Shown here in pieces: positions 1 to 64,000 of a stretch of DNA of 64,000 nucleotides; the stretch's first letter is position 1; each line of letters starts with the position of its first letter. Both the position numbers and the translations under genes were made by a program. The stretch comes from Solirubrobacter soli DSM 22325. Its GTDB lineage: Bacteria > Actinomycetota > Thermoleophilia > Solirubrobacterales > Solirubrobacteraceae. The DNA lies in the NCBI RefSeq assembly GCF_000423665.1, contig NZ_KE384073.1:262144-326143 (forward strand), in the 5' to 3' direction. Below the pieces are notes generated by a model. It made no database searches, was not told the DNA's origin, and was given only the letters and a program-made list of their open reading frames with translations.

Positions 1-263
1 CCCCGCGCGGCGTGCGGATCACGCTCACCTGCGAGGGCAAGGGCTGCCCGCTGCGCGAGGTCGCGCAGGCCACCTCGCTCTTCCACATCCAGCAGTTCGA
101 GCGCGAGCTGCGTGCCGGGACCAAGCTGACGATCACGGTGACCAAGCCGAACTACATCAGCAAGATCACCACGATCACGATCCGCAAGGGCAAGGGTCCG
201 AAGCGCACCGACAAGTGCCAGCTGCCGGGCGACACGAAGCTGTTCGCCTGCCCGAAGCGCTGA
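1..263 (+). CDS. C-terminal end of a secreted/surface protein (partial)
   Basis: The window opens inside this gene; only the last 87 or so codons are present and the true start lies upstream. The visible part is a basic, beta-rich domain with paired cysteines (LTCEGKGCP near its start, KCQLPG and LFACPKR at the end) and the phrase RAGTKLTITVTKPNYISK. The same domain order ends the secreted protein at 7427-8278, which reads RAGQTIEVRVTAPDKIGK, so both share one C-terminal module. It is probably extracytoplasmic and disulfide-stabilised (inference). Its 3' end overlaps the convergent hydrolase by about 89 bp. Function unknown. Confidence 0.75.
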   Translation, partial: PRGVRITLTCEGKGCPLREVAQATSLFHIQQFERELRAGTKLTITVTKPNYISKITTITIRKGKGPKRTDKCQLPGDTKLFACPKR

Positions 264-1113
264 GCTCCCCCAGGATCTCGCGCACCCGCCGCCGGAAGAA
301 GAAGTGCCCCTCGCCGGGGTCGAACCACGCGCGACACCGCGGCAGGCTCGCGACCAGGTGCAGCGCGTGATCGGACGGCACGAAGGCGTCAGCCAGCCCG
401 TGCCAGACGTGCACCTCGCTCCGCACCTGATCGAGCGCGAACCCCCAGGGGCGTGACGTGACGAGGTGATCGTCGATCAACCCGCCGATCCCGCTCGCGG
501 TCGCGGCGAGGAACGCGCTGTGCGTGTCGCGGCGGGTGGCGGACTCGGTGACGCGGCGGCGGTCGATCGGCGGCGCACCCACGAGCATCGCCCGCTCCAG
601 GAGCCGTGGGTGGCGGGCGACGAGCGCCACGCCGCCGTCCCCGAGCTTGGCGGCGAGCCGCGGAGCCGCCGCGATCGCCCGGAGCGGCAGCCGCACGCGC
701 CGGGGCAGGCCGGGGACCTCGACGGGCGCGCACAAGGGGGAGAGCGAGGACACCGCGGCGACCCGGACGCGTTCGCCGAGACGGTGCCCGGTGGCCAGCG
801 CGTACGGCCCGCCCGCCGAGACGCCGACGACCGCGAAGCGCTCGAGGCCGAGGCGATCGGCGACCTGCTCGAGGTCCTCCGCGAAGTCCAGCAGCGTGCG
901 CCCCGGCTGGCGGTCGGACCCGCCGAAGCCCGGCCGCTGTGGGAGCAGCAGCCGGACGCCGAGCGTCCCGAGCGCCAGCGCGAGGTCACCGCGGCACTCC
1001 AGCGGCGCGCCGATCGCGCCGTGCAGGTACATCACCGGGACCCCGTCGCGCGGGCCCACGTCGCCGACGGCCAGCGAGCGGCGGTCGGCAAGTCGCACGT
1101 GCAGGCCGTTCAT
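175..1113 (-). CDS. alpha/beta-hydrolase fold protein
   Basis: A 312-residue alpha/beta hydrolase. Visible are the oxyanion segment YLHGAIG near residue 30, the nucleophile elbow GVSAGG near residue 98, an acid residue in WHGLADAFVP, and the final His in GEGHFFF. The full Ser-Asp-His triad is therefore present. The family includes esterases, haloperoxidase-like enzymes and lipases, and the substrate cannot be told. The last 30 residues run into the opposite gene at 1-263 and look like low-complexity read-through (Cys/Arg/Ala-rich), so the C-terminus may be an extension. A second hydrolase lies 21 bp upstream on the same strand, which suggests a two-gene unit. Confidence 0.88.
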   Translation of the reverse strand: MNGLHVRLADRRSLAVGDVGPRDGVPVMYLHGAIGAPLECRGDLALALGTLGVRLLLPQRPGFGGSDRQPGRTLLDFAEDLEQVADRLGLERFAVVGVSAGGPYALATGHRLGERVRVAAVSSLSPLCAPVEVPGLPRRVRLPLRAIAAAPRLAAKLGDGGVALVARHPRLLERAMLVGAPPIDRRRVTESATRRDTHSAFLAATASGIGGLIDDHLVTSRPWGFALDQVRSEVHVWHGLADAFVPSDHALHLVASLPRCRAWFDPGEGHFFFRRRVREILGELSASGRRTASCRPAAGTCRCASDPCPCGS

Positions 1114-1134
1114 GACCGGAATCGGTAGTGCGGC

Positions 1135-1896
1135 TCAGACGGCGCGGTGTTTCAGGGTGGTGACCAGTGCCCGGGCGAACGCCTCGGGCCGCTCCATCAT
1201 CGGGATGTGACCCGCGCCCTCGATCACCTGCACGGGCAGGTCGAGCGGCGGCATCGGGACGATCCGGTCGTGCGCGCCCCAGATCGCGCCCACCGGCATC
1301 GCCAGCGCGCCGAGCCGCTCGGTCAGCTGCGCACGCGCGACGCTCTCCAGCGCCTCCCGGGTGCGGGTCGCTCCCGCTGAGGCCTTGAGCATCGCCCGCA
1401 CCTCGGCGGGCGGGAGCGAGACCGGGTCCTTCGTCCCCGTCGCCAGCAGCAGCCGCCGGCCCCACGGCGTGTCCGCCAGCGGCGCCGCGCGCCGGCGCAG
1501 CGGGATCGCGCCCGCGGCGGCGACCGCGGCGACCCACGCGGCGGGCGCGGGGATCGACCGCAGGCCCGCCGGGGCGACGAGCACGAGCCGGCGGACCAGG
1601 TCCGGGTGGCGTTCGGCGAGCACGATCGCGACCGCGCCGCCCAGCGAGTGCCCGACCAGGTCCAACGGCTCCGCCAGCGCGGCGGCGATGACGTCCGCGA
1701 CCTCCTCGAGCATGAACCCGTCGCCCGCCGGCGGCGACTCCCCGAAGCCGGGCAGATCCAACGTGATCACGCGGCCGTCGAGGTACGGGAGCACCCGCCG
1801 CCAGATCACCCGCGTCGTCGCGAGGCCGTGGACGAGCGCCAGCGGCTCGCCCGTTCCGTGGGTCTCGTACGCGAGCACGGCGCCCAACTGTGTCAA
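1135..1896 (-). CDS. alpha/beta-hydrolase fold protein
   Basis: A 253-residue hydrolase with ALVHGLA (oxyanion), GHSLGG (nucleophile Ser), GAHDRIVP (Asp) and GAGHIPMMERPEAF (His). This is the standard layout of the epoxide-hydrolase/lactonase/BioH-like group. The first possible start at 1896 is TTG; a GTG six codons in (before LAYETHG) is an alternative and would still keep the whole fold. It precedes the hydrolase at 175-1113 by 21 bp on the same strand. The two are only distantly similar, so this is a pair of related folds rather than a recent duplication. Substrate unknown. Confidence 0.9.
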   Translation of the reverse strand: MTQLGAVLAYETHGTGEPLALVHGLATTRVIWRRVLPYLDGRVITLDLPGFGESPPAGDGFMLEEVADVIAAALAEPLDLVGHSLGGAVAIVLAERHPDLVRRLVLVAPAGLRSIPAPAAWVAAVAAAGAIPLRRRAAPLADTPWGRRLLLATGTKDPVSLPPAEVRAMLKASAGATRTREALESVARAQLTERLGALAMPVGAIWGAHDRIVPMPPLDLPVQVIEGAGHIPMMERPEAFARALVTTLKHRAV

Positions 1897-2060
1897 AGGA
1901 CGCGCGCAGCGGCGCGGCCGCCGCGCCAGGCGCGAACGGCGCGCCCGGCGAGATCCGGATCGTCACTTGCAAGAAGGTGCGCAAGCACGGCCGTGTCCGC
2001 AAGGTCACGCAGCGCAAGTGCACCACGACGGTTCAGCGCACGGCGCCGACCCCCGCGTAG
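1893..2060 (+). pseudogene. fragment of a secreted-protein beta domain
   Basis: A short open stretch without a convincing start, in codons that read GEIRIVTCKKVRKHGRVR followed by a Lys/Arg/Thr stretch with a second Cys, ending at TAG 2058-2060. The pattern of a Cys after a beta strand, a basic loop and a second Cys followed by Thr-rich sequence resembles domains common in secreted proteins of Solirubrobacterales (recalled, not searched). No signal peptide or upstream body is left, so it is best read as the stump of a deleted gene. Confidence 0.35.
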
Positions 2061-2297
2061 TCGAGCGGGTCGGTCATCGCGAACGCACCTGGCGTCGCGC
2101 CGAGGTTCGGCTTCCAGCCCGGCGCGGCGTTCAGATAGAGGATCGGGTCGCCGAACGGGCCCGACCGCCGGGCGCCCCGAGCGCGCGCAGCGCGGCCACG
2201 ATCCATCGATCTGGGCCGGCGGCGCCCTCGCGCTCCCGGGAGCGAGCATCGCGCCCCCGGCGGCCGCGCCGAACATCCGGCGCCGGTCGTGGGACAT
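2033..2297 (-). pseudogene. frameshifted remnant with a Tat-like start
   Basis: On the minus strand the frame opening at 2297 begins MSHDRRRMFGAAAGGAML, which looks like a twin-arginine signal. It then degenerates into Arg/Pro-rich sequence. A different frame a little downstream has protein-like composition (GDPILYLNAAPGWKPNL, then TDPLDYAGVGAVR) and stops at TGA 2033-2035. Joining the two needs a frameshift near 2150-2200. I read this as the beginning and end of a decayed, internally deleted exported protein. It overlaps the plus-strand fragment tail to tail. Family not recognised. Confidence 0.3.
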
Positions 2298-2422
2298 CCC
2301 GACGTCTCGACCGTCATCTCCAGGTGCGGCATCATGCCGGGACGAGAGGCGACCCTAAGTCGGAGCGAGCGCTCAGGTCCAGTGCCGACGCGGCGGCCTC
2401 GGCGGCCGCGCAGGTCGCGGCC

Positions 2423-3241
2423 GTGCGCGACGATCCGGCGGCGCGGCTGGCGCTGATGTCGCGGGTGTTCCGCGGCCCGACGGGGCGGGCGCCGCGGCAC
2501 CTCCCGTTCCGGCGCGCGGCGCTGTCGTTCATGCGCTGGCAGGCGCGCCGCGGCGTGCTCGCGCCGCTCGACGCGTCCCCGCCCGGAAGCGTCTGGTGGC
2601 GGTCGGTGAACGAGCGGCTGCTGCGCGACGGCTGCGAGACCGTCGCGCTCCTCGGCGGTCAGGACGGGGAGGCGTCTTCGGACGCCGTGCGGTTGTGGCT
2701 GGACTTCGCCATCTGGCCGACCGGGCGCCATTGGTACCGGGCCCACAACGCGAGCGTCGTCGCCGGGTATCTGGAGCACCGCGACCTGGCCGAGACAGAG
2801 GCCATGGCCGAGCGCTTCTTCATGAACGTCGCGCTGCTGCGGGTGCTGTACGCGCACGCGCTCGCCGCGGCGCCGCGGTTGGCGCTCGGTCCGTTCGCGC
2901 CGTTGGGCCACGTGTTGGGCGACCCTCGGCTCGGGATGGCCGGCGTCTTCCTGTCGCTGCGCCGCGTGCTGCCGGACCGCTACCCGCTCGCGCTGGATGT
3001 CGAGCGCTACATCGCCGCCGAGCAGCGGCTCGGCCGCCTGCTCGACTACGCGGTGATCGTGCCGCGGGTCCAGCAGCTCTATGAGTGGTCCGCGGGCGAG
3101 CTGGGGGAGCCGCGCCTGCTCGAACTCGTGCGCGACGGCAACCCGATCTACGCGTGGCCCTTCGAGGACCGCCACGTCTGGCGCCCGCCGAGCATGCCGG
3201 TCGCGGGGCGGGCGCTCTCCCGGCTCACGCGAGCGCGCTAG
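2423..3241 (+). CDS. hypothetical protein, mostly helical
   Basis: About 272 residues from a GTG at 2423; an ATG at 2456 is the other plausible start (261 residues). No signal peptide or membrane segment. The protein is rich in Trp, Tyr and aromatic pairs (GSVWWRSVNERLLRDG, FAIWPTGRHWYRAHN, IYAWPFEDRHVW) and ends in a basic tail. Codon use is normal for the window and the reading frame clearly shows constraint from about 2450 on. I do not recognise the family. It is convergent with the VOC gene, overlapping by 17 bp, and the region upstream is gene debris, so any former operon partner may be lost. Confidence 0.75.
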   Translation: MRDDPAARLALMSRVFRGPTGRAPRHLPFRRAALSFMRWQARRGVLAPLDASPPGSVWWRSVNERLLRDGCETVALLGGQDGEASSDAVRLWLDFAIWPTGRHWYRAHNASVVAGYLEHRDLAETEAMAERFFMNVALLRVLYAHALAAAPRLALGPFAPLGHVLGDPRLGMAGVFLSLRRVLPDRYPLALDVERYIAAEQRLGRLLDYAVIVPRVQQLYEWSAGELGEPRLLELVRDGNPIYAWPFEDRHVWRPPSMPVAGRALSRLTRAR

Positions 3242-3638
3242 GCGGCTGGTCCACGCGCACCATGTTGCCGGAGGGGTCGCGCACCGCGAAGTCCTTCGTT
3301 CCCCAGAACTGCTCGGTCGGCTCCTGCACGATCTCCGCGCCCGCGTCGCGCACCTTCGCGAAGGACGCGTCGAGGTCCCCGGTCTGGAAGTGCACGCCCG
3401 GGAGCGCGCCCTTGGCGACCAGGCCGGCGACCAGGTCCAGGTCGGCCGGACTGCCGTTCAGGTAGTTGGTGAGCACGACCGCGATGTTCGGCTGCGAAGG
3501 CGAGCCGACCGTGATCCAGCGGAAACCCTCGTTGGCCACGTCGTTGCGCACCTCGAGGCCGAGGGTGTCGCGGTAGAAGCTCAGCGCCTCGTCCGGATCG
3601 TGGACGATGACGAAGCACTGGGAAAGCGTGAGGTCCAT
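3225..3638 (-). CDS. VOC (glyoxalase/bleomycin-resistance fold) protein
   Basis: 137 residues with two beta-alpha-beta-beta-beta modules. The first holds FVIVHDPDEALSFYRDTLGL and the second GVHFQTGDLDASFAKVRDAG. H13 and the His of GVHFQ sit where metal ligands are usual, but the glutamate normally found after DPxGN is replaced (DPSGNMVRVDQP). Metal binding and catalysis are therefore uncertain, and a binding or resistance role is possible. It lies 10 bp downstream of the AraC-type HTH gene on the same strand and may be its third operon member, after the DHFR-like protein. Confidence 0.9.
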   Translation of the reverse strand: MDLTLSQCFVIVHDPDEALSFYRDTLGLEVRNDVANEGFRWITVGSPSQPNIAVVLTNYLNGSPADLDLVAGLVAKGALPGVHFQTGDLDASFAKVRDAGAEIVQEPTEQFWGTKDFAVRDPSGNMVRVDQPPSALA

Positions 3639-3648
3639 GGCGCCAAGG

Positions 3649-4110
3649 CTAAGACGCCACGGCCACAGGCGCTTCTCCGTTCCTGCTCGGATTGCGGCTC
3701 GGGCGCGTCGCGTTCTTGGCGACGCACCCGGACACCCCCGCGAGCGCGCTGTGGTCGCGGTTGCGATAGGCCGTCGGCGTCTCGCCCACGAGCTCCGTAA
3801 AGCGAGCGCTGAACGATCCGAGCGACGTACAGCCGACCTCCAGGCACACCTCGGTGACCGACAGATCGCCGTTTCGCAGCAGGAGCTTCGCCCGCTCGAT
3901 CCGCCGCGTCATCAAGTAGCTGTAGGGCGTCTCTCCGTACGTCGCGCGGAACTGACGCGAGAAGTGCGCGGACGACATCAGCGCCGCCCGCGCGAGTGCC
4001 GCCACGTCGAGCGGCCGCATGTACTCGCGGTCGATCAGGTCCCGCGCGCGGCGCAGATGCGCAAGGTTGGCGAGTTCCTCCGACGTCACTGGAGCCGAGC
4101 GTAGCGTCAC
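3649..4110 (-). CDS. AraC-family DNA-binding domain protein without sensor domain
   Basis: About 153 residues that contain only the double helix-turn-helix of AraC/XylS regulators. The first HTH is in LDVAALARAALMSSAHFSRQ, the second in LSVTEVCLEVGCTSLGSFS, followed by the family tail FTELVGETPTAYR. Full AraC proteins have a ligand domain of about 150 residues in front; here only 15-20 residues precede the HTH. The GTG at 4110 overlaps the stop of the upstream DHFR-like gene by 4 bp (GTGA), indicating translational coupling; a GTG at 4089 is the alternative. It may respond through a partner protein or act constitutively (inference). Confidence 0.88.
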   Translation of the reverse strand: MTLRSAPVTSEELANLAHLRRARDLIDREYMRPLDVAALARAALMSSAHFSRQFRATYGETPYSYLMTRRIERAKLLLRNGDLSVTEVCLEVGCTSLGSFSARFTELVGETPTAYRNRDHSALAGVSGCVAKNATRPSRNPSRNGEAPVAVAS

Positions 4111-4739
4111 ATGCCGATGCGGGCGAACGTCACGTGCGTGACGCCGCTGGGGGAGGAGACGGCCTCGACGGCGTAGTCCTGCTCGAGCCCTTCCAGCCCG
4201 TCCCAGAGCCGCACGCCGCGGCCCAGCAGGACCGGGACGATCGCGAAGTGGGCGTGGTCGATGAGCCGGGCGGCGAGGAAGTCGCGGATCACCGTGGGGC
4301 CGCCGCCGATGCGGATGTCCTTGCCGCCGGCGGCCTCCTTCGCGGTGGCGAGCGCTTCGGCGGGCGAGGCGTCGAGGAAGTGGAACGTCGTGCCGCCCTC
4401 CATCTCGATCGACGGGCGCGTGTGGTGGGTGAGCACGAAGACCGGCGTGTGGAACGGCGGGTTGGGGCCCCACGCGCCCTTCCAGTCCGGGTCGTCCTCC
4501 CATCCGGGGTGGCCGAACTTGCCGGCGCCCATGATCTCGGCGCCGATCCCGTGGTCGTGCCGCTGCATGAAGACGTCGTCGATGCCGCCGCTCCCGCCGG
4601 CCTTCCAGGTCCGCGTGGCGAACATCCACCTGTGCAGGCGCTCCCCGGCATGCCCGAAGTGGAGCTCCTTGGTCTGGCCCTCACCGGTGCCGAAGCCATC
4701 GAGTGAGACCGAGAAGAAGTGCACGTAGACGCGTGACAT
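4107..4739 (-). CDS. dihydrofolate reductase-like (RibD C-terminal) protein
   Basis: 210 residues starting at the ATG of MSRVYVHFFSVSLDGF, typical of the DHFR-like/RibD-C family. Other marks are EIMGAGKFGHPGW, FVLTHH, FHFLDASPAEAL, the nucleotide-binding IRIGGGPTVIRDFLAARLID and the closing PVLLGRGVRLWDG. These proteins bind NADPH, but most small members are not the true FolA and their substrate is unknown. An upstream in-frame start at 4781 would add 14 residues unlike the family and is not chosen. Coupled by 4 bp to the AraC-type HTH downstream. Divergent from the LysR gene, 74 bp away. Confidence 0.9.
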   Translation of the reverse strand: MSRVYVHFFSVSLDGFGTGEGQTKELHFGHAGERLHRWMFATRTWKAGGSGGIDDVFMQRHDHGIGAEIMGAGKFGHPGWEDDPDWKGAWGPNPPFHTPVFVLTHHTRPSIEMEGGTTFHFLDASPAEALATAKEAAGGKDIRIGGGPTVIRDFLAARLIDHAHFAIVPVLLGRGVRLWDGLEGLEQDYAVEAVSSPSGVTHVTFARIGM

Positions 4740-4813
4740 GCATGCAGCCTGCGCCGCACCGCCGAATTCGTCCAATAGCAACTTCCTCGCGGACTCATCG
4801 GTAGCTTTGATGA

Positions 4814-5689
4814 ATGCTCGATGTCAACCGGCTGCGGGTGATCGAGGCGGTCTCGCGGCACGGGTCCGTGACCGAGGCCGCGAAGGAGCTGCACTACTCC
4901 CAGCCGGCGGTGACGCATCATTTGAGCCGGCTCGAGGCCGAGACCGGCGCGCAGCTGCTGCAGCGCGTCGGCCGGGGGATCCGGCTCACCCCGGCCGGGC
5001 AGCTGCTCGCCGAGCGGGCGGTCGAGATCATCGGGCGCATCGATTCCGCCCACGCGGAGCTCTCCGCCCACGTGGGGCTGACCGCCGGCCGCGTGCGGCT
5101 CGCGGCGTTCGCCTCCGCGATCGGGTCGCTCGTGCCGGCGGCGGTGGCGACGCTGGCGGCCAAGCACCCGGGCCTGGAGATCAGCCTGATCGACACCCAC
5201 CCGCCCGAAGCGATCGAGCTCCTGCGGACCGGCAAGATCGAGGTCGCGATCATCTTCCGCTACGACGAGACCGAGCCCGAGCTGAACGGGGTTCGTCTCC
5301 ACCACCTGCTCGACGATCCGGTCTACGTCCTGTCGACCCGCCCCGAGGACCCGGAGCTCGGCTCCCTGCGCGACGCGACCTGGATCGCGGGCTGCGACCG
5401 CTGCCGCAGCCACCTCCTGTCGATCTGCGCCGACGCGGGGTTCGACCCCCGGATCGGCTTCTCCTCCGACGACATGGTCGTGATGCAGGCGCTGGTCGTC
5501 GCCGGCCTCGGCGTGACCACCCAGACCGGCCTGTCCCTGCGCGCGCACCACATCGACGGCGTCGTCGCGACCGAGCTGCCCGGCTGGGAGCGGCACATCT
5601 TCGCCGCCACCTACGGCGAGCCGCCGGACCCACCCGCGACGGCCGCCCTCCTGGCGGCCCTCGCCGACGCCGCCACGGCGGTCCCGTAG
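4814..5689 (+). CDS. LysR-family transcriptional regulator
   Basis: 291 residues. The N-terminal winged HTH is clear (VIEAVSRHGSVTEAAKELHY, then SQPAVTHHLSRLEAETGAQL), followed by a helix linker and a periplasmic-binding-like effector domain from about residue 90 (RVRLAAFASAIGSLVPAAV, then the IEVAIIFRYDE strand). Four cysteine or histidine residues around 190-205 (GCDRCRSHLLSICAD) are unusual for the family and could be redox or metal sensitive (inference). It is divergent from the DHFR-like/AraC-like pair, so that pair is its likely target by the usual LysR rule. The start ATG at 4814 is 7 bp past an in-frame-independent TTGATGAA stretch. Confidence 0.93.
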   Translation: MLDVNRLRVIEAVSRHGSVTEAAKELHYSQPAVTHHLSRLEAETGAQLLQRVGRGIRLTPAGQLLAERAVEIIGRIDSAHAELSAHVGLTAGRVRLAAFASAIGSLVPAAVATLAAKHPGLEISLIDTHPPEAIELLRTGKIEVAIIFRYDETEPELNGVRLHHLLDDPVYVLSTRPEDPELGSLRDATWIAGCDRCRSHLLSICADAGFDPRIGFSSDDMVVMQALVVAGLGVTTQTGLSLRAHHIDGVVATELPGWERHIFAATYGEPPDPPATAALLAALADAATAVP

Positions 5690-5696
5690 GAAGCGT

Positions 5697-5717
5697 CGTC
5701 ATCCGTTTCGGATGACG
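5697..5717 (+). terminator. hairpin after the LysR gene
   Basis: Perfect 8-bp inverted repeat CGTCATCC / GGATGACG around a GTTTC loop, 8 bp past the LysR stop codon. No clear U-run follows, so it may act with Rho or as a 3' stabiliser. Confidence 0.45.
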
Positions 5718-5743
5718 CGCGACGTCCCGAGCCGCGGGACCGT

Positions 5744-5956
5744 ATGCGCGTGATCATGAGACCCTTCGCGATCGCGCCGATGATGTTCCGCGGCGCGATG
5801 TACCCGGTGAGGCGCTACGCGGCCCGGTCTGCGCCGCCCGCCCCGAAGCCGGACCTCGTCGAGCAGCTCCGGGGCCTGAAGACCTTGCAGGACGAGGGCG
5901 CGCTTACCCCAGAGGAGTTCGAGCTGGCGAAGCGCAAGGTGCTCGACCACCACTGA
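5744..5956 (+). CDS. small SHOCT-domain protein
   Basis: 70 residues. The C-terminal half is a SHOCT motif: LVEQLRGLKTLQDEGALTPE followed by EFELAKRKVLDHH, a short amphipathic element found at the ends of many bacterial membrane and stress proteins. The N-terminal half is basic and hydrophobic (MRPFAIAPMMFRGAMY) and may touch the membrane. Function unknown; SHOCT units are thought to mediate oligomerisation. Its stop lies 6 bp before the 3' end of the convergent tRNA-Cys gene. Confidence 0.8.
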   Translation: MRVIMRPFAIAPMMFRGAMYPVRRYAARSAPPAPKPDLVEQLRGLKTLQDEGALTPEEFELAKRKVLDHH

Positions 5957-5962
5957 TCGAAA

Positions 5963-6032
5963 GGCGCCGACCGGAATCGAACCGGTGTACACGGCTTTGC
6001 AGGCCGCTGCGTAGCCACTCCGCCACGGCGCC
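5963..6032 (-). tRNA. tRNA-Cys (GCA)
   Basis: 70-nt cloverleaf read on the minus strand. Acceptor GGCGCCG pairs with CGGCGCC; the anticodon stem GCGGC/GCCGT encloses loop CTGCAAA, giving anticodon GCA; the T-arm is ACCGG-TTCGATT-CCGGT. The D-stem is short (GCG/CGC). The CCA end is not encoded, so CCA-adding enzyme is needed. It is divergent from tRNA-Val with only 58 bp between their 5' ends. Confidence 0.96.
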
Positions 6033-6049
6033 GGGGTGGGGCGAAGATC

Positions 6050-6077
6050 TTAGCCGCGTCCGACCGGTTGCTACTCT
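6050..6077 (+). promoter_or_regulatory. possible promoter for tRNA-Val
   Basis: TTAGCC and TACTCT separated by 16 bp, ending 13 bp before the mature tRNA-Val 5' end. Both boxes are weak matches to sigma-70 consensus. The short gap between the two divergent tRNA genes must hold promoters for both. Confidence 0.35.
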
Positions 6078-6090
6078 TCACGCCCCGCCG

Positions 6091-6164
6091 GGGCGATTAG
6101 CTCAGTTGGTTAGAGCGCACGCTTGACATGCGTGAGGTCACTGGTTCGAATCCAGTATCGCCCA
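6091..6164 (+). tRNA. tRNA-Val (GAC)
   Basis: 74-nt cloverleaf. Acceptor GGGCGAT pairs with ATCGCCC, D-arm AGCTCAGTTGGTTAGAGC, anticodon stem CACGC/GCGTG with loop TTGACAT (anticodon GAC), T-arm CTGG-TTCGAAT-CCAG, discriminator A. The 3' CCA is not encoded (CCTCCT follows). Standard elongator tRNA for GTC/GTT codons. Confidence 0.97.
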
Positions 6165-6260
6165 CCTCCTCGAGCCCGCAACCACGCGGGCTCGCGTCGT
6201 TCTGGTGTGCGCCGGCGCGGGTGGAGGTCCAGGTCGCGCGTCGCATATGCTGCGCGCAGG

Positions 6261-6713
6261 ATGACCCACCGGCACCTCCTCGCCGCCGCCGCCGTGTTCT
6301 TCGCGCTGCCGGTGGCGACCGCGAACGCGGGCACGATGGGGTATTTCAAGACCCCGTCGCACAACGTCGTCTGCGCCTACGCGTACGGCTACTCCGACCA
6401 GAAGCCCTACGTCGAGTGCGGGATCAAGAGCGGGATCAAGCCCGCCGCCAAGCCGGCCGACTGCTCGGACCTCGGCGGCGATCCGGCCAACAACACCTTC
6501 GTCGATCTCGGCGTCACCAGCCGCCCGACGAGGGTGCCGTGCAAGGGCGACCCCGGCCCGTTCGTGATGGAGTCCAAGGCCAAGGTGCTGGCCTACGGCA
6601 AATCGTGGGCGCACAGCGGGCTCAAGTGCACGTCGGCGAAGAAGGGCCTGACGTGCAAGAACAAGCGCAAGCACGGGTTCTTCCTCTCCCGCGCGCGCTC
6701 GCGGTTCTTCTAG
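6261..6713 (+). CDS. small secreted protein, DUF6636-like
   Basis: 150 residues beginning with a clear Sec signal (MTHRHLLAAAAVFFALPVA, cleavage near ANA-G). The mature part has the pattern seen in actinobacterial DUF6636 proteins: FKTPSHNVVCAYAY near the start, spaced cysteines (VECGIK, DCSDLG, RVPCKG, LKCTSAKKGLTCKN) and the ending HGFFLSRARSRFF. About seven cysteines suggest disulfides. The family assignment is from memory of the pattern and was not searched. Function unknown. The upstream 98 bp after tRNA-Val hold no other gene. Confidence 0.82.
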   Translation: MTHRHLLAAAAVFFALPVATANAGTMGYFKTPSHNVVCAYAYGYSDQKPYVECGIKSGIKPAAKPADCSDLGGDPANNTFVDLGVTSRPTRVPCKGDPGPFVMESKAKVLAYGKSWAHSGLKCTSAKKGLTCKNKRKHGFFLSRARSRFF

Positions 6714-6776
6714 GCGCTACGACCCTTGTCCGTCGGGGGTTGACGGAGCAACGCGCGCGCTCGACGCTGGGCTGCG

Positions 6777-7430
6777 ATGGAGACGCCGGACTTCGTGGCC
6801 ACGATCGAGGACGCGCCGGCGTTCCCGCTCACAGCTGAAGCGCCCGCGGCCGCGGCGATCGCGCCGACCCAGGAGTTCCGCCCGCCGCAACGCGAGCCGG
6901 ACCGGGCGCGCCCCGCGCGCCGCTCACCCCGGGCCGGCCAGAGCCCGCGGGTGATGTCGCGCGTCCTGCTCGCCGCGATCGCGGCCGCGATCGCGCTCTA
7001 CGCCGCCGGCATCGGCGGCGACCTGCTCGGGATGATCCGCGGAGGCGCCTCCGCCCGCACGGTGCCGGTCGAAGGCGGCTCGCTCCTGCGCGCCGTGGCG
7101 CTCGAGGCGGCGCTGCACGGCCTGCCGCCGGGGCGGGTCGAAGCGCTGCGGGTGTCCGCCGACCGGATCGACGCGCGCGTCGTCATCGACGGTCACGTGC
7201 GACTCGTCCGCATCACCTCACGCGGCTGGGTGACCGACCTGCCCGCGCCGGAGAAGCCGGCCCGCCGCTGGGTCCGGGTGGACGCCCGCGCTCCCGCGCG
7301 GATCGTGCGCACGGTCAAACAGGCGAACGTCGCGTACCTGCTGCTCGACGGCGCCCGCTGGCAGCTCGTGCTCGACGACGGCCGCCAGTACTCAGCGGAC
7401 CGCCACGGCCGAACCGTCCGCCGCGGCTAA
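6777..7430 (+). CDS. single-pass membrane protein of unknown function
   Basis: 217 residues. An Ala/Pro/Arg-rich cytoplasmic part (1-58) is followed by one membrane helix (about 59-78, VLLAAIAAAIALYAAGIGG) and an extracytoplasmic beta-rich domain of about 130 residues. That domain contains GRVEALRVSADRIDARVVID and later VAYLLLDGARWQLVLDDG. The outer domain reads like two repeated beta units that end in a printed-like RQYSADRHGRTVRRG tail. No catalytic motif is seen. It overlaps the next gene tail to tail by 4 bp (CTAA supplies both stop codons). Confidence 0.75.
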   Translation: METPDFVATIEDAPAFPLTAEAPAAAAIAPTQEFRPPQREPDRARPARRSPRAGQSPRVMSRVLLAAIAAAIALYAAGIGGDLLGMIRGGASARTVPVEGGSLLRAVALEAALHGLPPGRVEALRVSADRIDARVVIDGHVRLVRITSRGWVTDLPAPEKPARRWVRVDARAPARIVRTVKQANVAYLLLDGARWQLVLDDGRQYSADRHGRTVRRG

Positions 7431-8278
7431 CTGCAGCGCGTCGGCTTCGTCGCGCCCGGCGCGAGGCAGAGCGTGCGCGCGATCGGGGTGCGACCCCGCT
7501 TGAGCGGATAGCGGATGACCTTGCCGATCTTGTCCGGCGCGGTCACGCGCACCTCGATCGTCTGGCCCGCCCGGAACCGCCCGCGGTAGCGCTTGATCGC
7601 GCGCAGGACGTTCAGGCGCCCACCGGACGGCGCCGTGACGGCCTTGCGCTTGACCGGGCAGCGCGGGCCTGAGCAGCGGAGCTCGACCGAAAGGCCGGGG
7701 CTGCCGCTCGTGATCAGCAGGCGATCGATCCGCACCCGCGTGCCGCTGACGTGGAAGTTCGTCGACACGTTGGCCACGATCGGCGGCAGCGCGTCGCGGA
7801 TGCCGTCGCAGTTCTCGTCGACCGCGTTGCCGGGGATCTCGATCGCGCCCGGGTGGATCGCCGGGTCGAGGTCGTTGCAGTCCTGCGCGGCCGGGAAGCC
7901 GTCGCCGTCGGCGTCAGGCGGCGGGGGCGGAGCGGCGTCGCAGCGCGGGGCGCCGTCGAGGAAGCCCGTCGTGTACGTCTTGAGGTAGTGGTCGGGGACG
8001 TAGAGCCCGTTGACCTTGTCCCACAGCGCGGACCCGTAGACCTCCTCGCCAACGGTCTGGCACTCGATCTTCACCCACTGGCCCTTGCGGACGTGATTGA
8101 CGACCGCCCGCGGCTCGGACTGCGGCTGCGCGCGCCCGTCGAGGTCCGCTTCGGCCAGGTACGTGTTGTCCGCCGCCCACGGTCGCAGGCTCGTGACCGG
8201 CGTGTCGGCGCGCGCCGCGGCCGGGAGGAGCAGGGCGAGAATCAGCGCGCCGAAGATCCACAAGCCCCTGCCGCCCAT
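7427..8278 (-). CDS. secreted protein with MopE-type metal-binding motif
   Basis: 283 residues. Signal peptide MGGRGLWIFGALILALLL to about residue 24 (AARA-D). A first domain of about 90 residues contains TVGEEVYGSALWDKVNGLYV and resembles an SH3-like/wall-binding fold. Next, after a Pro run, comes DADGDGFPAAQDCNDLDP with DENCDG shortly after; this is the MopE/putative metal-binding repeat (Asp-rich loop with DCND and NCDG). The last 95 residues form the beta module also seen at 1-263. Likely a cell-surface protein; metal (Cu or Ca) binding is inferred from the motif only. Start chosen at the ATG directly before the signal. Confidence 0.85.
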   Translation of the reverse strand: MGGRGLWIFGALILALLLPAAARADTPVTSLRPWAADNTYLAEADLDGRAQPQSEPRAVVNHVRKGQWVKIECQTVGEEVYGSALWDKVNGLYVPDHYLKTYTTGFLDGAPRCDAAPPPPPDADGDGFPAAQDCNDLDPAIHPGAIEIPGNAVDENCDGIRDALPPIVANVSTNFHVSGTRVRIDRLLITSGSPGLSVELRCSGPRCPVKRKAVTAPSGGRLNVLRAIKRYRGRFRAGQTIEVRVTAPDKIGKVIRYPLKRGRTPIARTLCLAPGATKPTRCS

Positions 8279-8292
8279 CCCGACCGAGGCTA

Positions 8293-8661
8293 TCAACGCG
8301 CGTCGATCAGCTTGATCTTCTGAACGATGTCCTTCTGACCGGCGATCTTCAGGCGGACCGTGTAGCGGACGTTCACCCGCCAGTCGCTCTTGGACGTGAT
8401 CGTCGCCCGGTAGCGGGTGTCGTTGCCGTGCATGCCGACCTTCTTGATCGCCGACGCGCGCTTGCCCGGGGCGAGCACGTAGCGGGCGTCGATCGTGCCG
8501 TCGGCCTTGCGCGGGAGCACCGGCGAGGCGAACTCGATCGTCGCGTGGTGGGTGTCCACGAGGCGCATGGAGATCGCGCTGTGGAGCGGGACGTCGGCGC
8601 TGGCGGAGGCGGGGAGGGCCAGGGCGCCGATCAGGAGGGGGAGGGAGAGGATGCGTCGCAT
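8293..8661 (-). CDS. small secreted protein
   Basis: 122 residues with a Sec signal (MRRILSLPLLIGALALPASA, cleavage ASA-D). The mature domain of about 100 residues is beta-rich, cysteine-free and basic at its end (VRLKIAGQKDIVQKIKLIDAR). It lies 14 bp upstream of the MopE-like gene on the same strand, so both are probably co-transcribed. I do not recognise the family; an immunoglobulin-like or immunoreactive surface domain is plausible. Confidence 0.78.
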   Translation of the reverse strand: MRRILSLPLLIGALALPASASADVPLHSAISMRLVDTHHATIEFASPVLPRKADGTIDARYVLAPGKRASAIKKVGMHGNDTRYRATITSKSDWRVNVRYTVRLKIAGQKDIVQKIKLIDAR

Positions 8662-8742
8662 AACACTCAGTCCAACGGCTGCCGGACGCGACTGTGACGG
8701 GGTTACCGATGAGCGACGCGCTCACAATCGGTCCTACGGTTC

Positions 8743-9465
8743 ATGAACCTCTGGAACGACGAAGCGGCGGTGTTCGCCGAGCACTGGTCCGCCTTCGGCG
8801 CCCCCGCGCAGCGCAAGGTCGCGGACGCGCTCGGGCTGTGCGAAGGGATGCGCGTGCTCGACGTCGGCTGCGGGGCGGGACGCTTCTGCGCGCTCGCCGC
8901 CTCGCGCGGCGCGGCCGTCAGCGGTCTCGACGGCGCGCCGGCGATGATCGAGATCGCGAGCCGGACAGCGCCCGGCGCGGACCTGTGCGTCGGCCCGCTC
9001 GACCGGCTGCCGTGGCCTGGCGCGACCTTCGACGCCGTCACGGGCTTCAACTCGCTGCAGTTCGCCGACGACCCGGTGGCCGCGCTGCGCGAGTGGGTGC
9101 GCGTGACCCGGCCGGGCGGGGCGATCGCGATCACCGTCTGGGGACCGCGCGAGGAGTGCGAGCTCGAGCTCGTCGAGGGCGTGGTGCGTAGGGAGCCACC
9201 GCCCGAGCGACTCTGCCACCGGCTGCTCGAGACGGTCGCCGCCGCCGGGCTGACGCTGCGCGAGCACGACGCGGTCGCGGTGCCGTTCGAGGTCCCGGAT
9301 CTGGAGCGGCTCGAGCTCGCGCTCGGCTTCGAGGCGCGCGGCCTGGACATTCCCGAGGCGGAGGCGCTGGCGATGATGGTCGCCGCGGCGGAGCCGTTCC
9401 GGCGCGCGGACGGCTCCTACCGCTTCGAGAACGTCTTCCGCTGCGCGATCAGCGTGAAGCCATAG
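8743..9465 (+). CDS. class I SAM-dependent methyltransferase
   Basis: 240 residues. Motif I VLDVGCGAGRF spans residues 38-48, motif II is VSGLDGAPAMIEIA, motif post-II carries the loop LPWPGATFDAVTGFNSLQF, and motif III is TRPGGAIAITVWG. This is the UbiE/type 11 group. The C-terminal third (from about residue 150) is a helical cap that sets the unknown substrate. Convergent with the SRPBCC gene, overlapping by 17 bp. Divergent from the small secreted protein 81 bp upstream. Confidence 0.92.
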   Translation: MNLWNDEAAVFAEHWSAFGAPAQRKVADALGLCEGMRVLDVGCGAGRFCALAASRGAAVSGLDGAPAMIEIASRTAPGADLCVGPLDRLPWPGATFDAVTGFNSLQFADDPVAALREWVRVTRPGGAIAITVWGPREECELELVEGVVRREPPPERLCHRLLETVAAAGLTLREHDAVAVPFEVPDLERLELALGFEARGLDIPEAEALAMMVAAAEPFRRADGSYRFENVFRCAISVKP

Positions 9466-9949
9466 GCGCACCGGACTCGAGCACGCTCTTGAGGTCCGAC
9501 AGCACCCACGCCCAGCCGCCGCCGGCGCCCTCGGCCTCGTGCTCGCCGCCCACCATCGCGGCGAGGGCCGGCGCGCCTTCGAGCTCGTGGATGACGGTGA
9601 GCTTGGTCACGCCCCCGTCGAGCGCCTCGATCTCGTGGGTGAGCCGCGTGAAGCCCTCCTCCTTCATCGTCTCGTCCATCAGCATCCGCCAGGTCTGGAC
9701 GAGCTTGCGCGGCGGGTCGACCTCCAGGAACTCGCCGTCGATGATCAGCTCGGGCACGCCCGGGAAGGCGGCCATCGCGGGGCCGGGCTTGGCGTGGGCG
9801 CGGCCGCCCGCGCGCAGGTCGTAGTCGCTGATCGCGGCGTAGCCGTAGCGCTGCGTCCATTCGGGCTTGGTGATCGCGTCCCAGACCGCCTCCGGGGTGG
9901 TGCGGATGTAGACGCGGTAGACCTGGGTCGTCGCGGTGGAAGTGGTCAT
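9449..9949 (-). CDS. SRPBCC / AHSA1-like protein
   Basis: 166 residues of the START/Bet-v1-like fold. The N-terminal strand VYRVYIRTTPEAVWDAITKP and the later GEFLEVDPPRKLVQTWRM and LTHEIEALDGGVTKLTVIHE are typical for Activator of Hsp90 ATPase homologue 1-like proteins. It is coupled to the ArsR gene (ATGA overlap at 9946-9949). The ArsR+AHSA1 pair is a very common actinobacterial two-gene unit whose physiological ligand is not known. Confidence 0.92.
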   Translation of the reverse strand: MTTSTATTQVYRVYIRTTPEAVWDAITKPEWTQRYGYAAISDYDLRAGGRAHAKPGPAMAAFPGVPELIIDGEFLEVDPPRKLVQTWRMLMDETMKEEGFTRLTHEIEALDGGVTKLTVIHELEGAPALAAMVGGEHEAEGAGGGWAWVLSDLKSVLESGAPMASR

Positions 9950-10263
9950 GCAGACTCCAGCTGGGCTTTGAGGTCGGCGAGCGCCGACACCCGGCGCTCG
10001 GTGTATTTGTCGATCCAGCGGTCGTGGATCAGGCGGATCGGCACCGGGTTCAGGTAGTGCAGCTTCTCCCGGCCCGACCGGCGCGCGACGACGAGGTTCG
10101 CCTCCTCGAGCACCCGCAGGTGCTTCATCACGCCGAAGCGGGTCATCTCGAGCTCGGACTCGAGCTCGGTCAGCGTGCGGCCGTCGCGGGCGAACAGGCG
10201 GTCGAGCAGGAAGCGGCGGGTGGGGTCGGCGAGCGCCTTGAAGACCCGGTCGTCGTCGCTCAT
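9946..10263 (-). CDS. ArsR-family transcriptional regulator
   Basis: 105 residues from the ATG at 10263 (a TTG two codons upstream is possible). Winged HTH: RVFKALADPTRRFLLDRLFA, then LTELESELEMTRFGVMKHLR with recognition helix, and the wing VARRSGREKLHYLNP. No metal-binding cysteines are present, so it belongs to the non-metal ArsR branch usually linked to AHSA1 proteins. The promoter region upstream (10264-10371) is shared with the divergent cupredoxin gene. Confidence 0.93.
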   Translation of the reverse strand: MSDDDRVFKALADPTRRFLLDRLFARDGRTLTELESELEMTRFGVMKHLRVLEEANLVVARRSGREKLHYLNPVPIRLIHDRWIDKYTERRVSALADLKAQLESA

Positions 10264-10371
10264 CGCCAACCAGAATAGGTGACCAAAAGGTCACATGTCA
10301 ACTTCGTCCGAACCGAATGCGCAAGCGCGGCGTATCCCCGGGCGGGTGTAAGGCTCAGCTCACGGAGGGCG

Positions 10372-11157
10372 ATGACTGTGGGGCTCGGATGCAAGGCGCT
10401 GCTCGCCGCGGCGGCGCTGGTCTGCGCGGCAGCGCCGGCCTGGGGCGACGGCTACCCGGACGGGACGTTCACCGCCGTCGACTACGCCTGGCGGGCGAAC
10501 GACACGGACGCGACGACGCTGACGATCGCCCCGGGGCAGACCGTCACGTTCGGCTATCCGTCGGGCATGACGACCCACAACCTCGACTTCACCGACCGCG
10601 TCCCGGACTGCACCGGCCTGCCGCCCGGTCCGCGGCCGAAGGGCTGGTCGGCGACGTGCACGTTCGCGCAGGCCGGGACGTACCCGTTCGTCTGCGACGT
10701 GCATCCCCAGATGACCGGCAAGGTCGTGGTCGCGGTGCCGACGCCGACCCCGACGCCCACCGCCACGGCCACGCCCACACCCGCGCCGACCACGGACCCG
10801 ACCACGCCCGCCGCCACCCCGACCCCGGTCGGCACCACGCCACCCGCGCCCAAGCAGACCTCGCTCGCGCTCAGGCTCGCGAGCCGGCAGAAGGGCACGC
10901 GGGTGCGGGGGAGCCTCAGGGTGGTGCAGGCGGGCTCGCGTGTCGAGGTCGCCGTCCGCTCAGGCAAGGCCAGGGCGGGGACGTGGGTGAAGAAGTCGGC
11001 GGCCAGCGGCCGGACCTCCTTCACCGTCGTCCTGAACGCGAAGACCCGGAAGGCGCTGCGCGCCAGACGTCATCTGAGCCTCACGGTCACCGTCTCGCTC
11101 ACCCCGCCTGGCGCCAAGACACTGACCACCACCGCGAAGGCGATGGTTAGCCTGTGA
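10372..11157 (+). CDS. secreted cupredoxin-domain protein with Thr/Pro linker
   Basis: 261 residues; ATG at 10372 is preceded by ACGGAGGGCG as ribosome-binding site. Signal peptide ends near AWG-D (residue 24). The plastocyanin-like domain has all four type I copper ligands: H69, C108, H111 and M114 (FVCDVHPQM). A linker of alternating Thr/Pro (about residues 123-160, TPTPTPTATATP) leads to a beta-sandwich domain of 100 residues. The latter resembles the tail of other secreted proteins here. Likely an extracellular electron carrier or copper-binding surface protein. Four bp separate it from the PASTA lipoprotein gene, so the two form an operon. Confidence 0.9.
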   Translation: MTVGLGCKALLAAAALVCAAAPAWGDGYPDGTFTAVDYAWRANDTDATTLTIAPGQTVTFGYPSGMTTHNLDFTDRVPDCTGLPPGPRPKGWSATCTFAQAGTYPFVCDVHPQMTGKVVVAVPTPTPTPTATATPTPAPTTDPTTPAATPTPVGTTPPAPKQTSLALRLASRQKGTRVRGSLRVVQAGSRVEVAVRSGKARAGTWVKKSAASGRTSFTVVLNAKTRKALRARRHLSLTVTVSLTPPGAKTLTTTAKAMVSL

Positions 11158-11161
11158 GGGA

Positions 11162-11704
11162 GTGCGTCGCCCCCTGATCCTCCTGCTCGCCGCCGGCCTG
11201 CTCGTCAGCGCCTGCGGTGAGGCCCCCCGCCCCACGGCCGAGCCGCGCGTCAAGCTCAAGCTCGACGCGCCGGACAGCGGCGGCAAGACCCGGGACACGC
11301 ACATCGCGGTCAGCGGCACCGTGTCGCCCGCCGACTCCGCGGTGCAGGTGATGGGCGTCGAGGCGCAGGTCACCGCCGGTCAGTTCACCGCCGACGTCGA
11401 CCTCGAGCCGGGCGGCAACGTCATCGACATCACCGCCTCCTCGCCGGGCCGCCGCTCGGCGACCGACGCCGTCCGCTTCACCCGCGACATGACCGTCGAC
11501 GTCCCGGACGTCCTCGGCCAGACACCTGAGGACGCGACCGCGGCCCTCAAGGACATCGGCCTCGTCGCGGTCGTGCAGGACGACGGAAACTGGCTCGACC
11601 GCCTGCTGGGCGCGCCGCAGGTCTGCACGACCGACCCGTCGGCTGGTACCGCGGTCGCGAAGGGCACCAAGGTGACCGTGCACACCGCGCGAGCCTGCAG
11701 CTAA
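11162..11704 (+). CDS. lipoprotein with C-terminal PASTA domain
   Basis: 180 residues from GTG at 11162. Lipobox LVSAC makes C18 the lipidated cysteine. Residues 30-110 are a beta-sandwich of Ig/Big type (THIAVSGTVSPADSAVQVMG), and residues 114-178 a single PASTA domain (VDVPDVLGQTPEDATAALKD, closing AVAKGTKVTVHTA). PASTA units bind peptidoglycan stems or beta-lactams and normally sit on the outer part of PknB-type kinases. Here the unit is separate, and the convergent gene is a kinase lacking PASTA repeats. The stop codons of the two genes overlap. Confidence 0.88.
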   Translation: MRRPLILLLAAGLLVSACGEAPRPTAEPRVKLKLDAPDSGGKTRDTHIAVSGTVSPADSAVQVMGVEAQVTAGQFTADVDLEPGGNVIDITASSPGRRSATDAVRFTRDMTVDVPDVLGQTPEDATAALKDIGLVAVVQDDGNWLDRLLGAPQVCTTDPSAGTAVAKGTKVTVHTARACS

Positions 11705-13161
11705 TCCGGCCTGAACGCGATCAGCGAGATCCGCGGCCGGCCCTTGTCGCGGATGACGATCCACGTCATCTGGCCGGTCGTCGGCTTCGCGCCCTTGTAG
11801 GAGATCTTGTACTTGGCGGTCGCGCGGCCTGACGCCCCGCCCTCGCCGGAGAGGCCGTCGAGCTCCATCCCCGTGATCGCGTTGTCGTTGAACTGGCTCT
11901 CATAGGCGGCGACGACGGTGCGCCGGCCGACCTGGCTGTCGGTGGGCGAGGTGCGCTGGGCGTCGGAGGTCAGCAGACGCGAGATCCGCGGCGCGTCCTC
12001 GTCGCCGTAGGCCGAGGCGAACGACTTCGCCATCCGCTCGACGTCGCCGGAGGACACCGGGGCGCCCGGCTCCGGGGTGTCCGCGCCGCCGGGGACGACC
12101 CCGAGCGCGACGACGCCCGCCGCGATCGCGCCCACGCCCGACGCCCACGCCAGCGCGCGCCGGCGCGTTCGGCGCGCGCGGTAGGTGCGCACGGGCGCCT
12201 CCTCGGCCTGCGTCGGCCTGGCGTCCTCGTCGACCGGGTCCGGCAGCGGCTCGTGCGGGCCGGACCACAGGCGCCCGTCGCGGCGGATCGTCGGCGCGGC
12301 GGCCCCGCGCGCCACCGAGCGCTCCTCCGCGGTCACCGAGCGGCCCTCGGCGGCCGCGAGGGCGGCGCGCCCGAAGTCGCCCGCCGACGGGTAGCGATCC
12401 TCGGGCGACTTGGCCAGCGCCCGCGCGAGCACGCGGTCGAAACCGGGGGAGACGCCCTCGGTCAGCGACGCCCGAGGCGGCTTGTCGTGCAGGTGGGCGA
12501 GCATCGTCGCCGGGACGGTCTCGCGCAGGAACGGGGGCGCGCCGGTCAGCGCGGCGAACAGCACGCATCCGAGCGCGTAGACGTCCGCCCGGGCGTCGTT
12601 GGGCCCGGGGTGGAACTGCTCGGGCGCCATGTAGTCGACGGTGCCGAGGAAGTGCCCGCCGGTCGTCATCGTGTCGGCGCCGGCGAAGCGGGTGAGGCCG
12701 AAGTCGGCGAGGTAGGCGTGGTCGCCGCTCAGGAGCACGTTGGCGGGCTTGACGTCGCGGTGGATCAATCCCGCCTCGTGCGCCGCGTCGAGCGCGCCCG
12801 CGACCTGGTCGACGATCTTCGCCGCGCGCAGCGGATCGATCCGCCCCTCGCTGCGCAGCAGCCGGTGCAGGTCGGTCCCCTCGACCCAGCGCATCGTGAT
12901 GTAGAGGCGCCCGTCCTCCTCGCCCGCCTCGTAGACGGGGATCACGTTCGGGTGATCGATCGCGGCCGCCATCCGCGACTCGCGCTGGAAGCGCTCGCGG
13001 AACCCCGCGTCGGCCGCGTGCTCAGGCGCGATCAGCTTCAGTGCGACCGGCCGCCCGAGCGAGAGCTGGGTGGCGCGATAGACGATGCCCATGCCGCCGC
13101 GGCCCGCGACCGACTCGATCCGGCACCCTGCGATATGAGCGCCTTCCAGGACGTCGGTCAC
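11701..13161 (-). CDS. transmembrane Ser/Thr protein kinase (PknB-like)
   Basis: 486 residues, GTG start at 13161. Kinase domain 10-275: glycine loop GRGGMG 20-25, K42, HRD 134-136 ([11 protein letters not shown]), DFG 153-155, MAPEQ near 178. A proline/acid-rich juxtamembrane part (285-335) precedes one membrane helix (about 336-357, [20 protein letters not shown]). The outer domain (360-486) has no PASTA repeat. It resembles an NTF2/SnoaL-like cone ([20 protein letters not shown]). So the sensor is not the usual muropeptide receptor. Divergent from the M20 peptidase, 36 bp away. Confidence 0.93.
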
Positions 13162-13197
13162 CCTTCGATTGTGACGTGCCTTCGTACAGTGCCCGCG

Positions 13198-14493
13198 ATG
13201 GACGTCGATCTCCAACGCCTGCAGTCCGACCTCGAACGCCTGGTGGCGATCCCCTCGATCGCGTTCGCGGGGTTCCCGCGCGAGCCGCTCGACGAGGCCG
13301 CCGCGCTGGTCGAGGAACTGCTGCAGGACGCCGGCGCCGCGACCGTCGAGCGCGTCGACGTGCCCGGCGAAGCACCGTCGATCCTCGCCGATTTCCCGGG
13401 CGACGGGCCGACCGTCCTGCTGTACGCGCACTACGACGTCCAGCCCGCGCCGAGCGAAGGGTGGGACACCGACCCGTTCTCGCCCGCCCGCCTCGACGGC
13501 CGCGTCTACGGGCGCGGCGCCGCCGACGACAAGTCCGGCATCGTCGCCCACCTGGCCGCGCTCCGTGCGTTGGGCGGCAAACCGCCCGTGCACGTGAAGG
13601 TGCTCGTCGAGGGCTCGGAGGAGAACGGGCGCCAGGCGCTGCTGCAGGTCGTCGACGACCGGCCCGAGCTGATGCGCGCCGACGTGATGGTGATCGCCGA
13701 CAACGGCAACTGGCGCGTGGGGGAGCCGACCCTCTCGCAGACGCTGCGCGGCCACGGCAAGCTCACGGTGACCCTGCGCACGCTCAAGAACGCCCTGCAC
13801 AGCGGCCACTTCGGAGGTGCCGCGCCGGACGCGCTGCTCGCGCTCTCGCGGCTGATCGCGACACTGCACGACGACGACGGCAGCGTCGCCGTCGCGGGTC
13901 TGCAGGACGGCGATTGGGACGGGGCGGAGTGGCCGGAGGAGGACTTCCGGCGCCAGGCGGGCGTGCTCGACGGCGTGTCGCTGGTCGGCACCGGCAACCT
14001 CAGCGACCGCGTCTGGGCGCGTCACGCGATCTCCGTCCTCGGCCTCGACGCGCCGTCGGTCGACGGGGCGGGCAACATCGTCATCCCGCACGCTCGCGCC
14101 AAGATCGCGGTGCGGGTCCCGCCGGGCGCCGACCCCGTGCGGTCGATGGACGCCGTCGAGCGGCACCTTCGCGCCCACGTCCCGTGGGGAGCCGACATCA
14201 CGATCGACGTCGAGCCCGCCTCGACCCCGATCTCCCTGCCCGCGCCGGCCGCCGCCGAGCGCGCCCTGTCGGAGGCGTTCGGCAAGGCGGTCTCGAAGAT
14301 GGGCTCAGGCGGCTCGGTGCCGCTGGTGGCCAAGCTGCGCGAGGCCTACCCGGACGCGCAGTTCGTGCTCTGGGGCGCGCAGGACTCGGATCTCGCCCGC
14401 ATCCACGCCGCCAACGAGTCGGTCTCGCTGTCGGAGATCGCCGGGATCGCGCGCGCCGAAGCGCTGCTGCTGCGCGAGCTCACGGCGTCCTGA
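13198..14493 (+). CDS. M20-family metallopeptidase (dipeptidase-like)
   Basis: 431 residues. Metal-site motifs: [12 protein letters not shown] (His and Asp), [19 protein letters not shown] (catalytic and bridging Glu), and a late His in [16 protein letters not shown]. The dimerisation lid lies about residues 190-310 ([13 protein letters not shown] at its start). This is the ArgE/DapE/CPG2/CNDP group of M20 enzymes; the specific substrate, such as a dipeptide or N-acyl amino acid, cannot be told. The start ATG is directly in front of the conserved helix. Tail-to-tail overlap of 14 bp with the next gene. Confidence 0.93.
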
Positions 14494-15964
14494 CGGACGT
14501 CAGCAGCTTGCTGCCGGGATAGCTGATGGCGAATCCCGGGTCGGCCACGCCCAGGTACAGGACGATGCGGTAGGTGCAGTTGCGCGTCAGCCTGGCCTTG
14601 CGGGTCGCGATCCGGCGCTTGTCCTTGACCGCGATGAGCGTGACCGTGCCGCTGCAGCGGCCGGTGAGCGCCGCCGGGCGCTTGAGCGTCCCGCGGGCCG
14701 TGTAGCGGGTCCCTGAGCGGAGGACCTTGAGGGTCAGCGTCGGCCGGAACCGCCCGACGGTGACCGAGCGCTGGGCCGAGGCGCTCTGACCCGCGCCGTC
14801 GATCGCGACCGCGGTCAGCGTGTTGCGGCCCAGGTCGCTCTCGCGCGGCCGGTAGGCGCACGTGTACGGCGCGGTCGTGTCCTCGCAGAGCACCCGGTTG
14901 CCGTCGAGGAAGCGCACGCGCGCGACGCCATGGTCGTCGGAGGCGTCGACCGTGAGGCGGGTGGCCGGGTTCCCGCGGATGCGCGCGCCGGCCTTCGGCG
15001 CGGTCCAGGCGATCGTCGGCGGGGCGTCGGCGGCGGCGGCGACGTTGGCCACCGAGACCGACTCGCAGTCGCTGTCGACGAGGTCGAGCGTGTCCGCGGT
15101 CACCGCGTCGGTCCCCGGGCCGCAGTGGACGCGGTCCATGAAGCCGTCGCGCGCGTCGATCGTGTCGTCGCCGCCGAGGCCGGTGAGGATGTCGTTGCCG
15201 GCCCCGCCCACGAGCGTGTCGTCGCCGTCGTCGGCGGTCAACTCGTTCGGGCCGGCGTCGCCGATCAGCGTTGATGCCTGCGGCACGACGATGACGTCCA
15301 GCGGCGGGACGCCGGCGCGCAGACCCGCGACGGTCACGTTCTCGACGTCCGCGGCGACCTCGTCGTTCTCGCCCGGCCGGCCGTCGTTGGTCATGCCGTC
15401 GAGCGTGACCGTGTAGAGCGGCGTGGCGCTCGGGGCGACGTAGCGGGCGCGGTCGATGCCAGGGCCGCCGAGCAGGCGGTCGCTGCCGTCCTCGCCGTCG
15501 AGCGTGTCGTCCCCCGCGCCGCCGTCGAGCACGTCGTTCCCGCTCCCACCGGCCAGCTGGTCCTGCCCGTCGCCCCCGGCGAGCACGTCGTCGCCCGCGC
15601 CGCCGCCGAGGTCGTCGTTGCCGGCCTCGCCGTCGATCGTCAGCGGGACCGGGACGTCGTCGGCCGCGGTGACCGAGTCGTCGAGGTCACCGGCGTTCAC
15701 GACCACCCGCGCGACGCCCGGGCAGGCGTAGCCCGTGTTCGGCGGTCCGTCCAGGGGCGTGCAGCCCGGCGGCTGCGCGAACAGGTCGTCGTCGCCGACC
15801 CTCACCCCGACGAGCCCACCGACCGCCACGATCGTCACGGAATTGGCGCGTCCGCCCTCGGCGGTGTAGGTCAACGTGCCGCCGTCGAACGTCAACGTCG
15901 CGGCCTTCGCCGAGGCCGGAATCGCCAGCGCGAGCGCGACGATGAACAGGAAAACGGTACGCAT
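14480..15964 (-). CDS. secreted protein with RTX-like calcium-binding repeats (paralog A)
   Basis: 494 residues. Signal peptide to about residue 22 (ASAKA-A). A beta region ([15 protein letters not shown]) is followed by glycine-rich nonapeptides at about 120-180 ([20 protein letters not shown] and on), which is the hemolysin-type Ca-binding roll. A second short roll sits near 270-300 and ends in [12 protein letters not shown] with DSDCESV. Next come an Ig-like domain ([12 protein letters not shown], then [20 protein letters not shown]) and a basic beta domain. Likely a folded extracellular or surface protein stabilised by calcium. No protease or lipase motif is visible. First of three tandem paralogs. 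Confidence 0.9.
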
Positions 15965-16046
15965 ACCCCGTAAAGGGTACGGGCGGCTGATCCCGCCCGC
16001 CCAGGGGAGATCACCGCCGGGCGGGCGAGAACAACTCAGCCTCGGT

Positions 16047-16081
16047 GGTGGCGCCGACTGGAACACGGGCTCGGCGCCACC
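16047..16081 (-). terminator. 11-bp perfect hairpin downstream of paralog B
   Basis: GGTGGCGCCGA and TCGGCGCCACC form a perfect 11-bp stem with a 13-nt loop, about 90 bp past the stop of the gene at 16170. No U-run is present on either strand. It may be a Rho-assisted terminator for the two-gene operon or a processing site. Confidence 0.45.
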
Positions 16082-16169
16082 CCGGTACTGATGGATTTCC
16101 CGGCGGAACGTCCGCCAAATCGTTGGGTCACCATCTGTTGACGAAATCAGGTCTGCATGCGGACTCAGA

Positions 16170-17489
16170 TCACGCGGATCGCTTGGCCGCGAGGGTCTTC
16201 GTGCCGTCGAAGCGCGCCTTGAACCGGGCGGCGGAGCGGGTCGCGATCGTCACCCGGTAGGTGCACCTCGCCGACAGCTTGATCGTCCGGCTCGGGACGC
16301 CCTTCGCCGAGACGGTGACCGTGCCGCCGCAGCGAGCGCCGGCGGGGAGCGTCACCTTCCCGCTGACCACGGAGCGCCCGCCGCGCCGTTGCGTCTTCAC
16401 CGTGACGGCGGTCGGCGTGAACTTGGAGACGGTGGCGAGCCGGGAGATCGTGGTGGTCTGCCCGACGCTGTCCGTGGCGACCACGACCAGGAGGTTCGGG
16501 CCGATGTCCTGCAGGCGCGGCTCGTATTTGCAGGTGTACGGCGGCGCGGTCACGGTGCACAGCGTCCGGTCGTCGTCGAGGAAGCGGACGCTCGCCACGC
16601 CGAAGTCGTCGCCGGCGGTCACCTCGAGCGTGGCGGGCGCGTTCGGGGCGAGCGTGGCCGCCGGGCTCTTCCAGTCCGCCGTGGGCGGCTTGTCGGTGAA
16701 CGGCGCCACGGCCGTGACCTGGACCGACTCGCAGTCCTCCCCGACCTGGTCGATGCTGTCGGCGAGCACGGTGTCGGCACCCGGGCCGCAACTGACGCGG
16801 TCCGCCACACCGTCACGCGCGTCGATCACGTCGTCGCCGTGCGAGCCGCTCAACGTGTCCGATCCGCCACCGCCGGTGATCGTGTCCGCGCCGTTGCCGC
16901 CGGTGAGCTCGTTCGCCGCGTCGGAGCCGATCACCACGTTCGGCCCATACGAGCCCGGCGTGCCGGAGAACGAGATCGGCTCCTCGATCGTGAGGTCCTC
17001 CACGTCGGGGAGGATGTTCGCCGCCGCGGCGCCGTCGTTGGCCGTCCCATCGAGCGAGAACGACAGCGGCGTCGCGTGGTCTCCGGGGTACACGCGCACG
17101 ACGTCGATCCCGGAGCCGCCGCCGATCGTGCCGCGGCCGGCCCAGATCGTGTCGTCCCCGGGCCCGGCGGCGACAGTCTGGACGAGCTTGGTTGCCAGGT
17201 CGATGCGATCGTCGCCCGCGCCGGTGTCGACCGCGACCGTGGTCACGCCCGCGCAGGCGTACCGCTCCGTCGTAAGCCCGTCCTCGACCCGGGAGCATCC
17301 GCTCACGGCGATCGGGTCCGCGTCGGAGTAGCCGCGGCCGACGGTCACGGTGTCCGTTCCATAAAGCGAGATGTCGTTGACGGCCGCAGTGCCGGTGTAC
17401 GTCAGCGTGCCGTTGCTGTTGACGAGCGTCGCTGCCTGGGCGGGGGCCGCGAACGCGAGCATCGCGCCGGTGAGCAGCAGAGCCTTCAT
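16170..17489 (-). CDS. secreted protein with RTX-like calcium-binding repeats (paralog B)
   Basis: 439 residues with signal MKALLLTGAMLAFAAPAQA. It has the same order of parts as paralog A: LVNSNGTLTYTGTAA, a glycine/aspartate roll (about 195-225, NELTGGNGADTITGGGGSDT), DRVSCGPGADTV with GEDCESV, then the Ig-like block (VRFLDDDRTLCTVTAPPYTC) and a C-terminal basic beta domain with two cysteines. The N-terminal roll is shorter than in A. Translation is coupled to paralog C: its ATG overlaps the TGA of that gene (17486-17489). Role unknown; adhesion or matrix function is a guess. Confidence 0.9.
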   Translation of the reverse strand: MKALLLTGAMLAFAAPAQAATLVNSNGTLTYTGTAAVNDISLYGTDTVTVGRGYSDADPIAVSGCSRVEDGLTTERYACAGVTTVAVDTGAGDDRIDLATKLVQTVAAGPGDDTIWAGRGTIGGGSGIDVVRVYPGDHATPLSFSLDGTANDGAAAANILPDVEDLTIEEPISFSGTPGSYGPNVVIGSDAANELTGGNGADTITGGGGSDTLSGSHGDDVIDARDGVADRVSCGPGADTVLADSIDQVGEDCESVQVTAVAPFTDKPPTADWKSPAATLAPNAPATLEVTAGDDFGVASVRFLDDDRTLCTVTAPPYTCKYEPRLQDIGPNLLVVVATDSVGQTTTISRLATVSKFTPTAVTVKTQRRGGRSVVSGKVTLPAGARCGGTVTVSAKGVPSRTIKLSARCTYRVTIATRSAARFKARFDGTKTLAAKRSA

Positions 17490-18817
17490 CGGGCCACCTT
17501 CCGGGTCGAGTGCTTGGGCGCGATCGCGTCGGTCCCGCGGTAGGCCGCCACGAAGGTGCGGCCGCGGGGGAAGCTCACCGAGTAGGTGCAGCCGCGGCCC
17601 AGCCGGTCGGTCCGCGTGGTCGCGCCGGTGCGCACCTCGACGACGCCGGAGCAGGCGATGCCCTTGGGCAGGGTCACCTTGCCGGTCGCGGTGACCCGGT
17701 TGCCGTGACGCTCGAGGTGAAGCGACACCGCGTGCGGTGCGAAGCGCGCGACCGTGACCGTTCGCAGGACGCTCGCGGTCTGCCCGCTCGCGTCCGTCGC
17801 GACCGCCCGCAGCGTGTTGCGGCCGACGTCCCCGAGCCGCGGCGCATAGGCGCAGGTGAAGGGCGCCGTCGTGTCGGTGCACACGACGCGGTCGTCGTCG
17901 TAGAACTCGACCTTCTGCGCGCCGGTGGCGTCCACCCGCAGCGTTGTCGCGGGCCGGGCGACGAGCTTCGACTTCGCCCCGGTGGCCCAGGCGATCGTCG
18001 GCGGGCGGGCATCGAGCGCGTTCAGGACGAGCTCGCGCGCGACGCTCTCGCACGAGTCCCCGACCTGGTCGTACTGGTCGGCGATCACGACGTCGTTGCC
18101 CGTGCCGCACTCGACGCGGTCGGGCTCGCCGTCGCGCGCGTTGAGCAGGTCATCGCCGCCGTTGCCGATCAGGACGTCGCTGCCGCGCCCGCCGGTGATC
18201 GTGTCGCCGCCGTCGCCGCCTGCGAGGCGGTTGGCGCCCTCGTTGCCCGTGAGCGTGAGGGGCGCCGTGACACCGTAGTAGGCGGTCGCGTTCTCGAGGG
18301 TCGGGTCCAACACGACGCTGAAGACGCTTGAGTCCGTCAGCTCGGCGGTGTCGACGCCGCTCCCGCCGACGATCGTGTCGCCCGGGGTCATCCGCAGCGT
18401 GTCGTCGCCCGGTCCGCCGTCGAGCCGGTCGGCCGCGGCGCTGCCGATCAGCGTGTCCTGCCCAGCTCCGCCGCTGAGCGTCGCCGGGAGCGTCGTGATC
18501 GCGTAGTCGTCGCCGTCGCCGAGGTCCGCGACGACGGTCTCGACCCCAGCGCAGTCGTAAGGCGTGTACGGGGTGCCGTCGACGACACCCACCGGCGGCA
18601 GCGCGGTGCAGCCGTCGACCGTCGTCGGCGTCGCGCCATACGCGGAGGCCCGTGTCGTGCCGTCCGGCATCCGCTCGAACGCGACTTGGTTGCTCTCGCC
18701 CGGCGCGCCCGTGTACGTGAGGACGCCGTCGGCATTCACCAGCGTCGCCGCGCCGGCCGGCGCCGTCATGGCGCACGTCAGCACCGCGCTCAGCCCGAGG
18801 ACTGCAGCCCGCATCAT
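17486..18817 (-). CDS. secreted protein with RTX-like calcium-binding repeats (paralog C)
   Basis: 443 residues. Start chosen at the first ATG of the ATGATG pair because GGAGGGTCGA precedes it as ribosome-binding site; an ATG four codons upstream is less well placed. Signal peptide ends near AGA-A. Features: LVNADGVLTYTGAPG, two Gly/Asp rolls (GGAGQDTLIGSAAADRLDGG, then GGRGSDVLIGNGGDDLLNA), DRVECGTGNDVV with GDSCESV, and an Ig-like domain (KVEFYDDDRVVCTDTTAPFT). First gene of the C-B operon. Closest to B in length and order, consistent with tandem duplication. Confidence 0.9.
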   Translation of the reverse strand: MMRAAVLGLSAVLTCAMTAPAGAATLVNADGVLTYTGAPGESNQVAFERMPDGTTRASAYGATPTTVDGCTALPPVGVVDGTPYTPYDCAGVETVVADLGDGDDYAITTLPATLSGGAGQDTLIGSAAADRLDGGPGDDTLRMTPGDTIVGGSGVDTAELTDSSVFSVVLDPTLENATAYYGVTAPLTLTGNEGANRLAGGDGGDTITGGRGSDVLIGNGGDDLLNARDGEPDRVECGTGNDVVIADQYDQVGDSCESVARELVLNALDARPPTIAWATGAKSKLVARPATTLRVDATGAQKVEFYDDDRVVCTDTTAPFTCAYAPRLGDVGRNTLRAVATDASGQTASVLRTVTVARFAPHAVSLHLERHGNRVTATGKVTLPKGIACSGVVEVRTGATTRTDRLGRGCTYSVSFPRGRTFVAAYRGTDAIAPKHSTRKVAR

Positions 18818-18884
18818 TCGACCCTCCATCGAGAACTCTGACCGGTCCGCCCCGGTCTGGCAGCGCGAAGCTATTCGGGGTCTC

Positions 18885-20174
18885 TTACGACTTTCTAATG
18901 ATCGACCCGTCACCGGTCTCGAAGTCGATCGTGACCTCGATCGAGTCGCCGCGGGCGAAGCGCAGGACGCGGTCCGTGGCCTCCAGCGTGCGGTAGGCGC
19001 CTTCGATCAGGTCCGGCTCGGAGCGGCGGAGCGCGAGCAGGCGCCGGTAGAGCCCGAGCAGCGACTCCGGGTCGTCGCGCTGGGCCTCGACGTCGTCCCA
19101 GCGCATCGGCGCCCGGCAGGCGTCGCGGTTGCCGAAGGCCCAGCGATCGACGCGATGCTCGGGCGGGACCTCGACGTCGGCCATGCCGAGCTCGTCGCCG
19201 TAGTAGAGCGTCGGGGTGCCGCGCAGCGTCAGCAGGAGGTGCGCGGCGGCGCGCTCCTGGCCGGGCAGGCGGGTGGCGAGGCGCGGGCGGTCGTGGTTGC
19301 CCAGGACCCAGTTCGGCCACGCGCCCTCGGGCAACGCGGCTTCGTAGCGTTCGACGAGGCCGGCGATCGCCCGCGGTTCCCACGGCGTGGTCAGCAGGTG
19401 GAAGTTCGCGGGCATGTCGAGGCCGGAGGCGTAGTAGGCGACGAGGCGCTCGATCGGCAGGTAGAGCTCCCCGAGCAGCAGCCGCTCGTCGCCGACGGTC
19501 GCCCGGAACGCGGCGATCGCGTCCTGGACCTCGGGACGGTCGGTGGTGAACTCGGGGATCAGCCGCGCGTACGGGTCCTCCCCGTCATGCCAGTCCGGGT
19601 TGACGGGGTTGTCGCGCAGCTCGGCGTCCTTGAAGAGCTGGCGCAGGGCGTCGATCCGGAAGCCGTCGGCCCCGCGTTCGCACCAGAAGCGCAGGACGTC
19701 GAGCATCGCGGCGCGGACGTCATCGCGGCGCCAGTTCAGGTCCGGCTGCTCGGGCAGGTAGGCGTGGTAGTAGAAGCGCGCGCCGTGGCGCTCCCACGCC
19801 GGCCCGCCGAAGACGCTCACCCAGTTGTTGGGGACCTCGTCCGCCCACAGGTAGCGCTCCGGGTGCGCTCGGAACCACGGGTGCTCGATCGACGTGTGGT
19901 TCGGGATGTAGTCGAGGATCAGTTTCAGCCCGAGCCGGTGCGCCTCAGCGGCGAGCGCGTCGAAGTCGGAGAGCGTGCCGAAGGCCGGGTCGACGTCGCA
20001 GTGGTCGGAGACGTCGTAGCCGCAGTCGGCCATCGGCGAGCGGTAGAACGGCGACAGCCAGACGCCGTCGACGCCGAGCCACTTCAGGTACGGCAGACGC
20101 TCGCGGATGCCCTCGAGGTCACCGAACGAACGCGGGTAGACCTGGTAGATCGCGCCGCGCCGCCACCAGGTCAT
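18885..20174 (-). CDS. GH13 alpha-glucosidase / oligo-1,6-glucosidase-like
   Basis: 429 residues. The (beta/alpha)8 barrel is clear from the first strand (GAIYQVYPRSFGD). Catalytic residues are D175 in GFRIDALR (nucleophile), E236 in LLGELYLP (acid/base) and D295 in GNHDRPR (stabiliser). Their spacing fits the oligo-1,6-glucosidase/alpha-glucosidase subfamily. The enzyme is shorter than usual (about 520-560): the C-terminal beta domain is cut down to about 60 residues. No signal peptide, so it acts in the cytoplasm on small alpha-glucosides. Its ATG overlaps the stop of the LOG gene (20171-20174), so the three genes here are translationally coupled. Confidence 0.92.
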   Translation of the reverse strand: MTWWRRGAIYQVYPRSFGDLEGIRERLPYLKWLGVDGVWLSPFYRSPMADCGYDVSDHCDVDPAFGTLSDFDALAAEAHRLGLKLILDYIPNHTSIEHPWFRAHPERYLWADEVPNNWVSVFGGPAWERHGARFYYHAYLPEQPDLNWRRDDVRAAMLDVLRFWCERGADGFRIDALRQLFKDAELRDNPVNPDWHDGEDPYARLIPEFTTDRPEVQDAIAAFRATVGDERLLLGELYLPIERLVAYYASGLDMPANFHLLTTPWEPRAIAGLVERYEAALPEGAWPNWVLGNHDRPRLATRLPGQERAAAHLLLTLRGTPTLYYGDELGMADVEVPPEHRVDRWAFGNRDACRAPMRWDDVEAQRDDPESLLGLYRRLLALRRSEPDLIEGAYRTLEATDRVLRFARGDSIEVTIDFETGDGSIIRKS

Positions 20175-20704
20175 GTCCAGGCGGCGAGCAGTGCCTCGGG
20201 GTCGGATGCGACGAGCAGCCGTGAGCGCACCTCGTGCTTCAGGAAGCCCTCGGCGGCGGCGTGGTCCAGGAAGGCGGTGAAGCCGTCGTAGTAGCCCTTC
20301 GTGTTGAGCAGCGCGAACGGCTTGTCGTGGATGCCGAGGTAGCTCCAGGTGTAGATCTCGATCAGCTCCTCGAGCGTGCCGATGCCGCCCGGGAGCGCGA
20401 CGAAGGCGTCGGACAACTCCGCCATCTTCGCCTTGCGCTCGTGCATGTCGTCGACGACGTGCAGCTCGGTCAGGCCGGTGTGGGCGACCTCCCAGTCGAC
20501 CAGCACGCGCGGGATCACGCCGACGACCTCGGCCCCCGCCGCGAGCGCGGTGTCGGCGATCAGGCCCATCAGGCCGACGTGCGCGCCGCCGTAGACGACG
20601 CGCAGGCCGTGGGTGGCGAGCGTGGTCGCGAGCTCGACGGCGGCCTCTGCGTAGACGGGGTCCGAGCCGGTGCTGGCCCCGCAGTAGACGCAGACGGACT
20701 TCAC
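20171..20704 (-). CDS. LOG-family nucleotide phosphoribohydrolase
   Basis: 177 residues from GTG at 20704 (GTGA overlap with the upstream aminotransferase). Starts SVCVYCGASTGSDPVYAEAA and carries the LOG signature PGGIGTLEELIEIYTW as well as YGGAHVGLMGLIADTAL. LOG enzymes cleave ribose 5-phosphate from nucleoside 5'-monophosphates, in plants and some bacteria from cytokinin ribotides. In bacteria the natural substrate is often unknown (purine nucleotide salvage). The placement between an aminotransferase and a glucosidase gives no direct hint. Confidence 0.93.
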   Translation of the reverse strand: MKSVCVYCGASTGSDPVYAEAAVELATTLATHGLRVVYGGAHVGLMGLIADTALAAGAEVVGVIPRVLVDWEVAHTGLTELHVVDDMHERKAKMAELSDAFVALPGGIGTLEELIEIYTWSYLGIHDKPFALLNTKGYYDGFTAFLDHAAAEGFLKHEVRSRLLVASDPEALLAAWT

Positions 20705-21759
20705 AGCGCGCTGATCAGGCGCTCGAGGTCGGACTCGTCGTTCCACGCGCCGACCGAGGCGCGCAGGTAGGGATGGCCGGGGAGGTCGCGCACGGCGATG
20801 CCGGCGTCGGCCAGCCGTTGTCGCGCCTGCTCGGGCTCGGGGTACTCGAACGCGACCAGCGTGCTGCGCCCGCGCGGGGCGACGGTGTGGCCGGCCTCGG
20901 CCAGCCGGGACGCGAACGTGTCGGCGAGGTCGGCGGCGCTTTCCATCGACGCGTCGAGGTCGTTGGCGACGAGCACCTCGAGCGCGGCGTGGGAGAACGC
21001 GATCCCCTCGCGCGAGATGGCGGAGTCGAAGCGCCGCCCGCTCGCGCGCAGGATCGAGTCCAGCCCGCGGTTGGCGTCCTCGAAGGAGCCGTAGGTGGGG
21101 GCGATCGTGCGGACCCGCTCGCCGAACTCCGGGTCGACGTAGAGCAGCCCCGTCCCGTCCGCACCGCACAGCCACTTCTGGCCGGCGGCGGCGTACGCGC
21201 AGCAGCCGAGCGCTTTCACGTCGACCGGCACCGCGCCCGCGCCCTGCGCGCCGTCGAGGACCACCGGCACGTTCACCTCGGAGAGCTCCTCCGGCGAGAT
21301 CTCGCCCGTGATCCAGTTCACGTGCGAGGCGGCGACGAGCGTCGTGGTCGCGGTGACGGCGTTCGCGAGCTCCTTGAACGGGACCGCCCTGACCGTCGCC
21401 CCGCGGTGCCGCGCGGCGATCAGCGGCCCGAGCAAGCCGGGATGCTCATTGTCCGACGTCACGATCTCGTCGCCCGGCCCAAGGTCCATCCCGGCGAGCA
21501 CGCAGCCGAGCCCGAAGCTCGTCCCGGTCGTCACCGCGACGTCGTCCTCCTCGCAGTTGAGCAGCCGCGCGTAGCCGGCGCGCAGGTCGGCCTGCAACTC
21601 CCTGCGACGCTCGAAGTGCGGCCACACGCGGCCCTCCTCGAGCTCCGCGGTGAGCTCCTTCTGCGCCAGTTCGATGGCGGCGCGCGGGATCGGCCCGTCC
21701 GTGCCGGCGTTCAGGTATGCGACCCGTTGCAGGACGGGGAACTCATCGCGGAGAGCCAT
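20701..21759 (-). CDS. class V aminotransferase-like PLP enzyme
   Basis: 352 residues; fold type I PLP enzyme of the cysteine desulfurase/isopenicillin epimerase branch. Marks: YLNAGTDGPIP at the start, VTTGTSFGLGCVL, SHVNWITGEISPEEL, VVLDGAQGAGAVPVDVK (PLP-ring Asp) and AAAGQKWLCGADGTGLLYV with K195 as the PLP lysine. The active-site cysteine loop of true NifS/SufS is not evident, so an epimerase or other PLP role is likelier. First gene of the overlapping three-gene operon with LOG and GH13. Confidence 0.9.
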   Translation of the reverse strand: MALRDEFPVLQRVAYLNAGTDGPIPRAAIELAQKELTAELEEGRVWPHFERRRELQADLRAGYARLLNCEEDDVAVTTGTSFGLGCVLAGMDLGPGDEIVTSDNEHPGLLGPLIAARHRGATVRAVPFKELANAVTATTTLVAASHVNWITGEISPEELSEVNVPVVLDGAQGAGAVPVDVKALGCCAYAAAGQKWLCGADGTGLLYVDPEFGERVRTIAPTYGSFEDANRGLDSILRASGRRFDSAISREGIAFSHAALEVLVANDLDASMESAADLADTFASRLAEAGHTVAPRGRSTLVAFEYPEPEQARQRLADAGIAVRDLPGHPYLRASVGAWNDESDLERLISAL

Positions 21760-21939
21760 GTCCGGTCGAGACTACTAAGGGCCCGCAGAAGGATTCCGAT
21801 GCGCCTCCCGCGGCACATCCGCGGCGCCTCGCGCCACCCGCGCTGCTCACGGCCCAGAGGCCCGCATCGCGAGCGCGGCCGGCCCGAGGCACTGGCGGCT
21901 GCACCACGTCAGGCGGACCGACCACCCTTCTGCGAACCC

Positions 21940-22524
21940 CTAACGCCCACACACGGGCCACGGTGAGGCGCCCTCGCGGGCGTAGAGCGCCGCGGCGCGG
22001 CGGTTCTGCTCGGCCTCGGAGGCGGCGGCGGGGTTGCCGGTCCCGCCCACGCTGGCCCAGGTCTGCAGGGTGAACTGGTACTTGCCGTAGAAGCCGTTGC
22101 CGGTGTCGGTGGCCGGGTTGCCGCCGGACTCGCACGCGGCGATCGCCTCGAGCGTGGGGGAGGCGGAGGCGTCCGCGGTCGCGGCTCGGGCGCGCCGGCG
22201 CTCGGCCTGGCGGGCGTCCTTCAAGGCGCGACGCAGGTCGCGCACACGGCCGGCGAGCCGCGCCGGCGACTCGTCGCGGACCCGGCGGCGGTACTTGCGC
22301 GGCGAGAAGCCATGGTCGCGCACCGTGGCGACCTTGTCCGCGAGCCGCCAGGCCTTGCGGGTCAGGCGCTGCTGCGCGAGCTCGGTGTGCTCAGCGTGCA
22401 TCTGTGCTTCGACGGTCAGATGTCCCGCGAGAGGGACCTGGACCGAGGACTGCTGCGCGTGAGCGGGGGTCGGGGCTAGAGCGGTGGCGCCCACGGCCAA
22501 TACTGCGGTCGTGGTCGTTCGCAT
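21940..22524 (-). CDS. Rpf-like transglycosylase-domain protein
   Basis: 194 residues. Signal peptide (MRTTTTAVLAVGATALAPTP, cleavage AHA-Q), a basic helical middle (about 45-115, Arg/Ala-rich) and a C-terminal transglycosylase-like domain of about 70 residues. That domain starts LEAIAACESGGNPATDTGNG, with E132 as the catalytic glutamate, followed by FYGKYQFTLQTWASVGGTGN. This is the resuscitation-promoting-factor fold that cleaves peptidoglycan glycan strands; the layout matches small actinobacterial Rpf-like proteins. A ribosome-binding site GAAGGA precedes ATG. The leader holds a GTTCG-TAAG-CGAAC hairpin and repeated AACCTAAA elements. Confidence 0.9.
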   Translation of the reverse strand: MRTTTTAVLAVGATALAPTPAHAQQSSVQVPLAGHLTVEAQMHAEHTELAQQRLTRKAWRLADKVATVRDHGFSPRKYRRRVRDESPARLAGRVRDLRRALKDARQAERRRARAATADASASPTLEAIAACESGGNPATDTGNGFYGKYQFTLQTWASVGGTGNPAAASEAEQNRRAAALYAREGASPWPVCGR

Positions 22525-22559
22525 GTCACGTCCTTCGTTCGCTTACGAACCCCCACGCT

Positions 22560-22664
22560 ACCTAAAGAGGGCCAGGCCGCATTTAGGTTGACCACGCTGC
22601 AGGGCCATTCGAGGCCCGCCCGGACCTAAACGCAACCTAAAAGGGAGCAGGCCGTCTTTAGGTT
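22560..22664. repeat. two copies of an ACCTAAA...TTTAGGT palindromic element
   Basis: Copy 1 at 22560-22588 and copy 2 at 22634-22664 each begin ACCTAAA, contain GCAGGCCG or CCAGGCCG in the middle and end TTTAGGT. A lone ACCTAAA lies between them at 22624-22630. The amidase stop codon (TAA, 22658-22660) is inside copy 2. They could be hairpin terminators, operators for the rpf-like gene, or both. Confidence 0.6.
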
Positions 22665-24064
22665 CGGGCCGTCGCGAGGACCGGGTCGATCGCCTCCGCC
22701 ACGCCGAGGCGGGTCTCGATCGCCTCCGCGGCCTCCAGGCACGCCAGGTCCTGGAAGCGGGCGCCCATGACCTGGACGCCGGCGGGCAGGCCCGCGGCCT
22801 TGCCGGCGTTGACCGCGGCGGCGGGGAGGCCGAGCAGGTTCGCGGGCATCACCGGGCGCATCAGCTCCATCGTTGCCTTCGAGTTCTCGGGCGAGGCCGC
22901 GTCCCAGCCGTGCGGGAACGGCGGCTGCGACCAGATCGGCGACAGGATCAGCGGGTGCGTCTCGAGGAACGCATTCCACGCGCGCCCGAGCGCGCGGCGC
23001 TCGACGAGCGTCGCCACCACGCCCGCGGCGTCGAGGTCGTCGTAGAGCACGCCGATGTGGTCCAGGAAGCGGATCGCGTCCGGTCCCATCACCGCGCGCA
23101 GGATCTCCTCCTGCGCGCGGATGTCGTTGAACAGGAAGCGCCCCCACACGTCGAGCACCTGCTCGTAGGCCGGCGGCTCGGCCTCGACCACCTCGTAGCC
23201 GGCGTCGGCCAGCGCGTCGCCCGCCCGCCGGACCGCCGCGGCGATCTCGGGGTGGGTGTCGCCGCCGGGCGGCTCCGCCAGCAGCGCGACGCGACGCGAC
23301 TCCGGCCGCGGCACGTCGAGCGGCACAGGCACGGACTCGGGGTCGCGCGGGGACATCCCGCAGACGATCGACAGCCCGAGCCGCACGTCGCCCACACGCC
23401 GCGCCATCACGCCCTCGACCGCCATGAACTGCATGCCCGGGCCCATGTCCTCGGGTGGGATGACGGTCGCGTGGGGGACGCGGCCGGGCGTCGGCTTGAT
23501 CGACGCGATCCCGCAGCAGTGGGCGGGGTTGCGCAGCGAGCCGCCGACGTCGTTGCCCAGCCCGAGCGGCGACATGCCGGACGCCAACGCGCTCGCCTCA
23601 CCACCGGACGACCCGCCCGCGGTCACGTCCGGGTCCCACGGGTTGCGCGTGAGCCCGCGCAGCGAGGAGTCCGTATGGATGCGCAGGCCGAGGTCGGGGA
23701 GGTTGGTGCGAGCGATCGGGATCGCACCCGCGGCGCGCAGCCGCTCGACCTGCGGCGCATCGATCGGCGAGACCGCCTCGGCCAGCGCGGGGACGCCGGA
23801 CGTGGTCGGCGTGCCGGCGACGTCGATGTTCTCCTTGACGGTGAACGGCACGCCGTGCAGCGGCCCGCCCGCCGAAGCCGCATCCGCCGCGTCTGCCGCG
23901 GCGAGCGCCTCGTCCGCGAGCACGAGCACGACCGCGTTGAGGTGCGGGTTGACCGCCTCGATGCGGTCGAGGTGCGCCTGGACGACCTCGCGCGACGAGA
24001 CCTCCCGCGCCGCGATCAGCTGAGCCAGTTCACCGGCGCCGCGGCGCCACAGGTCCTCGGACAT
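22658..24064 (-). CDS. amidase-signature family hydrolase
   Basis: 468 residues; start ATG at 24064 with GGAGGAG upstream. The Ser-cisSer-Lys triad is complete: K77 (PFTVKENIDVAG), S152 (AGGSSGGEASALASG) and S176 (GLGNDVGGSLRNPAHCCG), with spacings of 75 and 24 as in fatty-acid amide hydrolase. It is the GatA/aryl-acylamidase/enantioselective amidase type and has no signal peptide. No gatB or gatC is nearby, and the C-terminal part lacks GatA-specific features, so a catabolic amidase is likelier. An upstream extension to 24424 is open but lacks protein-like composition. Divergent from the secreted protein at 24120. Confidence 0.93.
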   Translation of the reverse strand: MSEDLWRRGAGELAQLIAAREVSSREVVQAHLDRIEAVNPHLNAVVLVLADEALAAADAADAASAGGPLHGVPFTVKENIDVAGTPTTSGVPALAEAVSPIDAPQVERLRAAGAIPIARTNLPDLGLRIHTDSSLRGLTRNPWDPDVTAGGSSGGEASALASGMSPLGLGNDVGGSLRNPAHCCGIASIKPTPGRVPHATVIPPEDMGPGMQFMAVEGVMARRVGDVRLGLSIVCGMSPRDPESVPVPLDVPRPESRRVALLAEPPGGDTHPEIAAAVRRAGDALADAGYEVVEAEPPAYEQVLDVWGRFLFNDIRAQEEILRAVMGPDAIRFLDHIGVLYDDLDAAGVVATLVERRALGRAWNAFLETHPLILSPIWSQPPFPHGWDAASPENSKATMELMRPVMPANLLGLPAAAVNAGKAAGLPAGVQVMGARFQDLACLEAAEAIETRLGVAEAIDPVLATART

Positions 24065-24119
24065 CGCGCTCTCCTCCTGCAGTGGGAATGCCTCGCGCGG
24101 CCCCGGCGTCCCCACCGGT

Positions 24120-25115
24120 ATGGCCACGACCCTGAGAGTCTCTCTGATCGCCGCGGTGCTTGCGCTCGCGTTGCCGGCCGTCGCCTCAGCGGCGCCTGAG
24201 ATCCGCACCGTCTCCGGCGCCTCGCCCGCCGAGCTGCAGGCGACGATCGACGCGTTCAAGGCCAACGCGCCGTCGCAGATCAACTGGGACGGCGTGCCCG
24301 CGAGCGCGTCCTTCCCGAACCGCTTCCCCGGCGGCTTCTTCGGCAACCAGCGCGGCGCCACCTTCGACACCCCCGGGACCGGCACGGAGATCTCCAACGG
24401 GTCGCCCTGGGGCGGCGGCTTCAAGACCTACAGCGGCGACAAGCTGCTCGCGCCGGTCGGCTCGAACTACACGAACGTGCGCTTCAACGTCCCGGGCACT
24501 GACCGCCAGGCGTTCACGAGCGCGTTCGGCGTCGTGCTCTCCGACGTCGACACGACCGGCGGCGCCGCGGTCACCTTCCTCGACTCGCGCGGGGCGACGA
24601 TCCTCGCCGTCCCGGTCCCGCCCGGCCCCAACGGACTGAGCTTCGTGGGCGTGCGCTTCCGCGACGGGGAGCGGGTCGCCGAGGTGCAGATCCGCGCCGG
24701 TTCGAGTCCGATCGCCCCCGGCGTGGTCGACTCGCCCCAGAACGACCTCGCGGCCGTCGACGACGTGCTGTTCTCCGATCCGCAGGCCGACATCGCGCCG
24801 CCGCCGGAGATCCAGCAGGTGCCGGTCGAGGTGCCGAGCGGCCTGGACGACTCCGCTCCGGTCGCCGCCCCGCGCGCCTCGCTGCTCACGCTGGCCAAGT
24901 CCGTGCGCCGCAACCGCTCGCTGAAGGTCGTGATCGGCAGCTCGGTCGACACCGAGGGCGTCCTCACGCTCGGCAAGTCGCAGAAGACGCTCACGCTGGA
25001 GGCGGGCGCGACCCCGTTCTCCTTCAAGGTCCCGGCCAACGCCAAGCGTGGCAAGCAGAAGCTCGTTCTGACCGTGGGCGCCCTCACGAAGAGCGTGACG
25101 ATCCGCGTGATCTAG
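24120..25115 (+). CDS. secreted protein of unknown function
   Basis: 331 residues. Signal peptide MATTLRVSLIAAVLALALPA with cleavage near ASA-A. The main domain (30-220) is beta-rich with many Gly, Phe and Asn (NRFPGGFFGNQRGATF, GSNYTNVRFNVPGTD). It contains FGVVLSDVDTTGGAAVTFLD, a pattern seen in PEP-CTERM-like or bacterial lectin-like sandwich domains. A linker with acidic and Pro residues leads to a basic beta domain (about 250-331). No sorting signal is visible. Located 12 bp before thrS on the same strand, probably by chance. Confidence 0.82.
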   Translation: MATTLRVSLIAAVLALALPAVASAAPEIRTVSGASPAELQATIDAFKANAPSQINWDGVPASASFPNRFPGGFFGNQRGATFDTPGTGTEISNGSPWGGGFKTYSGDKLLAPVGSNYTNVRFNVPGTDRQAFTSAFGVVLSDVDTTGGAAVTFLDSRGATILAVPVPPGPNGLSFVGVRFRDGERVAEVQIRAGSSPIAPGVVDSPQNDLAAVDDVLFSDPQADIAPPPEIQQVPVEVPSGLDDSAPVAAPRASLLTLAKSVRRNRSLKVVIGSSVDTEGVLTLGKSQKTLTLEAGATPFSFKVPANAKRGKQKLVLTVGALTKSVTIRVI

Positions 25116-25127
25116 CATCAGCGCGCG

Positions 25128-27077
25128 ATGCGCGTCCCCCTTCCCGACGGCTCTGTCCGTGAACTTCCCGACGGTTCCACCGGAGCCGACCTCGCCGCCG
25201 ACATCGGCCCGGGCCTCGCCCGCGCCGCCCTCGCCATCCGCGTCCTGGACGGCGACAAGACGGAGAAGCGGGACGGCACGGCCTACGACAACGGGCGGAT
25301 CGTCGACCTCGCCGAGCCGCTCGCCGACGGCCAGCCGGTCGAGATCGTCACCGCCAAGGCGGGCGACGGGGACGCGCTGAAGCTCCTGCGCCACGACATC
25401 GCCCACGTGCTGGCGGAGTCGGTGCTCGAGCTCTACCCGGGGACCAAGGTGAGCATCGGTCCCCCGATCGCCGACGGCTTCTACTACGACTTCGAGTTCC
25501 CGCACGGCGTCTCGATCAACGAGGGCGACTTCGAGAAGATCGAGGCGCAGATGCGCAAGCACGTCAAGGCCGCGGAGCCGTTCGAGCGCTCCGAGGTCAC
25601 GGCGGGCGAGGCGATCGAGCGCTACCTGCGCGAGGACCAGCCGTACAAGGTCGAGCTGATCGAGGACCTGGTCAAGAACCAGGGCGTCGAGACGGTCGGC
25701 ATCTACACCAACGGCGCGTTCCGCGACCTCTGCCGCGGCCCGCACGCGCCCGACACCGGCCGCGCGAAGGCGTTCAAGCTCACGAGTGTCGCCGGCGCCT
25801 ACTGGCGCGGCGACGCGAACCGCCAGATGCTCACCCGCATCTATGGCACCGCGTTCGCGACCAAGGACGAACTGGCCGAGCATCTGGAGCGGTTGGAGCA
25901 GGCGCGGGCGCGCGATCACCGCAAGCTCGGCAAGGAGCTCGAGCTGTACATGTTCTCCGAGCTCTCGCCCGGCTCGCCGTTCTGGTTCCCGAACGGGATG
26001 GCGATCTGGAACGAGCTGACCAAGCTCTGGCGCAACGAGAACGGCGCGCGCGGCTACCGCGAGGTCAAGACGCCGATCCTCTACGACGCGGAGCTGTTCA
26101 AGCGCTCCGGGCACTGGCACGTGTACCGGGACAACATGTACTTCACGGACGTCGAGGGCCAGTCGATGGGCCTGAAGCCGATGAACTGCCCGGCGCACAC
26201 CCAGCTGTACGCGTCCCAGCGCCGCTCCTACCGCGATCTGCCGATCCGCTACTCCGAGCAGGGCCTCGTGCACCGCCACGAGCCGTCCGGCACGCTGCAC
26301 GGCCTGCTGCGGGTCCGCCACATCACGCAGGACGACGCCCACATCTTCGCCACCGAGGACCAGATCGAGGAAGAGGTCATCCGCTGCCTCGACTTCGGCT
26401 TCGCGATCTATGACCGGTTCGGCTTCGAGCCGCGGCTGGAGCTCTCCACCCGCCCGGAGAAGCGGATCGGCACCGAGGACATGTGGGACCGCGCCGAGGC
26501 CGCGCTGCAGCGCGCGCTCGACAACCACGGGCTCAAGTACGACGTCAACGAGGGCGACGGCGCGTTCTACGGGCCGAAGATCGACCTGCACATGACCGAC
26601 GCGATCGGTCGCTCGTGGCAGCTCGGCACGGTCCAGCTCGACTACGTGATGCCGGAGCGCTTCGAGCTCACCTACACGGGCGCCGACAACGCCGAGCACC
26701 GCCCGGTGATGATCCACCGCGCGCTGATGGGCTCCTTCGAGCGCTTCATCGGCATGCTCGTCGAGCACTACGCGGGCGAGTTCCCGGTCTGGCTGGCGCC
26801 CGTTCAGGCGATCGTGCTGCCGGTCTCGGACCGCCATGTCGAGCACGCCGACCGCATCCAGGAGTCGCTGGGCGACTTCCGGGTGGAGGTCGACCGCCGG
26901 ACGGAGTCGATCGGGCGCAAGATCCGCGAGGCAGAGCTGCGCAAGATCCCGTACATGGTCGTGCTCGGCGACCGCGAGGTCGAGTCCGACACGCTGAGCG
27001 TGCGCAGGCACCGCGAGGGCGACCTGGGGTCGCTCACCCTGGAGGACTTCCGCGCCAAGCTCACGGACGAGGACTAG
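25128..27077 (+). CDS. thrS: threonine--tRNA ligase
   Basis: 649 residues, full length. Domain order: TGS (1-60, with VRELPDGSTGADLAADIGPG), the editing domain (about 70-230, with HVLAESVLELYP and RDLCRGPH), class II catalytic core (about 250-530) and anticodon-binding domain (530-649). Zinc ligands appear in LKPMNCPAHTQLY (Cys) and in the following His residues. Motif 2 is VHRHEPSGTLHGLLRVRHIT. Charges tRNA-Thr and clears mischarged Ser-tRNA. No T-box leader: only 12 bp separate it from the upstream gene. Followed by a hairpin at 27079-27113. Confidence 0.98.
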   Translation: MRVPLPDGSVRELPDGSTGADLAADIGPGLARAALAIRVLDGDKTEKRDGTAYDNGRIVDLAEPLADGQPVEIVTAKAGDGDALKLLRHDIAHVLAESVLELYPGTKVSIGPPIADGFYYDFEFPHGVSINEGDFEKIEAQMRKHVKAAEPFERSEVTAGEAIERYLREDQPYKVELIEDLVKNQGVETVGIYTNGAFRDLCRGPHAPDTGRAKAFKLTSVAGAYWRGDANRQMLTRIYGTAFATKDELAEHLERLEQARARDHRKLGKELELYMFSELSPGSPFWFPNGMAIWNELTKLWRNENGARGYREVKTPILYDAELFKRSGHWHVYRDNMYFTDVEGQSMGLKPMNCPAHTQLYASQRRSYRDLPIRYSEQGLVHRHEPSGTLHGLLRVRHITQDDAHIFATEDQIEEEVIRCLDFGFAIYDRFGFEPRLELSTRPEKRIGTEDMWDRAEAALQRALDNHGLKYDVNEGDGAFYGPKIDLHMTDAIGRSWQLGTVQLDYVMPERFELTYTGADNAEHRPVMIHRALMGSFERFIGMLVEHYAGEFPVWLAPVQAIVLPVSDRHVEHADRIQESLGDFRVEVDRRTESIGRKIREAELRKIPYMVVLGDREVESDTLSVRRHREGDLGSLTLEDFRAKLTDED

Positions 27078-27078
27078 G

Positions 27079-27113
27079 GGTTACCCGCCGGCATCCTTGC
27101 CCTGCGGGTCACC
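27079..27113 (+). terminator. hairpin after thrS
   Basis: GGTTACCCGC and GCGGGTCACC pair over 10 positions with one mismatch and a 15-nt loop, starting 1 bp after the thrS stop. No U-tract. Confidence 0.4.
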
Positions 27114-27197
27114 CTCGGCACCCTGGCGCATCCTTGGCCCGGGCGTTTGTCCTCCGTGAGTGGAGTGGCCGGGATATTCGTCGCGGCGCGTGATTTC

Positions 27198-27228
27198 TTG
27201 AGCGCGCCGCGCCATTGGTGTCTATACT
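27198..27228 (+). promoter_or_regulatory. sigma-70-type promoter of the infC operon
   Basis: TTGAGC (27198-27203) and TATACT (27223-27228) with 19-bp spacing. The -10 box is nearly perfect and stands out in the GC-rich background. It would start transcripts near 27235, leaving a leader of about 60 nt in front of infC. Confidence 0.55.
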
Positions 27229-27297
27229 CACGTGCGTTGATTAAGCGTCTCCAGATTGCGCCGCGTTCTTGACGCCTAGCGCGCACACCCTCAGCTA

Positions 27298-27876
27298 GTG
27301 CCGGTCCCGAGAAGGTTCGACCGGCAACCGCCGGAGCGCGATACCACCCGCATCAACGAACGCATCCGCGTTCCTGAGGTCCGACTCATCGATGAGGACG
27401 GCCAGCAGGTGGGCATCATGCGCACCCAAGATGCCCTGCGCCGCGCGCAGGAAAAGGACCTCGACCTCGTCGAGGTGGCCGCCGACGCCAAACCGCCGGT
27501 GTGCCGAATCCTTGACTACTCGAAGTACAAGTACGAGCAGGCCCAGAAGGCCAAGTCCGCTCGCAAGCACCAGCAGCAGATCAACGTCCGGGAGATCAAG
27601 TTCCGGCCGAAGATCGCGCAGCATGACTACGACACCAAGAAGGGCCACGTCACGCGCTTTCTCAAGGCGCGCGACAAGGTCAAGGTGACGATCATGTTCC
27701 GCGGGCGCGAGATGGCCCACCCGGAGCGGGGGGAGATGATCCTCAACCGCCTCGCGGAGGACCTTGCGGACCTTGCCATCGTCGAGCAGCGGCCCCAGCA
27801 GGACGGCCGCAACATGACGATGATGCTCGGGCCGGCCCGAACAACGCCGCCAGACGGCGCCAAGCCGGCCTCGTAA
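27298..27876 (+). CDS. infC: translation initiation factor IF-3
   Basis: 192 residues from GTG at 27298; the leader carries no good ribosome-binding site, so the exact start is open. Family hallmarks are [20 protein letters not shown] (N-domain), [16 protein letters not shown] (linker helix), [18 protein letters not shown] and [16 protein letters not shown] (C-domain). IF-3 keeps 30S subunits free and checks the start codon. infC genes often use rare starts such as ATT as autocontrol, and an ATC lies before NERIRV here. Forms the conserved infC-rpmI-rplT group. Confidence 0.97.
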
Positions 27877-27892
27877 TCCGGGCCTGTGACTG

Positions 27893-27912
27893 GGGCGGCT
27901 ATACTGCCGCCC
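27893..27912 (+). promoter_or_regulatory. GC hairpin with TATACT loop between infC and rpmI
   Basis: Perfect 7-bp stem GGGCGGC/GCCGCCC with the loop TATACT, 5 bp before the rpmI start codon. In DNA the loop reads as a -10 box; in RNA the stem may hold the rpmI start region. No clear ribosome-binding site is seen ahead of rpmI. Confidence 0.4.
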
Positions 27913-27917
27913 TCGTC

Positions 27918-28121
27918 ATGCCCAAGATGAAGTCCCACTCCGGCGCCAAGAAGCGCTTCAAGGTCACTGGCACCGGCAAGGTCCAGGCCCGCCACTCGTT
28001 CTCGAGCCACATCCTCGAGAAGAAGTCGCCCAAGCGCAAGCGTCATATGCACCTGGACATCAACCTCGTCAAGGGCGACGCTCGTCGTGCAACCCAGCTC
28101 CTCCACGGGCAGGGCCGATGA
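27918..28121 (+). CDS. rpmI: 50S ribosomal protein L35
   Basis: 67 residues, very basic, with the L35 pattern [20 protein letters not shown] and later [13 protein letters not shown]. Full length. The stop overlaps the rplT start by 4 bp (ATGA, 28118-28121), so the two are translated together. Confidence 0.98.
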
Positions 28122-28477
28122 CCCGCGTAAAGCGTTCAGTCCACGCGCGTAAGAAGCGCCGCGAGGTCCTCGAGCGGACCAAGGGCTTCCGCGGGGAGGC
28201 CAACTCCTCGTACAAGCGCGCGAAGGAAGCGATGATGAAGGCGGACGCGTACGCGTACCGCGATCGTCGCAACCGCAAGCGTGACTTCCGCCGTCTGTGG
28301 ATCACGCGCATCAACGCCGCCGCGCGTGCCGAGGGCATGTCCTACGGCACGTTCATCCACGGTCTGCAGCTGGCCGGTATCGAGCTGGACCGCAAGGTCC
28401 TGGCCGACATCGCCGTGCGCGACCCCGAGACCTTCCGCCGATTCGTCGAGCGCGCCCGCGAGGCCTCGGCGGCCTAG
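28118..28477 (+). CDS. rplT: 50S ribosomal protein L20
   Basis: 119 residues. Signature [20 protein letters not shown] and the later [20 protein letters not shown] fit L20, which binds 23S rRNA early in assembly. In many bacteria L20 also represses its own operon; no recognisable L20-binding leader was found by eye here. Followed by a strong terminator at 28508. Confidence 0.98.
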
Positions 28478-28507
28478 CCAAACCCGCACACCGCCGAGTC
28501 CTTTCTT

Positions 28508-28541
28508 AGGGCGCCCCTCCCTCCGGAGCGGCGCCCTTTTT
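28508..28541 (+). terminator. rho-independent terminator of infC-rpmI-rplT
   Basis: AGGGCGCC and GGCGCCCT form an 8-bp stem with a 14-nt loop and a run of five T immediately after. It is the best intrinsic terminator in the window. It lies only 6 bp before the start codon of the methyltransferase gene, so that gene must read through or have its own start site. Confidence 0.85.
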
Positions 28542-28547
28542 CGTTTC

Positions 28548-29261
28548 ATGACCGAAATCACTTCATCCCACAACGAAGCCTTGAAGGAAGTCCGCAAGCT
28601 CGCCGGAAGGCGCTGGCGCGACAAGCTGGGGGAGTTCGTGGCCGAGGGGGAGGACCTGCTCGAGGCCGCGGACGCCGCCGGCTGGCAGGCCTCGATGCGC
28701 TTCGCCGCCAAGGGCAGCGGCCTGGACGGCGTCCCCGTCCTCCCGCACGTGCTCGCCGAGGTGTCCCAGTTGGGCTCCGGCACCCGCGCGATGGCGGTCT
28801 ACCCGCAGCGCTGGTCGCCCGCCGTCGGCCCGCGCTGCATCGCGCTGTGGGGCGTCGGGGATCCGGGGAACGTCGGCACGGTCATCCGCTCCGCGCTCGC
28901 GTTCGGCGCGTCCTGCGTCGCGCTCGGCCCGGGCAGCGCCGATCCGTACGGCCACAAGGCCGTCCGAGCGTCGATGGGCGCGCTGTTCTCGGTGCCGGTC
29001 GCGCGCGTGAAGCAGCTGTCCGAGCTCCCCGGCCGCAAGATCGCCCTCGTCGCTCGCGAGGGCGCGCCGCTGCGCGAACTGCCGGTGGACGGTGAATTGA
29101 CGCTCGTCGTGGGTGCCGAGCGCGAAGGCCTACCGTCCTCGATCGTCGCCGAATGCGACGACGTCGCCCACATCCCGATCGCCCACGCCGACTCGCTCAA
29201 CGCCGCCATGGCGGCCACCGTCGCTCTCTACGACCTCACAACTAGGATCACCCGCCAATGA
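28548..29261 (+). CDS. SpoU/TrmH-family RNA 2'-O-methyltransferase
   Basis: 237 residues. The N-terminal substrate-binding domain (1-90, NEALKEVRKLAGRRWRDKLG) precedes the knotted SPOUT domain. Motif 1 is GVGDPGNVGTVIRSALAFGA, motif 2 LVVGAEREGLPSSI, motif 3 IPIAHADSLNAAMAATVALY. Motif 3 usually reads SLNVSVAA. It methylates rRNA or tRNA ribose with SAM. Conserved neighbour of infC-rpmI-rplT in actinobacteria. Its stop overlaps the pheS start by 4 bp. Confidence 0.94.
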   Translation: MTEITSSHNEALKEVRKLAGRRWRDKLGEFVAEGEDLLEAADAAGWQASMRFAAKGSGLDGVPVLPHVLAEVSQLGSGTRAMAVYPQRWSPAVGPRCIALWGVGDPGNVGTVIRSALAFGASCVALGPGSADPYGHKAVRASMGALFSVPVARVKQLSELPGRKIALVAREGAPLRELPVDGELTLVVGAEREGLPSSIVAECDDVAHIPIAHADSLNAAMAATVALYDLTTRITRQ

Positions 29262-30313
29262 GCACCGCCGACCGGATCGCCGCACTGCGCGCCGAGGGGG
29301 AGGCGGCGGTCGCCGCCGCCACCGCAACCGCCGAGCTCGAAGAGGTGCGCGTGCGCTTCCTCGGCCGTAAAGCCGAGCTCCCGAACCTGCTGAGAGACGT
29401 CGGCAAGCTTCCGCCGGAGGAGCGAGGTCCCGTCGGCAAGGGCGCCAACCAGGCGCGTCAGGCGCTGCAGGCGGCGGTCGACGCGCGCGCCGCCGAGCTC
29501 GAGCAGGTCGAGCTGGAACAGAAGCTGGCGGCGGACGTCGTCGACGTCACGCTCCCCGGCACGCCGACGCTGGCCGCCGGCCACCTGCACATCCTCACCG
29601 CCACCCGGCGCGAGATCGAGGACGTGTTCGTGGGCCTCGGCTACCGCGTGGTCGAAGGGCCGGAGATCGACCTCGCCTACTACAACTTCGACGCGCTCAA
29701 CCACGACCCGTACCACCCGGCGCGGGCCGAGTCGGACACGTTCTACGTCGCCGACGACGTGGTGCTGCGCACGCAGACGTCGCCGATGCAAGTGCGGATG
29801 ATGGAGATGCAGCCGCCGCCGATCTACATCATCGTCCCGGGCCGCGTCTACCGCCCCGACAACGACGCGACCCACACGCCGCAGTTCCACCAGGTCGAAG
29901 GGCTCGCGGTCGACGAGGGCCTGACGTTGAGCGACCTGCAGGGGACGCTGCTCGCCTTCGCCCAGGCGATCTTCGGCGACGACCGCAAGGTCCGCCTGCG
30001 CCCCCACTTCTTCCCGTTCACCGAGCCCTCGGTCGAGCTCGACGTCTCCTGCTTCAACTGCAAGGACGGCTACCTGCGCGACGGCTCGCGCTGCCCGCTC
30101 TGCAAGGGCACGGCCTGGATCGAGATCCTCGGCTCCGGGATGGTGGACCCGAACCTGTACGGCTACGTCGCCGAGTCCGGCTACGACGCCGAGAAGCATC
30201 AGGGCTTCGCCTGGGGGATGGGGATCGAGCGGATCGCCTTCCTCAAGCACGGCGTGCCCGATCTGCGCATGTTCTTCGAAAACGACCTTCGGCTGCTGGA
30301 GCAATTCGGATGA
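29258..30313 (+). CDS. pheS: phenylalanine--tRNA ligase alpha subunit
   Basis: 351 residues. N-terminal coiled coil (1-100) that contacts tRNA, then the class II core with RVVEGPEIDLAYYNFDALN, motif 2 around FHQVEGLAVDEG and motif 3 FAWGMGIERIAFLKHGVPDL. It also has a four-cysteine stretch (SCFNCKDGYLRDGSRCPLCK) that may bind zinc, an insertion not present in all PheS. Works as alpha2beta2 with PheT. ATGA overlaps on both sides. Confidence 0.98.
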   Translation: MSTADRIAALRAEGEAAVAAATATAELEEVRVRFLGRKAELPNLLRDVGKLPPEERGPVGKGANQARQALQAAVDARAAELEQVELEQKLAADVVDVTLPGTPTLAAGHLHILTATRREIEDVFVGLGYRVVEGPEIDLAYYNFDALNHDPYHPARAESDTFYVADDVVLRTQTSPMQVRMMEMQPPPIYIIVPGRVYRPDNDATHTPQFHQVEGLAVDEGLTLSDLQGTLLAFAQAIFGDDRKVRLRPHFFPFTEPSVELDVSCFNCKDGYLRDGSRCPLCKGTAWIEILGSGMVDPNLYGYVAESGYDAEKHQGFAWGMGIERIAFLKHGVPDLRMFFENDLRLLEQFG

Positions 30314-32721
30314 AGCTGCCCCTGTCCTGGATGAAGGACTACGTCGATCCGGGCTTGAAGCCCGAGAAGCTCGCCGAGCGCCTGGATCTGACGGGGACCG
30401 AGGTCGACGGGATCTTCACGCACGGCGTCGGCTCGCTCGACAACTTCGTCGTCGGGCGGGTGCTCGAGCGCGAGCAGCATCCGGACGCCGACCGTTTGAG
30501 CGTCTGCCAGGTCGCGATCGGCGAGGGTGACGTCTCGACGATCGTCTGCGGCGCGCCCAACGTCGCCGCCGGCCAGACGGTCGGCGTCGCGCTTCCGGGC
30601 GCGGTCATGCCGGACGGGACGCGGTTGAAGCGCGCGAAGCTGCGCGGCGTTCCCTCCAACGGGATGATCCTGGCCGAGGACGAGCTCGGCATCGGCCAGG
30701 ACCACGCGGGGACGATGGTCCTCGACGACGACCTGACCCCGGGCACGCCGCTGGCCGACGTCCTGCCGATCTCGACCACCGTGCTCGAGCTGGCGATCAC
30801 GTCCAACCGGCCGGACTGCCTGTCGATCTACGGTGCCGCGCGCGAGGTGCATGCCGCGACCGGCGCGCCGCTGAAGGCGCCGCCGTGGCTCGACGATCCC
30901 GGCACGCCGGGGCCGATCGCGGGCGTGAACATCGAGGTCGAGAACCCGGACTTCTGTCCGCGCTTCACCGCGCGGCTGTTCGAGGACGTCACGATCGCGC
31001 CGTCGCCGGCGTGGCTGAAGCAGCGGCTGATGGCGTCCGGCCAGCGGCCGATCAACAACGTCGTCGACATCACCAACTACGTGATGCTGCTGACGGGCCA
31101 GCCGTTGCACGCGTTCGACTGGGACCTGGTGAGCGGCGGGCACCTCGTGGTCCGCTGGGCGGCCGAGGGCGAGAAGATGACGACGCTCGACGACGCCGAG
31201 CGCACCCTGGACGCGCGGATGGGCCTGATCTGTGACGACGACGGCCCGACGTCGATCGCGGGCCTGATGGGCGGCCAGCGCTCCGAGGTCCAGCCGACCA
31301 CCACGCGGGTGCTGATGGAGGCCGCCAACTGGGACGGCCCGACGATGCACCGGACGTCGCAGAAGCTCAACCTGCGCACGGAGGCGTCGGGACGGTTCGA
31401 GAAGGGCCTCGCGCCCGAGATCACGATGTGGGCCCAGGCCGTCTCGACGCAGCTGATGCTCGAGCTGACCGGCGCGCGGCTGGTCGACGGCACCGTCGAC
31501 ATCGGCGGCGAGGGTCCGGCGCCGAAGACGATCCGGCTGCGCGACGAGAAGGTCACGGGGCTGCTCGGCGCCTCGGTTCCCCTCGGCGAGCAGGCCGAGC
31601 TGCTCGAGCGACTCGACTTCGGCGTGGTCGACACCGGCGACGGGCTCGAGGTGACCGTTCCCGCGGTCCGGCGCAACGACGTCACCCGCGAGGTCGACCT
31701 GATCGAGGAGGTCGCGCGGCTCTGGGGGCTGGACAAGCTGCCGTCGACGCTGCCGGCCCACGGCGCCTCCGGGCGGCTCACGGTCGAGCAGAAGCTGCGC
31801 CGGCGCGCGGGTGACGCGCTGGTCGGGCTCGGCTTCTCGGAAGCGATCGGGTGGAGCTTCGAGGCGCCGGAGATGGCGCGTCGCCTGCGGGTCTCCGCAC
31901 CGGCGGTGGTGCTGCGCAACCCGCTGTCCGAGGACCTGTCGGTCATGCGAACCACGCTTTTGGGCTCGCTGCTGACCTCGTTGCGTCACAACGTCGCGCG
32001 CGGGCGCGAGGACGTGCGGCTCTTCGAAGAGGGCGCGGTCTACTTCGACCGCCCGCACGGCCGCACGCCCACCGCCGCCGAGGCGCGTTCGACGCCGCTC
32101 CCGGATGAGCAGATGCATTTCGCCGCGCTGCTCACGGGCCGCCTGCGAGCGCCGTCGTGGGGCGAGAGCGCCCCGCCCGCCGCGGACTTCTTCGTCGCCA
32201 AGGCGGCGTTGGAGGCGCTGCTGGGCGCCTTGCGCGTCGAGTTCAGCGTGGTGCGCGGCGACGACCCGTTCCTGCACCCGGGCCGCGCGGCGCGCGTCCT
32301 GATCGCGGGTGAGGACGCGGGCTGGCTCGGCGAGGTGCACCCGGGCGTGGCTTCGGAGTGGGACCTGGGCCAGGTGGCGGGCTTCGAGCTCGACCTCGGC
32401 GCGGTCCTGCCGCATGCCGTCCACACGCCGCACTACGAGGACCTGACGTCGTTTCCGGCGATCCGCCAGGACCTCGCGTTCTGGATTCCGGCGGACCGGA
32501 CGGCGGCCGAGCTGGTCGAGGTCGTCCGCGGCGCGGGCGGGAAGCTCCTGCGCGACGTGGGGGTCTTCGACGTCTACGCCCGCGAGGGCCAGACCTCGCT
32601 GGCCGTGCGGCTGGAGTTCCGCGCGTCGGATCGCACGCTGACCGACGAGGAGATCGCGCCGCAGCGCACGAAGATCGTGGAGGCGGTCAAGTCCAAGCTC
32701 GAGGGCGAGCTCCGTGGCTGA
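30310..32721 (+). CDS. pheT: phenylalanine--tRNA ligase beta subunit
   Basis: 803 residues. Domains in order: OB-like tRNA-binding domain (about 40-150, FVVGRVLEREQHPDADRLSV), B3/B4 editing domain (about 210-390, ASGQRPINNVVDITNYVML), B5 (400-475), the catalytic-like core (480-690, AIGWSFEAPEMARRLRVSAP) and the anticodon-binding ferredoxin-like end (about 710-803). Edits Tyr-tRNA-Phe and shapes the heterotetramer. Overlaps pheS by 4 bp and argC by 8 bp. Confidence 0.98.
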   Translation: MKLPLSWMKDYVDPGLKPEKLAERLDLTGTEVDGIFTHGVGSLDNFVVGRVLEREQHPDADRLSVCQVAIGEGDVSTIVCGAPNVAAGQTVGVALPGAVMPDGTRLKRAKLRGVPSNGMILAEDELGIGQDHAGTMVLDDDLTPGTPLADVLPISTTVLELAITSNRPDCLSIYGAAREVHAATGAPLKAPPWLDDPGTPGPIAGVNIEVENPDFCPRFTARLFEDVTIAPSPAWLKQRLMASGQRPINNVVDITNYVMLLTGQPLHAFDWDLVSGGHLVVRWAAEGEKMTTLDDAERTLDARMGLICDDDGPTSIAGLMGGQRSEVQPTTTRVLMEAANWDGPTMHRTSQKLNLRTEASGRFEKGLAPEITMWAQAVSTQLMLELTGARLVDGTVDIGGEGPAPKTIRLRDEKVTGLLGASVPLGEQAELLERLDFGVVDTGDGLEVTVPAVRRNDVTREVDLIEEVARLWGLDKLPSTLPAHGASGRLTVEQKLRRRAGDALVGLGFSEAIGWSFEAPEMARRLRVSAPAVVLRNPLSEDLSVMRTTLLGSLLTSLRHNVARGREDVRLFEEGAVYFDRPHGRTPTAAEARSTPLPDEQMHFAALLTGRLRAPSWGESAPPAADFFVAKAALEALLGALRVEFSVVRGDDPFLHPGRAARVLIAGEDAGWLGEVHPGVASEWDLGQVAGFELDLGAVLPHAVHTPHYEDLTSFPAIRQDLAFWIPADRTAAELVEVVRGAGGKLLRDVGVFDVYAREGQTSLAVRLEFRASDRTLTDEEIAPQRTKIVEAVKSKLEGELRG

Positions 32722-33706
32722 GATCGCTGTTCTCGGCGCGGTCGGCTACGCGGGCGCCATCGCGGCGCAACTCCTCTACCGGCATCCGCATTTCGATCTG
32801 AAGCACGTGACCGCGCGGGCGGAGGCCGGCCAACGGCTGGACGACATCCACCCGCGCACGCGCGTGCCCCTGGAGCTCGAGGTCTTCGACGTGTCGCGCC
32901 ACGCCGTGGACGCGGCGATCGTCGCCTACCCGCACGGCGCGGCCGCCCCGGTGGTGGCCGAGCTGCGGGCGGCGGGGACCCGCGTGGTCGACCTGTCGGC
33001 CGACTTCCGCCTTCGCGACCGCGCGATCTACGACGACTGGTACGGCGAGCATAAGGCGCCGTCGATCTTCGGACAGGGCGTCTACGGGCTGCCGGAGCTG
33101 ACGCGGGACGCCGTGCGCGGCGCCGACCTCGTCGCCAACCCCGGCTGCTACCCGACCGCGGCGCTCCTCGGGCTCGCTCCCCTGGCCCGCGCGGGTGTCA
33201 TCGCCGACGTGGTCATCGACGCGAAGTCGGGCGTCTCGGGCGCCGGCCGCGCGCCCACCCACGCGACGCACTTCATCTCGGCCAACGAGAACGTCTCGCC
33301 CTACAAGATCACCGGACACCGCCACACGCCCGAGATCGAGCAGGAGCTGCGCGAGCTCGGCGCCGACCTGCCGATCACGTTCATGCCGCACCTGCTCCCG
33401 CTCGACCAGGGCGAGCTCGTCTCCTGCTACGTGACGCCGTCGGCGGAGCTCTCAGAGGACGAGCTGGTGAACCTGTTCGACGAGATGTACGCGCGGGAGC
33501 CGTTCGTCGAGCTGCGCACCGGGCCGGTGGGCGTGATCGACGTGCGCGACACCAACTTCTGCCGCATCTCGTGGCACCAGGACCCACGGACGGGACGGAT
33601 CATCGTCTTCTCGGCGATCGACAACCTGTGGAAGGGCGCGGCCTCGCAGGCCGTGCAGAACCTGAACCTGATGTTCGAGCGTCCTGAGACGGAGGGTCTG
33701 CTGTGA
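32714..33706 (+). CDS. argC: N-acetyl-gamma-glutamyl-phosphate reductase
   Basis: 330 residues from GTG at 32714. NADP-binding start MAEIAVLGAVGYAGAIAAQL, catalytic C145 in ANPGCYPTAALLGL, and GKSGVSGAGR-type loop AKSGVSGAGRAPTHAT; the His of HRHTPEIEQEL completes the site. Third step of arginine (ornithine) synthesis. Its GTG lies inside the 3' end of pheT, and argJ overlaps the stop by 4 bp. Confidence 0.97.
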   Translation: MAEIAVLGAVGYAGAIAAQLLYRHPHFDLKHVTARAEAGQRLDDIHPRTRVPLELEVFDVSRHAVDAAIVAYPHGAAAPVVAELRAAGTRVVDLSADFRLRDRAIYDDWYGEHKAPSIFGQGVYGLPELTRDAVRGADLVANPGCYPTAALLGLAPLARAGVIADVVIDAKSGVSGAGRAPTHATHFISANENVSPYKITGHRHTPEIEQELRELGADLPITFMPHLLPLDQGELVSCYVTPSAELSEDELVNLFDEMYAREPFVELRTGPVGVIDVRDTNFCRISWHQDPRTGRIIVFSAIDNLWKGAASQAVQNLNLMFERPETEGLL

Positions 33707-34929
33707 GTTCTCGTTGGCTCGAAGTGCCCGCGCACGTGACGGAGAACCCCGGCGACCTTCCCGCGGGCTTCCGTGCGGCGGGGGTGGCCTGCGGGCTCAA
33801 GCAGTCGGGGGCGCTCGATCTGGGGCTGATGGTCTGCGGCGAGCCGGACTGCGTGTCCGCGACGAGGTTCACGCGGTCCGGCGTGCTCGCCGCGCCGGTC
33901 GTGCTGACCAAGACCCGCGCGCGGCAGGAAGCGATCCGGGTCGTGGTGGCCAACTCCGGCAACGCCAACGCGGCGACCGGCAACCGCGGCTTCGAGGACG
34001 CGGCGCGGATGCAGGGCGCGGCGTCGATGGCCGGCGGTGTGCGCGAGGACCAGGTCGCGGTCGCGTCCACGGGCGTGATCGGCGTGCCGCTGGACGCGGG
34101 CGAGGCGATCCGCGGGATCGCGCGGGCGCGCGGCGAGCTGCGCGAGTACGGGCACGGCGACTTCGCCGAGGCGATCCGCACCACCGACAAGTTCCCGAAG
34201 GAGATCGAGGTCGACGTCGCGCTGCCGTCGGGCACCGTGCGGCTGACCGCGCAGGCCAAGGGCGCGGGGATGATCTCGCCCGCGTTCGCGACGATGCTCT
34301 GCTTCGTCCAGACGGATGCGGTCCTGTCGGCCGAGACGGCTGATCTGCTGCTCGGCGTCTGCGTGGCGCGGTCGTTCGATCGGGTGTCGGTCGACGGTCA
34401 GCTCTCCACCAACGACACCGTGATCCTCCAGGCGTCGGGCGCGTCCGGCGTGGTCGTCGCCCCGCAGTCCGAGGACGAGGTGCGCTTCGGCGAGGCGCTG
34501 GATTGGGCGCTGCGCAAGCTGGCGCTGGACATCGTGCGCGACGGCGAGGGCTCCAAGCGGATCGGGCGCGTCGTCGTGTCGGGCGGGGACGAGGCGGTCG
34601 TCGCCGGCGTCGCGCGTGCGATCGCGAACTCACCGCTGGTCAAGGCCGCGCTGCACGGCGGGGACCCGAACTGGGGCCGGATCGCGCAGGCGGTCGGCGC
34701 CGCGATGTACGACACGGCACCGCTCCCGCTCGACATCTCGATCGAGGGCGTGAAGGTCTGCTCCGGCGGTGCCGCGACGCGCTACGACGTCGCCGCGCTG
34801 GCCGAGGCGGTCACGGGCGACGAGGTCGAGTACGCGGTCGCGCTGCCCGGCGACGGGGCGGAGGCGGAGGTCTTCTTCTCGGACCTCTCGCACGAGTACG
34901 TGACGATCAACGCGGACTACACGACGTGA
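33703..34929 (+). CDS. argJ: bifunctional ornithine acetyltransferase / N-acetylglutamate synthase
   Basis: 408 residues. The self-cleavage nucleophile is T197 in AFATMLCF, after AKGAGMIS; the oxyanion region is VVVANSGNANAATG. Autoprocessing gives alpha and beta chains. ArgJ recycles the acetyl group from acetylornithine to glutamate, so no argE is needed. The tail DLSHEYVTINADYTT is typical. Starts with a GTG overlapping the argC stop (GTGA). Confidence 0.97.
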   Translation: MSSRWLEVPAHVTENPGDLPAGFRAAGVACGLKQSGALDLGLMVCGEPDCVSATRFTRSGVLAAPVVLTKTRARQEAIRVVVANSGNANAATGNRGFEDAARMQGAASMAGGVREDQVAVASTGVIGVPLDAGEAIRGIARARGELREYGHGDFAEAIRTTDKFPKEIEVDVALPSGTVRLTAQAKGAGMISPAFATMLCFVQTDAVLSAETADLLLGVCVARSFDRVSVDGQLSTNDTVILQASGASGVVVAPQSEDEVRFGEALDWALRKLALDIVRDGEGSKRIGRVVVSGGDEAVVAGVARAIANSPLVKAALHGGDPNWGRIAQAVGAAMYDTAPLPLDISIEGVKVCSGGAATRYDVAALAEAVTGDEVEYAVALPGDGAEAEVFFSDLSHEYVTINADYTT

Positions 34930-35783
34930 AGAATCATCCTGAGGTCGGGACACTCCTCGAGGCGCTCCCGTACATCCGGGAGTTCCACGGCAAGACCGTC
35001 GTGATCAAGTACGGCGGGGCGGCGATGACCGAGCCCGAGCTGCGCGAGGACTTCGCGCGCGACGTCGTCTTGTTGAAGTACGTCGGGCTGAACCCGATCG
35101 TCGTCCATGGCGGCGGGCCCGACATCACCGCCTACATGAAGCGGCTCGACATGCCGGTCGAGTTCATCGGCGGCCTGCGGGTGTCGGACGCCGACACCGT
35201 CGAGATCGCGAAGATGGTGTTGGTCGGCAAGGTCAACAAGGACATCGTGTCGCGGATCTCGCGCCACGGGCAGCCGGCCGTGGGTCTCTCCGGCGACGAC
35301 GGCCAGCTCTTCCGCGTCTCGACGATGAGCGGTCCCGCGGGTGAGGACATCGGCTTCGTCGGCAAGATCGACCGGGTCGACGTCGGCGTGATCAACCACA
35401 TCGCCGAGGACTACATCCCGGTCATCGCGTCGGTCGGCGCCGACCGCGTCGGCCGCTCGCACAACATCAACGCCGACGAGGCGGCGGGCGCGATCGCCCG
35501 CGCGATGGGCGCCTACAAGGTCATGTTCCTCACGGACGTCGCGGGCTGGCTGCGCGACCCCGCCGACCCGGACAGCGTCATCTCCGAGGCCTCGGCCGAC
35601 GACGTCGAGACCGCGCTGCTGACCATGGAGGGCGGGATGCGGCCGAAGCTGCAAGCCTGCATCGAAGCCATTCACGGGGGCGTGACCTACGCCCATATCA
35701 TCGACGGCCGGCTGCCGCACTCGCTGCTGCTCGAGCTGTTCACGGACGCCGGCATCGGCACGAAGGTGAGGCCTGCGGCATGA
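34926..35783 (+). CDS. argB: acetylglutamate kinase
   Basis: 285 residues, GTG start in a GTGA overlap with argJ. Amino-acid-kinase fold: VVIKYGGAAM (phosphate loop), LNPIVVHGGGPDI (acyl-glutamate site) and VMFLTDVAGWL. The N-terminal helix of about 20 residues (HPEVGTLLEALPYIREFHGK) is the part that makes the hexameric, arginine-inhibited form of NAGK, so feedback control by arginine is likely (family knowledge). Confidence 0.97.
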   Translation: MKNHPEVGTLLEALPYIREFHGKTVVIKYGGAAMTEPELREDFARDVVLLKYVGLNPIVVHGGGPDITAYMKRLDMPVEFIGGLRVSDADTVEIAKMVLVGKVNKDIVSRISRHGQPAVGLSGDDGQLFRVSTMSGPAGEDIGFVGKIDRVDVGVINHIAEDYIPVIASVGADRVGRSHNINADEAAGAIARAMGAYKVMFLTDVAGWLRDPADPDSVISEASADDVETALLTMEGGMRPKLQACIEAIHGGVTYAHIIDGRLPHSLLLELFTDAGIGTKVRPAA

Positions 35784-36898
35784 CTTCATTGGCCCCGACG
35801 TATGCCCGGTACGACGTGACCTTCGCGTCCGGTTCCGGCTGCGTGCTCGTCGACGAGGACGGCGTCGAGTACCTCGACTTCCTTTCCGGGATCGCGGTCA
35901 ACAACCTCGGGCACTGCCACCCGGCGGTGGTCAGCGTGGTGCAAGAGCAGGTCGCCCGGCTCATGCACATCTCCAATCTCTTCTACAACGCGCCCAACGT
36001 GGAATTGGCCGCCCGGTTGACGGGACGCTCGTTCGGCGAGTTCGTGTTCTTCTGCAACTCGGGGGCCGAGGCCAACGAGGCCGCGATCAAGCTCGTGCGC
36101 AAGGCACGCCCGCGCGGCGATGTGATCGTCGCCCACAACGCGTTCCACGGGCGGACGTACGGTGCGCTTTCGGCCACGCCCCAGGAGTCCAAGCAGGCGC
36201 CGTTCGCGCCGCTGGTGCCGGGCTTCATCGCGCTGCCGGCCGAGGAGATCCCGACTGCTGTGGGCGCGTCGACGGCGGCGGTGCTGATCGAGCCCGTGCA
36301 GGGCGAGTCCGGCGTGAACATCATGGATCCGGCGCTGCTGGCGTCGATCCGTTCGGCCTGCGACGCCGCTGGCGCGGCGTTGGTCTTCGACGAGGTCCAG
36401 ACCGGCATGGGGCGGACCGGCACGCTGTGGGCGTACGAGCAGGTCGGCGTCGTCCCGGACGCGATGACCTTGGCGAAGGGATTGGGCGGCGGGCTCCCGA
36501 TCGGCGCCTTGGTCATCGGGGAGAGGCTGCGCGACGTCTTCGCGCCGGGCGACCACGGCTCGACGTTCGCGGGCGGGCCGGTGGTCTCCTCGGCCGCGCT
36601 GGCCGCCCTGGACGTGATCGACGACGAGCCGTTCCTGGCGGCCGTGCGGGAACAGGGCGAGCGTCTGCTCGAAGGGCTGCGCGAGCTTCCCGGCGTCCTC
36701 TCGGCGCGCGGTCGCGGCCTGATGGTCGCGGCCGAGGTGTCCGGCGGCGCCCCTGAGCTGGCCAAGCGCGCGCTCCTGGAACAGCGGCTGATCATCAACG
36801 CGACAGGACCGACGACACTCCGGTTCCTGCCGCCGCTGATCGTCACCTCCGAGCAGGTCGACGACGCGCTCGGGCGCCTCCGCGCTCTTCTCGGTTAG
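35780..36898 (+). CDS. argD: acetylornithine aminotransferase
   Basis: 372 residues. Class III aminotransferase with FFCNSGAEANEAAIKLVRKA, LVFDEVQTGMGRTGTLWAYE and K233 in MTLAKGLGGGLPIGAL as PLP lysine. ATGA overlap with argB. Last arginine gene here: argF, argR, argG and argH, which usually follow in actinobacteria, are absent from the window. Ends about 20 bp before a hairpin. Confidence 0.97.
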   Translation: MTSLAPTYARYDVTFASGSGCVLVDEDGVEYLDFLSGIAVNNLGHCHPAVVSVVQEQVARLMHISNLFYNAPNVELAARLTGRSFGEFVFFCNSGAEANEAAIKLVRKARPRGDVIVAHNAFHGRTYGALSATPQESKQAPFAPLVPGFIALPAEEIPTAVGASTAAVLIEPVQGESGVNIMDPALLASIRSACDAAGAALVFDEVQTGMGRTGTLWAYEQVGVVPDAMTLAKGLGGGLPIGALVIGERLRDVFAPGDHGSTFAGGPVVSSAALAALDVIDDEPFLAAVREQGERLLEGLRELPGVLSARGRGLMVAAEVSGGAPELAKRALLEQRLIINATGPTTLRFLPPLIVTSEQVDDALGRLRALLG

Positions 36899-36919
36899 CC
36901 ACTCTGGTTTGAAGATCAT

Positions 36920-36940
36920 CGGGCGGCGGTATGCCGCCCG
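36920..36940 (+). terminator. perfect 8-bp hairpin after argD
   Basis: CGGGCGGC/GCCGCCCG with a GGTAT loop. It has no U-tract and it spans the upstream ATG (36931) of the next gene. It may end the arg transcript, control translation of the next gene, or both. Confidence 0.45.
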
Positions 36941-38346
36941 GTGGAGTGAAGTTCCGGACCGTGATCGTGGCGAGCGCGGCGGCCGTCGGAGTCGCGGCTC
37001 CGGCTTTCGCCCAGTTGCCCGTTCCCACCGTCCAGGCACCGGTTCCCGTCCCGACGGTGCAGGTGCCCGTGCCGACCGTGCAGGTGCCGGTCCCGACCGT
37101 GCAGGTGCCGGTCCCGACGGTGCAGGTCCCAATTCCGACCGTCCAGGTCCCCAACGTCCCGGTTCCGACCGCGGCCCCGCCGAGCGGGGGAGGAAGTGGC
37201 GGCGGTTCGCCCTCGGGCGGCGGCTCGTCCTCCGGCGGCGGCTCGTCCTCCGGCGGCGGCTCTTCGTCGGGCGGTGGCGCTTCGTCCGGCGGCTCGTCCG
37301 GCGGCGGCTCCACCTCGTCGGGCGGCTCCACCTCGTCGGGCGGCTCTTCTTCATCCGGCGGCTCGTCCTCCTCGGGCGGCTCTTCCTCGGCCGGCGGGGA
37401 CTCGTCGTCGTCCGGGTCGACCTCGGCCGCCGCGTGCTCGTCATCGAGCTGCGGCGCGTCCGCCGGCTGCTCGCCTTCGCGCGGCGCCGCCTCGTCGGCC
37501 TGCGGCAGCACGTCCTCCTCGGGAGCGTCGGCGTCCCGCGCCGGCGCGTCCGGCACCCATGCGCTGCGCTCACCCGCGCAACGCTGCGCAAACCGGCCGC
37601 GCGGCGCCACCCGGCGCGACTGCGAGCTGCGCGAGACCGTCGTTGACACCGTCCGCTGCCTCGACGACCTCTCCGGCGCGCAGCGACGCGTCCTCACGTT
37701 GCGTGCGGGCGTCGGCGCCGGACCGCCGCGCTCGCGCTCGACCGTCGCGCACCGGCTCCGGATCTCCGAGCGGCGTGTCAGCCGGCTCGAACGCACCGGC
37801 CTGCGGCGGCTGCGCACGCTCGAGCGTGCCGGCGCGTGCGCGCCGCCCGCTCCCACCCAGGTCGAGGGTGACGTCGTCGCGAGCCCGGCGCTCGCCGCCG
37901 CGACGCCGGCCGGGTCCGGATCGTCGCGGCCCGCCTCCGATCCGACCACGCGCGACCGCGGCCGCGAGCCGAAGCCGTCACCCGGCGGCATCGGCAGCCT
38001 CAACGTGCCATCGACCGGCTCGGTCGCCGGCGTCACGCAAACGCATCGGGGCGGTGGGCTCGACCTCACCCTGCCGGCGATCCTGCTCCTGCTCGCGGTG
38101 GTCGCCGTCCTCGCCGCCCGCGCGCTCCGGCGCGAGGCGACGCGGGGCGTCGCCTCGCCTGAACCGGAGGAGAGGCGGCCGGTCTGGATCCCGTGGCATC
38201 GCTCGACGATGCAGGGCCCGGGCTGGAACGACCCGCGCCCGTCGTCGGACCGGTCCGAGGAATGGTCGTCCGCGCCGGAGCCCGAGCCCGCGCCGCTCGA
38301 CGAGTGGATGCCACCGACGCGGCGGAGTCCTTCCCACCGACGCTGA
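36931..38346 (+). CDS. exported repeat protein with sigma-70 region-4-like HTH and membrane anchor
   Basis: 471 residues from ATG 36931; GTG 36946 (MKFRTVIVASAAAVGVAAPA) is an alternative that starts directly at the export signal. After cleavage near AFA-Q come about six PVPTVQ units (30-75), a Gly/Ser region of GGGSSS and SSGGS repeats (85-165) and a Ser/Ala/Cys stretch with four cysteines. Residues 231-300 match sigma-70 region 4: LSGAQRRVLTLRAG, then STVAHRLRISERRVSRLE and GLRRLRTL. A membrane helix (379-399, LTLPAILLLLAVVAVLAAR) and a Pro/Glu/Trp tail follow. If the signal works, the HTH faces outside, which is odd for a DNA-binding fold. Function unknown. Confidence 0.82.
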   Translation: MPPGGVKFRTVIVASAAAVGVAAPAFAQLPVPTVQAPVPVPTVQVPVPTVQVPVPTVQVPVPTVQVPIPTVQVPNVPVPTAAPPSGGGSGGGSPSGGGSSSGGGSSSGGGSSSGGGASSGGSSGGGSTSSGGSTSSGGSSSSGGSSSSGGSSSAGGDSSSSGSTSAAACSSSSCGASAGCSPSRGAASSACGSTSSSGASASRAGASGTHALRSPAQRCANRPRGATRRDCELRETVVDTVRCLDDLSGAQRRVLTLRAGVGAGPPRSRSTVAHRLRISERRVSRLERTGLRRLRTLERAGACAPPAPTQVEGDVVASPALAAATPAGSGSSRPASDPTTRDRGREPKPSPGGIGSLNVPSTGSVAGVTQTHRGGGLDLTLPAILLLLAVVAVLAARALRREATRGVASPEPEERRPVWIPWHRSTMQGPGWNDPRPSSDRSEEWSSAPEPEPAPLDEWMPPTRRSPSHRR

Positions 38347-38347
38347 C

Positions 38348-38412
38348 TGCATGCAAAATCGCCTCGATCGGCGTTGCACGAGCCGTCGAATCGTGATTTC
38401 GTATGCAAGATG
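38348..38412 (+). promoter_or_regulatory. repeated ATGCAARAT motif ahead of the GntR gene
   Basis: ATGCAAAAT (38351-38359, inside the palindrome TGCATGCA) and ATGCAAGAT (38403-38411) are 52 bp apart. The second overlaps the start codon of the regulator. Such paired sites are typical operators of autoregulated GntR/FCD proteins (inference). Confidence 0.4.
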
Positions 38413-39015
38413 CCGCAGCCGCGTGTACGCGATCTGCTCGAGGAGGCGATCCTCGGAGGCGAGCTGAAGCCCGGTGAGCGCTTGCGCGCGGAGGCGCTCG
38501 CGCAGCGGTTCGGGACCTCGCGGACGCCGATCCGCGAGGCGCTGTTGCAGCTCGAAGGCCAGGGGCTGGTCGAGGTCGAGCCCAACCGCGGAGCGGTCGT
38601 GCGCTCGTTCGACCGGGGCGATGTCCTCGACCTCTACGAGATCCGCGCGCTGATCGAGCCGCACGCGGCCGCGCGCGCCGCCACGCGCATCACGGCGCAG
38701 CAGATCGCGGAGCTCGCCACGCTGTGCGACGCCGAGGACCAGCTCGTCGCCAACGAGGCCTTCCACCGCATCATCCTCGAGGCGGCCCAGAGCCCGCGGC
38801 TCGTGGTCGCGATGCGCGCGGCGACCGGCATCCCACGCAGCTTCCGCACGGCGTTCTGGCACGACGAGCGCCAGCGTGCGGAGTCGCTGATGTGTCATCG
38901 GCGGCTCGTGACCGCGTTCGAGGCGCAAGACGCCCAGCTGGCCGAGGCCGTGATGCGCATGCACATCCTCGGTGCCGTCGCGTTCCTGGAGGAGACATGG
39001 CCGACGAACCACTGA
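38410..39015 (+). CDS. GntR-family (FCD) transcriptional regulator
   Basis: 201 residues from ATG 38410. Winged HTH: VRDLLEEAILGGELKPGERL, then LAQRFGTSRTPIREALLQLE and the wing VEPNRGAVVRS. The FCD effector domain (about 75-200) has the metal-site Asp/His pattern in part: DLYEIRALIEPHAA, NEAFHRIILEAA and HRRLVTAFEAQD. It is the first gene of the CoA-transferase/HyuAB unit and overlaps the next start by 19 bp, so it most likely controls this operon in response to the degraded substrate. Confidence 0.93.
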   Translation: MPQPRVRDLLEEAILGGELKPGERLRAEALAQRFGTSRTPIREALLQLEGQGLVEVEPNRGAVVRSFDRGDVLDLYEIRALIEPHAAARAATRITAQQIAELATLCDAEDQLVANEAFHRIILEAAQSPRLVVAMRAATGIPRSFRTAFWHDERQRAESLMCHRRLVTAFEAQDAQLAEAVMRMHILGAVAFLEETWPTNH

Positions 39016-40193
39016 AAGGCCTGCGGGCGATCGAGTTCGGGCAGCTGCTGGCCGGGCCGTTCACGGGCACGCTGCTGGGCGACTTCGGCGCCGACGTGAT
39101 CAAGATCGAGGCGCCCGGCGCCGGCGACGCGATGCGCGACTGGGGCCGCCTGCGCCACAACGACCGCAGCCTGTGGTGGACGATCCTGGCGCGCAACAAG
39201 CGGTCGGTGGCGTTGAACCTGCGCGAGCCGGAAGGCCAGAAGATCGCCGCCGACCTGGCCGCGAGCGCGGACATCGTCGTCGAGAACTTCCGGCCCGGCA
39301 CGATGGAGAAGTGGGGCCTCGGCCCGGAGGACGTGCACGCCCGCAACCCGCGCGCGATCTACGCCCGCGTGTCCGGCTACGGGCAGACCGGCCGGTACGC
39401 GCAGCGAGCCGGCTTCGCCTCCGCGGCCGAGGCGATCAGCGGCCTGCGCCACATCAACGGCTACCCCGGGCAGGCGCCGCCGCGGTCTGGGATCTCGCTC
39501 GGCGACACGCTCGCCGCGCAGTCCGCGTTCCAGGGCATCCTGCTCGCGCTCTTCGCGCGTGAGCGCGGGGCCGAGGGCCAGGTGGTCGACGCCGGGATCG
39601 TCGACGCCTGCTTCGCGCTCAGCGAGTCGTCGACGCTCGAGTACGAGAAGACCGGCTTCGTGCGCGAGCCGACCGGGCCGCGGCTGCCGCGGATCGCCCC
39701 GTCGAACGTCTACCTCAGCGCCGACAAGAAATGGGTCGTGATCGCCGCCAACCACGACACGCTGTGGCGACGGCTGGCGAAGATCATGGGCAAGCCCGAG
39801 CTGGGGGAGGACGAGCGCTTCGCCACCCACCACGCGCGCGGCGAGCACGAGGACCTGCTCGACGAGATCATCGGCGCGTTCGCCGCGCAGCACACGGCGG
39901 ACGAGCTCGACCGGATCATCAACGACGGCGGCGTGGTGTGCGCACCGGTCTACACCGCCAAGGACGTCTTCGAAGACCCGTACTTCCGTGAGCGCGAGCT
40001 GCTCGTGGAGCATGAGGACGAGGTGCATGGGCACGTGACCGTTCCGGGGGTCGTGCCGAAGCTGAGCCGGACGCCCGGCTCGATCCGCCAGGCCGCCCGC
40101 TGGACGGTGGGCGCCGACACGGACGCAGTGCTGGAGGAGCTCGGAGTGGACGCGGCGGAGCGCAAGCGCCTTGCCGAAAACGGCGTGATCTGA
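38997..40193 (+). CDS. family III CoA-transferase (CaiB/BaiF)
   Basis: 398 residues; ATG 38997 is preceded by GGAGGAG. Hallmarks: LKGLRAIEFGQLLAGPFTG at the start, GADVIKIEAPGAGDAMRDWG, NKRSVALNLREPEGQKI, and D170 in GISLGDTLAAQSAF, which matches the catalytic Asp169 of formyl-CoA transferase. Transfers CoA between two carboxylic acids through mixed anhydride and glutamyl- or aspartyl-CoA steps. The partners are unknown. Its place between a GntR regulator and hyuAB suggests it activates an acid produced or used in that pathway. Confidence 0.94.
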   Translation: MADEPLKGLRAIEFGQLLAGPFTGTLLGDFGADVIKIEAPGAGDAMRDWGRLRHNDRSLWWTILARNKRSVALNLREPEGQKIAADLAASADIVVENFRPGTMEKWGLGPEDVHARNPRAIYARVSGYGQTGRYAQRAGFASAAEAISGLRHINGYPGQAPPRSGISLGDTLAAQSAFQGILLALFARERGAEGQVVDAGIVDACFALSESSTLEYEKTGFVREPTGPRLPRIAPSNVYLSADKKWVVIAANHDTLWRRLAKIMGKPELGEDERFATHHARGEHEDLLDEIIGAFAAQHTADELDRIINDGGVVCAPVYTAKDVFEDPYFRERELLVEHEDEVHGHVTVPGVVPKLSRTPGSIRQAARWTVGADTDAVLEELGVDAAERKRLAENGVI

Positions 40194-40203
40194 AGGGAGC
40201 CAC

Positions 40204-42177
40204 ATGGCGTATCGGCTGGGCGTGGACGTCGGAGGGACGTTCACCGACCTGTTCCTCGTGGATGACGGCGACCATCGACAGTGGCGGGTGAAGACGCCGT
40301 CGACGCCCTCGGATCCCTCGCAGGGCGTGCTCACCGGGGTCGCGCGGATCTGTGACGCGGCCGGGATCGCCCCCGCGGAGCTCGCCAACGTCGTCCACGG
40401 GACGACCGTCGCGACCAACGCCGTGCTCGAGTCCAAGGGCGCCCGCGTCGGCCTGATCACGACCCAGGGCTTCGGCCAGATCCTGCACCTGGCCCGCTCG
40501 CAGACGCCGGGCCCGCTCGCCGGCTGGATCATCATGGTCAAGCCCGACCCGCCGGCGTCGCTCGTGGATACGCGCGAGGCCGTAGAGCGTATGGACGCGC
40601 GCGGAAATACGCTCGTCCCCGTAGATGAGCACCAGATCGCGGAGATCGTTGACGATCTCGTTGCATCCGGTGTCGAATCGTTGACGATCTCGCTCATCAA
40701 CTCCTACGTGGACGGGCGTCACGAGCAGCAGATCGCCGACATCGTCGAGCGCCTGCACCCCGCGTTCCCGGTGACGATCTCGTCCGCGGTCCTGCCGGAG
40801 TTCCGCGAGTACGAGCGGACGCTGACGGCGTGCATGAACTCATACGTGCGACCGCGTGTTGCCGCGTATGTCGACCGGCTCCAGGGTTCGCTGCACGAGC
40901 TCGGCGTGAAGTCGGAGGTCGACATCCTGCGCTCGGACGCGGGCGTGATGACGCCGGTCGAGGCGGCGCGGAACCCGGTCTACGGCGTGCTGTCCGGGCC
41001 GTCGGGCGGCGTCGCGGGCGCGTTGTACGTCGCCGCGCGGGCGGGCTTCCCGAACGTGCTCACGTTCGACATGGGCGGCACCTCGACGGATGTGAGTCTG
41101 TGTCAGTCCGGTGAGCCGACGATCGGCAGAGAGACGACGATCGGGCAGTTTCGTATCAAAGTGCCGAGCGTCGACGTGCACACCGTCGGCGCCGGCGGCG
41201 GCTCGATCGCGCACGTCCCCCAACTCACCGGGGCGCTGCGGGTCGGCCCGCAGTCGGCGGGCGCGGAGCCAGGCCCGGCCGCGTACGGCCAGGGCGGCAC
41301 CGAGCCGACCGTGACCGACGCCAACGTGGTCCTCGGCCATCTCCCGGCCGACCTGATCGGTGGGGAGATGGCGCTCGACGTCGAGGCCGCGCGCACCGCC
41401 GTGGGCACGATCGCCGACGCGATGGGACTCTCCGTCGAGGCCGCGGCGGACGGCATCCTCCGGATCGTCAACGAGAACATGGCGGGTGCGCTCCGCGTGA
41501 TCTCGGTGCAAAGAGGACACGATCCGCGCGAGTTCGCGCTTGTCGCGTTCGGCGGCGCCGGCCCGCTGCACGCCAACGCGGTGGCCGAGCTGATGGGCTC
41601 GTTCCCCGTGATCGTGCCGCCGTCACCGGGTCTTTTGTGCGCATTGGGCGACCTCGTCGCGGGATTCCGCAACGAGTTCGCGCAGACATTGATCCGTCTC
41701 ACCTCGGAGGTCGGCGACGCGTCCGCGATCCTCGCCGAGCTCGAAACCCGCGCGAGGGCTTGGATGGAGGCGCAGGGCATCGCGGCGGAGGCGCAGAACA
41801 TCGAGTTCCTCGCCGACATGCGGTACCGCGGCCAGGGCTACGAGATCCCGGTTGGGTGGGGCGAGGACCTCGACGAGCGATTCAACGCGCTGCACGAGCA
41901 GCTCTACGGCTTTCGCATGCCCAACACGGCGTCGGAGATCGTCAACCTGCGCGCCGTCGGCACCGGGGACCGGCCGGCGCCCGAGCTGCCCGAGGCCGAG
42001 CCCGTCGCATCTCAGCTCGCGGCGGGCACGTACGCCCGCGCCGAGCTCAAGCCCGGCACGACGATCGCCGGCCCGTCGATCGTCACCGAGTTCGACTCCA
42101 CCACGGTGATCCTCGAGGGCTACACCGCCGAGATCGACCGCTACTTCAACCTGCTGATCCGTCCGGAGGCTTCGTGA
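40204..42177 (+). CDS. hydantoinase/oxoprolinase family subunit A (HyuA-like)
   Basis: 657 residues. ASKHA-type ATP-binding elements: RLGVDVGGTFTDLFLVDDGD at the N-terminus, VVHGTTVATNAVLES, VLTFDMGGTSTDVSLCQSGE and AFGGAGPLHANAVAELMGSF. The family covers N-methylhydantoinase A, acetophenone and acetone carboxylase subunits and 5-oxoprolinase. It works with subunit B, whose start shares one base with this stop (TGATG). A ribosome-binding site AAGGGAG precedes the ATG. Substrate open; see the N-carbamoylsarcosine-type hydrolase three genes on. Confidence 0.93.
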   Translation: MAYRLGVDVGGTFTDLFLVDDGDHRQWRVKTPSTPSDPSQGVLTGVARICDAAGIAPAELANVVHGTTVATNAVLESKGARVGLITTQGFGQILHLARSQTPGPLAGWIIMVKPDPPASLVDTREAVERMDARGNTLVPVDEHQIAEIVDDLVASGVESLTISLINSYVDGRHEQQIADIVERLHPAFPVTISSAVLPEFREYERTLTACMNSYVRPRVAAYVDRLQGSLHELGVKSEVDILRSDAGVMTPVEAARNPVYGVLSGPSGGVAGALYVAARAGFPNVLTFDMGGTSTDVSLCQSGEPTIGRETTIGQFRIKVPSVDVHTVGAGGGSIAHVPQLTGALRVGPQSAGAEPGPAAYGQGGTEPTVTDANVVLGHLPADLIGGEMALDVEAARTAVGTIADAMGLSVEAAADGILRIVNENMAGALRVISVQRGHDPREFALVAFGGAGPLHANAVAELMGSFPVIVPPSPGLLCALGDLVAGFRNEFAQTLIRLTSEVGDASAILAELETRARAWMEAQGIAAEAQNIEFLADMRYRGQGYEIPVGWGEDLDERFNALHEQLYGFRMPNTASEIVNLRAVGTGDRPAPELPEAEPVASQLAAGTYARAELKPGTTIAGPSIVTEFDSTTVILEGYTAEIDRYFNLLIRPEAS

Positions 42178-44066
42178 TGGCCGCCCTGCCGAAGATCGCC
42201 GAGATCCCTGACATCGAGGTCGACCCGATCACGCTCGACATCATCGAGAACGCGCTCCGCCACGCGCGTTTCGAGATGGACGCGGTGCTGTTCCGCAGCG
42301 CGATGTCACCCGTCATCCGCGAGCAGCACGACGAGTTCCCGATGCTCACCGACCCCCAGGGCCGCATGGTCGTGGGCCAGTTCGGGGCCTACATCTCGGA
42401 GATGATGGCCGACTGGGACCGTGGCATCTATCCGGGCGACGTGATCCTCACGAGCGACCCGTACAAGTGCAGCGCCTCGATCTCGCACACCAACGACTGG
42501 CTCGTGCTGGTGCCGATCTTCTTCGAGGACGAGCTCGTCGGCTGGTCCTCGCAGTTCGGCCACCAGATGGACGCCGGCGGCCGGCTCCCCGGCTCGCTGC
42601 CGACGGGCGCGACGACGATCTTCGAGGAGGGGATCATCATCCCGCCGCTGAAGATCGTCGAGCGCGGCGAGGTGCAGGAGGACGTCCTCCGGCTGATCCT
42701 CAACAACGTCCGCCTGCCCGAGATGAACCGGGCGGACCTGTTCGCGATCGTCGCCGCCTGCCACGCCGGCGAGCGGCGCGTGATGGGCCTCTGCGAGCGC
42801 TTCGGCAAGGACGTCTACCTCGCCACCTTGCAAGCGCTGCTGGACCGCACCCACGAGGCGATGCGCAAGCTGATCCAGCTCGCGATCCCCGAGGAACCGC
42901 AGACCTTCGAGGACTGGATCGACGACGACGGGCTCGGCAACGGCCCCTACAAGATGAAGTTGACGATCTGGCGCGAGGGGGAGGAGGCCTGGTTCGACTG
43001 GTCCGGCACCGACCCCCAGTCGCTCGGCCCGATCAACTTCTACCTCTCCGAGGGCATGTTCAAGATGTTCATCGGGGTCTACCTGATCATGGTCAACGAC
43101 CCCGACATCCTGTTCAACGACGGCTTCTATCCGCTGCTGCACGTCGTCATGCCCGAGGGATGCCTGCTCTCGCCGCGCCACCCCGCGGCGCTGGGGTGCC
43201 GCACACACGGGCTGGCGCGGCTGTTCGACGTGCTCGGAGGAGCCCTGACCAAGCAGGCGCCGGAGCTCAACACCGCCGCCGGCTACGGCACCTCGCCCTA
43301 CATGCTGTATTCCGGTTGGAAGGACTCCGGCGAGTTCTTTTACGCGATGGAAATCCTGTACGGCGGAATTCCGGGCCGCCCGATCGGCGACGGCATGGAC
43401 GGCCACTCGTGGTGGCCGCTGTTCGAGAACATCCCGACCGAGTACCTCGAGGCCTACTACCCGCTGCGCGTCGACGGCTACACGACCGTGATCGACTCCG
43501 GCGGCGCGGGCCTGCACCGTGGCGGCAACGGCGTCGAGAAGCGCTACGTCTACCTGGAGCCGGGCCACGTCTCGATCCACGACGACCGCTGGCTCACCCG
43601 CCCCTGGGGCGTGTTGGGCGGCCAGCCCGGCGAGCGCTCGACGAAGCTGTTGCGCCGCGCCGACGGCAGTGAGCAGGTCCTGCCGGCCAAGTGCGACGAG
43701 ATCGAGGTCTCGCCCGGCGACATGCTCATCTACCGCACCGCGGGCGGCGGCGGTTGGAAGGACCGCCTCGACCGCCCGATCGAAGCCGTCGAACGCGACG
43801 TCGCGTTCGGGTTGGTCTCGGCGGAGAAGGCGCTACGCGCGTACGGCGTGGTCGTCGGCGACCCCGCGGCGACCGAGGCCGAACGCGCCCGCCAACGCGC
43901 CGAACGCGGCGACGCCGCCGCGTTCGACTTCGGCCCGCCGATCGACGAGGTCCTCGAACACTGCCTCGAGGAGACGGGCCTCCCGGCCCCGACCAAGGCG
44001 GTCCCGCTTCGCTGGTCGCCGCTCGAGTCCCGCGAATCCGCCCTCGAACGCGCCCGCCGTGGCTGA
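42177..44066 (+). CDS. hydantoinase/oxoprolinase family subunit B (HyuB-like)
   Basis: 629 residues. HyuB pattern: DPITLDIIENALRHARFEMD, SPVIREQHDEFPMLTDPQGR, ILTSDPYKCSASISHTNDW and the late GGAGLHRGGNGVEKRYVYLE with AGGGGWKDRLDR near the end. Forms the hydrolase with HyuA and couples ring opening to ATP use (family knowledge). It is about 50 residues longer than many HyuB; the extra part is a charged C-terminal tail. Overlaps the isochorismatase-like gene by 8 bp. Confidence 0.93.
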   Translation: MAALPKIAEIPDIEVDPITLDIIENALRHARFEMDAVLFRSAMSPVIREQHDEFPMLTDPQGRMVVGQFGAYISEMMADWDRGIYPGDVILTSDPYKCSASISHTNDWLVLVPIFFEDELVGWSSQFGHQMDAGGRLPGSLPTGATTIFEEGIIIPPLKIVERGEVQEDVLRLILNNVRLPEMNRADLFAIVAACHAGERRVMGLCERFGKDVYLATLQALLDRTHEAMRKLIQLAIPEEPQTFEDWIDDDGLGNGPYKMKLTIWREGEEAWFDWSGTDPQSLGPINFYLSEGMFKMFIGVYLIMVNDPDILFNDGFYPLLHVVMPEGCLLSPRHPAALGCRTHGLARLFDVLGGALTKQAPELNTAAGYGTSPYMLYSGWKDSGEFFYAMEILYGGIPGRPIGDGMDGHSWWPLFENIPTEYLEAYYPLRVDGYTTVIDSGGAGLHRGGNGVEKRYVYLEPGHVSIHDDRWLTRPWGVLGGQPGERSTKLLRRADGSEQVLPAKCDEIEVSPGDMLIYRTAGGGGWKDRLDRPIEAVERDVAFGLVSAEKALRAYGVVVGDPAATEAERARQRAERGDAAAFDFGPPIDEVLEHCLEETGLPAPTKAVPLRWSPLESRESALERARRG

Positions 44067-44730
44067 CGACCGGACCACGCCGCCCGGCTCGCCGGGCGGC
44101 GCCACCGCGGCGGGCACCGCCGCCGCGGGCGGCGGGCACTTCGGCGGCGGCGCGGGGTTCGGGGCGCGGCCCGCCGTGGTCGTCGTCGACCTCAACCTCG
44201 GCTTCACCGACCCGCGGTCGCCGCTCGCGTGCGACCTCGACGACGTGCTCATACGCACGCGTGCGTTGCTCGACGTCGCGCGGCGTATCGACGTGCCGAT
44301 CTACTTCACGACCGTCGTCTACGACGAGCTGGGGGAGGTCGCGGCCGCGGTATTCCTGCGCAAAGTGCCCGCGCTCAAGCTGTGCCGGCCGGGGACGCGG
44401 TGGGTCGAGATCGACCCGCGGCTCGGCCGCCTCTGCTCGGAGCCGGTCATCGGCAAGGCGCACGCCTCGGCGTTCTTCGGCGTCCCGTTCGCCACGATGC
44501 TCGCCGGCCGCGACACGCTGATCGTCTGCGGTGCCTCGACCTCCGGCTGCGTCCGCGCGACGGTCGTCGACGCGATGCAGCACGGATTCGCCCCGATCGT
44601 GCCACGAGAGTGCGTCGGGGATCGCTCATCTCGTGCTCATGACCAGGCCCTCTCCGACATCGAAGGCAGATACGGAGACGTGCGTAGCGTCGACGAGGTG
44701 ATCGCCGCCCTCGAGGCGCTCAAGAGATGA
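44059..44730 (+). CDS. isochorismatase-like cysteine hydrolase (N-carbamoylsarcosine amidase-like)
   Basis: 223 residues from GTG 44059. After a Gly/Ala-rich, flexible first 35 residues the fold begins ARPAVVVVDLNLGFTDPRSP. Triad: D44, K133 (VIGKAHASAFFG) and C164 (CGASTSGCVRATVVDA), with a spacing close to that of N-carbamoylsarcosine amidohydrolase. That enzyme yields sarcosine, CO2 and ammonia from the product of N-methylhydantoin hydrolysis. Being last in the hyuAB operon fits this step well, but other carbamoyl or nicotinamidase-type substrates are possible. Confidence 0.9.
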   Translation: MADDRTTPPGSPGGATAAGTAAAGGGHFGGGAGFGARPAVVVVDLNLGFTDPRSPLACDLDDVLIRTRALLDVARRIDVPIYFTTVVYDELGEVAAAVFLRKVPALKLCRPGTRWVEIDPRLGRLCSEPVIGKAHASAFFGVPFATMLAGRDTLIVCGASTSGCVRATVVDAMQHGFAPIVPRECVGDRSSRAHDQALSDIEGRYGDVRSVDEVIAALEALKR

Positions 44731-44745
44731 ACTCCCGCCCGCCCC

Positions 44746-46044
44746 TCACCTCGACGCGACGACCGGCCCGGCAAGCGGGCGGCGCAACGGTGACGACGCC
44801 AGCGCCGCGACGCCGCACACGCCCGCGATCCCCACGGCCGTCGCCGTCAGGCCCCACGTGAGATAGACGGAGCCGAGCGTCGCGATCGCCACCGCCTGCG
44901 CGAGCAACGCGCCTGTCGTGAGCAGTGCGGTCGCCTCCGGCGCATGTTCGGGCCGCACCCGCGCGACCGTCGCCGCCACGACCGGGCTGAACCCGGCGGC
45001 GTGGCCCGCGCCCGCGACGAACAGCACCACCTCGGACCATGCCGACCAGCCCAGCGCCGCGACGAGCAGCGCGCCGCACCCCAGCGCGAGCGGCCCGACC
45101 GCGCCCGGCGGCCTCCACCGGCTCAGGCTCATCGCCGCGAAGCCCGCCGCGTACGGCGCGAACGCCAGCCCGGCACGCAACGGCGTGTACCCGAGGTCGT
45201 CCTGGAGGTGCAGCGTCAACGCGAACAAGAGCGCGCCGTAGGAACCCATCACGCCCGCGACCGTCACGAGCCCACGTGACACAGACGGCAGCACGGTCAG
45301 GTCCAGCAGCGGCGCCGGACGACGACGCTCCACCCGCGCGAACACGGCCAGCAGCGCGGCTCCGGCGAGCAGGCTCGGCCACACCCACCACGGCCACCCC
45401 TGCTCGCGGCCCAGCAGCAGCGGGACCAGCAGCAGCGCCATCGCCCCCGACAGCAATGCGACGCCGAGTACGTCGAGCCGGCGACCGCGCCCCGGCGGCT
45501 CGCCCCGGAGCATCCCGAACGCGGCCAGGAACAGCACGGTGCCCAAAGGCACGTTGATCAGCAGCGCCCAGCGCCAACCGGCGGTCGTCACGACGACGCC
45601 GCCGACGAGCTGCCCGAACAGCACACCCACCGACAGGATCATCGAGTAGAGACCCACGGCCCGAACGCGCGCGCCGCCCGAGAAGCGCCGCTGGATCACC
45701 TGCAACGTCTGCGGTGTCATCAGCGCCCCGCACGCGCCCTGCAGCAGCCGCCCGCAGAGCAGCACGGGCGCACTCGGTGCCAGCCCGCAGACCAACGAGG
45801 AGACGGTGAACCCGGCGAGGCCGGCCAGGAACATGTTCCCGTGCCCGCGATCGTCACCCAACCGCGCCCCCGTCACCACGAGCACGCCGAACGTGAACGT
45901 GTACGCGGCGAAGATCGCCTGCAGCATCGTGGGGGAGGCGTCCAGCTCGCGTTGCAGCACCGGGGTCGCGACGGTGAGGATCGACGCGTCCATCGAGGCC
46001 AGCAGCTGGCCGATCAACAACAGGGTCAGAAGGCGCCACGGCAT
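44746..46044 (-). CDS. MFS transporter (drug:H+ antiporter type)
   Basis: 432 residues with about 12 hydrophobic segments. Motif near TM1, GQLLASMDASILTVATPVLQ, is that of DHA2 transporters; motif A lies in GARLGDDRGHGN, and motif C-like Gly/Pro in SVGVLFGQLVGGVV. It is shorter than the classic 14-segment members. Expected to export a small hydrophobic compound. Divergent from an AraC-type regulator 43 bp away, its probable controller. Confidence 0.92.
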   Translation of the reverse strand: MPWRLLTLLLIGQLLASMDASILTVATPVLQRELDASPTMLQAIFAAYTFTFGVLVVTGARLGDDRGHGNMFLAGLAGFTVSSLVCGLAPSAPVLLCGRLLQGACGALMTPQTLQVIQRRFSGGARVRAVGLYSMILSVGVLFGQLVGGVVVTTAGWRWALLINVPLGTVLFLAAFGMLRGEPPGRGRRLDVLGVALLSGAMALLLVPLLLGREQGWPWWVWPSLLAGAALLAVFARVERRRPAPLLDLTVLPSVSRGLVTVAGVMGSYGALLFALTLHLQDDLGYTPLRAGLAFAPYAAGFAAMSLSRWRPPGAVGPLALGCGALLVAALGWSAWSEVVLFVAGAGHAAGFSPVVAATVARVRPEHAPEATALLTTGALLAQAVAIATLGSVYLTWGLTATAVGIAGVCGVAALASSPLRRPLAGPVVASR

Positions 46045-46087
46045 GCCTCCAAGGTCGAGCCCGCCGACGTGCAACGCTTGAACGGAG

Positions 46088-46930
46088 ATGCTCAGTTCGG
46101 CCGCGCTCCTCACCACGCCCGACCTACGCGTCCGCGACCTGCACTGCGCCCACGCCCGCGGCGGCTGGTGCGAGACCGAGATCTCGAACCGTGCGGCGAT
46201 CATCTTCCCGCGCCGCGGCTCCTTCCGGCGCCGCGGCGCCCACGGCGACGAGGTCATCGAGCCCGGCGTCGCGTACTTCCAGCGGGCGGGGGAGGAAGAG
46301 GAGTTCGCGCACCCGCACGACGGCGGCGATCGGTGCACGTCCGTCGGCCTGAGCGACCGGCTCATCGCGCAGCTCCTCGGCGGCGACCCGACGCTCCCGG
46401 GCCGGCTCGTCGCGACGACCCCGCACGACGACCTCGTCGTGCGCACGCTCGGCGTGACGGGTGAGGTCGCTGAGCTTTGCCACGGGACGGTTGGTGACCC
46501 CACCCGTCACGAGGAGCGCGTCATCGGCCTCGTCGCGAGCGTCCTCGCCGCCGCCGTCCCGAAGCGCGCGGCCGCCAATCGGCCCTCCACCGCTCAGGCC
46601 CGCCGCCGCGCCGCCTCCGACGCCCGCGAGGCCCTCGCCGCGGACCCCAGCCTCGGCCTGCTCGCCCTTGCGCAGGCCGTCGCGGTCTCGCCCCACCACC
46701 TCAGCCGCGTCTTCAAGGCCGAGCTCGGCGTCTCGATCACGACCTACCGACGACGGCTTCGGCTCAGAGCAGCGCTCGAGCGGATCGACGAGGGCGGGCT
46801 CGCCCGCGTCGCGGCCGACGCGGGGTTCGCCGACCACGCCCACTTCACGCGCGAGGTGCGCGCACTGCTCGGCACGACGCCCTCCGCGCTACAGCGCGAA
46901 ATTGCCGGCCCGCTGCACCAGTCCGGGTAG
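46088..46930 (+). CDS. AraC-family transcriptional regulator
   Basis: 280 residues. N-terminal cupin-like ligand domain (1-130: EISNRAAIIFPRRGSFRRRG, GVAYFQRAGEEEEFAHPH) and a C-terminal double HTH (about 190-275: LGLLALAQAVAVSPHHLSRV, then ARVAADAGFADHAHFTREVR with the end LLGTTPSAL). Probably regulates the divergent MFS gene. Its 3' end overlaps the convergent lyase gene by 42 bp. Confidence 0.93.
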   Translation: MLSSAALLTTPDLRVRDLHCAHARGGWCETEISNRAAIIFPRRGSFRRRGAHGDEVIEPGVAYFQRAGEEEEFAHPHDGGDRCTSVGLSDRLIAQLLGGDPTLPGRLVATTPHDDLVVRTLGVTGEVAELCHGTVGDPTRHEERVIGLVASVLAAAVPKRAAANRPSTAQARRRAASDAREALAADPSLGLLALAQAVAVSPHHLSRVFKAELGVSITTYRRRLRLRAALERIDEGGLARVAADAGFADHAHFTREVRALLGTTPSALQREIAGPLHQSG

Positions 46931-47782
46931 GTCGCGCCCCATCACGCCCGCGAGCCACTCGGCGACACCGATCAGCGCATCGAGGTCGATGCCGGTGGAC
47001 AGGCCCTCGTTCTCCAGCAGGTAGACGAGGTCCTCGGTGGCGATGTTGCCCGTCGCCCGCGGCGCGAACGGACAGCCGCCGAGCCCGCCGACCGACGCGT
47101 CGAGCACCGTCGCGCCGACCTCCACACCCGCCAGCGCGCACGCGTAGCCCGTGTTGCGCGTGTTGTGCATGTGCAGACCGACCGGCTTGCCGCCCTCGAG
47201 CGCGCGCGGGACGAGCTCGCGCACCTGGCGCGGAACCGCGACCCCGATGGTGTCGGCGAGGATCACCTCATCCGCGCCCGCCTCCGCCATCCGCAGCGCG
47301 TGCTCGATCACGAGGCCCGGGTCGACATGGCCCTCGAACGGGCAGCCGAACGCGACGCTGATCGTCGCCGTGACCTTGAGGTCGGTGGCGGCGATGATCT
47401 CCTCGGCGGTGCGCGCGGCCTCCTCGACGGTGGTGTTCTGGTTGCGCCGCGCGAACGTGTCCGTCACCGGATAGGCGACGTGGATCTCGTTCGTGGACGT
47501 CTCCAAGGCCCGGTCGAGACCTTTGCGATTGAGGACGAGGCTCGCGTAGTTGACGCCATCGTCGTCCGGCAGCGCCGCGAACACCTCTTCCGCGCCCGCC
47601 ATCTGCGGGACGAGCTTCGGATGGACGAAGCTGGCGGCCTCGACCCGCCTCACGCCCGCGGCCGCGATCCGCGTGCACAACTCGGCACGAACCGCGGGTT
47701 CGAGGGTCACCTTGTCGTTCTGCAGGCCGTCCCGCGGCCCGACGTCGCACACGCTGATCTGCACCCGTGGATTGTTCCGCAC
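46889..47782 (-). CDS. hydroxymethylglutaryl-CoA lyase family protein
   Basis: 297 residues, GTG start (a second GTG lies six codons in). TIM barrel with VCDVGPRDGLQNDKVTLEPA at the first strand, VEAASFVHPKLVPQMAGAEE, the metal His pair in LHMHNTRNTGYA and the catalytic Cys loop GGLGGCPFAPRATGN. Cleaves HMG-CoA or a related 3-hydroxy-3-methylacyl-CoA. It may serve leucine breakdown or, with the CoA-transferase at 38997, the fate of another branched acid; the two are 8 kb apart with an MFS/AraC pair between them. Confidence 0.94.
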   Translation of the reverse strand: MRNNPRVQISVCDVGPRDGLQNDKVTLEPAVRAELCTRIAAAGVRRVEAASFVHPKLVPQMAGAEEVFAALPDDDGVNYASLVLNRKGLDRALETSTNEIHVAYPVTDTFARRNQNTTVEEAARTAEEIIAATDLKVTATISVAFGCPFEGHVDPGLVIEHALRMAEAGADEVILADTIGVAVPRQVRELVPRALEGGKPVGLHMHNTRNTGYACALAGVEVGATVLDASVGGLGGCPFAPRATGNIATEDLVYLLENEGLSTGIDLDALIGVAEWLAGVMGRDLPGLVQRAGNFAL

Positions 47783-47832
47783 GGCGAGTTCCTTCCGTCG
47801 CGCCGCGCGGCGTGCATAGACTGATCACCTCG

Positions 47833-48357
47833 ATGGATCTCCGAGAGCTCCTAGGGATGCTGGACATGCCGCCGGGCGAGGGCTACTACCGCAGCCGGAT
47901 TCCGTGCCCGGACGACGAACGCGTCGCCCGCGTGGTGCGCGCCTTCAGCGAGTCGTCGCCCGGCCGACAGGCCGTCTTCCGCGAGGCCGTGGACGGCGTC
48001 CGCGCCGGGCTGCTGCTCGTCTTCAGCGAGCGGATGGCCGCGCTGGCCGTGCGGATGGAGAGCGCGCAGCCGGTCGTGCAGGGTCTGATCGCCGCGTCGC
48101 TGGCGCAGGAGGGCGACCCGCGCGAGGCACTCGCGGTCCCCGCGTTGCACCGGCGCTCGGCCGAGATCCTCGGCCTGGACACCGTGCGGTTGTTCGACGA
48201 GGCCGCCGGCCGGACCGACCTCTCCGGCGCCCACTGGCTGCGCGACGTCCGCGACGCCGACGAGAGCCCCGAGGACGTCGGCTACGAAGAGGCCGACGAC
48301 GGCGAGGGCTTCCGGTACGAGCGAGCCGTCGCGCGCCAGCCGCGGCATCGCTACTGA
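47833..48357 (+). CDS. hypothetical protein, cytoplasmic, acidic C-terminus
   Basis: 174 residues from ATG 47833. Starts MDLRELLGMLDMPPGEGYYR; a central helical part (GRQAVFREAVDGVRAGLLLV, MAALAVRMESAQPVVQGLIA) resembles HEAT-like or alpha-alpha hairpins. The end is acidic (DADESPEDVGYEEADDGEGF). No signal or membrane helix. I do not recognise the family. 22 bp ahead of a small membrane-protein gene on the same strand. Confidence 0.8.
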   Translation: MDLRELLGMLDMPPGEGYYRSRIPCPDDERVARVVRAFSESSPGRQAVFREAVDGVRAGLLLVFSERMAALAVRMESAQPVVQGLIAASLAQEGDPREALAVPALHRRSAEILGLDTVRLFDEAAGRTDLSGAHWLRDVRDADESPEDVGYEEADDGEGFRYERAVARQPRHRY

Positions 48358-48379
48358 CCCGCGCGGGTAGGGTCACGAC

Positions 48380-48547
48380 ATGTTCTATTCGCTGCTCGGC
48401 CGCACGGTCTGGTTCGGCTTGAAGCTCTTCCTGCGCCGCAAGTACGGCCAGACCTACGTGCCGAAGTCGCTGCTCGCCGGTGCGACGGTCGCGGTCGCCG
48501 TGGGCGTGGGAGTCGCGGTGCTGCGCGCCCGCTCCGACGAGTCCTGA
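48380..48547 (+). CDS. small membrane protein (55 aa)
   Basis: Too short for routine calling but well formed: MFYSLLGRTVWFGLKLFLRR, then a hinge KYGQTYVPKS and a hydrophobic helix LLAGATVAVAVGVGVAVLRA with a charged end. The G/V-rich helix is a plausible single transmembrane segment. Codon use at third positions is fully G/C as in real genes here. Start ATG 48380 has GGGTCACG before it; no strong ribosome-binding site. Function unknown. Confidence 0.65.
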   Translation: MFYSLLGRTVWFGLKLFLRRKYGQTYVPKSLLAGATVAVAVGVGVAVLRARSDES

Positions 48548-48599
48548 ACCCGCAAGTCCCCGTTCACATCCGGCGCGCCTGCCAGGATGCGGGCGCAAC

Positions 48600-50813
48600 A
48601 TGGCCGAGTCGTCCTCACCCGCCCTGCCCGGCGACGTCGAATGGCTGCCCGGGCCAGGCGGCACGCGCCTGCTCCGCATCCACCCTTCGGGTAGCGAGCC
48701 GCCGGCGCTGATCCTGCGCCTGTCGGCCGGGGGAGAGCGGCGCATCGACGCCGGCGCGTCCGAGTACGTGATCCCGCGCGAGCTCGACTGGAGCGCCGCG
48801 TGGCTGCAGTGGCCGGACGGCACGCGAGCCGCGCTGCCCATGCCGCACGGCGTGCACGCCGAGGTCATCCAATTGCACCCGCGCCGCTTCGCGCGGGACA
48901 CCACCGAGCCGCTCGAGCGCGGCGCAGCGGCGGAGTCGCAGCTCGACCCCGCAGGGGCGGCCGACGCGGCCGTGCCGCCGCTGGATCAAGGCGTGACGCC
49001 AAGCGCGCCGGCCGTGCCGCGACTCGATGACGCGCCCACGGCACAGCCGCGGGATCAAGGTTCCGCCGCGCCGGCGAGCGACCCCGGCGGCTCGTGGACG
49101 ACGCCCCCGCAGCTCGCCGACACGACCGAGGCGGCCGAAGCGGCCTGGCGTGCGCGGCGCGACGACCTCCGCCGCGAGCTCGCCGAGGCCGCCGACACGA
49201 TCGCCCGCGCCCGCGAGGGCGAGCGCACGGCCCGCGATGCCGTCCTCACCGCGCTCGCTGCCGTCCGCGCGGACCTGCGCGCGTCACGCGCGGCGCGCGA
49301 GGCGGAGGCATCCACCCTGGCCGCCGTGTCCGGCGAGCTCGAGGCCGAACGTGCCGCCCACGCCGTCACGCGCGGGAGCGTGGGCACCTTGGCCGACGCG
49401 CTCGCCGCCGCGCGGGCGGAGATCGCCGCCCACAAGACGCGCGCAGAAGCGGCCCGCGCGGAGCTCGAAGCCGCCCGCGCGACCGGCGCCGCCGAGCTCG
49501 CCGACGCCCGTCGCGACCTCACCCGCACACGCGCCGAGCTCACCTCCTTGCGTGAAGCGCTCGACGCCCGCCCGCCGGTGACATCCGGCAAGTCCGACCT
49601 CGAGCGCCGCGCACGCGAGCAGGCCGCGGCCGCCGCCGGAGCCGCGCGTCGCGCCCCCGGCGACTCCGCGCAACTCCTCGCGAACCTCGACGCGGCAGCC
49701 GCCGCCCTGCGCGCCTCCGCACCCCGCGTCGGCGAACCCGCGAACGACACGGACCGAGCGCCCGCCGACACTGCGGCGCCGCTAGAGAACGGAAGCCGTG
49801 CGCCGGGCGAGCCGACGACCGGCGATGCCGCCCGCGCGCCCGGTCCGAACGCGGCGCCGACGTCCGGCGACGCCGTCTCCGCGCCCGGCGCGGCGACGCC
49901 CGGCGACGCCGTCCCTGGCATCGCGTCCCCGCTGCGGGACGCGAGCGGTGCGCCCGACGACCCGCCCACGGCCGCGGCGGCGATCGCAGTGCCGACCGGC
50001 GGCGCAGGCCGTGCGCCCGCCCCCGACGTCGCGTCGTCGAGCGCGCGCATCGTCGCCGCGTCGTCGACCGACCTCGTCGTCGCCGACGGCGGCCGGCGGT
50101 TGCGGCAGGCGCTGGTCGCGCTCGCCCGCGTGGACGGCGTCGCGGCCGGTGCGCTCCTCGTCGGTCTCCTGCCGGCCCAGGGCGCGGTGCTGACCGGGGT
50201 GCTCAGCTACGACATCACCGTCCGCGGCGTCGGGACCTTTGCGGTGTTCGTCGAGGGTGGGTCGGCGCGGGTCGTGCGGCTGTCGCGGCGCCGCCCACGC
50301 GGCGAGGCGCTGTTCCACCTCTCGGCCGAGCCGCTCGTGCTGGCGGAGCTGCTGGCCGGCGAGCGCGACAAGATCCGCCGCTTCCGCCGCAACGCGAAGG
50401 TCTCAGGGCGCCGCAGGGGCTTCAACGAGCTCGCTCCGCTCAAGGACGCGCGGCTCTCGCTCGCCGACGCGGCCAGGGCGGGTGCGCGGCTCGAGCCCGC
50501 GCTCGTCTACCGCGCGCTCCCGCACGCGATCGATCCGGAATGGACCCGCGGGCACACGTTCACCGTCGCCCAGCGGATCGCCGAGTTCGACCCGCAGACC
50601 TGGCACATCAGCGTGCGTGACGGCCAACCGCTGCGCGTCGTCGAACGCCGGACCGAGGCCCGCGCCGACGCGTTCGTGACGATGAGCCGCGCCGCCTTCG
50701 AGCGCATGCTCCGCAACGAACCTCCGGCCGACGGCGACCGCCCGCAGATCCGCGGCGACCGTGCGGCCGTGGCCGCCCTGAAGCGCTGGACGGACATCGC
50801 CCGGGGCGCCTGA
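48600..50813 (+). CDS. large coiled-coil protein with SCP2-like C-terminal domain
   Basis: 737 residues. A folded N-terminal domain (1-100, beta-rich with two Trp in LDWSAAWLQWPDGTRAALPM) is followed by an Ala/Pro linker, a long coiled coil (about 178-345, Arg/Glu/Ala heptads) and a Pro/Ala/Asp low-complexity tract (365-480). The C-terminal part (about 500-737) contains LRQALVALARVDGVAAGALL and ends with DAFVTMSRAAFERMLRNEPP then GDRAAVAALKRW, like an SCP2 sterol-carrier fold. No signal or membrane helix. It could be a cytoskeletal or scaffold protein that binds lipid (inference). Confidence 0.8.
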   Translation: MAESSSPALPGDVEWLPGPGGTRLLRIHPSGSEPPALILRLSAGGERRIDAGASEYVIPRELDWSAAWLQWPDGTRAALPMPHGVHAEVIQLHPRRFARDTTEPLERGAAAESQLDPAGAADAAVPPLDQGVTPSAPAVPRLDDAPTAQPRDQGSAAPASDPGGSWTTPPQLADTTEAAEAAWRARRDDLRRELAEAADTIARAREGERTARDAVLTALAAVRADLRASRAAREAEASTLAAVSGELEAERAAHAVTRGSVGTLADALAAARAEIAAHKTRAEAARAELEAARATGAAELADARRDLTRTRAELTSLREALDARPPVTSGKSDLERRAREQAAAAAGAARRAPGDSAQLLANLDAAAAALRASAPRVGEPANDTDRAPADTAAPLENGSRAPGEPTTGDAARAPGPNAAPTSGDAVSAPGAATPGDAVPGIASPLRDASGAPDDPPTAAAAIAVPTGGAGRAPAPDVASSSARIVAASSTDLVVADGGRRLRQALVALARVDGVAAGALLVGLLPAQGAVLTGVLSYDITVRGVGTFAVFVEGGSARVVRLSRRRPRGEALFHLSAEPLVLAELLAGERDKIRRFRRNAKVSGRRRGFNELAPLKDARLSLADAARAGARLEPALVYRALPHAIDPEWTRGHTFTVAQRIAEFDPQTWHISVRDGQPLRVVERRTEARADAFVTMSRAAFERMLRNEPPADGDRPQIRGDRAAVAALKRWTDIARGA

Positions 50814-51003
50814 CGCGCACGACCGTCGAGTTTCTCGCGCACACCGCGACTAAGTCGACACTCGATCGCGGGACGGAGGCCCCGCGAGCGGCGCGGAGGC
50901 GAGCACGGTGCGGCGGGGCGAGTTCACGGCGCCGCTGCGGGCGAGTCCGCGGCGGCGAGCAGGACGCGGTGGGGCGAGTCCGGGGCGGGGCGGGCGGCGC
51001 GCC

Positions 51004-51675
51004 CTAGGCGCCGTGCGTGACCGCGAGCGCGCGGGACTCGCCGCGGCGCAGGTGGTCGAGCAGCGCGGCGCGGGCAGACGGGGGCGGCGCGTGGACCAGG
51101 GCGTCCATCAGGCCCGCGTGGTCGGCGGCGAGGTCGTCGAGGTCCGAGGCGACGCGGTCGGCGACCGCGAGCACGATCCGCAGCTCGCGCAGCGCCGCCT
51201 CGGCGGCCGTGCGCAGGCGGCGGGAGGACGTGGCGGCGACGATCGCCAGGTGGAACGCGGCGTCGGCGGCGACGGCGGCGCGGCCGTCCTGCGCCTTCGC
51301 GGCCTCGGTCATGGACACGACCGCGGCCTGCAGCCACACGTCGTCGGCAGGGCGGCCGCGGACCATCGCCTCCAGGCCCGCGAGCTCCAGCGTGCGGCGC
51401 GTCGCGAAGAGGTCCCGCACGTCGTCCACCGACAGGCGCACGACCTCCAACCCGCGATGCAGGGAGTGGACGAGCAGGCCTTCGCGCTCCAAGGACGCCA
51501 ACGCGCCACGAGCGACCTCGCGGGGAACGCCGAGACGAGCCATCACGTCGGCGTCGTCCAGTGGGGTCCCGGGCGGGTAGAAGCCCGACAGCACTTCTTG
51601 ACGAAGCGTCTCGGCGACGTCGTCGGCGGGGCCGGTCCGAGTCAGCGGGAGCAGCGTCACGTCCCACTCCTGCAA
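51004..51675 (-). CDS. GntR-family (FCD) transcriptional regulator
   Basis: 223 residues. N-terminal HTH weaker than usual but clear: DDVAETLRQEVLSGFYPPGT, then DADVMARLGVPREVARGALA and LHRGLEVVRLS. FCD domain 85-215 with FATRRTLELAGLEAMVRGRP, AAFHLAIVAATSSRRL and the last His in ADHAGLMDALV. Lies 234 bp downstream of the SelA-like gene on the same strand. The gap between them is long enough for a separate promoter. Target unknown. Confidence 0.88.
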   Translation of the reverse strand: MQEWDVTLLPLTRTGPADDVAETLRQEVLSGFYPPGTPLDDADVMARLGVPREVARGALASLEREGLLVHSLHRGLEVVRLSVDDVRDLFATRRTLELAGLEAMVRGRPADDVWLQAAVVSMTEAAKAQDGRAAVAADAAFHLAIVAATSSRRLRTAAEAALRELRIVLAVADRVASDLDDLAADHAGLMDALVHAPPPSARAALLDHLRRGESRALAVTHGA

Positions 51676-51909
51676 GCGGTGCGTCGTCGCGCGGACACGC
51701 CCCGGTCAGGGCAGGTCCGCGCACGGACCAATGGGGGTTCCAGTGCGCTGCGAACGGAAGATGCGCACCCAGTCAGCCCCTCCGCCAAACGGTGCGCCCT
51801 AGGGGCGACTTCATACGACACAACCACGATGCTCTGAGGATCGCGCGGAACTGTCAAGTAACACAGTGTCAACGGACCAGGGTCTGATCGGGGCATTGCG
51901 GTCAAAGGC

Positions 51910-52989
51910 TCAACCATCGGCCAGGGTCGGCCAGATCGCGCCCACCGCGTCGCCGATCTCGTCCAGCTCCTCGGCACGGAGCGCCTCGGTGCAGAACATC
52001 ACCGCGCCGTCGAGGACCATCGCCCGCACGCTGGGATCCCGGCGCGCCAATCCGTCGCACAGCGCAACGGCATCGCGCCCGCGCAACAACAAGGCGTTGA
52101 CCGGGCCGTCGCCCACCCAGCGCTCGTCCAGCGTGAACGCCCCGAGCGAAACGCGCGCGCCGTCCAACGCCGCACACCTGGACGCCAGCTGCCCCGCCAG
52201 CGACGCGTAGCCGGCGAGCCGCGCCTCGTGATCCATCGCGGCCCAGTCCTCCAACGCCGCGACCGTGGCGACGACACACGCGCGGTCGAGCTTGAACGCC
52301 CGCCCGAACGTGCGCCACTCGCCGCTCTCGTACTCGGTGAAGTCGAGCGCGGCGACGTCCGCCACCAGCGCTTCAGAGCCCGCCACGAACCCACCGCCGT
52401 TCGGTCCCCAGAAGTACTTGGCCGAGAAACACGCCACGTCACCGGCCGTTGACCAACGTCGCAGCGCGGACAACGGGTAGCTCAGGTACGCGGCGTCGAT
52501 GACGACCGGGACGCGGGCGAGCCGCGCCAACGGCGCGACGACGTCGATCCCCACCGCGACCTCGTCCAGATGCGCCGGATGCAGCACCGCACACGCGCCG
52601 CCGCGGGCCAGCGCCGCCTCGATCTCGTCCACGAACTCCACTCGCGCCCCCGCCAACCCCGCGCAGCGGGCGTACTTGTATTCATGCCCGCGCTGCATCA
52701 GGACGACCGCGTCGACCAGCGGGAGCGCCTCGCCGACCCGGCCGTTCCCGCGGGCGATCGACGCCCCCACGCTCAGCGCGATCCCCGCCGACGCCCCCGG
52801 GACCACCCGCGCGGCCGGCGCGCCGCACACGGACGCGATCCGCATCCCCGAGGCGTCGAGCAGCTCCGGCATCGACATCCAGACCCGGTTGGCGGCGCCC
52901 GCCGCCGCCCACACCCGCTCCGACAGCACGGACCCACCGAGGTCCGTATAGATCCCACACGCGTTGACGACACGCCGTACGCCCAACAT
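51910..52989 (-). CDS. SelA-like PLP-dependent protein
   Basis: 359 residues. Start RRVVNACGIYTDLGGSVLSE is characteristic of the SelA / YhfS / D-glucosaminate-6-phosphate ammonia-lyase family. The PLP lysine is K191 in FSAKYFWGPNGGGF, and VVIDAAYLSYPLSAL supplies the ring Asp. Shorter than true SelA (about 460 residues) and lacking its tRNA-Sec-binding N-terminal domain, so selenocysteine synthesis is unlikely. A lyase or aminotransferase acting on an amino-sugar or amino-acid derivative is more likely. Divergent from dnaE, 75 bp away. Confidence 0.85.
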   Translation of the reverse strand: MLGVRRVVNACGIYTDLGGSVLSERVWAAAGAANRVWMSMPELLDASGMRIASVCGAPAARVVPGASAGIALSVGASIARGNGRVGEALPLVDAVVLMQRGHEYKYARCAGLAGARVEFVDEIEAALARGGACAVLHPAHLDEVAVGIDVVAPLARLARVPVVIDAAYLSYPLSALRRWSTAGDVACFSAKYFWGPNGGGFVAGSEALVADVAALDFTEYESGEWRTFGRAFKLDRACVVATVAALEDWAAMDHEARLAGYASLAGQLASRCAALDGARVSLGAFTLDERWVGDGPVNALLLRGRDAVALCDGLARRDPSVRAMVLDGAVMFCTEALRAEELDEIGDAVGAIWPTLADG

Positions 52990-53064
52990 GCCCACGCATT
53001 TTGCAGGGAGCGGGCGCGGGATCCGCGGGTGGCGTCCGCCGCGACGCCTAAGGTTCCCACCCCG

Positions 53065-56000
53065 ATGAGCTCCACGACCGTCGCCCACCTGCACGTCCAC
53101 TCCGAGTACTCGCTGCTCGACGGCGCGTGCAATATCGGCAAGCTCGCCGAGCGCGCGGCCGCCTTCGATCAACCGGCGATCGGCCTGACCGACCACGGCG
53201 TCATGAACGGCGCGGTCGAGCTGTACAAGGCCGCCAAGAAGCACAACGTCAAGCCGTTGCTGGGCCTGGAGGCCTACTTCGTCGACGACCGCCATGTGCG
53301 CGACCGCAAGGTCGAGCGCAACCACCTGACGCTGCTGGCGGCCAACAACGAGGGCTTCAAGAACCTCACGACGCTCTCGAGCAAGGGCTTCCTCGAGGGC
53401 CTGCACCGCGGCAAGCCGGGCGTGGACCTGGAGCTGCTCTCGATGCACTCGGAGGGCGTCATCGCGCTCTCCGGCTGCCTGGCGTCGCGGACGAGCCAGC
53501 GGATCATGGAGGGCAAGCTCGACGAGGCGCGCGAGCACCTGGACGAGCTGATCCAGATCTTCGGGCCGGAGGACGTCTACCTCGAGGTCCAGAAGAACGG
53601 GCTGACCGAGCAGGACCAGGTCAACGAGGCGATGAAGCGCTTCGCGGCCGAGACGGGTCAGAGCCTCGTCGGCACGGCGGACGTCCACTACCTGCGCAAG
53701 GAGGACTTCCACCACCACGCGGCGCTGCTGTGCGTGCAGACCAAGTCGACGCTGGCCGCGCCGAAGATGTCGTTCTCCACGAACGAGTTCTATTTGAAGT
53801 CCACCGACGAGATGGTGGAGTCGTTCAAGGAGTTCCCGGGCGCGATCGAGTCGACGCTCGAGATCGCCGACCGGTGCGAGGTGGAGATCGCGCTGGGCGG
53901 GCAGCTGATCCCGTCCTTCCCGTGCCCGGACGGGCTGGGGGAGAAGGAGTACCTGCGCAGCCTGGTGCTCGCCGGCATGCAGGAGCGCTACGGCGACCCG
54001 CTGCCCGCGGACGCCGTCGAGCGCATGGAGATGGAGCTCGGCGTCATCGACAAGATGGGCTTCAACGCCTACTTCCTGATCGTCTGGGACTTCGTCAACT
54101 GGGCGAAGAACAACGGCGTCGCCGTGGGCCCGGGCCGTGGCTCGGCGGCGGGCTCGATCATCGCCTACTCGCTGCGCATCACCGATGTGGACCCGCTGCG
54201 CTACGACCTGCTGTTCGAGCGCTTCCTCAACGCCGAGCGCGTGTCCATGCCGGATATCGATATCGACTTCTCCGTGCGCGGGCGCGAGCGCGTCATGCAG
54301 TACGTGAAGGAGAAGTACGGCACCGAGCGCGTGGCGCAGATCATCACCTTCGGCAAGATGTTCCCGCGCGCGGCGACGCGCGACGCCGCGCGCGTGCTGG
54401 GGCACGACTACGGCGCGGGGGACAAGCTCGCGAAGCTGATCCCGGACCCGATCATGGGCCGCTCGCCCAGCTTCGCCGACTGCCTGCAGCCGGGGGAGGA
54501 CCTGGCGAACGAGTACGCGCGGGACCCGATCGCCAAGCAGATCGTGGACGTCGCGCAGGGGCTGGAGGGGATCGTGCGCAACGCGTCGATCCACGCGGCC
54601 GCGGTCGTGATCTCCGACCGCGACCTGACGGACATCGTGCCGCTGCAGCTGGCCGACGCCGGCACGGGCGAGGACGGCGCGAAGGTCTACCGGACGGTCA
54701 CGCAGTTCAGCATGAAGCCGATCGAGGAGATCGGCCTGCTGAAGATGGATTTCCTGGGCCTGCGCAACCTCGACGTGATCGAGGACGCGCTGGACATCAT
54801 CGGGCGTTCGACGGGCCAGCGGCCGGACATGGCGACGCTGCCGCTCGACGACAAGAAGACCTACGAGATGATGGCCCGGGGCGACTCGGTGGGCGTGTTC
54901 CAGTTTGAGTCCGAGGGCATGCGCGAGGCACTGCGCAAGGTCAACCCGACCGAGTTCGAGGACCTCGTGGCGCTCGTGGCGCTCTACCGCCCGGGCGCCA
55001 TGGACCAGATCCCCGCGTACGCGCGCGGGAAGCGCAACCCGGAGAACATCACCTACATCGACGACCGGCTGCGCCCGATCACCGAGTCGACCAAGGGCGT
55101 GATCCTCTACCAGGAGCAGGCGATGCAGATCGCCAAGCAGCTGGCAGGGTTCAGCGGCCCGAAGGCCGACGACCTCCGCAAGGCGATCGGCAAGAAGAAC
55201 CGTGCCGCGATGGCCGAGCTGCAGCCGCTCTTCTTCGAGGGCTGCACGAAGAACGGCGTCGCGCGCGACGTGATGGAGTCGCTGTGGGCGACCAACGAGA
55301 AGTCCGCCGACTACTCGTTCAACAAGTCGCACGCGGCCTGTTACGCGCTGATCTCCTACCGGACGGGCTGGCTGAAGGCCAACTACCCGGCCGAGTACAT
55401 GGCGGCGCTGATCTCGTCGGTCATGGACACGAAGGACAAGGTCCCGTTCTTCGTCAACCAGGCCGAGTCGATGGGCATCGAGCTGCTGCCGCCGGACGTG
55501 AACCTCTCAGACCACGAGTTCATGGTCGTCGAGGGCAACATCCGCTTCGGGCTGGACGCCGTGAAGGGCGTCGGCTACGCGGCGGTCGAGGCGATCAAGA
55601 CCGCGCGCGCCGAGGACGGTGACTTCACGTCGCTGTGGGAGTTCTGCGAGCGGGTGGACGGCCGGGCGGTCAACAAGCGCTCGATCGAAGCGCTGATCAA
55701 GTGCGGCGCGTTCGACTCCACGGGGGCGACGCGCAAGGGCATGCTCGAGGTGCTGGACTCCGCGCAGGCGGCCGGCCAGCGCGCCCAGCAGGACGCGCAG
55801 ATGGGTCAGGGCTCGATCTTCGACCTGTTCGACAGCGGTCCCGCCGACAACGCTTCGCCGTTCAACGCGCCCACCTACCCGCCGATCCCGATCGAGGAGT
55901 TCGACCGCACCGAGCTGCTCGCGATGGAGAAGGAGTCGATCGGCATCTTCATCTCCGAGCACCCGCTCAAGCGGGTCCGCGAGGCGCTGAGGATGAAGTC

Positions 56001-56586
56001 GGATTGCTCGACCGACAAGGTGATCGATCAGAAGGACGGCGACTGGGTCAAGGTCGGCGGCATGATCACCGAGTCCAAGAAGATCCGCACGCGGTCGGGC
56101 TCGACGATGATGTTCGCGACGCTGGACGACCTCGAGGGCTCGGTCGAGATCGTGGTCTTCGAGAAGGCGCTGGCCGCTGCCGAGGGCGTGATCGCCGACG
56201 ACGCGATCGTGCTCGTGCGCGGCCGCGTGGATCACAAAGAGGCCGGCAAGGTCTGCATCATCGTCCAGGACGTGGACAAGTTCGACCCGTCCGACGCGGA
56301 GATCGAGAAGGCCAAGGCGCAGGTGGCGAAGATCGCCGCGCAGCGCCCGAGCGCCTTCAAGCGCCGCGTGAACGCGGCCCAGTTGCCGGCGACGGTGATC
56401 GACGACCTCCGCGAGCTCTTCGAGCGCTATCCGGGCGACATGGAGTTCGTGCTGATCATGCAGACCCGGACGGGCGAGCGGCGGCTGAAGTTCGGTGACG
56501 CCTACAAGGTCAAGGGCGGCGACGCCGGGTTCAAGGCCGAGCTCAACGGCCTGCTCCCGGCGATGGCGGTGTCGGCGGCCGCCTGA
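53065..56586 (+). CDS. dnaE: DNA polymerase III alpha subunit
   Basis: 1173 residues. PHP domain at the N-terminus (VAHLHVHSEYSLLDGACNIG; LTDHGVMNGA), then the C-family polymerase core with GPGRGSAAGSIIAYSLRITD and catalytic D397/D399 in MPDIDIDFS. Next come the fingers (ILYQEQAMQIAKQLAGFSGP), helix-hairpin-helix and an OB domain (about 990-1080). The C-terminal part is shorter than in E. coli. It is DnaE1-type replicase; the intact PHP metal residues suggest it could proofread. No dnaE neighbour is functionally linked. Confidence 0.97.
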   Translation: MSSTTVAHLHVHSEYSLLDGACNIGKLAERAAAFDQPAIGLTDHGVMNGAVELYKAAKKHNVKPLLGLEAYFVDDRHVRDRKVERNHLTLLAANNEGFKNLTTLSSKGFLEGLHRGKPGVDLELLSMHSEGVIALSGCLASRTSQRIMEGKLDEAREHLDELIQIFGPEDVYLEVQKNGLTEQDQVNEAMKRFAAETGQSLVGTADVHYLRKEDFHHHAALLCVQTKSTLAAPKMSFSTNEFYLKSTDEMVESFKEFPGAIESTLEIADRCEVEIALGGQLIPSFPCPDGLGEKEYLRSLVLAGMQERYGDPLPADAVERMEMELGVIDKMGFNAYFLIVWDFVNWAKNNGVAVGPGRGSAAGSIIAYSLRITDVDPLRYDLLFERFLNAERVSMPDIDIDFSVRGRERVMQYVKEKYGTERVAQIITFGKMFPRAATRDAARVLGHDYGAGDKLAKLIPDPIMGRSPSFADCLQPGEDLANEYARDPIAKQIVDVAQGLEGIVRNASIHAAAVVISDRDLTDIVPLQLADAGTGEDGAKVYRTVTQFSMKPIEEIGLLKMDFLGLRNLDVIEDALDIIGRSTGQRPDMATLPLDDKKTYEMMARGDSVGVFQFESEGMREALRKVNPTEFEDLVALVALYRPGAMDQIPAYARGKRNPENITYIDDRLRPITESTKGVILYQEQAMQIAKQLAGFSGPKADDLRKAIGKKNRAAMAELQPLFFEGCTKNGVARDVMESLWATNEKSADYSFNKSHAACYALISYRTGWLKANYPAEYMAALISSVMDTKDKVPFFVNQAESMGIELLPPDVNLSDHEFMVVEGNIRFGLDAVKGVGYAAVEAIKTARAEDGDFTSLWEFCERVDGRAVNKRSIEALIKCGAFDSTGATRKGMLEVLDSAQAAGQRAQQDAQMGQGSIFDLFDSGPADNASPFNAPTYPPIPIEEFDRTELLAMEKESIGIFISEHPLKRVREALRMKSDCSTDKVIDQKDGDWVKVGGMITESKKIRTRSGSTMMFATLDDLEGSVEIVVFEKALAAAEGVIADDAIVLVRGRVDHKEAGKVCIIVQDVDKFDPSDAEIEKAKAQVAKIAAQRPSAFKRRVNAAQLPATVIDDLRELFERYPGDMEFVLIMQTRTGERRLKFGDAYKVKGGDAGFKAELNGLLPAMAVSAAA

Positions 56587-56655
56587 TGTTGAAGGCGGTG
56601 CAGCCCTTCCGCCCCACCCCGATCATCCGACCTTAACGCGCGAACCCTCGCGGGC

Positions 56656-57531
56656 TTAGGCGCTGCCGAGGCGCTCGGCCAGCCCGCGCGCGCGCAGGTC
56701 ATACGCCCACGCGACGTCGACCGGCTCGATCTCCTTGCCGGACCGCCCGGGGCCTTCCAGGATCGCCGGAAGGCCCTCGAAGCGCGCCTCCGAGAGGAAC
56801 GCGATCATCCCGTCGAGCCCGATCTCGCCGTCGCCCGGGTTGACGTGGCGGTCGCGGTTCGAACCCAGCGGGGTCATCGAGTCGTTGACGTGCAGGGCCT
56901 GCAGGCGCTCGCAGCCGACCACCTTGTCGAACTCGTCGATCACGCCCGCCAGCGACTCGCGCGTGCGGACGTCGTAGCCGGAGGCGAACAGGTGGCACGA
57001 GTCCAGGCACACGCCGAGGCGCTTCTGGCCGCCCGCGGCCTCCAGGAGCCCAGCGAGCTCCTCGAAGGAGCGCCCGAGCGTCCCACCCGCTCCGGCCGTG
57101 TCCTCGAGCAGCAGCGGGCACTCCTCGGACTCGGCCAGCGCCTCTTTGATCACGACGCCGGCGCGTTTGACCGCATCTTTCGCGGAACCGCCGTTTTTCA
57201 ACGCCGATCCCGGATGCAGGACGACGCCCGTGGCCTTTAGCTGCGCTCCAGCGTTCAACGCCACAGTGAGAGCAGTGAGTGACTTGTCACGAATCTCCGG
57301 GTCCTCGGACGCGCAATTGAGCAGATAGACCGCATGGATCACGACCTGCTCAACGTTGGAGCCGTCCATCGCCTCGTGGAACGCGGCGACCTCTTCGTCG
57401 TGGTAGACGCGCCCCTTCCACTGCCGCGGATTCTGATTGAAGATCTGGATCGAGCGGCAGCCGCGCTCCTCGCCCCGCTCCACGGCCTTGGCCGGGCCGC
57501 CGCTGGGGGAGACGTGGGCGCCGATCAACAT
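56656..57531 (-). CDS. nfo: deoxyribonuclease IV (AP endonuclease)
   Basis: 291 residues. TIM-barrel metal-site motifs: IGAHVSPSGGPAKAVERGEE, IQIFNQNPRQWKGR, LHPGSALKNGG, LLLEDTAGAGGTLGRSFEEL, LGVCLDSCHLFASGYDV and LHVNDSMTPLGSNRDRHVNP, then AILEGPG. All expected His, Asp and Glu ligands for three zinc ions are present. Cleaves 5' of abasic sites. Divergent from gltX with only 15 bp between start codons, so the two promoters must overlap the coding ends. Confidence 0.96.
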   Translation of the reverse strand: MLIGAHVSPSGGPAKAVERGEERGCRSIQIFNQNPRQWKGRVYHDEEVAAFHEAMDGSNVEQVVIHAVYLLNCASEDPEIRDKSLTALTVALNAGAQLKATGVVLHPGSALKNGGSAKDAVKRAGVVIKEALAESEECPLLLEDTAGAGGTLGRSFEELAGLLEAAGGQKRLGVCLDSCHLFASGYDVRTRESLAGVIDEFDKVVGCERLQALHVNDSMTPLGSNRDRHVNPGDGEIGLDGMIAFLSEARFEGLPAILEGPGRSGKEIEPVDVAWAYDLRARGLAERLGSA

Positions 57532-57546
57532 AGGATGATGTGAACC

Positions 57547-58875
57547 ATGCGGGTGCGTTTTCCTCCATCGCCGACCGGCGCGTTGCACATCGGCAACGCG
57601 AGGACGGCACTGTACAACTGGCTTCTCGCGCGGGGCTCGGGCGGCGAGCTCGTCCTGCGGATCGAGGACACCGATCGCGAACGTTCCACGGCTGAGAACG
57701 TCCAGCTGATCTTCGACAGCCTCGAATGGCTCGGCATCGACTGGGACGAGGGGCCGATCTACCAGACGTCCAACGCGCCCCGGCATGCCGAGGTCGTTCA
57801 GCAGCTGCTCGACTCCGGGCAGGCCTATCGATCCACCGCCGGCGCGGAGGAGGTCAAGGCCTTCAAGGAGGCCAATGGCAATCGCGGCTTCCGCGGCTCC
57901 GACGAGGGCACGGGCGCCGTGCGCCTGCGGATGCCCGACGAGGGCGTGACGCTGGTCCGGGACGTGATCCGCGGCGAGAGCGCGTTCGAGAACGTCCTCC
58001 AGGACGATCTCGTGATCGCCCGCGCGGACGGGACGCCGATCTACCACCTCGCGGTGGTCGTCGACGACCACGACGCCGGGATCACGCACGTCGTGCGCGG
58101 GGCGGACCACTACTCCAACACCCCCAAGCACATCCGGATCTACGAGGCGATGGGCGCGGAACTGCCGACGTTCGCCCACCTTCCGCTGCTCCATGGGCCG
58201 GATGGGAAGAAGCTTTCGAAGCGACACGGCGCAGCTTCGGTTCAAGATCTGCGCAATTCGGGGTATCTACGCGAGGCGGTGATCAACTACCTCGCGCTCC
58301 TGGGCTGGGGCTACGACGAGACGACGACGTTCTTCAGCATCGAGGAGCTCCAGCAGCTGTTCTCGCTCGAGCGCGTCTCGAAGAACCCGGCGGTCTTCGA
58401 CGAGCAGAAGCTGCGGTGGATCAACGGCCGCTACGTGCGCGAGCTCTCGCAGGACGATCTCACGCACCGGCTCGAGGACTTCACGGGTCGGACGGGTCTG
58501 GCCGGCGCGGTCGCGATCACCCAGGAGAAGATCTCCACGCTCGACGAGTTCTGGAAGCTCGCCGCGTCCTTCTACGACGGGCCGGTGGACGACCCCAAGG
58601 CGCGCGAGAAGTTCCTCGAGCCGCGCGAGTCCAAGGAGGCCTTGGCGGACGTGCGCGACGCGCTCGTGGAGCTGGCGGAGCCCTGGACCGAGGGGAGTGT
58701 CGAGGAGGCGCTGCGCGGCGTCGCCGAGCGGACGGAGCGCAAACCGAAGCAACTCTTCCAGCCTCTACGCGTTGCATTGACAGGAACGACCGTCTCACCC
58801 GGTATCTTCGAGACCGTCGCGCTGCTGGGGCGCGATGAGACACTCGGCAGAGTGGGGCGCGCGCTTGAGGCGTAG
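57547..58875 (+). CDS. gltX: glutamate--tRNA ligase
   Basis: 442 residues. HIGH motif as HIGN in PPSPTGALHIGNARTALYNW near residue 15, KMSKS motif as KLSKR near 222-226, and the Glu/Gln-discriminating region around GFRGSDEGTGAVRLRM. Shorter than E. coli GltX (471). No gln-specific GlnS gene is seen, so it may be a non-discriminating enzyme feeding a GatCAB route (inference). 21 bp before the HDOD gene, so both may be co-transcribed. Confidence 0.96.
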   Translation: MRVRFPPSPTGALHIGNARTALYNWLLARGSGGELVLRIEDTDRERSTAENVQLIFDSLEWLGIDWDEGPIYQTSNAPRHAEVVQQLLDSGQAYRSTAGAEEVKAFKEANGNRGFRGSDEGTGAVRLRMPDEGVTLVRDVIRGESAFENVLQDDLVIARADGTPIYHLAVVVDDHDAGITHVVRGADHYSNTPKHIRIYEAMGAELPTFAHLPLLHGPDGKKLSKRHGAASVQDLRNSGYLREAVINYLALLGWGYDETTTFFSIEELQQLFSLERVSKNPAVFDEQKLRWINGRYVRELSQDDLTHRLEDFTGRTGLAGAVAITQEKISTLDEFWKLAASFYDGPVDDPKAREKFLEPRESKEALADVRDALVELAEPWTEGSVEEALRGVAERTERKPKQLFQPLRVALTGTTVSPGIFETVALLGRDETLGRVGRALEA

Positions 58876-58896
58876 TCGGCGGGATAGGAGGGGTAA

Positions 58897-60105
58897 ATGG
58901 CGGGGGCCTCAACCATTGGTCCAGCGGTGCCGATACAGGGTCAAGGTGACTTTGTGATGACGCCTGGCCAAACTCCAGAACCACTCGCTGCGGCCGATGA
59001 CTCACTCATGAGCACCGCAACCGCACCGGCCGCCGTCCGGCCCCGCCCCCGCGGCGACGCGCCGTACGCCGTCGTCGGCCGTCCTCGTAATGAGGGTCAC
59101 GGCAAGCGACTGACCGCTGCGTTCGAGGCCCTCGAGGTCTTCCCGGCGCTCGCCGAGTCGCGGAACCGCCTGCTTGCCCTCATCTCCGAGGACAAGCCGT
59201 CGACCGCCGACGTCGTCCGCGCGATCGAGTCCGACGTCGCGCTCGTCATCTCCGTCATGCGTCTGGCCAACGGCCTCGACTCCCCGCGTCGCGGCCAGGT
59301 CGAGTCGGTCGTCGGCTCCGTCGAAGTGCTCTCGCCCGAGGCCGTCCAGCGCCTCGCCGCCAACGCCGAGACCTTCGAGTTCTTCGAGCGGGGCAAGACC
59401 TGGGACGCCGCCCCCGAGCGCTTCCGCCTGCACGCCGTCGCCGTCCAGCGCGCCGCCGACCGCCTCGCGTCGGCCGCCGGCTACGCCTACCGCGATCGTC
59501 TGCTCGTCACCGCCCTCCTGCACGACGTCGGCAAGCTCGTGCTCATGCACGCCTACCCGGGCTACCCGAAGCAGGTCCACGGGCCCGCCCGCACGCCCGA
59601 GGAGCGCCTGCACTACGAGCGTCGCGAGCTCGGCGTCGACCACGCGCTGGTCGGCGGCGTGTTGGCTCGCCGCTGGAACCTCCCGAACGCGGTGGCTTCC
59701 GCCATCGAGCGCCATCACTCCGACGACGCCCAGGGCGACGCGGCCTTCGTCCGCCTGGCCGACATGCTCGCCCACTACTCCCAGGGCTCGCCCGTGAGCT
59801 CCACCGAGCTCCTGCGTGCGGCCCGCACCGTCGGCTTCGGCCCCAGCGAGCTCCGCGCCGTGCTCTACGACCTGCCGTACCCGTCCAACGACCGCCCGCG
59901 CGCCGTCGAGCCCTGCCCGCTCTCCACCCGCGAGCTGGACGTCCTCAAGCGCCTCGCCCAGGGCATGGTCTACAAGCAGATCGCGCTCGAGCTCTCGTTG
60001 AGCACCAGCACGGTCCGCACCCACCTCCACAACATCTACGGCAAGCTCGGCGCCGTCGACCGCGCCCAGGCCGTGTTGCACGCGACGGAACGCGGCTGGC
60101 TCTAG
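58897..60105 (+). CDS. HDOD-domain protein fused to a LuxR-type HTH
   Basis: 402 residues, ATG preceded by AGGAGG. A variable N-terminus (1-60) leads to an HDOD domain (about 70-285): KRLTAAFEALEVFPALAESR, DVALVISVMRLANGLDSPRR and LLVTALLHDVGKLVLMHAYP, in which the HD dyad is kept. The C-terminus (341-402) is a GerE/LuxR HTH: PLSTRELDVLKRLAQGMVYK, LELSLSTSTVRTHLHNIYGK. HDOD proteins sense signals in regulatory cascades; here the domain probably controls DNA binding directly. Confidence 0.92.
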   Translation: MAGASTIGPAVPIQGQGDFVMTPGQTPEPLAAADDSLMSTATAPAAVRPRPRGDAPYAVVGRPRNEGHGKRLTAAFEALEVFPALAESRNRLLALISEDKPSTADVVRAIESDVALVISVMRLANGLDSPRRGQVESVVGSVEVLSPEAVQRLAANAETFEFFERGKTWDAAPERFRLHAVAVQRAADRLASAAGYAYRDRLLVTALLHDVGKLVLMHAYPGYPKQVHGPARTPEERLHYERRELGVDHALVGGVLARRWNLPNAVASAIERHHSDDAQGDAAFVRLADMLAHYSQGSPVSSTELLRAARTVGFGPSELRAVLYDLPYPSNDRPRAVEPCPLSTRELDVLKRLAQGMVYKQIALELSLSTSTVRTHLHNIYGKLGAVDRAQAVLHATERGWL

Positions 60106-60160
60106 TCCTTCGTCGCGGCCTCGCGCGCTCGCGCGCCGGGTCGCATGTCAGGATTGGCCC

Positions 60161-60553
60161 GTGCTCTCGATCACGACCAAATCGCCCTACGCGATCCGCG
60201 CGCTGGCCGAACTCGCCCGCACCGGCGGCGCCGGCCCGGTCCCGATCGGCGAGCTCGCCCGCCGCCGCGACGTCCCGGTCCAGTTCCTCGAGCAGCTCTT
60301 CGCCGTCCTCCGCCGCGCAGGCATCCTCCGCTCCCAACGCGGCGTCAAGGGCGGCTACGCCTTCGCCCGCGAACCGGGCGAGGTGACCGTGCTCGAGGTC
60401 GTCGAGCTCCTCGACGGCCGCCTCGGCGCCGAAGCCGAAGGCATCTTCGCCGAAGCCGCCGCCGCAGCCCGCGCCGTCCTCGCCAAGACGACCATCCTCG
60501 ACGTCGTCGACCGCGAGAACCAGGCCGCGGGCGCGACGATGTACTACATCTAG
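60161..60553 (+). CDS. Rrf2-family transcriptional regulator (no cysteines)
   Basis: 130 residues from GTG 60161. Start LSITTKSPYAIRALAELART and recognition region IGELARRRDVPVQFLEQLFA with GGYAFAREPGEVTVLEVVEL are typical. The three cysteines that hold the Fe-S cluster in IscR/NsrR are absent, so it is of the CymR/RirA-unlike, cluster-free type. No sulfur or Fe-S genes are adjacent, and its target is unknown. Confidence 0.92.
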   Translation: MLSITTKSPYAIRALAELARTGGAGPVPIGELARRRDVPVQFLEQLFAVLRRAGILRSQRGVKGGYAFAREPGEVTVLEVVELLDGRLGAEAEGIFAEAAAAARAVLAKTTILDVVDRENQAAGATMYYI

Positions 60554-60712
60554 TTAGATCGCCGTTTGCAGGGCCTTTTGGCTCTGCGGGCACGATGTGA
60601 CCCGGCTGGGTCCGGTCGAATCCGGCCGAATCCGGGGTGGACTGTCCCGTGGGAGTGGCGCGTCGGCGCTCGTGGGGGTTCGACCACGGATCCGGCCACC
60701 CGTTCGTTGACC

Positions 60713-60892
60713 CGTTCGACCTACGCCTCGATGTCGATCGCGGCCGGCGTCAACGCCCACGCCCTCTGCCGCTACATGGGCCACAGCTCCATCGCCGTCA
60801 CCTTCGACCTCTACGGCCACCTCTTCCCAGGCAACGAGTCCGAGTCCGCCGCCCTCCTCGACGCCTTCCTCGACCGAGCGTTCCTGGCCTGA
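60713..60892 (+). pseudogene. C-terminal fragment of a tyrosine recombinase (integrase)
   Basis: The last 59 codons read STYASMSIAAGVNAHALCRY, then MGHSSIAVTFDLYGHLFPGN, the C-terminal HxxR-to-Tyr part of a phage-type integrase with the nucleophile Tyr in DLYGHLFPG. The conserved LRHTYAS now reads TRSTYAS, and everything upstream (the arm-binding and core domains) is gone. The frame continues upstream to 60566 but without integrase-like sequence. A deletion remnant of an integrated element. Confidence 0.85.
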
Positions 60893-60931
60893 CCCTTGAA
60901 CTTCGGCGTCCTAAATCCGATAATCAGATTC

Positions 60932-61189
60932 GTGAGCGAGATCAGCGCTACCGAAGCTTCCAAGCGCTTCGCCGACCTCCTCGACGCGGTCGAGCACCGC
61001 GGCGAGACGTTCACGGTCGTGCGCCGCGGCCGCGTGGTCGCGACCATCGCCCCGGCCCGCCGCGGAACCGGAGCTGACCTGCGCCGCATCCTCGCCGAGC
61101 ACCCGCCCGACGACCGCTGGGCCGATGACCTCGAGGATCTGCGCCGCTTCGCCGGCGAGGCCCCGACCACCGACCCGTGGAACGACTGA
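60932..61189 (+). CDS. Phd/YefM-family antitoxin
   Basis: 85 residues from GTG 60932 (a TTG start at 60896 would add 12). Begins SEISATEASKRFADLLDAVE with HRGETFTVVRRGRVVATIAP, the antitoxin DNA-binding fold; the C-terminal 30 residues (LAEHPPDDRWADDLEDLRRF) wrap the toxin. Overlaps the VapC toxin gene by 13 bp. Confidence 0.9.
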   Translation: MSEISATEASKRFADLLDAVEHRGETFTVVRRGRVVATIAPARRGTGADLRRILAEHPPDDRWADDLEDLRRFAGEAPTTDPWND

Positions 61190-61581
61190 TCGTCGACACG
61201 GGCGTGCTGATCGCGATCGAGCGCGGCCGCCAGATCGACGAGAGCCTGCTCCCCGACGACGCGGACATCGCGATCGCCGCGATCACCGCGTCTGAGCTGA
61301 TGGTCCGCGTCGAACTCGCCGACGCCCAGCGCCAGCCGGCGCGCAAGGCCACCGTCGGCGCGATCCTCGCCACGTTCGACGTCATCGCCTTCGACATCGA
61401 CGTCGCCCGCCACCACGCCGCCCTACTGGCTCACGCGCGCCGCACGGGCCGCCCGCGGGGAGCGCACGACCTCCAGATCGCAGCAACCGCGCGCGCAACG
61501 CGCCGCGTGCTGATCACAACCGACGCGCAGGCGTTCGACGATCTCCCCGCGGTCGACCACCGCGTAATCCCGCCCCGCTAG
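61177..61581 (+). CDS. vapC: VapC-type PIN-domain toxin
   Basis: 134 residues from GTG 61177. PIN nuclease acids are all present: D7 (LIVDTGVLIAIE), E40 (ITASELMVRVEL), D98 (RGAHDLQIAATA) and D116 (LITTDAQAFDDL). Cuts tRNA or rRNA when the antitoxin is lost (family knowledge). The pair probably stabilised the mobile element of which the integrase stump remains. Confidence 0.92.
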   Translation: MERLIVDTGVLIAIERGRQIDESLLPDDADIAIAAITASELMVRVELADAQRQPARKATVGAILATFDVIAFDIDVARHHAALLAHARRTGRPRGAHDLQIAATARATRRVLITTDAQAFDDLPAVDHRVIPPR

Positions 61582-61889
61582 CGATCATCACGGAGGAGGA
61601 GTCCCAGAGACTCGGAAATCCACAAGAGGAGCACACTGCGTCCCCTCCGGTCCCGTCACGGGAACCCACCGGTGCGCGTCCCACGGGGCGGCGACGAGCG
61701 CTCCGCACCACGCGGATTCGAACTCTTGAGCGCGCCAGATCCTGTCCTGTCGAGGTGCTTCACTCGCTCGGGTGAGCCTGGCAGAACCAGATACCGGACG
61801 GAGTCGGAGACATCGAGCGGAACGGGGATGGCTTCACCGGCAGCGTCTCGCTCCCGGTCGAAGAGGACGGGTTCTTCGGTACTGCGGGC

Positions 61890-62062
61890 CATGCGACGAG
61901 CCGAGCGAGTTCATGACCGCCGCGCAGCGCGAACGCGCGATGGCAACCCTGGAAGGCCTCGCCGAACAGTACGCCCACGACCTGCTCGGCGACATCCTCG
62001 GGAACACCTTCGGGCGGTCCAGTCGGCCGCGGTCACGCAACTCGACGGTGACCATCACCTAG
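61890..62062 (+). pseudogene. helical protein fragment
   Basis: A stretch reading MTAAQRERAMATLEGLAEQY then AHDLLGDILGNTFGR has the composition of a real amphipathic helical domain, stopping at TAG 62060-62062 after a basic tail. The frame before it (GYCGPCDEPSEF) has no start with ribosome-binding site. Family unknown. Confidence 0.35.
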
Positions 62063-62135
62063 ACGCCAAGCACGCCGCCGCCGATCCGCGCGCGGCCCGA
62101 GACTGTCGAGGACCGGACCGGCGCGTGATCACACC

Positions 62136-62460
62136 TGCTCGTCGTATGCGAACCGGCATGCCGTCTACAGCGCGGCGACGTTCTGCCCGGTGTGTGGGCT
62201 GCGGCCAACGACCGACATCGGGCTGGAACTGATCCAGCCTCACGGGACATGCCGGCAGCGGAAGACCGGATCGAAGAGGACGAGCGCGAGCGCCCTGCGG
62301 GCGGGCGTGTTCGAGCGCCTCGCGGTCGACGTGCTCAAGTCGGTGGTCAGCGTGTTCGAGAGCTTCGCGCGTCAGCAGTTTCGCGAGCGCGTGTCCAACG
62401 CCGAAGAGCTGACCTCCGACAGCGGCGCGGACCGTGGCGACTCTGGCGCGTCGACCTCGA
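62136..62460 (+). pseudogene. remnant of a zinc-ribbon-like protein
   Basis: The plus frame contains YANRHAVYSAATFCPVCGLR, a CxxC pair, then PTTDIGLEL, and further on FERLAVDVLKSVVSVFESFA, helical and protein-like. Between these pieces the sequence is Arg/Ser-rich junk. It lacks a start, and the frame runs out near 62460. I judge it a decayed gene with an N-terminal zinc ribbon and a helical C-part. Confidence 0.35.
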
Positions 62461-62693
62461 GGGTGGCGACCGGCGCTACGTGTCGTTCCGGCGCACACCG
62501 AGGCGGCGGTCTCGGTGGGGACTAAGCGGGTCGTCACCGAGACCTTTCCCGAGGGCTGCCCCCCTCATGCTGCGCCACCGTGCTCTACGGCGAGCCCTGA
62601 GCGACGGTCACCCACCACATCCGTGGGCCTTGACAGCGGTGCGTGTGAGCACTAACTCTTCCAGCTCGGTTTAGTTGGGCGAGAGGAGAAATT

Positions 62694-64000
62694 ATGCGTG
62701 CACTGAGTTGCGGCGTAGCCGTCGTGCTGCTCACGGGGGTGATGGCCGCGCCTGCGGCGGCCCAAGATCCCGGGGCGGGAGACTTGTCGATCACGAAGGC
62801 GAGCTTCGGCACGGTCGGCACCCAGCCGATCGACCGCTACACGCTCGCCAACCGCAACATGTCGGTCTCGATCATCACCTACGGCGCGATCGTGCAGGCC
62901 GTCAACGTGCCCGACCGGAGCGGGCAGGTGGCCAACGTCGCGCTCAACTTTGCCGCTATCGCCAACTACACGAGGAACGGCGATTACCGGGGCTCGATCG
63001 CCGGGCGCTACGCCAACCGCATCGCCAAGGGCCGCTTCACGCTCGACGGCACGCAGTACTCGCTGGACATCAACAACAACCCGAACACCCTCCACGGCGG
63101 CTACAGCGGCTTCAACACCAAGGTGTGGGCGGCCACGCCGGTCCAGACGCCGGATTCGGTCGGCGTCAAGCTGACGTACACGTCGCCCGCCGGCGAGGGG
63201 TGCACGCCCGGTCGAACCAGTAACCCGCCCTGCTCGACGGGCTTCCCGGGCACCGTGCCCGTCACCGTCGTGTACTCGCTGGACGCCCGCGACAACCTGC
63301 GGATCGACTACTCGGCGACGACCGACGCGCCGACCGTTCTCAACCTCACCAACCACTCCTACTGGATCCTCGGCGGCGCAGGGTCGGGAACGACCAACAA
63401 TTACCAGCTCAAGCTCAACGCCGACCGCTACACACCGATCGACAGCACCTCGATCCCGACCGGCGCGCTTGACCCGGTGGCCGGCACTCCGATGGACTTC
63501 CGCGACGTCCACTCGATCGGCGAGCGGATCAACGCGAACTTCCGCGGCTACGACCACAACTGGGTGCTCAACCGGCTTCCCGGCGATAGCACCAGCCTGG
63601 TCGAGGCAGCCACGCTGCGCGATCCGGCCAGCGGCCGCAAGCTGACGGTCTCCACCGATCAGCCGGGGATCCAGTTCTACTCGAACAACGGCAACGGGGT
63701 GGCGCTCGAGACCCAGCACTTCCCGGATTCGCCCAACCGCCCGGACTTCCCCTCGACAGTCCTGCGCCCCGGGGAGACGTACAAGAGCACCACGGTCTTC
63801 AGCTTCGGGACCGATAACGTCACCCGTGCCTACGACGACGCCGGCGGCACCGTCCCGGCGACGCTTGCGCTCACGCTCGGGACTCCCGCGACCTTCGGCC
63901 CGTTCACGCCCGGCGCGACGAACACCTACGAGTCCTCGACGACCGCCAACGTCATCAGCACCGCCGGCGACGCGACGCTGAGCATCGCCGACCCGAGTTC
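62694..64000 (+). CDS. secreted aldose 1-epimerase (partial, runs off the window)
   Basis: At least 435 residues, no stop before the window ends. ATG at 62694 has GAGAGGAGAA ahead. Signal peptide ends near AAA-Q (residue 24). The galactose-mutarotase barrel has H134 (LHGGYSG), H221 (NLTNHSYW) as general acid, and E339 (ALETQHFPD) as base; RYANRIAKGRF is the family's substrate loop. From about residue 390 a separate beta domain starts (ATLALTLGTPATFG; the TTANVISTAGDATLS phrase recurs in many actinobacterial secreted proteins). Exported mutarotases usually aid polysaccharide or sugar uptake. Confidence 0.92.
   Translation, partial: MRALSCGVAVVLLTGVMAAPAAAQDPGAGDLSITKASFGTVGTQPIDRYTLANRNMSVSIITYGAIVQAVNVPDRSGQVANVALNFAAIANYTRNGDYRGSIAGRYANRIAKGRFTLDGTQYSLDINNNPNTLHGGYSGFNTKVWAATPVQTPDSVGVKLTYTSPAGEGCTPGRTSNPPCSTGFPGTVPVTVVYSLDARDNLRIDYSATTDAPTVLNLTNHSYWILGGAGSGTTNNYQLKLNADRYTPIDSTSIPTGALDPVAGTPMDFRDVHSIGERINANFRGYDHNWVLNRLPGDSTSLVEAATLRDPASGRKLTVSTDQPGIQFYSNNGNGVALETQHFPDSPNRPDFPSTVLRPGETYKSTTVFSFGTDNVTRAYDDAGGTVPATLALTLGTPATFGPFTPGATNTYESSTTANVISTAGDATLSIADPS

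Follow-up and report, generated by a model that had tools for sequence, protein, structure and literature searches.

The gene at 36931-38346 (+) of the window (the whole stretch of 64,000 nucleotides that was analysed) encodes a predicted exported membrane protein that contains a segment resembling region 4 of the sigma-70 factors, and the question is what such a segment might do on the outer side of the membrane. An HTH domain is usually read as a sign of gene regulation inside the cell, and a match to sigma region 4 invites the name "sigma factor". Among the papers listed by searches of the open-access literature, none deals with a secreted or exported HTH, with a sigma region 4 of that kind or with such a protein in this bacterial group.

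Architecture of the protein

The open reading frame (ORF) at 36931-38346 (+), with a product of 471 amino acids, is present as described in the first-pass annotation. Hydropathy analysis reveals a short basic N-terminus followed by a hydrophobic segment that runs through APAFA-Q, which agrees with the export signal claimed there. Judging by the sequence, the hydropathy and the comparison of the start region with relatives, residues 1-27 (36931..37011 (+)) are a predicted signal peptide, with the cut expected after AFA. Because two relatives (L013 and L014) retain GGAGTG at the position of the GTG at 36946, the true start may be this GTG instead of the ATG at 36931. The next region is a Pro/Val/Thr-rich stalk with PVPTVQ repeats (37012..37185 (+)), similar to the stalks of relatives, in which Tandem Repeats Finder detects 5.3 copies of a 21-base unit at 37041-37152 and the translation contains six [VI]PTVQ units. 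It is followed by a Gly/Ser-rich linker with four cysteines (37186..37560 (+)), where Gly/Ser-coding tandem arrays are located at 37198-37397, so that both kinds of repeats noticed earlier were recovered by the repeat search.

The sigma-70 region 4-like domain comprises residues 231-303 (37621..37839 (+)) and is supported by a PF04545 match, a family of 21 members and an AlphaFold model (see below). A spacer separates this helical segment from a C-terminal hydrophobic helix, a predicted transmembrane (TM) segment at residues 377-395 (38059..38115 (+)), with a hydropathy score of 2.57 and the basic stretch ARALRREATR after it. Residues 396-471 (38116..38343 (+)) are the predicted cytoplasmic tail, given their position after the TM helix and their basic residues; the membrane helix and the tail proposed previously are both retained in this layout. 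A crude scan of 36700-38600, with an outcome about the same as for shuffled sequence, yields no sigma-70-type promoter or terminator. An antisense ORF of 580 amino acids, partly acidic and Pro-rich, covers the whole gene at 36843-38585 (-) of the window and is probably a by-product of the high G+C content and codon choice.

Identity and fold of the region 4-like domain

A Pfam search identifies the Sigma70_r4 family (PF04545) at residues 243-295 (37657-37815 (+)), inside the domain, with an E-value of 6.1e-9 and a score of 35.7 bits compared with the curated cut-off of 24.1. This is the sole Pfam match up to E 1 in the whole protein and bears out the sigma region 4 pattern, for which a profile check had been set beforehand. 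No sigma region 2 or 3 is detected in the 14 member frames scanned with Pfam, the window protein included. The 17 NCBIfam models that match the domain stretch are all models of sigma factors, all under their whole-protein cut-offs, and a family profile made from 17 domains finds primary sigma factors as its best PDB matches (7l7b_F at E 7.8e-10). In 10 other members, PF04545 scores over the cut-off in five, below it in four and gives no match up to E 1 in one; besides these 10, L134 matches over the cut-off at 3.9e-7, and L143 has no match at E 0.01. A chance or out-of-frame resemblance is ruled out by the Pfam score and the relatives, and the presence of the same architecture at 21 loci rules out both a frameshift that shortened a sigma factor and a fusion made by misassembly.

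The modelling results are of two kinds. When the window domain is submitted to AlphaFold as a single sequence, the best model is a long helical hairpin, the other four models have pLDDT values of 49-59, and none of the 50 listed structural matches of the hairpin is titled as a sigma factor. A second run, with an alignment that contained eleven sigma-factor sequences, produced five helices with pLDDT 80-83 in all five models, and the 50 PDB matches listed for the resulting model are, by title, sigma-factor or RNA-polymerase entries (E 0.011-0.092). The best of these is the complex of WhiB1 with SigA region 4 (TM 0.75 on target, E 0.011), and none among those listed reaches E 0.001. Because the sigma-factor alignment biases the prediction toward that fold, the second model indicates compatibility with the sigma-4 fold, not independent proof of it. 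The fold check suggested in the first-pass annotation has two outcomes: the model is sigma-4-like with the sigma-factor alignment but a hairpin from the single sequence.

A family of predicted exported proteins within one order

The 100-residue domain, used as a query, has close relatives in each of the six other genomes of the genus; members from further genera of the order were added with a nine-domain profile, and the final tally, obtained with 20 domains in the profile, is 21 loci in 20 of the 232 genomes of the order, all with E <= 1.4e-24, a count that divergent members may escape, with the first 13-22 candidates scored per genome. The next matches, after a gap in E-values, are the sigma factors of four genomes at 7.5e-15 or weaker. 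The family is present in all seven genomes of the genus, in seven of genus g14, in three of genus g25 (g14 and g25 both from family f1) and in three of family f2, among which one holds two copies. The only locus in the order new to the 20-domain profile, that of G001, has the same domain as G006 but for one end residue. Among the first 13-22 candidates scored per genome with this profile, no member was found outside the order in the samples of the class (399 genomes, those of the same order included) and the phylum (231 genomes); the one further phylum match (G237, 3e-14) looks like a sigma factor. A scan of genome contigs brought one sigma factor, and viral contigs searched with the corresponding region of that sigma factor contained no relative. 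With the domain as query, no fewer than seven further proteins of the sigma-70 family are found in G000 (L002-L008).

Fourteen of the 21 frames include their N-terminus, the other seven running into the contig end; a hydrophobic segment above the threshold is found in 13 of these 14, and the one in L055, assessed by eye, is weaker. Behind the domain, 20 members have a C-terminal hydrophobic helix, and the remaining frame stops with its contig. The stalks of the relatives are rich in Pro/Val/Thr or in Gly/Ser. The linkers and the C-terminal parts differ widely among the members, and it is the domain that, by eye, can be aligned between members from two families of the order.

Members of this family differ by an exchange of the inner module. 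In genus g25, TPR repeats follow the membrane helix in L138:109-1752 and L143:2-2032, as detected with Pfam, and in L142:723-2093, as seen by eye; a SnoaL-like domain takes this position in L134:7421-8818 (+), one of the two copies of G228. The inner parts elsewhere in the family are shorter tails.

Conserved cysteine pair and topology

All 21 exported domains contain a cysteine at one alignment column, compared with 7 of 58 sigma factors (Fisher p 1.6e-13), and exactly one further cysteine is found within the next 30-80 residues in each of the 21. The two are 60 residues apart in 16 members, 59 in two and 54-55 in three. In the window protein, the pair consists of Cys243 (codon 37657..37659 (+)) and Cys303, 60 residues on (codon 37837..37839 (+)). 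Between the signal and the membrane helix there are two cysteines in 16 members, four in three, six in one and eight in the window protein, an even count in all 21 by our own reading, in which seven frames lack their N-terminal end. The genome that carries the window also encodes VKOR (E 1.5e-24), and the adjoining gene encodes a DsbA-type, thioredoxin-like protein; we take the two to be an oxidation pair. Six sigma factors of family f7 of the class (L079-L083 and L086) were seen to have a cysteine at the Cys243 column as well, with a possible partner, among those displayed, in L080 only.

Hydropathy, composition and gene content thus reveal an export signal, a TM anchor, paired cysteines and oxidation genes. 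The cysteine pair, the even cysteine counts and VKOR beside a DsbA-like protein support an oxidised extracytoplasmic domain, in which a disulfide between Cys243 and Cys303 would be expected; the protein is also predicted to be secreted, with cleavage of its signal. The position of the HTH outside the membrane, which the first-pass annotation had singled out as a puzzle, is upheld by the relatives, the paired cysteines and the TM helix with its basic tail, and we consider it very likely. Overall, the support for both the topology and the repurposing is good.

The opposite arrangement, an uncleaved signal anchor or an inverted topology that would leave the HTH in the cytoplasm, or its release inward by intramembrane proteolysis, so that it acts on transcription as a decoy, an anti-sigma binder or a regulator, appears highly improbable. 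The homology to sigma region 4 is clear, some of the old contact residues stay, and RodZ and SweD, in the relevant passages of PMC6705773, are membrane proteins that keep an HTH in the cytoplasm, but such an arrangement is difficult to reconcile with the AxA-type signal, the basic tail after the C-terminal helix, the conserved cysteine pair, the export-style Pro/Gly/Ser stalks of the relatives and the loss of the −35 and RNA-polymerase residues. Topology and the cysteine pair likewise disfavour the earlier suggestion that regulated proteolysis brings the HTH into the cell.

Residues kept and lost

The 21 exported domains were aligned with 61 region 4 sequences of sigma factors from the same searches, and the E. 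coli numbering was assigned by hand. According to passages of PMC2613000 and PMC4943231, R584, E585, R588 and Q589 read or contact the −35 element. The equivalent of R584 is found in 3 of the 21 exported domains versus 44 of the 61 sigma factors, that of E585 in none versus 46, that of R588 in five versus 58 and that of Q589 in two versus 45; all four together occur in none of the exported domains and in 41 sigma factors. The residues listed in a passage of PMC4943231 as binding core RNA polymerase are E555, R562, F563, I565, G577 and L598. The E555 equivalent is present in one exported domain versus 56 of 61 sigma factors, and that of F563 (F/Y) in none versus 60. By contrast with these losses, the equivalents of R562 (18/21), I565 (I/L/V, 20/21), G577 (G/A, 19/21) and R596 (R/K, 18/21) are kept, and so are, in all 21, that of L598 and the core columns 36 and 41; less well kept are R586 (R/K, 13/21 versus 57/61) and K593 (K/Q/R, 10/21 versus 51/61).

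Because the core columns are kept and the key contacts are replaced, promoter reading and polymerase docking look lost from these domains, with the fold apparently maintained and a general basic character remaining. Of the parts of a functional sigma factor, regions 2-3 were not detected, the full set of −35-reading residues occurs in no exported domain, and the docking residues E555 and F563 are missing in all but one domain and in all, respectively. The domain has very probably been repurposed and is no longer a part of transcription. An anti-sigma or decoy system, one of the options raised earlier, is disfavoured given that the equivalents of E585, R588, E555 and F563 are mostly gone.

The basic character is pronounced: 19 of the 21 domains are net basic (+10 in the window domain; the exceptions are L019 and L090), the mean charge of the DNA-side face is +3.5 in the exported domains versus +2.5 in the sigma factors, and the position of E585 is taken by Arg or Lys in 10 of the 21 domains and that of Q589 by Arg in nine. 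Combined with the ancestral DNA-binding fold and the mostly kept equivalents of R562, R586 and R596, these features would suit a surface DNA receptor or adhesin that binds environmental or biofilm DNA non-specifically at the membrane, for uptake or attachment. Gram-positive ComEA, a membrane-tethered, non-specific DNA binder with linkers in the passages of PMC9747964 that describe it, is a precedent, and ComEC is encoded in the same genome as the window protein. Nevertheless, ComEC is common (10 of 14 control genomes), the equivalents of R584, E585 and R588 are mostly lost, two members are not basic, and there is no competence gene among the 10 neighbours in the window or the seven scanned neighbours of relatives, so that we regard a DNA receptor as possible but doubtful. 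The proposal of the first-pass annotation that the protein binds extracellular DNA fits the net charge and the mostly retained arginines but not the base-reading residues, which are largely lost.

Origin and selection

A tree based on 65 columns only was built for 83 region 4 sequences, 21 of them exported and 62 others; a single branch sets the exported ones apart in 94% of the 200 bootstrap trees (support 93/45). A single origin of the exported family is likely, not proven, because the tree has so few columns and this support is not decisive. The neighbours of the exported sequences on this tree are three long-branch sigma factors of family f56 of the phylum, joined at 95/86. Because the profile searches against solved structures match primary sigma factors first, the comparison suggests a group 1/2 (primary) sigma factor as the source.

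Within the genus, dN is lower than dS in every pair that differs (dN 0.124 versus dS 0.613 in G006-G005, the least diverged of these pairs), and several dN/dS ratios are near 1. The latter ratios would fit a wall protein of stalk-like build in which the domain is just a rigid spacer or a folding cap, with the sigma-4 fold captured by chance and without a ligand, and the same can be said of the long low-complexity stalk, the loss of the key residues of both known binding surfaces and the wide variation of the linkers and C-terminal parts. We consider such a spacer unlikely: members from two families of the order can be aligned, by eye, in the domain and share its fixed cysteine pair, the excess of dS over dN holds in all differing pairs, and the Arg-rich face is kept in most members. 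A binder of a polyanion or a protein seems somewhat better placed than an inert spacer.

Genomic context

Upstream of the window gene are arginine genes, of which the gene for an argD-like aminotransferase ends at 36898. Downstream, at 38374-44730 (+) of the window, is a row of genes for a GntR/FCD regulator, CoA-transferase III, hydantoinases A and B and isochorismatase-type proteins. The neighbourhoods of the relatives were derived with our own crude gene caller, which often trims low-complexity N-termini. The gene is adjoined by argD in G000, G001 and G006; an ORF of 1111 amino acids lies between the two in G002, argD is not adjacent in G003, and the contigs of G004 and G005 end on the argD side. 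A GntR gene is directly downstream in four of the seven genomes of the genus (G000, G002, G005 and G006), and a row similar to that of the window follows the gene in G002, G005 and G006. The seven scanned neighbours outside the genus encode an MMPL protein, a subtilase-type protein, an ABC transporter, a ribonucleotide reductase, a GGDEF/EAL protein, a mechanosensitive channel and one protein without a family. No neighbour gene is common to all lineages. As to the orthologs beside argD that the first-pass annotation proposed to look for, argD or the GntR/catabolic genes adjoin the gene across much of the genus, and the context differs in the other lineages.

Three loci from two families have an MMPL-type gene at or near the gene for the exported HTH: in L131 (L131:8548-10740) it is directly downstream on the same strand, and in L136 (L136:3606-5762) and L139 (L139:10114-12294) other genes lie between. 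A large subtilase-type gene adjoins in three loci of g14 (L135, L136 and L140); one member each of the MMPL and subtilase clusters was identified with Pfam, and only these. In L137:2099-6208 (-), a class II ribonucleotide reductase contains a LAGLIDADG-type insert, with a match to intein splicing below the cut-off.

A putative binding module of the cell envelope

These observations are best compatible with the following scheme. Region 4 of a primary sigma factor would have been captured, probably once, and exported on a single-pass, C-terminally anchored surface protein, in which a long Pro/Val/Thr and Gly/Ser stalk extends from the N-terminus and the sigma-4 domain would lie next to the membrane. 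The Cys243-Cys303 disulfide would staple the exported domain, which has lost most of the −35-reading residues and two docking residues and kept the hydrophobic core and some of the basic contacts. The domain, small, helical and mostly basic, might then serve as a binding module of the envelope that holds a polyanion (DNA, a teichoic-type polymer or lipid head groups) or a partner protein near the membrane; in the relatives with an inner TPR array or SnoaL domain, the outer module may also report binding inwards. We lean towards this disulfide-stapled binding module, and, among the options offered by the first-pass annotation, the reuse of the domain for binding fits best. The scheme builds on the architecture, the family, the cysteine pair, the lost residues and the tree clustering as these appear at the sequence level, from which we infer a polyanion or a protein as the ligand. 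Because L019 and L090 are not net basic, a single polyanion role common to all members is uncertain.

A bolder version, in which a disulfide-locked surface receptor binds nucleic acid or another polyanion and signals via the membrane helix to the inner TPR or SnoaL modules, is rather unlikely; if it is true, the transcription machinery would have given rise to a new class of receptor on the cell surface. As a binding module, an exported family of sigma region 4 domains would show the fold redeployed in the cell envelope and would make a direct test case of the way in which an HTH acquires another ligand. It also serves as a warning that a sigma-4 match alone does not make a regulator.

Comparison with known systems

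With the primary sigma factors (RpoD/SigA), the exported protein shares the PF04545 family, the conserved core and a group 1/2-type interhelix loop; it differs from them in its predicted export, the lack of a match to regions 2-3, the presence of the cysteine pair and the replacement of the key contact residues.

The HTH domains of RodZ and SweD belong to families other than sigma-4. Like the window protein, these two are membrane proteins that possess an HTH without being transcription factors; in RodZ, as described in a passage of PMC6705773, the HTH positions a helix that contacts MreB. The HTH of RodZ and SweD, in the same passages, is intracellular, whereas that of the window protein is predicted to be outside.

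In layout, the protein resembles ComEA, which, in the passages of PMC9747964 concerned with it, is likewise a small membrane-tethered domain outside the membrane on flexible linkers. A helix-hairpin-helix domain is not found in the window protein with Pfam, where Sigma70_r4 is the only match. ComEA is a helix-hairpin-helix protein with an N-terminal anchor, whereas the window protein combines a sigma-4 HTH and a C-terminal anchor with a putative capacity for DNA binding.
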